Virus record (IMG/VR): IMGVR_UViG_3300029448_000416
Location: 1 to 24,691 of that record
From: a virus
DNA length: 24,691 bases
Direction: 5' to 3' (one strand)
The notes below the pieces were generated by a model, which was given only the letters and a program-made list of their open reading frames with translations, was not told the DNA's origin and made no database searches. The number at the start of each line of letters is the position of its first letter. Positions within the stretch are counted from its first letter, which is position 1. This document shows, one piece after another, positions 1-24,691 of the stretch. The position numbers and the translations under genes were made by a program.

Positions 1-253
1 ATTCTTCGGTAGCGGCACGAGCCTTGAGGCCCTCGATGCCCCCTGCTGTCTGTTCAGGAGATGCAAACTGAGATGTTACGACAGCTTCACTCACATCCTC
101 GACAACGTCTTGGACCTTTGGCCTGAGACCACGAGCCTGAAGTGCCTGTTCTACATAGTCTTGCTCATCTTCTTCTCCGGGAGCAGGAGCCTTTTCCACT
201 ACGATTTCAGGCTTGGTATCGTCTTGTTGTTCTTCGGGTTTGATCGGGTCCAT
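1..253 (-). CDS. Acidic phage protein, N-terminal part only (cut by window edge)
   Basis: The reading frame starts with ATG at 253 and stays open to the left edge, giving about 84 residues. It begins MDPIKPEEQQDD and is rich in Glu, Asp, Gln and Pro, with a low-complexity opening typical of disordered N-termini. The ATG shares one base with the stop of the upstream lysozyme-domain gene (TAATG), and a GAGG Shine-Dalgarno-like element lies about 9 bases upstream. Position after a run of large virion proteins suggests another internal virion protein, but that is inference from context only. No domain is recognisable in the visible part. Confidence 0.75.
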   Translation of the reverse strand, partial: MDPIKPEEQQDDTKPEIVVEKAPAPGEEDEQDYVEQALQARGLRPKVQDVVEDVSEAVVTSQFASPEQTAGGIEGLKARAATEE

Positions 254-3200
254 TATCGATCCTCTTCTCTATCGAGAGCGCCTGCTTCAAGTTGTTCGTA
301 TACGCTGTTAGCTTCTTTACTTCGTTTGTCGAGATCTTTAATTCTCATATCCCTCTGAGCAGATCCCTTTTTCATGGTATATGGGTTAGCTCCGTAGGTT
401 AGAGTATATACATTCGTCATGTCATCCAAGTCTTTTCCGGTTTCTTTGCTTCTAAGCACATAGAATGCGGTCAAAACTTTTAACCCAATATCAGGCCTAA
501 GAACCAAATCTGGGTTATTCACCAAATCAACTCCGATGATATCTCCAATCGCTTTATAATTACGCTTGCCGGTCAATTGAATGTAGCCTCGACCTCTGTA
601 GTCGTACCCGCCTAGTTCTGGGTACATCGCATCAAAAAATGCCTTATCGTCTTTTTTAAGTTCATTCAGTTCTGCGTTGCTAAACTTACTTGCTCTTCGG
701 CCCATTGCTCTGCGTATCTGTGAAACTGAAGTATTTCTGTAACTCATTTCAACTGCATCGTGCCTCATTCCGGATTCCCCGGCTATCATGCCTATTATAT
801 TCGCCTGTGCTCTTGGACTTGTGATACCGAATTCTTTCAAAGAGTTTACCACACTTCTCTTTACGTCTGACTCAGTCTCCAGTGGAACGTATCCTTCAGG
901 AATATCTGCAGGCTTTGGAGCGTCAGCCTGTTCAGGTACGAAACCCTCCGGCCTCGGAACGGGGAAAGGTGTGCTACCTCCGGGCCTTGGTACGGGACGA
1001 GGTACGAGACCGTCCGGCCCTTCGTCCCCTTTCATACCTGCGGCGTCAAACTCTGCGGATGCCAACCTACGTGCCTCTGCCTGTTGGCGAGCTATCTCAT
1101 CAGTGTCTGTGGGCTCGCCCCTCATACGTGCGAGTTGTCGGGCCCGTTCGGCATCTTGCTCTGTACGGGCTTGCTCACGTTCTCGTCTACGCTTATTTGC
1201 TTCGTCGGCCAATATGATGTCGATAACACCCTGTCTATTCATAGGGACATCGCGAACGGGACTTGCAGATACAGGAGTAGTAGGTACGACGTCCTCAGAA
1301 ACGGGCTTCCCGATAGGTTGAGGAGCTGGTGACGAAGCGGGTTGAGCATCTGGTATCGTAGCAGGTTCAATGGCAGGCAGTTCTAGATCTTCCTTCGGTT
1401 GTTCTTCGACAGGTTGAGAGTCACCTATCGGTTGATTTTTTTTTTCACCCGGGGGAGTGATGATAATTCCTGCGGGTTGATTTTCTTGATTGTCAGCACC
1501 TGCTGGCTGTGTAGGAGCAACCTGAGGAGACGATTCTGCCGGAGCAGGTTGGGCTGGCTGTTCGACCTTAATCATTTGCAAGGATTGACTACCAATAGCT
1601 AGCTTTCTATTTTCACCGTTGATATCCGTGTACTCTACTTGGAATACACCATCGAGAATCTTGGGATCTCCCTGAGATAACACGGGCTGATCGTTCTCAT
1701 CAACTGCTTGACTAATTTCAATACGACTATCCGGAGCCATGTCAGGCAACTTAATGCCGGATTTCAATTTCACATCGGGACGTTGATTATAAGCCTGATT
1801 CGGGTCTAATACAACAGATCTAAAACCTGCATCTCTAGCTCGAAGGGAATCGAGTACTAGTCCACTAGCCTTCAAGTTTCTCAAGGACTGATTGATTGTA
1901 GCATTCGTGTCCGAATCTTGATAATAGGATAGCTGTGGTATTCTACGTAGATCTTCGCTGACATTCTGAAATAGTCCATATTGAAACTTGGCTTCGTCAA
2001 GCAAAATTCCGAGACGTTCCATAGTACGTCCTTTAGATTCAGGCAGAGATCCTTTGATGATTTGTAGCGACTTTTCAAAATCTTTTTCAGATAGTCGGGC
2101 GGCAGTACCTTCGAGTGCTTTGGCCCTGTAGTAAGCAAGCTCATAAGCCTTGATATCCGCAAGGGACAAGAGGTAGTCTCGCTTTTTAGTACCATATGCT
2201 TCAGCGTCAGTCAATGTTCCGAGTTTTTCAGTTAAGTAATTTCTTGCAGAATCGGATAGTTCTGTATCATTTTTAATAATTTCTAAGAAACTGTTTGCGT
2301 TGTCTATCCCTTTGGTTACCAAAATCTCTAGGTTGCTCTGGTCCAATTCTTTACGAGCATTGTAGAGGTCTTGAACAGTTTGAAAGCTCCTACGTGAGTT
2401 TTCTAAACGCTCTGGAAAATCTTCAGGATCTCCAACCGTGTTGGTAAATGCATTTATATACTTATCTTTCATAGGTACGGGAGAAAAGGTGTTCACGCCC
2501 GTCCTATCTGGTCTTGGAATATCAATATCATACTCCAAAGGCATGAACGCCGAGAGACCCTTGGTAATTGACACTGCATTTAGATTAGGATTGAGTAGGA
2601 GGTTGTTTGCAAAGTTCTGGAACATTGCCACATTTGCGTTATTACCCCTATCGAGTGAACCATTTGCAAGGATCTGACCAGCGATTGGAAGCTTCATAAA
2701 TTCTTGTGCAAACTCCTGTATATACGGAGCCGTGCCACTGCGTTGTGCAACGCGACCAATGATGAATTTTGTTGCTTCTTCCGGATTTTTTTTAAGCTGG
2801 GCTATCTGATTTGGTGTAGCGCCATGATTTTTTAGAGCTCTTGAAATGTATATCGGATTCTTTGTAAAGTAACTTGATAATTGGGTACCAGCCCCTAAAC
2901 CCATAAAATCTTCAGCTAGTTCTTCGGAAGGAGCTTTACCTGCGTCGTTTAGAGGTTCTGGTCTGTTACTTTCTGGATTATAAGCGAAGGATTTACCGTT
3001 AGAGTCTTGTAATTGTCCTTGATTTTTTAAGAAATTTTTTAAGAATTTATCTGAGTCCGGATAGAGTATGGCAGGGGAACGATTAGGAAATTTCCTAGTA
3101 CCGTCTGCATTTCTCTCATCAAAGTATCCGTAGAGCTGGTTATGTACATCAAATAATGTATTACTAAATGCTTGGCGCTGTTGATCAGTAGCGGTGCTAC

Positions 3201-3591
3201 GCCACTGTTCAAATTCAGGGCTTTTTATAAACAGATCAAAATCAGAAGCAATTCCGAGCGTCCTTTCGTCACCGTCGCCCTCACGCGCATTGAATTTTGC
3301 AAAGCGAGCTTTGCCGCCAAAATTGTAATATTCCTCATCGTTTGCAACTGAGTTGTAGGTACCTAAAAGTTTAAAACCTTCTTGCAAGTCTTCCGCGCTC
3401 TGCGCACCCAAGACAGTTGCAACGTACGGGCCCATTTTATCAGCGGGAAGATCTTTACCGAGCGTCAGAGCTATCTTCTGTTGATCTCCAAACCGCTCTG
3501 CCTGCTGAAGTTTAGCGATGCGCCTCTCTTCAAACTTTTGATTGACAAAATTTGTGGCACCGAAAATAGCGCCTCCCAAATCAAACTTCAT
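253..3591 (-). CDS. Large virion protein with C-terminal GH19-like lysozyme domain
   Basis: This is a 1112-residue protein. I chose ATG at 3591 (MKFDLGGAIFGATNF) over a TTG 30 bases upstream because AAGGAA precedes the ATG at good spacing. Residues 1-670 are soluble, mixed and unrecognised. Residues 676-785 are Pro/Gln-rich, about 795-850 form a charged Arg/Glu/Ala helix, and 860-885 carry PRPVPRP and PVPRP repeats. From about residue 899 to 1050 lies a GH19 (chitinase class I) type lysozyme fold. It has GESG with the likely catalytic Glu near residue 939, then RGRGYIQLTG and DLVNNPDLV, which are hallmark stretches of phage GH19 endolysins. I infer an ejected internal virion protein that opens the peptidoglycan during genome entry. 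It is not in the lysis cassette, and it follows other putative internal virion proteins. Confidence 0.85.
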   Translation of the reverse strand: MKFDLGGAIFGATNFVNQKFEERRIAKLQQAERFGDQQKIALTLGKDLPADKMGPYVATVLGAQSAEDLQEGFKLLGTYNSVANDEEYYNFGGKARFAKFNAREGDGDERTLGIASDFDLFIKSPEFEQWRSTATDQQRQAFSNTLFDVHNQLYGYFDERNADGTRKFPNRSPAILYPDSDKFLKNFLKNQGQLQDSNGKSFAYNPESNRPEPLNDAGKAPSEELAEDFMGLGAGTQLSSYFTKNPIYISRALKNHGATPNQIAQLKKNPEEATKFIIGRVAQRSGTAPYIQEFAQEFMKLPIAGQILANGSLDRGNNANVAMFQNFANNLLLNPNLNAVSITKGLSAFMPLEYDIDIPRPDRTGVNTFSPVPMKDKYINAFTNTVGDPEDFPERLENSRRSFQTVQDLYNARKELDQSNLEILVTKGIDNANSFLEIIKNDTELSDSARNYLTEKLGTLTDAEAYGTKKRDYLLSLADIKAYELAYYRAKALEGTAARLSEKDFEKSLQIIKGSLPESKGRTMERLGILLDEAKFQYGLFQNVSEDLRRIPQLSYYQDSDTNATINQSLRNLKASGLVLDSLRARDAGFRSVVLDPNQAYNQRPDVKLKSGIKLPDMAPDSRIEISQAVDENDQPVLSQGDPKILDGVFQVEYTDINGENRKLAIGSQSLQMIKVEQPAQPAPAESSPQVAPTQPAGADNQENQPAGIIITPPGEKKNQPIGDSQPVEEQPKEDLELPAIEPATIPDAQPASSPAPQPIGKPVSEDVVPTTPVSASPVRDVPMNRQGVIDIILADEANKRRREREQARTEQDAERARQLARMRGEPTDTDEIARQQAEARRLASAEFDAAGMKGDEGPDGLVPRPVPRPGGSTPFPVPRPEGFVPEQADAPKPADIPEGYVPLETESDVKRSVVNSLKEFGITSPRAQANIIGMIAGESGMRHDAVEMSYRNTSVSQIRRAMGRRASKFSNAELNELKKDDKAFFDAMYPELGGYDYRGRGYIQLTGKRNYKAIGDIIGVDLVNNPDLVLRPDIGLKVLTAFYVLRSKETGKDLDDMTNVYTLTYGANPYTMKKGSAQRDMRIKDLDKRSKEANSVYEQLEAGALDREEDR

Positions 3592-4135
3592 CGCTAGGTT
3601 CCTTGTTGTTAGATCCAACAAAACTTTCTTCGTTTATCTTTTCGGCGGATTCCCTCATAACGGCACCGTCCCGTAGTTGCTTGTTGAGCTCTTCGCCTAG
3701 GGCTTCGAACACATCTGGGAAAGCAGTCTTGATACCGCGCAGGATATTTTCGTCATTCTCACTACGGATCACGCCCGCGTCTTCTTTAGCAAATAGCTTA
3801 TAGGGTATGCCCATGCCCTCGGCGAGGTCTGTCAGGTAGAGAGCCAGAGGGGGTCGGATGACTAGCATGGTGTCCACGGAAATGAGACCAATCTGAAATA
3901 GCTGTTTGGTTATGCCCGTAACAATAGCTTCGATGGGGACACCAATCAACATCGTCTCTACGATCGAAGCTCGCGCTTTAGGCATTTCAAATTTGTTAAG
4001 GACGTGTGTGATTGCGTCGTCCGGATCTGAAATCATAGGTGGTTTAGACCACGGAAAATCATCGTTATCTACAGCGAGAGATGCTCCCGGTATAGGTCTT
4101 TCAAAGATACGTTCTTGGATTCTTCTACGAGCCAT
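3581..4135 (-). CDS. Unknown phage protein, 184 residues, probable virion component
   Basis: ATG at 4135 is preceded by AAAGG about 11 bases upstream. The protein begins MARRRIQERIFERP and has a central region of hydrophobic helices (residues about 60-110, with IGVPIEAIVTGITKQLFQIG), then an acidic C-terminal third rich in Glu, Asn and Lys. I see no signal peptide or clear transmembrane segment. The end overlaps the start of the large lysozyme-domain gene by 11 bases. It lies in a four-gene block with other putative internal virion proteins, so a structural or assembly role is likely. The family is not one I can name. Confidence 0.8.
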   Translation of the reverse strand: MARRRIQERIFERPIPGASLAVDNDDFPWSKPPMISDPDDAITHVLNKFEMPKARASIVETMLIGVPIEAIVTGITKQLFQIGLISVDTMLVIRPPLALYLTDLAEGMGIPYKLFAKEDAGVIRSENDENILRGIKTAFPDVFEALGEELNKQLRDGAVMRESAEKINEESFVGSNNKEPSDEV

Positions 4136-4148
4136 TGATTATGTACCT

Positions 4149-4733
4149 TTATGAAGTTCTGGTGGTAGGACGTACACCGACGCGGGCACCGGACATCCGG
4201 ATGGTAGGCTGACCACGTCGCACCGTTGCCATGGCCACGGCTGATTCTCCTACCCTGTTGATCTGAGAGCCTTTGTATTGCCTACCCCGCCCAGACAGAA
4301 TATCTTTTATTCTTGGGTCTCTGTATCCCGGCGCTGATTGAGCTTGTGTTTTGTCCGTCCTAATTGCTGGTACGGAGAGACTAAGATTAGGGCTTGCAAA
4401 CCCTTGAGGAGCGGATTGCTTACCAGCGGCAGTTGCCCCGGTATACCCTTTTATGCCCGAGGATATTAGCTCGTTGATGTTTTTACCGAAGAGGTCTTGT
4501 GTGAGGCTACTTGCCATAGGACCGCCGGGTGCGCCGAGAATGTAGTCTGCGGCTTGTGCGGCCCAGTTGTAGTTTCGCCCAATAGAAGATGGAGGATTTG
4601 CATATGCCGGTCCTCTATATAGGTCGTCTATAAAGTTAACTATACCTGCCTTACTCGGGAGGAGTGCACTTAAGAAACCTCCCCCTTCTGAAGAGAAGCT
4701 ATCTGAAATAAAATTTACAATACTATCGAACAT
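4149..4733 (-). CDS. Unknown phage protein, 194 residues, probable virion component
   Basis: ATG at 4733 starts MFDSIVNFISDSF, with a purine-rich AGGTAGAGAG upstream. The N-terminal 35 residues are amphipathic (short hydrophobic patches around ISDSF and FLSALLP). The middle is Gly/Ala/Ser-rich, and the last 50 residues are basic and Arg-rich (RRGQPTIRMSGARVGVRP). This layout suggests a small protein with a possible membrane- or nucleic-acid-interacting tail, but no domain is recognised. It is packed between the 22-residue-repeat protein and the 184-residue protein with gaps of 18 and 13 bases, so it is probably co-transcribed. A role as minor internal virion protein is inference from neighbours. 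Confidence 0.75.
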   Translation of the reverse strand: MFDSIVNFISDSFSSEGGGFLSALLPSKAGIVNFIDDLYRGPAYANPPSSIGRNYNWAAQAADYILGAPGGPMASSLTQDLFGKNINELISSGIKGYTGATAAGKQSAPQGFASPNLSLSVPAIRTDKTQAQSAPGYRDPRIKDILSGRGRQYKGSQINRVGESAVAMATVRRGQPTIRMSGARVGVRPTTRTS

Positions 4734-4751
4734 ATGTCTCTCTACCTCGCA

Positions 4752-6089
4752 TTAGGGCGTTAGGATTCCTTCGATTACGTTGAGAATTGCCGTCGTCAAA
4801 GAGGCCGTCCCCTGATAGTCTCTACTATCGTCAGCAATCTGCATCTCCGCTTCAATTTCCATAGCGGCAATGGCTGTCTGTTGTGCCCGATCTTTTTCAT
4901 TCTCAGATTCTTTAAAGGAGTAGGCGGCGTCATCGCGTTCTTTTTGCCACGCGTTGGACAATTCCTGCATACTCAGACCGTAGAGCTGTTGAGCCGCGAG
5001 CATGTTTGATTGATTCTGAGCGGCGGTGTTGATTGTATTGATCTGCCTACGCCACGCCGCATTCGACTGCGAAATCGCAAATGCCATGTTCGACTCAAAC
5101 TTCTGACGCGAATCTTTTGTCTGTGTGTTAAACTGAGCCATGGCGTTTGATTGCGTGGTGTTGAACTGGCTCATGCTCGCAACACGGTCAGTGTTTGCGG
5201 CTTCAACCTGCGCCCCGAGTTCGGCAAAGAACTGCTCTACTTGCGCTTCTGACTTCGCGTTGAACTGCCTACGTGCATTTTCTGCCGCCGTATCCGTCAA
5301 AAGAGATGAGGCGTAGGTCTGATAGTCGAGCAGGTTAGCTTTTTGTTGATTGTCGAGGTTAGCCATATCCATAGCGAGGAACGACTGAGCATTCATCACG
5401 GCGGCTTGTTGACGACTGTTCAGATTAGCCATGTCCATAGAGGCAAACGTAGTTGCATTACGGAGGGCAGTCTGTTGCTTGTTAGTTAGATTTTGTAGCT
5501 GGATGTTTGCGTACTTTTGAGCATCCTGCGCCGCAATCGGTACCCCGGATTCCATGATGGCTTGGGTGATTGCCGCCGATGCCATCGATGACGCGCCGAT
5601 ACCACGGGCGTTCATAATCCCGTTTACTTTCCTAATTGCTGAAGATGCCCATGCCGGAGGAGGAGAAGTGCCGTCGAGAGACTTATAAAGCTGATCGAGC
5701 TGATACTCCATCGTAGCTTTTTTATCGAGCTCTTCAGTAGCCGCTTTGGCAATCGCCTGTTGCGACACGGTACCTTGAACAGGGGTTACTTGAGCCTGCT
5801 GGCTAACAGCACCTTGTGTGACGGTCGGACCACCTATTTTAGCAATGTCCGGAGCAACTTCAGAAACTGCCTGTATTTGACCAACACCTTGAGTGGCAGT
5901 GGGGGTTGCTACTTCCAAGCCCGTCTCTTTGGCCTGTGCGGTGGTAGCCTCGGCTAAGGTGCCGAGCTGGCCTGTGGTAGATGGTATGAGCTGATCCGGC
6001 TTGGCGACGATCTCATCTACCTTAGAACCTACGGGGACATCGACTTCCGTGCCTCCGGGGGTTTTTGCTTTTTCAGTCTGGGTAGCCAT
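4752..6089 (-). CDS. Helical internal-virion-type protein with 22-residue repeats
   Basis: This is a 445-residue protein. ATG at 6089 (MATQTEKAKTPGG) follows AGAAGGA; a TTG 36 bases upstream is less likely. Residues 1-130 are Thr/Gln/Val-rich with VSQQAQ/VSQQAI copies and look disordered. PPPAWASSAIRKVN then leads into GIGASSMASAAITQAIMESG, an arrangement that recurs in marine phage virion proteins in my memory. Residues 194-259 hold three exact 22-residue units with a (D)MANL-x-x-x-Q-Q core, followed by more Ala/Asn/Gln-rich helix to about 415. A 22-residue period fits two hendecads, i.e. a long coiled coil. I infer an internal core or ejection protein. The start lies 5 bases inside the end of the o-spanin gene. 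Confidence 0.8.
   Translation of the reverse strand: MATQTEKAKTPGGTEVDVPVGSKVDEIVAKPDQLIPSTTGQLGTLAEATTAQAKETGLEVATPTATQGVGQIQAVSEVAPDIAKIGGPTVTQGAVSQQAQVTPVQGTVSQQAIAKAATEELDKKATMEYQLDQLYKSLDGTSPPPAWASSAIRKVNGIMNARGIGASSMASAAITQAIMESGVPIAAQDAQKYANIQLQNLTNKQQTALRNATTFASMDMANLNSRQQAAVMNAQSFLAMDMANLDNQQKANLLDYQTYASSLLTDTAAENARRQFNAKSEAQVEQFFAELGAQVEAANTDRVASMSQFNTTQSNAMAQFNTQTKDSRQKFESNMAFAISQSNAAWRRQINTINTAAQNQSNMLAAQQLYGLSMQELSNAWQKERDDAAYSFKESENEKDRAQQTAIAAMEIEAEMQIADDSRDYQGTASLTTAILNVIEGILTP
5313..5510 (-). repeat. Three tandem 66-base (22-codon) repeats
   Basis: Three consecutive in-frame units of 66 bases encode the helical repeat of the 445-residue protein. The second and third units share MDMANL followed by Q-Q-x-A at the same offset. 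The first unit is more diverged (IQLQNL-x-x-x-Q-Q). The match is clearer at protein than at DNA level, so this is an old duplication under protein-level selection. Confidence 0.7.
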
Positions 6090-6094
6090 TGTTT

Positions 6095-6310
6095 TTACAG
6101 ATCCTTCTGACAAATAGATTGCCAAGTCTCATTGTGGGTAATTACGTCACGGAGAAAAGATTCGTCGTTCTCTTGCAGATAGTCCGGAGTGTTTTGCGAC
6201 GCGAAATAGAGGGGGCTAGACAGGTCGCAATACGAGTCGCCCCTACTTGCGGCGCACCCACTTAGAAGCGCGATCGCGCAGATTCCCATCATCGAGTGCC
6301 TTAATTTCAT
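6095..6310 (-). CDS. Outer-membrane spanin subunit (Rz1-like lipoprotein)
   Basis: This is a 71-residue lipoprotein. ATG at 6310 follows AAAGGA at about 8 bases. A short basic N-terminus and hydrophobic stretch lead to the lipobox LLSG-C with Cys19, so signal peptidase II processing and outer-membrane attachment are expected. The mature part has CDLSSPLYF and ends with HNETWQSIC. That resembles the C-D-x-x-S-P-I-Y and H-N-E-T arrangement of many phage Rz1-like proteins (recalled pattern). The first 68 bases overlap the end of the inner spanin gene in another frame, the classic Rz/Rz1 nesting. It should bind the periplasmic end of the i-spanin and fuse the membranes at lysis. It is not proline-rich, unlike lambda Rz1. 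Confidence 0.85.
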   Translation of the reverse strand: MKLRHSMMGICAIALLSGCAASRGDSYCDLSSPLYFASQNTPDYLQENDESFLRDVITHNETWQSICQKDL

Positions 6311-6488
6311 CTTGTATTTCCTTTGCGACCTTCATATTCTTGATGCGCTTCTTGTCTTGCTTCGCCTCGATTTCCCTCTTCTTGTTCTGCCCACCAGACC
6401 AATAGACGCCGAAGATACCAGCAATTAGCACACCCGCAAGAATGAGGTAGTACTGTATCCGGCCGGGTATCAGGTTCAGAAGCCACAT
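6243..6488 (-). CDS. Inner-membrane spanin subunit (Rz-like)
   Basis: This is an 81-residue protein. I chose ATG at 6488, which overlaps the amidase stop as ATGA and has GGAGATAGG upstream; a GTG three bases earlier is possible. Residues about 13-31 (YYLILAGVLIAGIFGVYW) form one transmembrane segment. A Lys/Glu-rich coiled coil follows (about 34-68), with a basic end WVRRK. One N-terminal membrane anchor plus a periplasmic coiled coil is the i-spanin plan. Its neighbour is a nested lipoprotein gene, and the gene sits directly after the endolysin, as in many phages. The primary sequence is not diagnostic; the call rests on topology and context. Confidence 0.82.
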   Translation of the reverse strand: MWLLNLIPGRIQYYLILAGVLIAGIFGVYWSGGQNKKREIEAKQDKKRIKNMKVAKEIQDEIKALDDGNLRDRASKWVRRK

Positions 6489-7102
6489 CACCTATCTCCG
6501 TTGGCCCACTTCTTGAGGCGCTCACGCATGATCCACAAGCCAGCCAATACAATCAGGCCAGCAAATACGAGTACGATGTACTGAGCATTGGCATCCAAGC
6601 CACTGACTGTGGATATGGCCGTACCTGCACCGGAGGCGATTGCCACACCAGAGGCCTGAACTGTGGTGGACTGGGCAAGTGACTTGCGTACGTTGCCTAC
6701 GTTTTTATATTCTTCTTTGGCATCGAAGCAGGGGCAAGCCTTCGCTGAGAACTCACGATGACCGTGGACTGACGCGCCGGGAAAGCGTTCCTTCAAGTCC
6801 ATGATCAGATTGAGCATGGCATCCTGTTGTTGCTCGGTGCGGGTGTCCTTCGGGCTACCGTCCTTATCCAAGCCGCCTACGTAGCACACGCCGATGGAGT
6901 TGCGGTTGTGGCCTTTGGTGTGTGCACCGATCTGCTCGAGAGGGCGACCTTCTTCGATAGTGCCATCCAAGCCGATGAGGTAGTGGTAGCCTATGCCTGA
7001 CCAGCCGCGTTTCTTGTGCCACATGTCTACCTGCTTGGCAGTGACATTTTGGCCCTCGTGGGTTGCGGTGCAGTGGACAATAATTTTGTTGATCTTGCGC
7101 AT
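6488..7102 (-). CDS. N-acetylmuramoyl-L-alanine amidase endolysin with C-terminal membrane anchor
   Basis: This is a 204-residue protein. ATG at 7102 overlaps the upstream stop (ATGA) and is preceded by GGAGGAG at ideal spacing; a GTG 30 bases earlier is less likely. Residues 4-137 match the zinc amidase_2/T7 lysozyme fold. Zinc ligands H10, H115 and C123 have the T7 spacing (T7: H17, H122, C130). Y39 and K121 align with the T7 catalytic Tyr46 and Lys128. It should cut the MurNAc-L-Ala bond in peptidoglycan at lysis. Unlike T7 lysozyme, it continues with a Gly/Ala/Ser linker and a transmembrane segment at about 173-192 (QYIVLVFAGLIVLAGLWIM), ending in a basic tail. The anchor suggests membrane-tethered holding until the holin acts, but that is inference. 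Confidence 0.93.
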   Translation of the reverse strand: MRKINKIIVHCTATHEGQNVTAKQVDMWHKKRGWSGIGYHYLIGLDGTIEEGRPLEQIGAHTKGHNRNSIGVCYVGGLDKDGSPKDTRTEQQQDAMLNLIMDLKERFPGASVHGHREFSAKACPCFDAKEEYKNVGNVRKSLAQSTTVQASGVAIASGAGTAISTVSGLDANAQYIVLVFAGLIVLAGLWIMRERLKKWANGDR

Positions 7103-7350
7103 CAATTTGCTCCTCCACCCCACTTCATCCACGCGCCCATTGCAAGGGCCGCAAGGAGTGCCGTGGTCATCATTTTCGTAATGGTTGTGCCTACGGTTTT
7201 TTTCATCGACCTCCAGCCATCGATCAGGTCGCGGAGATCGTGGATGTCCTTGCCTGCGTCCTCGTCACTGAGACCAACGCGTTGAAGGGCGCGTTGAGCA
7301 CCCTTCTCTGCGGCTTGGTCAATAATTACTTGGAGTTGTTCGTCTGTCAT
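7102..7350 (-). CDS. DUF6127-like single-span membrane protein, holin candidate
   Basis: This is an 82-residue protein, first gene of the lysis cassette. ATG at 7350 has CGGAAG upstream. Residues 1-50 are charged and helical (IIDQAAEKGAQRAL, then VGLSDEDAGKDIHDLRDLID-W). Residues about 55-73 form one transmembrane helix (TITKMMTTALLAALAMGAW) with a short Gly-rich end. The VGL-x-D-E-x-A...DI-x-DLR-x-L arrangement matches what I recall of DUF6127, a family found next to phage amidases. Position directly before the amidase, with an ATGA overlap, makes it the best holin or pinholin-like candidate here. No other small membrane protein sits upstream. The function is inferred, not shown. Confidence 0.72.
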   Translation of the reverse strand: MTDEQLQVIIDQAAEKGAQRALQRVGLSDEDAGKDIHDLRDLIDGWRSMKKTVGTTITKMMTTALLAALAMGAWMKWGGGAN

Positions 7351-7380
7351 CGATGCTTCCGTAACGTTGCGCTACCTTAT

Positions 7381-7409
7381 ATTCTAAGGGTGTAGACTTG
7401 CGTTTTCAA
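7381..7409 (-). promoter_or_regulatory. Sigma70-like promoter for the lysis cassette
   Basis: Read on the minus strand, TTGAAA (5 of 6 to the -35 consensus) is followed after exactly 17 bases by TAGAAT (5 of 6 to the -10 consensus). It lies in the 65-base gap between the oxygenase stop and the holin-like start, about 31 bases before that ATG. The predicted start of transcription would leave a short leader that still contains the CGGAAG ribosome site. The host's sigma factors are unknown, so the match to the E. coli consensus is only suggestive. Confidence 0.55.
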
Positions 7410-7415
7410 TGGATA

Positions 7416-8120
7416 TTAGATAGTCACCCATCCTGTTAGGATGTATTTGTCATTGGATAATGGGGGATTGCCTCGGTGCATTGCGGTGTAATTTGCAGGT
7501 GCAATAATCAATGTACCCTTCTCCGGTACAACACGTATGCTCTGTTTTAGAAACTCAGTTTCTCCACCTTCCGCCACGTCGTTCAGATACAGTATGAAGA
7601 AACATATTCTATTCATTGTTTCATGTTCAGCGGCTTCGTAGTGCCAGACGTGATAACCTTCAGAAGGTTTTGTTTTTTGTAACTTGATACCGTCTACTTT
7701 TAGAAGCCTTGATGTTTCATCACACATGTGCGAATCTTCTATATAATATGATAGAGCTACGTTAAAACCTTCACAAAAAATTCTATAAGAAGTTGTGTTA
7801 GTTTCTTTATAATGTTCGTCATTTTCTTTTGGTATAAAAAGATCTGCTTCCCCCGGTTCAATTAAATTTACCGTTGTATCTTTTTTAACTGTGGTGTGAA
7901 TATTATTTTCTGTCGACTGTCTATCATAATCATATCTCAAAGACTTCCCTTGTTCATAGCAATCTATCAACAAATCACAGAATTCGTGACTAAACATATG
8001 ATTATATATAGCGATGTCGCAGTTTCTTACGTGATTTCTAACGGGCATCTTGTTAGCAACTACAAAGCCATTTGACATCTTAAGGATAGTATCTTCTTTA
8101 TTTTCAACTTCATTAGTCAT
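7416..8120 (-). CDS. 2OG-Fe(II) oxygenase, prolyl-4-hydroxylase-like
   Basis: This is a 234-residue protein. ATG at 8120 (MTNEVENKED) follows AAAGGTG; a GTG 9 bases earlier is less likely. Residues about 150-234 form the double-stranded beta-helix core: GYHVWHYE with the H160-x-E162 metal pair, then ILYLNDVAEGGETEF, a P4H-family signature. The distal ligand is H215 (AMHRG) and the likely 2-oxoglutarate-binding residue is K225 (KYILTGW). It should use Fe(II), O2 and 2-oxoglutarate to hydroxylate a substrate that the sequence does not reveal. The gene is AT-rich, about 25-37% GC in hand-counted 60-base lines against 63% in the amidase, which suggests separate ancestry. It lies 34 bases after the Asn-synthase-like gene and may act with it. 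Confidence 0.88.
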   Translation of the reverse strand: MTNEVENKEDTILKMSNGFVVANKMPVRNHVRNCDIAIYNHMFSHEFCDLLIDCYEQGKSLRYDYDRQSTENNIHTTVKKDTTVNLIEPGEADLFIPKENDEHYKETNTTSYRIFCEGFNVALSYYIEDSHMCDETSRLLKVDGIKLQKTKPSEGYHVWHYEAAEHETMNRICFFILYLNDVAEGGETEFLKQSIRVVPEKGTLIIAPANYTAMHRGNPPLSNDKYILTGWVTI

Positions 8121-8154
8121 AAGGTACACCTTTCTATAAAAAGACTAAACTAGC

Positions 8155-8910
8155 TTAATAGTACCCTACAAGATGCCTATGTGTACAGACATGCCATTGT
8201 GTATCCGGTTCACAATGACCCAAAACTCTTAGTTTTCCAAAAATTCTATTCTGTGACTCTGGAAATGCATTATGGAAGTAATGTTTAGGATATCCTTTTG
8301 TAGCCTCAACATAAGTCCAATTCCAAAAATAGTCTTTAAAACGAGTATCCAAGAATGGAAATCTAGTCGTTATACCAAACGGCTGTGATAGTGCATCAAG
8401 CCACTGTTCTAACTGACGTGTCACTTCAATAGTTCTGAGTTTATCCTCTCGAACTTCATCTATACTAGGATAAATCCTGAGTGGGTTATTAGAATACTCC
8501 AGTTCTGATTTTGCAATGCTCTGACCAAAGCCCCCTGTTACATACTGCTCGGTAATGTGAGGTAAAGTTTTATATTGAGGATAGAGCTGTATTATTCTGC
8601 TCGGTCTGTCCGAACAAAAGCCAAACGACTGCATATAATCTACGTCTTCCTGCTGTCTACCATCGTCTGTAAGGGTAACGGATGTGTGTCTCCACCCCAT
8701 TATGTCAGCTATTTCTCTTGCTTTGGTAGAGTCGTAATTTTCTATACCATCCACGTCAAAAGTATATGCGTGTACTCGTTTACCGGCATGATGACAGGCC
8801 AATCCTACTGTGGTTGAATCGATTCCCCCTGATAGAAAAAGAGCTACATCGTCAACAGGAAACATGTCAGACACTATATCTACAAGAAGATTTCCTAAGT
8901 CTGACATCAT
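8155..8910 (-). CDS. Asparagine-synthase-like PP-loop ATPase without glutaminase domain
   Basis: This is a 251-residue protein from ATG at 8910, followed at once by a second ATG; no good Shine-Dalgarno is seen, and the upstream stop is only 2 bases away. SGGIDST at 27-33 is the PP-loop ATP-pyrophosphatase motif. RFPFLD at 183-188 matches the conserved E/R-x-PFLD segment of asparagine synthase C-terminal domains. Family enzymes adenylate a carboxylate and replace AMP with an amine. The N-terminal glutamine amidohydrolase domain of AsnB is absent, so ammonia or another amine would be needed. The usual G-x-G-x-D-E segment appears as TGGFGQS without the acidic pair. QueC or NAD-synthetase-like enzymes are alternatives but lack PFLD. 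The substrate is unknown. Confidence 0.78.
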   Translation of the reverse strand: MMSDLGNLLVDIVSDMFPVDDVALFLSGGIDSTTVGLACHHAGKRVHAYTFDVDGIENYDSTKAREIADIMGWRHTSVTLTDDGRQQEDVDYMQSFGFCSDRPSRIIQLYPQYKTLPHITEQYVTGGFGQSIAKSELEYSNNPLRIYPSIDEVREDKLRTIEVTRQLEQWLDALSQPFGITTRFPFLDTRFKDYFWNWTYVEATKGYPKHYFHNAFPESQNRIFGKLRVLGHCEPDTQWHVCTHRHLVGYY

Positions 8911-8912
8911 GA

Positions 8913-9242
8913 TTATAAACCCGGTCTTAGTTGAACAAGTTGCGCCTGTTTTTTAAGCTCAGTTAAATTTTCAGTGTGCATCTGTAGCAACATATCTAAA
9001 AAAGCATTGCCTCCCTGCTTTTCAAGAACCCACTGATATATTTGCTCGTCTGTGACATCATCAGCGTCGATAAAATCATCGAGATCGCCGCTAACTTCTA
9101 AATACGTTTCTATGTTTGCCGAGCTTGTGAAATCCCCATCGTGAAAATTAAGAATCCAAACAACGCGCTCAATAACATTTTGTCTGCCATTTAGTTCTGG
9201 ATATACGTGTACTTCGTCAATTTGGTAGTCTTGATGAATCAT
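8913..9242 (-). CDS. Small acidic phage protein downstream of tail fibre, unknown
   Basis: This is a 109-residue protein. ATG at 9242 overlaps the stop of the glycine-rich fibre gene (ATGA), with GGAG about 11 bases upstream. The first half looks like beta strands (VHVYPEL, VIERVVWILNF, then HDGDFTSS). The second half is an acidic helix with LDDFIDADDVTDEQIYQWVLEKQGG. The V-x-x-V-x-W ... DG-x-x-x-S ... L-T/D-x-E-Q-x-x-x-W-V pattern resembles a small family I recall after tail fibre genes in marine phages; I cannot name it. A tail-assembly or fibre-chaperone role is a guess from position. Confidence 0.75.
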   Translation of the reverse strand: MIHQDYQIDEVHVYPELNGRQNVIERVVWILNFHDGDFTSSANIETYLEVSGDLDDFIDADDVTDEQIYQWVLEKQGGNAFLDMLLQMHTENLTELKKQAQLVQLRPGL

Positions 9243-10426
9243 CAGCTTGTTGCTCCGTTAATTGTACCTGTGTTGTTGATAGTTACCGTGCCGGAACTCA
9301 TGTTGATAGCCTTACCTGCGGCACCACCAGAAGATCCGCCAGCACCACCGGAACCAGCAGAACCATTGGTGCGGTTACCGTTATTACCTGTAGCACCTGT
9401 GTTACCTGTAGCGCCTGACGCACCTGCGTTACCGAACGTACCACCGTTGCCCCCGGTACCGCCTGTACCACCTGTACCACCCCTGCCAGCGTTTGTTCCT
9501 CCATTGGCACCTGTAGCACCTCCTGCACCCCCAGATCCGTTCACTTGAGATAGGCCAAATCCCTGACCGCGTCCACCAGCACCACCGGCACCGCCAGCGC
9601 CCCCGGCACCTCCGTTTGTGTTCACTGTGTTTGTTGTGTTAGTTACACGACGGATTCTAAAACGATCGACTGATCCAAAAGATGACGCTAAACTACCTTT
9701 GGTATATGTGCTGTTACCTGAAGTTGTTGAAGTTATATTTGCTTGGTTACTGGAAAAATCCCTCTGAAACCCATCAAATTTGAATCTTACTAAATTTGCG
9801 CCGCCCTGTCTTTCGCCCTGATCCACTTGAAAATGCATGTTAACATATCTATTATTTGAGTTATAAACAAACCCCGTATCAGAGGTATTTGTCGTGGTAA
9901 AGCTACCACCACCGCCTGTACCACCCGTACCGCCAGAACCACCTCGGCCACCACCACCGCCGCCGCCTCGGACAGCGCCAGTGTTGTTCAAAGTAAAGCT
10001 AACACTGGCTTCAATTGCGTTACCGCCCGCACCACCAGCTCCGCCCGTACCAGCAGAACCAGATGTACCTACGATTTCACCCGCATTGTCAATTTCTAGA
10101 GTTCCGCCCATACCAGATGGGATAGTCAGGGTGCCAATGGTCGTGCCTGAGTTAATTGTAAATCTCTTAGGTACGGCTGTGGCATAGTTTGCACCGAAGG
10201 TTGTAGAAAGGTTTACAGCGGCGGCGGCAGATGCGGTAACTCCAATTTCATTTACCGCGTTATAAAAATTTTGTATACCGATCTGACCCGACGTGGGCAC
10301 GTTAGTATTGTTACCGGGTACAAGGCCACCTTCGCGGAAGAATTCGGACATGCTATGTGGGGCAGTGTCGCCAAACTCTGCCGCAATCTGCGATAGTTTA
10401 ATTTCGCCCGAACCCTGTAGTGCCAT
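9242..10426 (-). CDS. Glycine-rich tail fibre or adhesin
   Basis: This is a 394-residue protein. ATG at 10426 follows GGAGG inside the end of the S74 fibre gene. The N-terminus MALQGSGEIKLSQIAAEFG and a following SGQIGIQNFYNAV segment are typical of marine phage tail proteins in my experience. Glycine-rich blocks lie at 123-136, 154-174, 272-289 and 298-372 (GGAGGAGG, GGTGGTGG patterns). Between them are short strands, three with a shared core: EIDNAGEIVG, TLNNTGAVRG and TINNTGTING. Such blocks can pack as polyglycine-II helices, as in phage S16 gp38-type adhesins. It probably forms the receptor-binding tip, working with the S74 fibre just upstream. The exact receptor cannot be told. Confidence 0.82.
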   Translation of the reverse strand: MALQGSGEIKLSQIAAEFGDTAPHSMSEFFREGGLVPGNNTNVPTSGQIGIQNFYNAVNEIGVTASAAAAVNLSTTFGANYATAVPKRFTINSGTTIGTLTIPSGMGGTLEIDNAGEIVGTSGSAGTGGAGGAGGNAIEASVSFTLNNTGAVRGGGGGGGRGGSGGTGGTGGGGSFTTTNTSDTGFVYNSNNRYVNMHFQVDQGERQGGANLVRFKFDGFQRDFSSNQANITSTTSGNSTYTKGSLASSFGSVDRFRIRRVTNTTNTVNTNGGAGGAGGAGGAGGRGQGFGLSQVNGSGGAGGATGANGGTNAGRGGTGGTGGTGGNGGTFGNAGASGATGNTGATGNNGNRTNGSAGSGGAGGSSGGAAGKAINMSSGTVTINNTGTINGATS

Positions 10427-10427
10427 C

Positions 10428-11714
10428 TTACTTAGCCTCCAGTTTCTCTACACGCTTGGTGAGTTCTTTGACCGCCTCGATGAGCAAGGCGTGAAGTTGG
10501 TCGTACTGCACAACGTCGTACTCTGTAGTGTCATCTTCGCCGTTTGGAGACTTGAGGGGGAGAGTCGTTTCACGAACAGCGGAGGGAAGAACCTCGCGTA
10601 CTTCCGTAGACATGACACCGGCTGACTCACGACCGTCCACCTTGTAATTAAAGGTATAGCCAGTAAGTTTTGCGACCTTATCTAATGCACCCTCGACAGG
10701 CTGAATGTTGTCTTTGAGTCGAGGATCGGAGGTGGTTGTAGAGAACGCGATCACGTCTCCGTCAACGTGCAGGTCGCCATCGTTCTCGAGGCGCATGTCG
10801 AGGTTGCCGTCGAGTTGGAAATCGATGGTGGTGGTACCCACACTAATGAAGTCGTTGGTATCCTGACCAAATTGAGTGACGTGTCCTCTGAGATCGCTGT
10901 CCAGAGATATGGATACATCACCCGACGCGCCGCCCCCACTGAGGCCATTGCTCACGCTGACGTTAGTGATGTCGCCTACGTTGGTTGTGAAGCCTGAGTC
11001 ATTATTGAATCCGGAGATATTGACGTTGCCCTTAGTGAGTTTGCGCTGGGTTCCGGCTGAATCAAGAACAACGAAGAAGTCCCCATCGCCGTTAGATGTA
11101 GAGGTATCAAGCTCGTTGAGATTGAGGGAAATTGTGGGTGTACCACCTTCTGCGGAAGAAGAGCCATCCAGACCAGCGCCCGTTGCAATTGTAGCAACGT
11201 AGTTACCTGTGGTTTTTGTGCCGAGAGCCACGGAATTGTCTGCAATTGTCGTTGCAAAAGACACACTTCCCAAGTTGGACATTGTACCCGTGCCGGTCAC
11301 GTTACCAGTCAAGGTGATGCTCGGGTCTTTGTTCAAAGTAACCACACCGGCAGAAACAGAAAAATCAGTTGCATTAAACTGGGCAATGCCCTTGGCAGTC
11401 GTAGAAGCATTCGTACCTGAAACGGTAACTGCGGCAGTTTCAACACCCGATCCAGAAATAGCGATACCGGTACCTGCGGCTACCGTTGCAACGTAGTTAC
11501 CCGTTGTTTTTGTACCCAAGGCTACGGCATTGTCTGCGATACCTGCCCCTTCTATCTGAGGTCCTTCGCCCGTCGTGCCATCATGGCTGTGACCTGCGGA
11601 GGCGTTAAAAGCACTCTGAATGGCATCAAACTCGCCATCGAGATCCGAAGCGTTAATCACGTTACCGTCAGCAATGTTGTTGCCCGTATCGTTTCTTGTA
11701 TAGCCAGTACCCAT
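10428..11714 (-). CDS. Tail fibre with C-terminal peptidase S74 chaperone
   Basis: This is a 428-residue protein. ATG at 11714 has AGAAGG upstream. The N-terminus (MGTGYTRNDTGNNIADG, then DLDGEFDAIQSAFN and GHSHDG) is a recurrent phage fibre start that probably binds the tail. Residues 55-325 are Thr/Ser/Gly-rich beta repeats. From residue 326 comes the S74 intramolecular chaperone: TTTSDPRLKDNI with the Ser329/Lys334 dyad, GYTFNYK, SAGVMSTEVREVLP, and a terminal coiled coil (LIEAVKELTKRVEKLEAK). The domain directs trimer folding and then cuts itself off just before the catalytic Ser. A 26-residue segment is duplicated (residues 59-84 and 157-182). The stop lies one base before the adhesin ATG (TAAGATG). 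Confidence 0.92.
   Translation of the reverse strand: MGTGYTRNDTGNNIADGNVINASDLDGEFDAIQSAFNASAGHSHDGTTGEGPQIEGAGIADNAVALGTKTTGNYVATVAAGTGIAISGSGVETAAVTVSGTNASTTAKGIAQFNATDFSVSAGVVTLNKDPSITLTGNVTGTGTMSNLGSVSFATTIADNSVALGTKTTGNYVATIATGAGLDGSSSAEGGTPTISLNLNELDTSTSNGDGDFFVVLDSAGTQRKLTKGNVNISGFNNDSGFTTNVGDITNVSVSNGLSGGGASGDVSISLDSDLRGHVTQFGQDTNDFISVGTTTIDFQLDGNLDMRLENDGDLHVDGDVIAFSTTTSDPRLKDNIQPVEGALDKVAKLTGYTFNYKVDGRESAGVMSTEVREVLPSAVRETTLPLKSPNGEDDTTEYDVVQYDQLHALLIEAVKELTKRVEKLEAK
11169..11540 (-). repeat. Direct repeat pair inside the S74 fibre gene
   Basis: Two 78-base copies (11463-11540 and 11169-11246) encode almost the same 26 residues, IADNAVALGTKTTGNYVAT and its IADNSVALGTKTTGNYVAT partner, with 98 codons between starts. 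They look like a duplicated shaft module. Third-position differences show the duplication is not recent. Confidence 0.75.
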
Positions 11715-11719
11715 AATTT

Positions 11720-13246
11720 TTACCTTCTACCGTATTGTCCGTACTGTATGACGACTGAGTCAAAAGCGAATGGAGGGTCAGTCGAGTCTCCCTCAAATAT
11801 TATGCTAACTACATCTCCTGATCCTGTCGTCGGAGTAGATGACACAAATTCAGTGAAACCCCCAAAAGTGGATGTACCGTAGGTTGAAAGACCGTAGTAG
11901 TTAGCGGTTGTCACGTTGTTTCGTACCTCTATAGGAGCAGGTTGTACGACTCCTGAATTGTTAAAATCAAAACGAAGAGATATGTCGTAATTGTAAGAAC
12001 CCTGCGGATCTAGATACGTATCGACTGAATGAATAGTCTTTCTAGTTACCGGATCAGTTATCGGAAGAAATGGAGTGGAGAATGTGAATGGGATATTCTT
12101 ACCGTCGAAAGAATTCCCTGACTCCATCTCATATACGTATCCATCGTCGTTAGCGAAATAAAACTCTTCTTGATTAGCCACATATTCGCTATAGCACACG
12201 TAGGCATTTATACCGCGAGTCTCTGCCCATGCGATGTTTTGACTGTTCCCCTGCATAACAGATGTGGCAATGATACCTCGTGAAGATTCGTCAGAGAAGT
12301 TTACGTTAAACCCGAACACTCTGTATTGACTCTTTTCTCTGAGCAAAATAGAGTGAAACGACGAGGAAAATCTTTGAAAATCGGTAGCTTCACTTTGTAT
12401 AGCCTTGGATACAGATCCCAAACCAAAGTCATTGTTTCTTTCGGTACCGCTTAATAACCGCAAACCGTCTTGAGACATAAACATAATGTCTCCGCCAAAT
12501 TCTTGTATGGTATCAAACTCTACACACCCCAGATCATCTGTAATTGGGCTAATGGTGAAGTCGCCAATGCTACTGCCCGTAAGAAATTTAATGCTTCTTT
12601 TTGTAAAAACTATAAGCTGATCTCTAAATACAGAAAGCCCTGTAATTTCGTCCTCTAGTGTAATTGTACCAGCGCCACTAGCTGGTGTAAAGTCTGTAGA
12701 ACTGTATGGAGCTGAGAAGACAAGCGTAGCTTTAGCCGCTATAAACAGATGATGTTTAAACTCAACCCCCAGAGCGGCGTTTTGTGGTCCTCCAGTGATC
12801 TCAGTCAAAGCCACATTATCAAATAAAAATGGCCTACTGACACCATCAAAAATCACGATGTTCTTATTGAGCAGACCGAATTTTACTTTGGTAAATCGTA
12901 CTTTGTTAGCAGAATCATCTAGAGTTATGCCTGTGCTACTGAAACTAGCGTTGTCAGTAACCTGCGTCCAACCAGATCCAGCCGATTGATATAAGTGCTC
13001 GTTACGAGCGGCATATACTTTTTGACGATACTCGGTTAAGCCGCGTACTAAACCAGATCCGCTCAATTGATTGTCGTCAAACTTTGTAAAGCCTTCGATA
13101 CGACGATATCCACCTTCGACAGATGGCTCTAAATTTATCAGAGTACGAGCCGAACCGGGTGCTTTCAAACCTTGTTGAAGGGTGGAAAGGTTGGTTACCA
13201 GACCCCCTTCAAACTGAACCGGATATGTTTGAATCCGATCCGGCAT
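11720..13246 (-). CDS. Tail nozzle or stabilisation-type structural protein
   Basis: This is a 508-residue protein. ATG at 13246 (MPDRIQTYPVQFEGGL) has only a weak GTGAG upstream and follows the adaptor stop by one base. Residues 1-60 carry GGL-x-x-N, LINLEPSVEGGYRRIEGF, an opening shared by podovirus tail-nozzle and gp10-like DNA-stabilisation proteins (pattern recalled). The rest is beta-rich with repeating aromatic and Gly/Ser turns (LFNKNIVIFDGVSRPFLF type strands, QLIVFTKRSIKFLTG), suggesting a beta-propeller or similar fold. Its place directly after the adaptor supports a role at the tail tip, closing the channel. Whether it equals P22 gp10 or T7 gp12 cannot be settled from sequence reading. 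Confidence 0.72.
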   Translation of the reverse strand: MPDRIQTYPVQFEGGLVTNLSTLQQGLKAPGSARTLINLEPSVEGGYRRIEGFTKFDDNQLSGSGLVRGLTEYRQKVYAARNEHLYQSAGSGWTQVTDNASFSSTGITLDDSANKVRFTKVKFGLLNKNIVIFDGVSRPFLFDNVALTEITGGPQNAALGVEFKHHLFIAAKATLVFSAPYSSTDFTPASGAGTITLEDEITGLSVFRDQLIVFTKRSIKFLTGSSIGDFTISPITDDLGCVEFDTIQEFGGDIMFMSQDGLRLLSGTERNNDFGLGSVSKAIQSEATDFQRFSSSFHSILLREKSQYRVFGFNVNFSDESSRGIIATSVMQGNSQNIAWAETRGINAYVCYSEYVANQEEFYFANDDGYVYEMESGNSFDGKNIPFTFSTPFLPITDPVTRKTIHSVDTYLDPQGSYNYDISLRFDFNNSGVVQPAPIEVRNNVTTANYYGLSTYGTSTFGGFTEFVSSTPTTGSGDVVSIIFEGDSTDPPFAFDSVVIQYGQYGRR

Positions 13247-13247
13247 C

Positions 13248-13928
13248 TCACACAGCTCTTATGTAGAAGTATTCGTTGGTAAGAATAGTTCGCATGTCCT
13301 TAACGCCCTCATCAAATTTACGTTGGGCTATAGTAGCGGACTCTAAGTTGTCGCGGAACATATATGCATAGTACATAGACCCGTCTACGATTACGTGGCG
13401 AAAACGCTCGGGAATGCGTGGTACATCCGTAACGTTTACCAGATCTGCAGGAACAGTGAAGTATTCAAAGGTAAGTTCGTACGCTTTGTCAGGAAAGGGG
13501 TAAAGAATGAATTCTTCAGATTGTGAACGAACGATACATTCAGGCACACTACCTTTGGAAGTATCTGTCTCATCTTCCTGATCTATGTGTAAGTCCACGT
13601 ACTCGTCGTATGAAAGAGGTTTGAGGCGACGTGCGTTACCAACGTCTAGGTTCGTGTCGCGACGAATGCGGAATGTTTCAAAGTCTATGACTTTGGCGTC
13701 AAATGGGATAGCGTATCTGGCCACACCTGCGGATAGAGTCATAGTCTCTTCCACGTGATTAAAAGGCCAGTTAAAATGCGACTGGTTGATATGCCGCATA
13801 GATGCGTTTATCGATTCTTTTATCTGCGTATAGATAGATGAGGCGCTAGAAAAGTTAGACGAAGTCAGAGGGGTTTCGTTTAATCGCCCACAAACATCAT
13901 TCACAAGGCCTAGATAATCGTAGCTCAT
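13248..13928 (-). CDS. Head-to-tail adaptor (tail tubular A / gp4-like)
   Basis: This is a 226-residue protein. ATG at 13928 overlaps the upstream stop as ATGA and has CAGGATC 5 bases upstream. It begins with a helix (YLGLVNDVCGRLNETPL), then NWPFNHVEETMTLSAGVARYAIP, which matches the W-x-F/W ... T-x-x-L-x-x-G-x-x-x-Y-x-L/I-P layout of podovirus adaptor proteins. Later come ILYPFPDKAYELTFEYF and PRIPERFRHVIVDGSMYYAY, again in family order. The protein should form a dodecameric ring under the portal and seat the nozzle. The next gene is the nozzle-like protein, as expected. Family membership is from recalled pattern, not a search. Confidence 0.83.
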   Translation of the reverse strand: MSYDYLGLVNDVCGRLNETPLTSSNFSSASSIYTQIKESINASMRHINQSHFNWPFNHVEETMTLSAGVARYAIPFDAKVIDFETFRIRRDTNLDVGNARRLKPLSYDEYVDLHIDQEDETDTSKGSVPECIVRSQSEEFILYPFPDKAYELTFEYFTVPADLVNVTDVPRIPERFRHVIVDGSMYYAYMFRDNLESATIAQRKFDEGVKDMRTILTNEYFYIRAV

Positions 13929-14245
13929 TGATCCTGCACCCTGATTCTAATTTTACGTTTCGCACTGCTGTTGCTAGGAGAGAGTGATACCTCACAGAAG
14001 ATATCGTACACAGTGTTGTTCGTACCGAGGCCAATTTGGATTGTCGCAACAGTGTTGTTATTTGTTTCGCTAACCAGTTGCAACCCGTTGATTGTGTTAG
14101 GAGCTGTCCACGTCTGTTCGACGCCACTAGAATCTAGTATCGACCACGACACGGAGGAAAGAGTGTCAGTTCCGATAAAACGTGACCAGTCTATGCTGTA
14201 GTCTAGCACGTCGTCCGGATCTTTGTTGGGCCACTTTAAAGACAT
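13925..14245 (-). CDS. Small beta-rich structural protein (WPNKDPDDVLDY type)
   Basis: This is a 106-residue protein. ATG at 14245 has AGGTAG upstream and starts one base after the previous stop (TAACATG). It opens with SLKWPNKDPDDVLDYSIDWSRF, a very characteristic start shared by small phage structural proteins, then alternating strands ending in KRKIRIRVQDQ. The composition and strand pattern suggest an Ig-like or fibronectin-like beta sandwich. It sits between the repeat protein and the adaptor, so it may decorate head or tail. The family has no function I know. Confidence 0.78.
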   Translation of the reverse strand: MSLKWPNKDPDDVLDYSIDWSRFIGTDTLSSVSWSILDSSGVEQTWTAPNTINGLQLVSETNNNTVATIQIGLGTNNTVYDIFCEVSLSPSNSSAKRKIRIRVQDQ

Positions 14246-14246
14246 G

Positions 14247-15137
14247 TTATGCTACCTGACTAACTACGTACACAATTCTATTTTTCTGTGGAAGCACATA
14301 TACTTCTCGACGATGATCACGATCACCTACGGCGATGCCATTATCAACCCCGGATGCCACTATGGTTCCTGCCGATGTGGTGCCCAGCGCAGACCCGAGT
14401 ACATCTGTGATGTTTAGTGTGGGAACAGATATGGAGCCTACGATAGATACACTAACAGGCCTTTCTACTACTTGTGGTTCGACTGTACCTGATGAACCCG
14501 TTGCAGAAACAGATGCTAATGTATGGTTTGCCTTGCCACTCAGGGTGAGAGAATCTATCGCACCACTGGCAGATACACCCGATACAATTTCCGTAACTTG
14601 AGGTTCAACTGCAGGTACTTGAGTGCTTCCTGCAACTCCGGACAGTGTAACATCCACACTACATCCTACGGAACCAATTGAACCGGTTGCGTCAGCAGAG
14701 GTGTCGATAGGAACAAAGTTGATAGATCTAATGTCTAAACCGGCGGCATTTACACTAAATGTTGCGGATGTGCCCTCTAAAATCTCCGATACATCAACTT
14801 CTACATTTCCTGCTAGAGCAGTAGCAGATACCGTATCCACCCTTTTAATCTTATTAACCTGCGGAAGACCAATAGATCCAGTTGCAGATACCCCGCTTGG
14901 AATGACATTGGAGAACGCAGTCAGTGATACTGACCCCGTAGACCCCGTAGCACCTAAACCCGTTCCTAAAATAATTTCTGAAACATCGATTTCAAATATA
15001 TTTATACCGGGATTAGTCAGCAGGGTAATAAGTTGAGTGGGTCCTGTTACGGATACTTCTGCGGACACACGTCCGTATAAGGCCGTTCCAAACAGACCTA
15101 TGCCATAGATACCATCATCTGTTCCGTAGGTAGCCAT
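14247..15137 (-). CDS. Repeat-rich beta structural protein (V-S-A-T-G-S-I-G repeats)
   Basis: This is a 296-residue protein. ATG at 15137 follows AGAGGT. The first 25 residues (GTDDGIYGIGLFGTALYG) are Gly/Tyr-rich. Residues 50-265 hold about ten degenerate units with a core such as GVSATGSIGLPQV, TSADATGSIGSVG, GVSASGAIDSLTL and SVSATGSSGTVEP, often linked by V-S-E-I or V-x-R-V. The C-terminus REVYVLPQKNRIVYVV ends in strands. No enzymatic motif is seen. Repeats of this type could build a fibrous or Ig-like stalk. Its place between the small virion protein and the adaptor supports a virion role. The fold is unknown to me. Confidence 0.75.
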   Translation of the reverse strand: MATYGTDDGIYGIGLFGTALYGRVSAEVSVTGPTQLITLLTNPGINIFEIDVSEIILGTGLGATGSTGSVSLTAFSNVIPSGVSATGSIGLPQVNKIKRVDTVSATALAGNVEVDVSEILEGTSATFSVNAAGLDIRSINFVPIDTSADATGSIGSVGCSVDVTLSGVAGSTQVPAVEPQVTEIVSGVSASGAIDSLTLSGKANHTLASVSATGSSGTVEPQVVERPVSVSIVGSISVPTLNITDVLGSALGTTSAGTIVASGVDNGIAVGDRDHRREVYVLPQKNRIVYVVSQVA

Positions 15138-15147
15138 GGCTTACCTC

Positions 15148-15585
15148 TTACGCGATACGGATAATTGCGTTTGATGCGTCTGCAGTTGGGAACTGGATGG
15201 TCAAATCACCTGCTGTAGCACTAACCGTACCACCAAAGTCGATCACGCATATTGCAGAGTTAGAGTTGGCGGTGTTGTAAATGATACAACCGTCAGTAGA
15301 TACCGTCACGTTAGTGAATACTTCATCGGTGAAGTCTACAATTGCAGTAGAACCATCAAGAGAAATACTTGCACCGTCGAGTGCCTGACCACCTGTGGTA
15401 TAATTTGTACCACTGGCCTCGTCAGAGTTTCCTGTAACGTCTGAGTAGTTGGTTGTAGAAGCACCGTATGTTCCGGTCGGAGAATCTTTGATCAATGCAA
15501 TTTTCAAAGAGTCCGTATCGAGATCATGCAATCCACCGAGCAGTTCTTGCTTGAAAGAGTTGCACATTGCAGTAGTAATGGCCAT
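15148..15585 (-). CDS. Small virion protein (MAITTAMCNSFKQELL family)
   Basis: This is a 145-residue protein with a near-perfect AGGAGG 5 bases before ATG at 15585, so it is probably made in large amounts. The start AITTAMCNSFKQELLGG-x-H, then DSLKIALIKDS, then TNYTTGGQALDG, follows a pattern I recall in many phages, often for an abundant head or tail protein of unknown role. It is beta-rich with no charged helices after residue 35. The last part (AGDLTIQFPTADASNAIIRIA) is hydrophobic. The strong ribosome site and the context point to a structural protein, perhaps a decoration or tail component. Confidence 0.82.
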   Translation of the reverse strand: MAITTAMCNSFKQELLGGLHDLDTDSLKIALIKDSPTGTYGASTTNYSDVTGNSDEASGTNYTTGGQALDGASISLDGSTAIVDFTDEVFTNVTVSTDGCIIYNTANSNSAICVIDFGGTVSATAGDLTIQFPTADASNAIIRIA

Positions 15586-15598
15586 AGTTTCCTCCTAG

Positions 15599-15859
15599 TC
15601 AGCCAATTTTTCTATAAGGCTTGGTTTTTTTAGCAATAGCTTTGGGCTGTTTGCTAACTTGTTTACCTGCCTTAGTAGCCTCACGTTTCTTTTTTGTCGT
15701 GGCGGCGTACTCTTTTGAAGAGAGAGACTTGATCGCCTTCTCGGGCAGATATCTCTCTCCAGTTGCTTTGGAACCTTGCGTGGATGGCTTACCGGACTTG
15801 GTTCGCCACTTCTGCTTCGTCCATGATTTCAGGGAACGTTGGCTCTTTGCTAGTGCCAT
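15599..15859 (-). CDS. DUF5872-like basic protein
   Basis: This is an 86-residue, strongly basic protein. ATG at 15859 follows GGAG at 6 bases; a TTG 12 bases earlier is less likely. The pattern KSQRSLKSWTKQKWRTKSGKP, then TGERYLPEKAIKSLSSKEYAATT and a Lys-rich tail, matches DUF5872 as I recall it. That family is widespread in marine phages and large viruses and has no assigned role. Its charge would suit nucleic-acid binding. The first 71 bases lie inside the preceding gene in another frame, so both proteins share DNA here. Confidence 0.85.
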   Translation of the reverse strand: MALAKSQRSLKSWTKQKWRTKSGKPSTQGSKATGERYLPEKAIKSLSSKEYAATTKKKREATKAGKQVSKQPKAIAKKTKPYRKIG

Positions 15860-16082
15860 TTGTTTCTCCAAAGATATATTTGGTTAGGCCGTCGACATCT
15901 CCGGCAATCTCATACAGGGCAACGACTTTGTCATCTGCGGCTATCCAGTTATCTAGGGCTTCGTCGATGATGTCCAAAGACTCTTCATCCCAGTTGCTGG
16001 CGTACCAATTGATTACAGTCTCCGCTTCTTTTTTCTGCTTGTTGTAGCGAAAATTAAGTGCATCGAGAACCAACTTTTGCAT
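15789..16082 (-). CDS. Small acidic phage protein, unknown
   Basis: This is a 97-residue protein. I chose ATG at 16082 over the ATG at 16088, because GGGAG directly abuts the earlier one and stands 6 bases before the later one. The sequence (KLVLDALNFRYNKQKKEAE, then IINWYASNWDEESLDIIDEALDNW type segments) is helical and acidic in its middle. Its C-terminal third overlaps the DUF5872-like gene by 71 bases. No known domain is seen. Overlap and spacing suggest coupled expression with its basic neighbour, so the two may interact, though that is only inference. Confidence 0.72.
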   Translation of the reverse strand: MQKLVLDALNFRYNKQKKEAETVINWYASNWDEESLDIIDEALDNWIAADDKVVALYEIAGDVDGLTKYIFGETNGTSKEPTFPEIMDEAEVANQVR

Positions 16083-16144
16083 GGTCATCTCCCTGTAGGT
16101 TGTTTGAGCCTACCTACCATTGTAGAGAGATGATCTAGCCGTGT

Positions 16145-16489
16145 CTAGCTTTTGTAGCCGCCACCCTTCTTCTTATACTCTTGAGCAAGCATCTGTGCCT
16201 TACGTGCTGACCACTGTCCCGGCTTACCACCTTTCCCACCTGCTTTAATCTTGTTAAAAAGATTTTTACGCATTGTGGGTTTTGTGTAGTTACCGGCTTC
16301 GTTAACACGAGATTTTGTCTCACCGCCTTTTGCATATCCTGTCGGTTCTTGCGCCGTTCGTGCCGGCGTTCCCGGATTACTTGCTTTCTTCGGCTTCGGC
16401 GCTGTCTTTTTTGCCACGCCGCTTCTCGTAGCCTTCTTGATGACACCGAGCTTCTCCATAGCTTTTTTTGTTTTTTTGACAGTTGGCAT
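16145..16489 (-). CDS. Small Lys-rich protein (SARKAQ-KKGGGYK type)
   Basis: This is a 114-residue protein with about 26% Lys plus Arg. ATG at 16489 shares a base with the preceding stop (TAATG) and has GGAGTAGGAT upstream. The first half is a disordered Lys/Ala/Pro-rich tail (MPTVKKTKKAMEKLGVIKK). The second half contains GYAKGGETKSRVNEAGNYTKP and the ending WSARKAQMLAQEYKKKGGGYK, a motif I recall from many marine phage proteins. High positive charge suggests binding DNA or acidic partners in the head. No function is established. Confidence 0.8.
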   Translation of the reverse strand: MPTVKKTKKAMEKLGVIKKATRSGVAKKTAPKPKKASNPGTPARTAQEPTGYAKGGETKSRVNEAGNYTKPTMRKNLFNKIKAGGKGGKPGQWSARKAQMLAQEYKKKGGGYKS

Positions 16490-16863
16490 TATCCTACTCC
16501 TGTCGTAGTAATAAAGAACTCTTCTACGGTACAAAGCGAATGAACAACCGGAGAAGCTTGAGAAGAGGGTGTTATTTTTAGGCTATCTCCTGCCTGCAAA
16601 ACGATGAATGCATCAGAAAATTGAAGAAACTCAGCACTAGAAAAGTTTTTCCCGGAGAGAATATTTATATTGGTTGCATCTGAACGCTGTAATTTTATAG
16701 ATATATCTACAGTTCCAGAGCCGCTGTTATTTATAAAAAGTAAACTAACGTGACTTTTACAATTTAAAGGGCAGGTGTATAGCGTGTTTTCCTGATCTTC
16801 TACTGTAGATATCAGAGAAAAAGTATTTGTTATACCCGGTATGTTAGATGTGTAATATACCAT
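16489..16863 (-). CDS. Small beta-rich virion-associated protein
   Basis: This is a 124-residue protein. ATG at 16863 lies 4 bases after the upstream stop, with only a weak TAGGG ribosome site. A longer frame starts upstream, but it overlaps the DUF6321-like gene fully, so I prefer the short form. The sequence MVYYTSNIPGITNTFSLI, then CPLNCKSHVSLLFINNSG, then FIVLQAGDSLKI and a C-terminal HSLCTVEEFF, is strand-rich and Ser/Thr-rich. The gene is clearly AT-rich. It resembles small proteins I recall near phage head genes, with no known role. Confidence 0.75.
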   Translation of the reverse strand: MVYYTSNIPGITNTFSLISTVEDQENTLYTCPLNCKSHVSLLFINNSGSGTVDISIKLQRSDATNINILSGKNFSSAEFLQFSDAFIVLQAGDSLKITPSSQASPVVHSLCTVEEFFITTTGVG

Positions 16864-16867
16864 AACC

Positions 16868-17152
16868 CTACCAGTTCTTACACGACCAATAACGAGCAGT
16901 GAACTTATCTTTTGCCGTGTCACATTTATGACGAGCACGGAAGCTTTTACGTCTCTCCGGATCGTCCTTTTTAATCTCCATATTTGGGTCGCCAAACCTT
17001 ACTAGCTTAATCTGATCATCCTTCTTGGCCAGCACGGCAAACTTCTTAGGACCATCAGGTGTGCGCTTGGGTTTGTTGAAACCGGGGAAGGTTTCACCAC
17101 GATATTTAATCCGACCCGATGAGAGTCTTTCAACATCTTTAGTAGTGGCCAT
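16868..17152 (-). CDS. DUF6321-like small basic protein
   Basis: This is a 94-residue protein, first gene after the terminator. ATG at 17152 has no AGGAGG; a G-run (GGGGGG) lies about 10 bases upstream instead. The stretches SGRIKYRGETFPGFNKPKRT, KKFAVLAKKDDQIKLVRFG, DPNMEIKKDDPERRKSFRAR and HKCDTAKDKFTARYWSCKNW are very conserved in marine phages, in a family I believe is called DUF6321. Two Cys and one His near the C-terminus (H75, C77, C91) might bind metal. The role is unknown. Confidence 0.85.
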   Translation of the reverse strand: MATTKDVERLSSGRIKYRGETFPGFNKPKRTPDGPKKFAVLAKKDDQIKLVRFGDPNMEIKKDDPERRKSFRARHKCDTAKDKFTARYWSCKNW

Positions 17153-17181
17153 ATGGGTTTACCCCCCGGTAGGTTGTCTTT

Positions 17182-17210
17182 GACTTATCACATAAATAAT
17201 GAGTTGTAAA
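17182..17210 (-). promoter_or_regulatory. Possible weak promoter after the capsid terminator
   Basis: On the minus strand, TTTACA (17205-17210, 5 of 6 to -35) is followed after 15 bases by GATAAG (4 of 6 to -10), with TG one base upstream of the hexamer as in extended -10 promoters. It lies between the terminator and the DUF6321-like gene, which needs its own transcription if the terminator is efficient. The 15-base spacer is short, and the match is modest. Confidence 0.3.
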
Positions 17211-17211
17211 G

Positions 17212-17244
17212 AAAAAAGGAGGAGAGGCCCCGAAGGGCCTCCCC
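17212..17244 (-). terminator. Intrinsic terminator with UUCG tetraloop
   Basis: Read on the minus strand, GGGGAGGCCC, then TTCG, then GGGCCTCTCC form a 10-base-pair stem with a single G-U wobble. The C(UUCG)G loop is an extra-stable tetraloop. The stem is followed by TCC and six T's. It starts 6 bases after the stop of the capsid-associated gene. It should end or reduce transcription from the head operon. Confidence 0.88.
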
Positions 17245-17250
17245 AGTGTG

Positions 17251-17661
17251 TTAGGCAAATGCGGCGTCGCTTGGAGCGGCACCGATTGGAGCCATGATTG
17301 CAAACACACGGATTACACCTGTGAAGGTGGAGGTGTTGGCAGTCACGTCCAAAGTATCGGCAGATGCGTAAAACTTTGGAGCCATATTGAACTCTTGATT
17401 GGTGCCGGTTGAATCTACAGCAGATACGAGGTAGTCTGCGGAAGTGTCGTCACCGAGATCGAGAGAAGTTGACGTACCGTCGAGAGTCGTAACCACGATA
17501 CCTCCACCCAATACAAGGGTGTTGGCTGGGATTTCGAATGCTTCAACAGAGTCAGAAGTGGTGAGGTTGGTGGTTGAGAAGTCGAGTACGACCTCTGCAA
17601 TGTACGCCTTCTCACCAGCAGGGATGCCAGCGGCACCATTTGTGATTGTATAATCAGTCAT
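17251..17661 (-). CDS. Small capsid-associated protein, possible decoration protein
   Basis: This is a 136-residue protein. ATG at 17661 has AAGGGAG about 10 bases upstream, and the capsid stop is 14 bases before. It is acidic, Thr/Ala/Asp-rich and beta-like, with EKAYIAEVVLDFSTTNLTTS, LGGGIVVTTLDGTSTSLDLG and GVIRVFAIMAPIGA. The lack of helices and the position directly after the major capsid gene and before the terminator fit a head decoration or head-completion protein. No close named family is recognised. Confidence 0.75.
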   Translation of the reverse strand: MTDYTITNGAAGIPAGEKAYIAEVVLDFSTTNLTTSDSVEAFEIPANTLVLGGGIVVTTLDGTSTSLDLGDDTSADYLVSAVDSTGTNQEFNMAPKFYASADTLDVTANTSTFTGVIRVFAIMAPIGAAPSDAAFA

Positions 17662-17675
17662 GATTTATGGCTCCC

Positions 17676-18656
17676 TTATGCTGTTGTGTCTACGACGCCA
17701 CGAACGATGGCTTCTGGGCGAAGTACCTTACGTCCGAATACGTGCAGACCACGGATGATGTCACTGAAGGTTTCGGTTGAACGAACAACTTCAGTTTTGG
17801 CGATGTGAGAAGCAGTGGCACATGCAGACATGTGACCAGCGAGTACGATTGACTCACCTGCGGCGGCAGTTACACCGGAGATGCTAACAGCGTCAGTGAG
17901 ACCCGTGGTTAGGGCTGTTGACTTGTAGCAACGGAATCCAGCGATGTTGCCCTGCATGACGAGACCATTCCGCAATGGAGAAGTCTGGTCACCGGTTACC
18001 TGCACTTCTGCAAACTTAGAACCAGCGGCGAATAGCTGGGCATAGAAAGCAGGAGATGCAACGAACCAACGGTTCTCTTCAGGAACGGACTGTTCGTCGA
18101 GTTCCTTGGCCATTTCCAACATCAGGTTGACAGCGTTGTCTTGATCCGTGTGGATGGCTACTGGAGAAGCGGCAGTGCCGAGTGCGGTGTTGGTGGAAAG
18201 AAGACCACCGGACACAGAGGCGTCGTCAGCACCGGCAATACCAGCGCCATCGGCCATAGACTGCAGAACGTTGAAGTCATACTTACGCTTCAAAGAGAAG
18301 GCACCAGAAGAGGTGGCCAAAGCTTCGAAGTTTACGTGTGATTGACGCTCTTCGATGTCGTCGATCTTGAACGCAAATGCGTTGGCCTGATCTACGACCA
18401 TGGTGATCTGGTCATCAGCCAGATCCTGTGGGTTTACTACAGAACCGCGAGCATATGGGGAGACGGTGATGGTCGGCTCCTTGATGATGCGAACGGTGTC
18501 GCCAAAGTTTTCAATTTCACCGGCGTAGTCAGTGTTGGTAATATCCTCTACAACTGACGCACGACGGAAGAACTTGAGAACCTTTTGGCTAAAGATTTCT
18601 GGCGTGAAGTTACCAGAAGGCAGGTTGTTGTAACCTGCGGCACTATTGAAAGCCAT
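17676..18656 (-). CDS. Major capsid protein (HK97 fold)
   Basis: This is a 326-residue protein with a strong AAGGAGG about 8 bases before ATG at 18656. The N-terminal NFTPEIFSQKVLKFFRRASV, then ITNTDYAGEIENFGDTVRII, then DQANAFAFKIDDIEERQSHV, follow the N-arm, E-loop and spine order of podovirus capsid proteins. RWFVASPAFYAQLFA and GFRCYKSTAL fit the A-domain. It is the shell subunit, assembled on the upstream scaffold. Family assignment is by pattern and synteny (portal, scaffold, capsid). No fused scaffold or protease is seen. Confidence 0.92.
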   Translation of the reverse strand: MAFNSAAGYNNLPSGNFTPEIFSQKVLKFFRRASVVEDITNTDYAGEIENFGDTVRIIKEPTITVSPYARGSVVNPQDLADDQITMVVDQANAFAFKIDDIEERQSHVNFEALATSSGAFSLKRKYDFNVLQSMADGAGIAGADDASVSGGLLSTNTALGTAASPVAIHTDQDNAVNLMLEMAKELDEQSVPEENRWFVASPAFYAQLFAAGSKFAEVQVTGDQTSPLRNGLVMQGNIAGFRCYKSTALTTGLTDAVSISGVTAAAGESIVLAGHMSACATASHIAKTEVVRSTETFSDIIRGLHVFGRKVLRPEAIVRGVVDTTA

Positions 18657-18684
18657 CGGTTATTCCTCCTTGATGGATTGACAA

Positions 18685-19530
18685 TTAACTTGAAAAGTCG
18701 ATCCGGCCTTCAGAACGTGCGCTGTCGAGTTCCTCTTCGAGTTTCTCGAATTCCCACGGCTTCATTTTCCGGATCTCAGAAGCCTTCCAAGTGCGCTTGT
18801 TACCGTCTGCCCTAGTCTGTACCTCTTTTGCTTGAGGCTTGGTGACGGAGGCGGCGGCGTCGGCGTTCTTGGACTTCTTCTGTGGTTTGGACCCTGTGTC
18901 CGCTTTGTAGAGATCAACTACACGAGATGCCCACTTAGCGTCTGTGTTGTTACGATAGATGCCATCAGAAATAGATTTCGGCTGTTCTTGCAACCACTCT
19001 AAGAACTTCTCATCCGCTTTGAGCGTGTCGAAGTCGGGTTGTAAACGAAGCAGTTCTTCGTATGCTTTTTGCTTGACGAGTTCTTTTTCTTTGGACTTTA
19101 GCTGTTCCAGTTCCTCTTGGAGGGTTTGAACTCGTGCAGATGATACTTTCTCAATCATGTTATACAAGTCGGGGTTCTGTTGCTTAATCTGCTCAAGTTC
19201 CTCGTTTGTATACTGTTGAGTTTTTCCTGCTTTCATTTCTTCGATCTCAGACTTGTACTCGTTGACTTTCTCGTCGTAGTGACGCTTGAGATCGTCGTAC
19301 CGTTTTTTGTAATCTACTTCGTTTTGTTGCGACTCGGGTTCGTTGGCGAAGTTTTCTTCCTGAGTAGCCTCTTGAGAGGGGTCAGTCTGTTCATCTTGCT
19401 CACTTACTTCCGTGTCTTCATCTTCTTTATACACGTCTTCTTTGTAGCTTCCGCGATAAAGATTATCGTTGTTGATCGTACCGAACGAATCGTTAGGTTT
19501 ATTGGCACGATGCCCTTTTGCTTTTGTCAT
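18685..19530 (-). CDS. Capsid scaffold protein
   Basis: This is a 281-residue protein. ATG at 19530 follows AAGGTG at 5 bases. Residues 30-75 are very acidic and Gln/Glu-rich (YKEDVYKEDEDTEVSEQDEQ). Residues 73-165 are a long Glu/Lys coiled coil. The end KRTWKASEIRKMKPWEFEKL, then EELDSARSEGRIDFSS, is a recurring scaffold-type C-terminal helix pair that would bind the coat. It lies directly before the major capsid gene, as in T7 and P22-type phages. It would direct procapsid assembly and then leave. Confidence 0.86.
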   Translation of the reverse strand: MTKAKGHRANKPNDSFGTINNDNLYRGSYKEDVYKEDEDTEVSEQDEQTDPSQEATQEENFANEPESQQNEVDYKKRYDDLKRHYDEKVNEYKSEIEEMKAGKTQQYTNEELEQIKQQNPDLYNMIEKVSSARVQTLQEELEQLKSKEKELVKQKAYEELLRLQPDFDTLKADEKFLEWLQEQPKSISDGIYRNNTDAKWASRVVDLYKADTGSKPQKKSKNADAAASVTKPQAKEVQTRADGNKRTWKASEIRKMKPWEFEKLEEELDSARSEGRIDFSS

Positions 19531-19543
19531 GATTCACCTTGTG

Positions 19544-19630
19544 TCATGCGGGGCCGTTTGTGACGGGTGGCCGCTTCGGTTGTAAAGTCGGGGCCGCAAG
19601 CAAGTACGGGTGGCCGACGGGATATCCCAT
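19544..19630 (-). other. Possible 28-codon mini-frame in the portal-scaffold gap
   Basis: ATG at 19630 opens a 28-residue frame that begins MGYPVGHPYLLAAP and ends at TGA, 13 bases before the scaffold ATG. No Shine-Dalgarno is visible before it, and Pro content is high. The underlying DNA carries short repeats whose spacing is not a multiple of three, so I doubt it is coding. A leader peptide coupled to the scaffold is possible. Confidence 0.2.
19549..19616 (-). repeat. Imperfect two-copy GC-rich repeat before the scaffold gene
   Basis: On the plus strand, CGGGGCCG occurs at 19549-19556 and 19589-19596. ACGGGTGGCCG occurs at 19563-19573 and 19606-19616. Each pair is in the same order, with gaps of 6 and 9 bases. 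The GC-rich block is unlike the surrounding AT-leaning sequence. Next to it, at 19619-19632, lie the palindrome GGGATATCCC and the dyad ATCCCA-TG-TGGGAT. It could be a protein-binding or RNA-structure element; the function is unknown. Confidence 0.6.
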
Positions 19631-19641
19631 GTGGGATTCTT

Positions 19642-22600
19642 TTATCCGTAGACTCTTTTTGTGTAGTCACGGTAAATATCTAGAGCGGAGTCGTAGTCCA
19701 TATCAGCGTATCCGTCGCTAATAGCTGTTCCAACATTTGGAACCATCCTAGGTCCAAATTCATAAGAAGAGAGACTTTCAGTGGCATTCATTCTTCTCAT
19801 CTCATCGTATTGAATTGCATTCATAGCGGCAGAAGTGCCCTGACCGTATATCGATGGTTGCATAGGAACGCTAAAAAATACATCTTTTCCTACGTTTTTA
19901 GCTACCTTACGATCTACCATGTCTCCGGGGCGCGGTCCTTTAATCTCTGTACCTCCCGGCAAACGATAGCTTTGATCTTCTTCTTGCCAAAACCAATCTT
20001 CGGGAGGTTCATAAGCTACCAAACCACCTCTTGCGTATCCTTGGGCAGGAGCGGCTACGAAACCCTCTCGGGGAGCCTTTTCTTCTTCTGCCTCTTTTTG
20101 TAGTTTTGCGACTTTCTTTTTGCCGCGATTGTTGATTTTTTCTAGACGGGAGATGCCGATCTCTTCTGCGATCTCAGGGGGTAGGTAGACCTCTCCTTCA
20201 GATACTAGAAGGGGTACGGTGTCCTCATCCACTTTTGCGCCAGATTTCGTAGCGATCCTATTGCCTTTGGATCTTAAAGAATCCATAGCTTCGGTAATAA
20301 GCTCTTGAATGTACATCTTACCAGCTTGAGCAACGGCAGGAGCGTTGATTACAAAACCACCATCTTCACCCTTCATTGGCACGTCGTCTGCAACGTTATC
20401 AGGGGAGAGTGTTTCGTTCGTTTCCGGCTGACCCACCATAGTCGGATCTTGGATTGCTCCACCTTCAGCCATTTTTCTTTGGATTATGCCGCCGAGAGCC
20501 ATCTTCATTTCTGGAGATTTGACTTTGTCTCCTACGGTCTTCAAGGTAACCAAGTCGCGAGACATTCGCTCTCGTTCGGAAGCTGTCAAACCTTCTTTGA
20601 TGAAGTATAGGGGATCGTCGCCTTCTCCTGTGATGCGATTCTTGAGTAGCTTGCTCATCGTCAGAGAGTCTACCGGCATACCGAACTTCTGAGCGAGCTG
20701 TACATCAATCAAGATGTCGTTTGTCTTGCGCATCATATCACGAGGATTTATGAAATTTGAACCGGTGCGGTTTACAGTTCCACCGGAAGCGTAGGTTGGT
20801 CTAGGAGCAGGTATAGGCACCGATTTTGGGCCGATCATAAAAGCAGGATCTACTTTTAAAGTTGCTTTATCGTTAAAATAAGCACTGACAGGATTTGTAA
20901 GTTGAGCATTACTAATGTCTCTAATTTCAAAATGAAGATGAGCTCCGGTGCTAGAACCAGTGTTACCAGATATACCTATTACATCTCCTTTTTTTACCTC
21001 ATCTCCCTCTTTTACAACAGAGTTATTACTCAAATGAGCATAAAGACTTACAATGCCGTTGTCATGTTGTACCATTACGTCCTTTCCATACCCAGTATTA
21101 TTAGTGTATGTACGTATGACTACTCCATCTAACATGGAAAATACGTCAGTTCCTGTTTGTACAGCAAAATCCAGCCCATTATGATTTTTAGTTTTTCCTG
21201 TAAAGGGATCTTTTCTATAACCAAAGTTACTTGTCAATGTTTTGTCCGTAAACAAATTATTGGCAAGTGGAAAACCGGGGTTCATAGAATTTACTTTTTC
21301 ATAGTTTTGATATGCTAAAGCACCTTTTTTTAAGCGAGATTCGTATTCTTTTTTAGTTGGGATCACAACTACTGGAGGCAGTTTGTCTGCTGGTCTCTTT
21401 CTAGGGGTCGGGATAGTCACGTTTGGAGGAGTAGTGACAGGAACAACAGGAGTTTCCGGGTCGAGATTTGCCTGAACCTTAGTATTAGGAGGAACAACTT
21501 CCCCGGCTGGTCTAGCAACAGGTCTCGGTACACCAAAACCTATGTCAGCTTCCATATTTGTATAATCAGCATTGGGTACAAACGCTACATCTGGTCGAGC
21601 TACGGGAGTCGGAATGGCTTCACCCGGGCGGGCAACTGGTGTCGGAGTAGATGGTGTAGGAGCATCCCCCGGACGGGCAAATGGTGTCGGAATGGCTTCA
21701 CCCGGACGAGCACGTGGTGTTGGAACAGACGGGGTAACTTCGCGAGCTACGTTCTGAACGAGGGTAGAAGCATTTCTATCTATTGCCATTCCTAGGCCCG
21801 AATACTTTCCAACAACAGCGGCCACATCAGGGCTCACCGGAGTTGCAAAGTCTGGGCTCACCGGAGTTGCAAGGTCTGGGCTCACCGGAGGTGCGAGGTT
21901 CGGAGTTGGCAGGCCCGAAACGGGTTGAGAGATTCCGTAATCAGGTCCCGGTATGTTCTCTGCCGCGTCGCGAAGTTGCCCTGCGAGTTCTTGGGCTCTT
22001 TCCTGCGTCATCGTAATCGTGGGTCGAGCCTGTGGCATAGGTATGTCAGCAGGTCGGGCTTGTGGAATCTGCATATCAACAGGGCTAGTTTGTGGCGTTG
22101 TTATACCAGCAGGTTGAGTAGACGGTGTTGATATATCTGCAGGGCGAGCCTGTGGTGTTGGAATATCGGAGGGTCGAGCCTGTGGCATCGGAATATCAAA
22201 GGTTTCTGATGCCATATCCGGAACTGTAAACGAATCAGCAAGGGCTCCTGCCGGTACCGCTTGTGACACTATTTGTTCAGCCGCGATGTCAGCTAAATTT
22301 CTAGTACCAAGATCTGCCGCTACGTAGCCTGCTACAGCACCCGGTATACTTCCTGTAGCGTTGAAAACGGTTTGAGCAATCTCCCCACCAACAAAAGGTC
22401 CGGCAAATCCCCCTACGACAGAAGATAGGGCATTTTGAGCGGCTGTCTTTGCATCAATCTCAGTACCCAGTATTTGAGATTCCATGGCTGTCTGAGTTAA
22501 ACCTCCGAGCGCATTTGCCACCGGAGGACTTATTAAACCGCCTAGCATAACTCCCGTTACGGTATTGGCTATGGAACCTGCCGTTCTGGCGGCGTCTACA

Positions 22601-23235
22601 ACCGATATGTTACCAAATTCTCGCTCTGTTGTAGCCATTCTCCCGAGGGACCCGGTTCTACCTAGCAGTCCAAACTGTCCAGCTCCTGCAAGTGCGGACT
22701 GTGTGGCTAACTGGGTATCTATGAACCCGGTATCAGTCATCGCCGTTGTCGAGGCGGTTAGATCGTTAAATGCCGGTCCCAAAACACTTATTTGTGCGCC
22801 CGGGCTAGGTCCGTACATTTGATCCGGGGCCGTTTCTAACCCTACAGCGTAATCCGGAAATGCATCGTTAAAATCATTGATACTCATCGACGAAGAGAAT
22901 ACATCGCCTATTGAATCTACGAGTGCCGAAGCAAAATTAGAGCCTGTTGCAGTAGAGGCGTCAATAGCCCTATCCCGCATATCCATGATTGCATCAGCGC
23001 GAGTTCTATCGAACGTAACTATCGTGCCATCGTCGTAAGTAACCGTCCTGTCACCCGTGCGGTCACCGCTACCTTCGTTACCACCACTGTAGGAACCTAC
23101 GTTACCCGGACCCCCGTCGTCTGGGCCTTCATCACCTTCCATGCCACCGTAGCCGAAATCACCTACAAAGCACCCGTGCAGGCTGACGTACCAGTCTTCA
23201 TTATGATTCCAACTATCAATCAGCCTTTTGTACAT
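19642..23235 (-). CDS. Large virion-associated protein with M23 metallopeptidase domain and Pro-Arg repeats
   Basis: This is a 1197-residue protein. ATG at 23235 shares a base with the portal stop (TAATG), with AGAAGG upstream. Residues 30-70 are Gly/Asp-rich; 100-340 are Ala/Gly-rich with mild hydrophobic helices. Residues 347-406 and 501-576 carry repeats such as DIPMPQARP and IPTPVARP. Residues 660-787 form an M23 (LytM-type) domain with zinc ligands H685 and D689 (HNGLD), H734 (YAHL) and H768 in GAHLHFE, so it looks active on peptide cross-links. The C-terminal part has GEDGGFVINAPAV, LVSEGEVYLPPEIAEEIG and INNRGKKKV, a module common in marine phages next to portals. The M23 stretch is distinctly AT-rich, suggesting later insertion. 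Whether it enters the virion is inference. Confidence 0.87.
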   Translation of the reverse strand: MYKRLIDSWNHNEDWYVSLHGCFVGDFGYGGMEGDEGPDDGGPGNVGSYSGGNEGSGDRTGDRTVTYDDGTIVTFDRTRADAIMDMRDRAIDASTATGSNFASALVDSIGDVFSSSMSINDFNDAFPDYAVGLETAPDQMYGPSPGAQISVLGPAFNDLTASTTAMTDTGFIDTQLATQSALAGAGQFGLLGRTGSLGRMATTEREFGNISVVDAARTAGSIANTVTGVMLGGLISPPVANALGGLTQTAMESQILGTEIDAKTAAQNALSSVVGGFAGPFVGGEIAQTVFNATGSIPGAVAGYVAADLGTRNLADIAAEQIVSQAVPAGALADSFTVPDMASETFDIPMPQARPSDIPTPQARPADISTPSTQPAGITTPQTSPVDMQIPQARPADIPMPQARPTITMTQERAQELAGQLRDAAENIPGPDYGISQPVSGLPTPNLAPPVSPDLATPVSPDFATPVSPDVAAVVGKYSGLGMAIDRNASTLVQNVAREVTPSVPTPRARPGEAIPTPFARPGDAPTPSTPTPVARPGEAIPTPVARPDVAFVPNADYTNMEADIGFGVPRPVARPAGEVVPPNTKVQANLDPETPVVPVTTPPNVTIPTPRKRPADKLPPVVVIPTKKEYESRLKKGALAYQNYEKVNSMNPGFPLANNLFTDKTLTSNFGYRKDPFTGKTKNHNGLDFAVQTGTDVFSMLDGVVIRTYTNNTGYGKDVMVQHDNGIVSLYAHLSNNSVVKEGDEVKKGDVIGISGNTGSSTGAHLHFEIRDISNAQLTNPVSAYFNDKATLKVDPAFMIGPKSVPIPAPRPTYASGGTVNRTGSNFINPRDMMRKTNDILIDVQLAQKFGMPVDSLTMSKLLKNRITGEGDDPLYFIKEGLTASERERMSRDLVTLKTVGDKVKSPEMKMALGGIIQRKMAEGGAIQDPTMVGQPETNETLSPDNVADDVPMKGEDGGFVINAPAVAQAGKMYIQELITEAMDSLRSKGNRIATKSGAKVDEDTVPLLVSEGEVYLPPEIAEEIGISRLEKINNRGKKKVAKLQKEAEEEKAPREGFVAAPAQGYARGGLVAYEPPEDWFWQEEDQSYRLPGGTEIKGPRPGDMVDRKVAKNVGKDVFFSVPMQPSIYGQGTSAAMNAIQYDEMRRMNATESLSSYEFGPRMVPNVGTAISDGYADMDYDSALDIYRDYTKRVYG

Positions 23236-24691
23236 TAGATACTACCTTCTTCAGGTCCACCAGTGTTTCCAGTAAAGCCAGCTTCCCCTGCAAGTGGAAC
23301 ATCTCCCGTTCCGATTGTGCCCGCACCACGGCCAGAATTGTCGACTCCCGGAGCTCCTTGAGGTACTCCACCATCCGGTCCCACTCCGGGTTGTTGACCA
23401 CCGGGGCCACCATTTGCGCCTGCTTCTTGTTGAGCATTTGCCATCATTCCTTTTAACATTTCTGCATAAATCTGCGCTTCACTAGCGTCGTTGACCAGAC
23501 TATCTGGATCAATATCCTGTGATATGGCCAATTCTCTCATCAAGTTAGGGATCTTGATGAACGGTGCGAGCATTGGGTTGGCAACCGTCTGTAAGAGTGC
23601 CGTGAGTCTCTGTGACCGCACTTCTTTTTGCATGATTGCGGCTGTGCCGCGTGGCTTGATCTCTAGGTCACCCTCGATCTCGGGAGATTCTTCATTGAAT
23701 TGCATATTCCACTGGAAATACGCTTCTCCGAGAGGCTTGAGTAACATGTCGTCGATGTTTTTTATTACCGTCTTCATAGACAGCGATGCGCCGCCCATGA
23801 GCATCGAAAGACCTGCCGCAGTACGTCCGGTACCAGTGACACCTGTTTGGCCGTGCATGATCGACGGAATGCCCGTCTCTTCGTCTGCCAACTGCCGACT
23901 GATCTGATACATCTGGATGTTCTCAGGTGCGGTGTTAGGAAACTTGAGTCCGTTGATAGCCGTACCTGTCACGCCGGACTGTCTACGGAAGATCTTACCC
24001 GGGAAGATGTCCATGTTCTGACCCGGTACGAGGCTTGCTTCGTCCACGTCAAACACGAGGTTGCCTGCGAGCGCCAAGTTATCGATGGCCATGCGGACGT
24101 GACCATTCATGAGCATCTGGGCATCTTCCATGTTTTCGGCTACGCCGACGCCCCAGAGCTGGTATGGGTTGATCTCAAATGGAAAGGCTTGATACGGGAT
24201 GCGAGCTGGTGTGAAGGGGTTGAGCACACAACGGATGACTTCTTGACCACATATCCACACGTTTACCTGAACTTGTTCGTAGTCGCTGATATCACGACCG
24301 ATATCCATCCCTACACTTCTTGCAAACTCAGCATCGAGTACCCCCCAATACTCTAATACTTCGTAGCGGTTCTCTTGATAGTACGGCTCAGTCTCATCTT
24401 CACGAATGGTATCTTCGTAGTACTTGTCTTCGTAGTTAGGTCCCTTGACTATCGCACGGGATATAGCCTCGGCATCAAAGTATGGACGTTGAATGAGTGC
24501 CCGTAACTGTTGACGATTCATGCGATGACGTTCTATAACGTACTCACAGTCATCGAGAGAGGTTGCGGAAGGATCAGGATGGAAATCCCAGACAGAAACA
24601 GATTCGACACGTGGAACTGTCTTTTCATACGGTGTATATACACGTTCGCCTGTCTCAGGGTCTTTGGACCATTTGTGAACTCTTTTGTAAA
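23235..24691 (-). CDS. Portal protein, C-terminal part (cut by window edge)
   Basis: The frame is open to the right edge, so the first residues are missing; about 485 codons are visible. An internal ATG at 24521 is not the start, because conserved sequence continues upstream of it (VPRVESVSVWDFHPDPSA, then LDDCEYVIERHR). P22-like portal features follow: RYEVLEYWGVLD, NPFTPARIPYQAFPFEINP, the GVGVAENMEDAQMLMNGHVR helix, and GIPSIMHGQTGVTGTGRTA. The last 65 residues are Gly/Pro-rich and likely flexible. It forms the dodecameric DNA channel at the head vertex. The terminase genes should lie beyond the right edge. Confidence 0.92.
   Translation of the reverse strand, partial: YKRVHKWSKDPETGERVYTPYEKTVPRVESVSVWDFHPDPSATSLDDCEYVIERHRMNRQQLRALIQRPYFDAEAISRAIVKGPNYEDKYYEDTIREDETEPYYQENRYEVLEYWGVLDAEFARSVGMDIGRDISDYEQVQVNVWICGQEVIRCVLNPFTPARIPYQAFPFEINPYQLWGVGVAENMEDAQMLMNGHVRMAIDNLALAGNLVFDVDEASLVPGQNMDIFPGKIFRRQSGVTGTAINGLKFPNTAPENIQMYQISRQLADEETGIPSIMHGQTGVTGTGRTAAGLSMLMGGASLSMKTVIKNIDDMLLKPLGEAYFQWNMQFNEESPEIEGDLEIKPRGTAAIMQKEVRSQRLTALLQTVANPMLAPFIKIPNLMRELAISQDIDPDSLVNDASEAQIYAEMLKGMMANAQQEAGANGGPGGQQPGVGPDGGVPQGAPGVDNSGRGAGTIGTGDVPLAGEAGFTGNTGGPEEGSI

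Follow-up and report, generated by a model that had tools for sequence, protein, structure and literature searches.

A divergent CmoY-like ligase and an HxE-type 2OG-Fe(II) oxygenase, apparently separate cargo genes, in the tail/lysis slot of a putative HMO-2011-type podophage

Closest described systems

CmoY of Synechococcus phage S-B43 joins glycine to 5-carboxymethylcytosine (5cxmC) in DNA (PMC12783734, Nat Commun 2025). In this pathway CmoA yields carboxy-SAM, CmoX transfers the carboxymethyl group and CmoY then ligates the glycine (PMC12783734). The ligase described here resembles the S-B43 enzyme in being a stand-alone Asn-synthase C-domain of similar length without a glutaminase domain, and in its PP-loop (SGGxDS) and HAYTF region. 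It is, however, only 25-30% identical to CmoY, is devoid of the CmoY motifs KT(H/D)xEC, GxxAD and NKPxQK, and is found at a tail/lysis position rather than in a replication or DNA-modification module, with no CmoA or CmoX nearby.

The gene next to the ligase encodes a 2OG-Fe(II) oxygenase. An earlier note on this DNA proposed that the two enzymes act in two steps on a virion protein, a tail adhesin, a host surface glycan or a small molecule. DNA was absent from that list of targets, and the characterised relative, CmoY, acts on DNA and not on protein.

The phage fragment and its late genes

The window, that is, the whole stretch of 24,691 bases that was analysed, is an IMG/VR virus record comprising about half a genome. 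Judged from its genes, it is a fragment of an HMO-2011-type marine podophage, because the coat and tail proteins are homologous to those of such phages and the gene order is the same. Identity to the coat protein of pelagiphage HTVC033P is 57%, the large tail protein has 34-47% identity to those of the Roseobacter CRP phages and HMO-2011, and the portal gene conforms to the same homology and order. The replication module of the HMO-2011 family falls outside the 24.7-kb record.

All late genes are on the minus strand. The series begins with the portal gene, an M23-peptidase protein of 1197 aa with proline-rich P-x-ARP repeats (19642..23235; PF01551, 1.2e-29), scaffold-like, coat and tail genes, and a tail fibre with a C-terminal S74 chaperone (10428..11714; PF13884, 1.7e-12). 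The fibre, which has homologues in CRP-207, CRP-603 and CRP-345, forms the upstream border of the slot considered here. It is followed by a Gly/Asn-rich tail-associated protein of 394 aa (9242..10426; phrog_10745, 2.6e-30), the small DUF7936 gene (8913..9242; PF25590, 2.8e-10), which ends 2 nt upstream of the ligase and whose product is a possible tail-associated chaperone, the ligase (8155..8910) and the oxygenase (7416..8129). The DUF6127 gene (7102..7350; PF19622, 2e-24; homologues in CRP-207 and CRP-603) is the downstream border, and an Amidase_2 endolysin comes next (6488..7132; PF01510, 3.3e-18; phrog_822, 2.6e-65). A protein of 1122 aa encoded on the same strand at 253-3621 has a proline-rich linker and, at its C-terminus, a GH19 chitinase/lysozyme domain. 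The location claimed earlier for the pair, between tail fibre and lysis genes, is correct, and the two genes would be expressed late; a promoter-like TTGAAA-17-TAGAAT is present at 7409-7381, but matches of this class are about as frequent as expected by chance (8 found against 6.4 expected).

The pair is AT-rich, as the earlier note had observed. The GC content is 36.1% in the oxygenase gene, 40.1% in the ligase gene and 38.0% in the two together, against 47.2% in the window and 54.9% in the amidase gene, and just 1.6% of overlapping segments of the pair's length are equally AT-rich. Lines of 60 bases have 23-47% GC in the oxygenase gene and reach 65% in the amidase gene. The AT-rich block also includes the DUF7936 gene (38.8% GC). 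The low GC content of the pair fits recent acquisition but does not prove it, because third-position GC is nearly as low in a few other genes.

The content of the slot differs among cultured relatives. The DUF6127 gene immediately follows the fibre in CRP-207, two tail-type genes separate them in CRP-603, and in HTVC033P 2OG-type genes lie between the tail-fibre genes and a g4752-like gene. The HTVC033P genes belong to other subfamilies and were rejected as orthologues of the window oxygenase. Beside two of them is gp58 (L123, 4481-5125), annotated as a putative ferrochelatase, which looks 2OG-oxygenase-like by eye and gives no match to the profile of the window's oxygenase subfamily. Among 11 HMO-2011-type records, none has a PF00733 gene and five have a PF13640 gene. 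Lysozyme or spanin genes are near the terminase gene in the cultured relatives; in the window the amidase gene is beside the tail/lysis slot. A scan based on the amidase, which samples the slot, matched other phage types, none of them with the ligase or the oxygenase.

The ligase

Both reading frames of the pair are where the earlier note had placed them, and its assignment of the 251-aa ligase to the Asn-synthase-like PP-loop enzymes is borne out. The protein matches Asn_synthase (PF00733, 4.5e-15) and carries SGGIDS within the putative ATP-binding PP-loop LFLSGGIDS (residues 24-32, computed from the residue numbers to be at 8815..8841, minus strand). An AlphaFold2 model (pLDDT 80.8, pTM 0.82; low confidence at residues 132-144 and 232-245) has the fold of asparagine synthetase and beta-lactam synthetase, with human asparagine synthetase (Z 19.6), carbapenam and beta-lactam synthetases and E. 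coli AsnB as structural matches. The C-domains of AsnB and beta-lactam synthetase share with the ligase the fold (Z 18.5-19.6), the PP-loop, the R-x-PFLD segment and the lysine before the NAF segment; in contrast to them, the 251-aa ligase has no N-terminal glutaminase domain and GFGQS replaces GxGxDE. The match to TIGR01536 is confined to positions 250-353 and scores 49.5 bits against a cut-off of 267. QueC was rejected as an identity, PF06508 scoring 24 bits against 57 for Asn_synthase.

The nearest relatives of the ligase in the public phage collection and in IMG/VR are CmoY proteins, and tblastn gives the same match in phage S-B05 as in the CmoY of S-B43. A CmoY profile built without the window ligase gives it 118 bits, well above the cellular AsnB background (11 bits) and an unrelated PP-loop protein (15 bits). 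When the four most divergent CmoY relatives are held out of the profile, the window ligase scores 111 bits and the ligase of PaBG, the most divergent one linked to CmoX/CmoA, scores 143. In the tree the window ligase has a long branch at an intermediate position, outside the CmoY clade and towards AsnB, and support for this placement is modest (89/84). Its lineage is a single sequence: single-protein scans of IMG/VR with the whole protein or its first 90 aa found no close homologue, none was found in the plasmids searched, and the single cellular match is in Bacillus sp. M6-12.

The motifs of CmoY are replaced in the ligase by RPSRIIQ for KT(H/D)xEC, GFGQS for GxxAD and TKGYPK for NKPxQK. SGGIDS, GK, Y49, F51, D60, W73, R154, P185 and K209 are retained, the PP-loop being conserved in all CmoY relatives. 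K103, E107, C108, A130-D131, N204, P206 and Q208, nearly invariant in the other relatives, are absent, and a stretch of four residues is missing as well. By these features the window ligase would not be classed as a standard CmoY.

The usual neighbours of its relatives are genes of DNA modification and replication. CmoX and/or CmoA is near the ligase gene in 77 of 120 related loci, counted within the DNA that was fetched, and the neighbours are dominated by CmoA-type methyltransferases, C5-methylases, RecA, DNA polymerase B and other replication genes. Together with the family relationship and the established glycine ligation to 5cxmC (PMC12783734), this would agree with a working CmoY-type DNA enzyme that adds an amine to 5cxmC. 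CmoA and CmoX are absent from the window, but it holds about half a genome, and the partner genes may therefore lie in the unsequenced half. The altered motifs, the modestly supported branching outside the CmoY clade and the location in the late tail module instead of the replication module argue against such an enzyme. No CmoA is found in the cultured HMO-2011-type phages, and their sole C5-methylase, that of CRP-603, was rejected as a CmoX, with a weak match and no CmoA beside it. We consider a DNA-modifying role for the ligase unlikely.

CmoY-like genes without a recognisable CmoX or CmoA in the fetched DNA are present at 43 loci, some of them short fragments; examples in marine T4-like phages include L060, L083, L130-L132, L138, L140 and L154, among others. 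In Achromobacter phage Motura (L246, 4398-10167) an AsnB-like gene is part of a 7-deazaguanine DNA modification cluster with QueC, a transglycosylase, QueE and GTP cyclohydrolase.

The aspartate of the GxGxD motif is lost in the ligase (GGFGQS). Its counterpart in beta-lactam synthetase is a Mg2+ ligand, and the activity of the ligase may therefore be reduced or altered. A decaying or inactive ligase beside a functional oxygenase would account for this loss, for those of E107, N204 and the four-residue stretch, and for the two regions of low model confidence. On the other hand, the frame of 251 codons is intact with coding-like GC by codon position, and the PP-loop, the RFPFLD segment and the catalytic-type Lys209 are kept, which makes an inactive remnant distinctly unlikely. 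We favour an active ligase that has changed its role: an ATP-using PP-loop carboxylate-amine ligase, most likely from a phage CmoY-like lineage, would have left the DNA-modification setting, its substrate-side motifs would have changed, and it would probably act on another substrate.

The oxygenase

The reading frame at 7416-8129 (minus strand) encodes 237 aa from a GTG. The true start is more probably the ATG at 8120, giving 234 aa, because AGAAAGG is found about 8 nt before it. The earlier identification as a 2OG-Fe(II) oxygenase is confirmed by matches to 2OG-FeII_Oxy_3 (PF13640, 2.4e-10) and phrog_61 (4.7e-36). The predicted model (pLDDT 80.8, pTM 0.81) superimposes on the prolyl 4-hydroxylase (P4H) of P. 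putida with Z 19.3 and 2.9 A over 179 residues; algal P4H, PBCV-1 vCPH and PHD2 are further structural matches, and among the 50 Foldseek matches listed P4H/PHD and lysyl hydroxylases prevail, two others being biosynthetic oxygenases.

The double-stranded beta-helix fold (Z 16.8-19.3), the distal His and the 2OG-binding Lys are common to the oxygenase and the P4Hs (PBCV-1 vCPH, P. putida PPHD and B. anthracis P4H), but identity is 14-25%, the substrate region differs, and the phage subfamily has HxE in place of HxD. H163-Y-E165 aligns with HYD of the B. anthracis enzyme, E165 taking the position of the HxD aspartate. All 19 residues invariant in 65-67 phage relatives, including H163, E165, H218 and K228, are present in the window oxygenase, which is predicted to be catalytically intact. 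The whole phage subfamily being HxE, prolyl specificity should not be assumed. Asparaginyl hydroxylation is a trait of other 2OG families.

The oxygenase is closest to the phrog_61 proteins of cyanophages and pelagiphages. It is 35-40% identical to those of S-H38, S-SSM7 and HTVC027P and has the motifs EGYHVWHYE and HRGNPPL in common with them; it differs in a longer N-terminus and in A216, where most have H. The 103 proteins encoded next to its relatives include 12 2OG oxygenases (one Pfam family), seven tail Collar proteins, four with Gly-rich domains (Gly_rich_2), three Trp halogenases and two sulfotransferases. The subfamily often recurs beside tail-collar and Gly-rich tail genes and other tailoring enzymes, in line with the tail setting described by the earlier note. 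The window oxygenase would most likely hydroxylate a late phage protein or a small molecule associated with the tail or surface.

A cluster with three halogenases, or with a carbamoyltransferase, is also seen repeatedly around the relatives. At L001, L173, L206, L214, L218, L222 and L232 the gene for an oxygenase of this subfamily precedes another 2OG enzyme gene and then tandem tryptophan-halogenase-like genes, three per locus and four at L232. A similar cyanophage cluster has been proposed to decorate polysaccharide or to make a secondary metabolite (Iyer and colleagues, PMC7824862).

Two genes without a conserved pairing

The adjacency of the two genes is not conserved. An oxygenase of the window's subfamily adjoins the ligase gene at none of 120 related ligase loci, and a CmoY-like ligase adjoins the oxygenase at none of the oxygenase loci, about 103 in number; as many of the loci compared are short fragments, and as they were searched with short peptide patterns, rare pairings could be missed. 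One contig with a ligase relative (L110) does include a 2OG gene, but of another kind, with HxD. The co-occurrence that the earlier note had offered as a check is therefore lacking in roughly 220 related loci. As none of the related viruses found keeps the genes together, they look, on comparison of the loci, more like two unconnected pieces of cargo than like a machine dedicated to two successive steps.

A locus elsewhere (L006, 5112-9702) has a tail slot with a Gly-rich protein, a tail assembly chaperone and two PF13640-type 2OG oxygenases, followed by TctC, a solute-receptor gene, and a PP-loop protein with SGGMDS. It was rejected as another instance of the pairing, its PP-loop protein being related to the ligase at the superfamily level only.

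Sequential action of the ligase and the oxygenase on a common target, be it a virion protein, an adhesin or a molecule of the surface, would suit the adjacency of the genes in one late block, their similar AT-rich composition, the tail-collar and Gly-rich neighbours of oxygenase relatives and the analogous array in L006. The unconserved pairing, the distant relationship of the L006 PP-loop protein and the scarcity of proline in the adhesin speak against it, and we regard it as very doubtful. Of the earlier reading, the enzyme families, the AT-richness and the place in the genome stand; the joint two-step system is unsupported. Very doubtful too is that a CmoY-like ligase moved to the late tail slot was repurposed to share with the HxE oxygenase the hydroxylation and amidation of a virion protein or of a molecule bound to the tail; if true, this would be an undescribed type of phage cassette for post-translational tailoring.

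The Gly/Asn-rich adhesin, suggested earlier as the substrate, is a poor one for prolyl hydroxylation. It has 102 Gly, 40 Asn and 5 Pro in 394 aa, and all five prolines are in the first ~125 residues, none in the repeats. Per 100 aa, the repeats of the M23-peptidase protein contain as many as 25 Pro and the linker of the GH19 protein as many as 23; for the M23-peptidase protein of four relatives the maxima are 7-17. Should the oxygenase be a prolyl hydroxylase, the M23-peptidase and GH19 proteins of the window would be better first candidates than the adhesin.

Implications

The explanation that we hold to be on balance probable is that the ligase and the oxygenase are cargo genes acquired independently of each other, in a variable slot bordered by tail-fibre/adhesin genes on one side and lysis genes on the other, the former a repurposed CmoY-like ligase and the latter a tail-associated hydroxylase. 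Their functional independence is suggested because, among the loci compared, they share none apart from the window and have different habitual neighbours.

The search for hydroxyproline in such phages would better start from Pro-rich virion proteins than from Gly-rich adhesins, and the survey of oxygenase relatives points to a set of hydroxylases, halogenases and sulfotransferases that is widespread next to the tail genes of marine phages. The unusual part of the locus is the ligase, CmoY-like with altered motifs in an unusual context. It is an outlier beside the recently discovered CmoY family, outside the DNA-modification setting, and may record a case in which amide-ligase chemistry passed from DNA to a different substrate.
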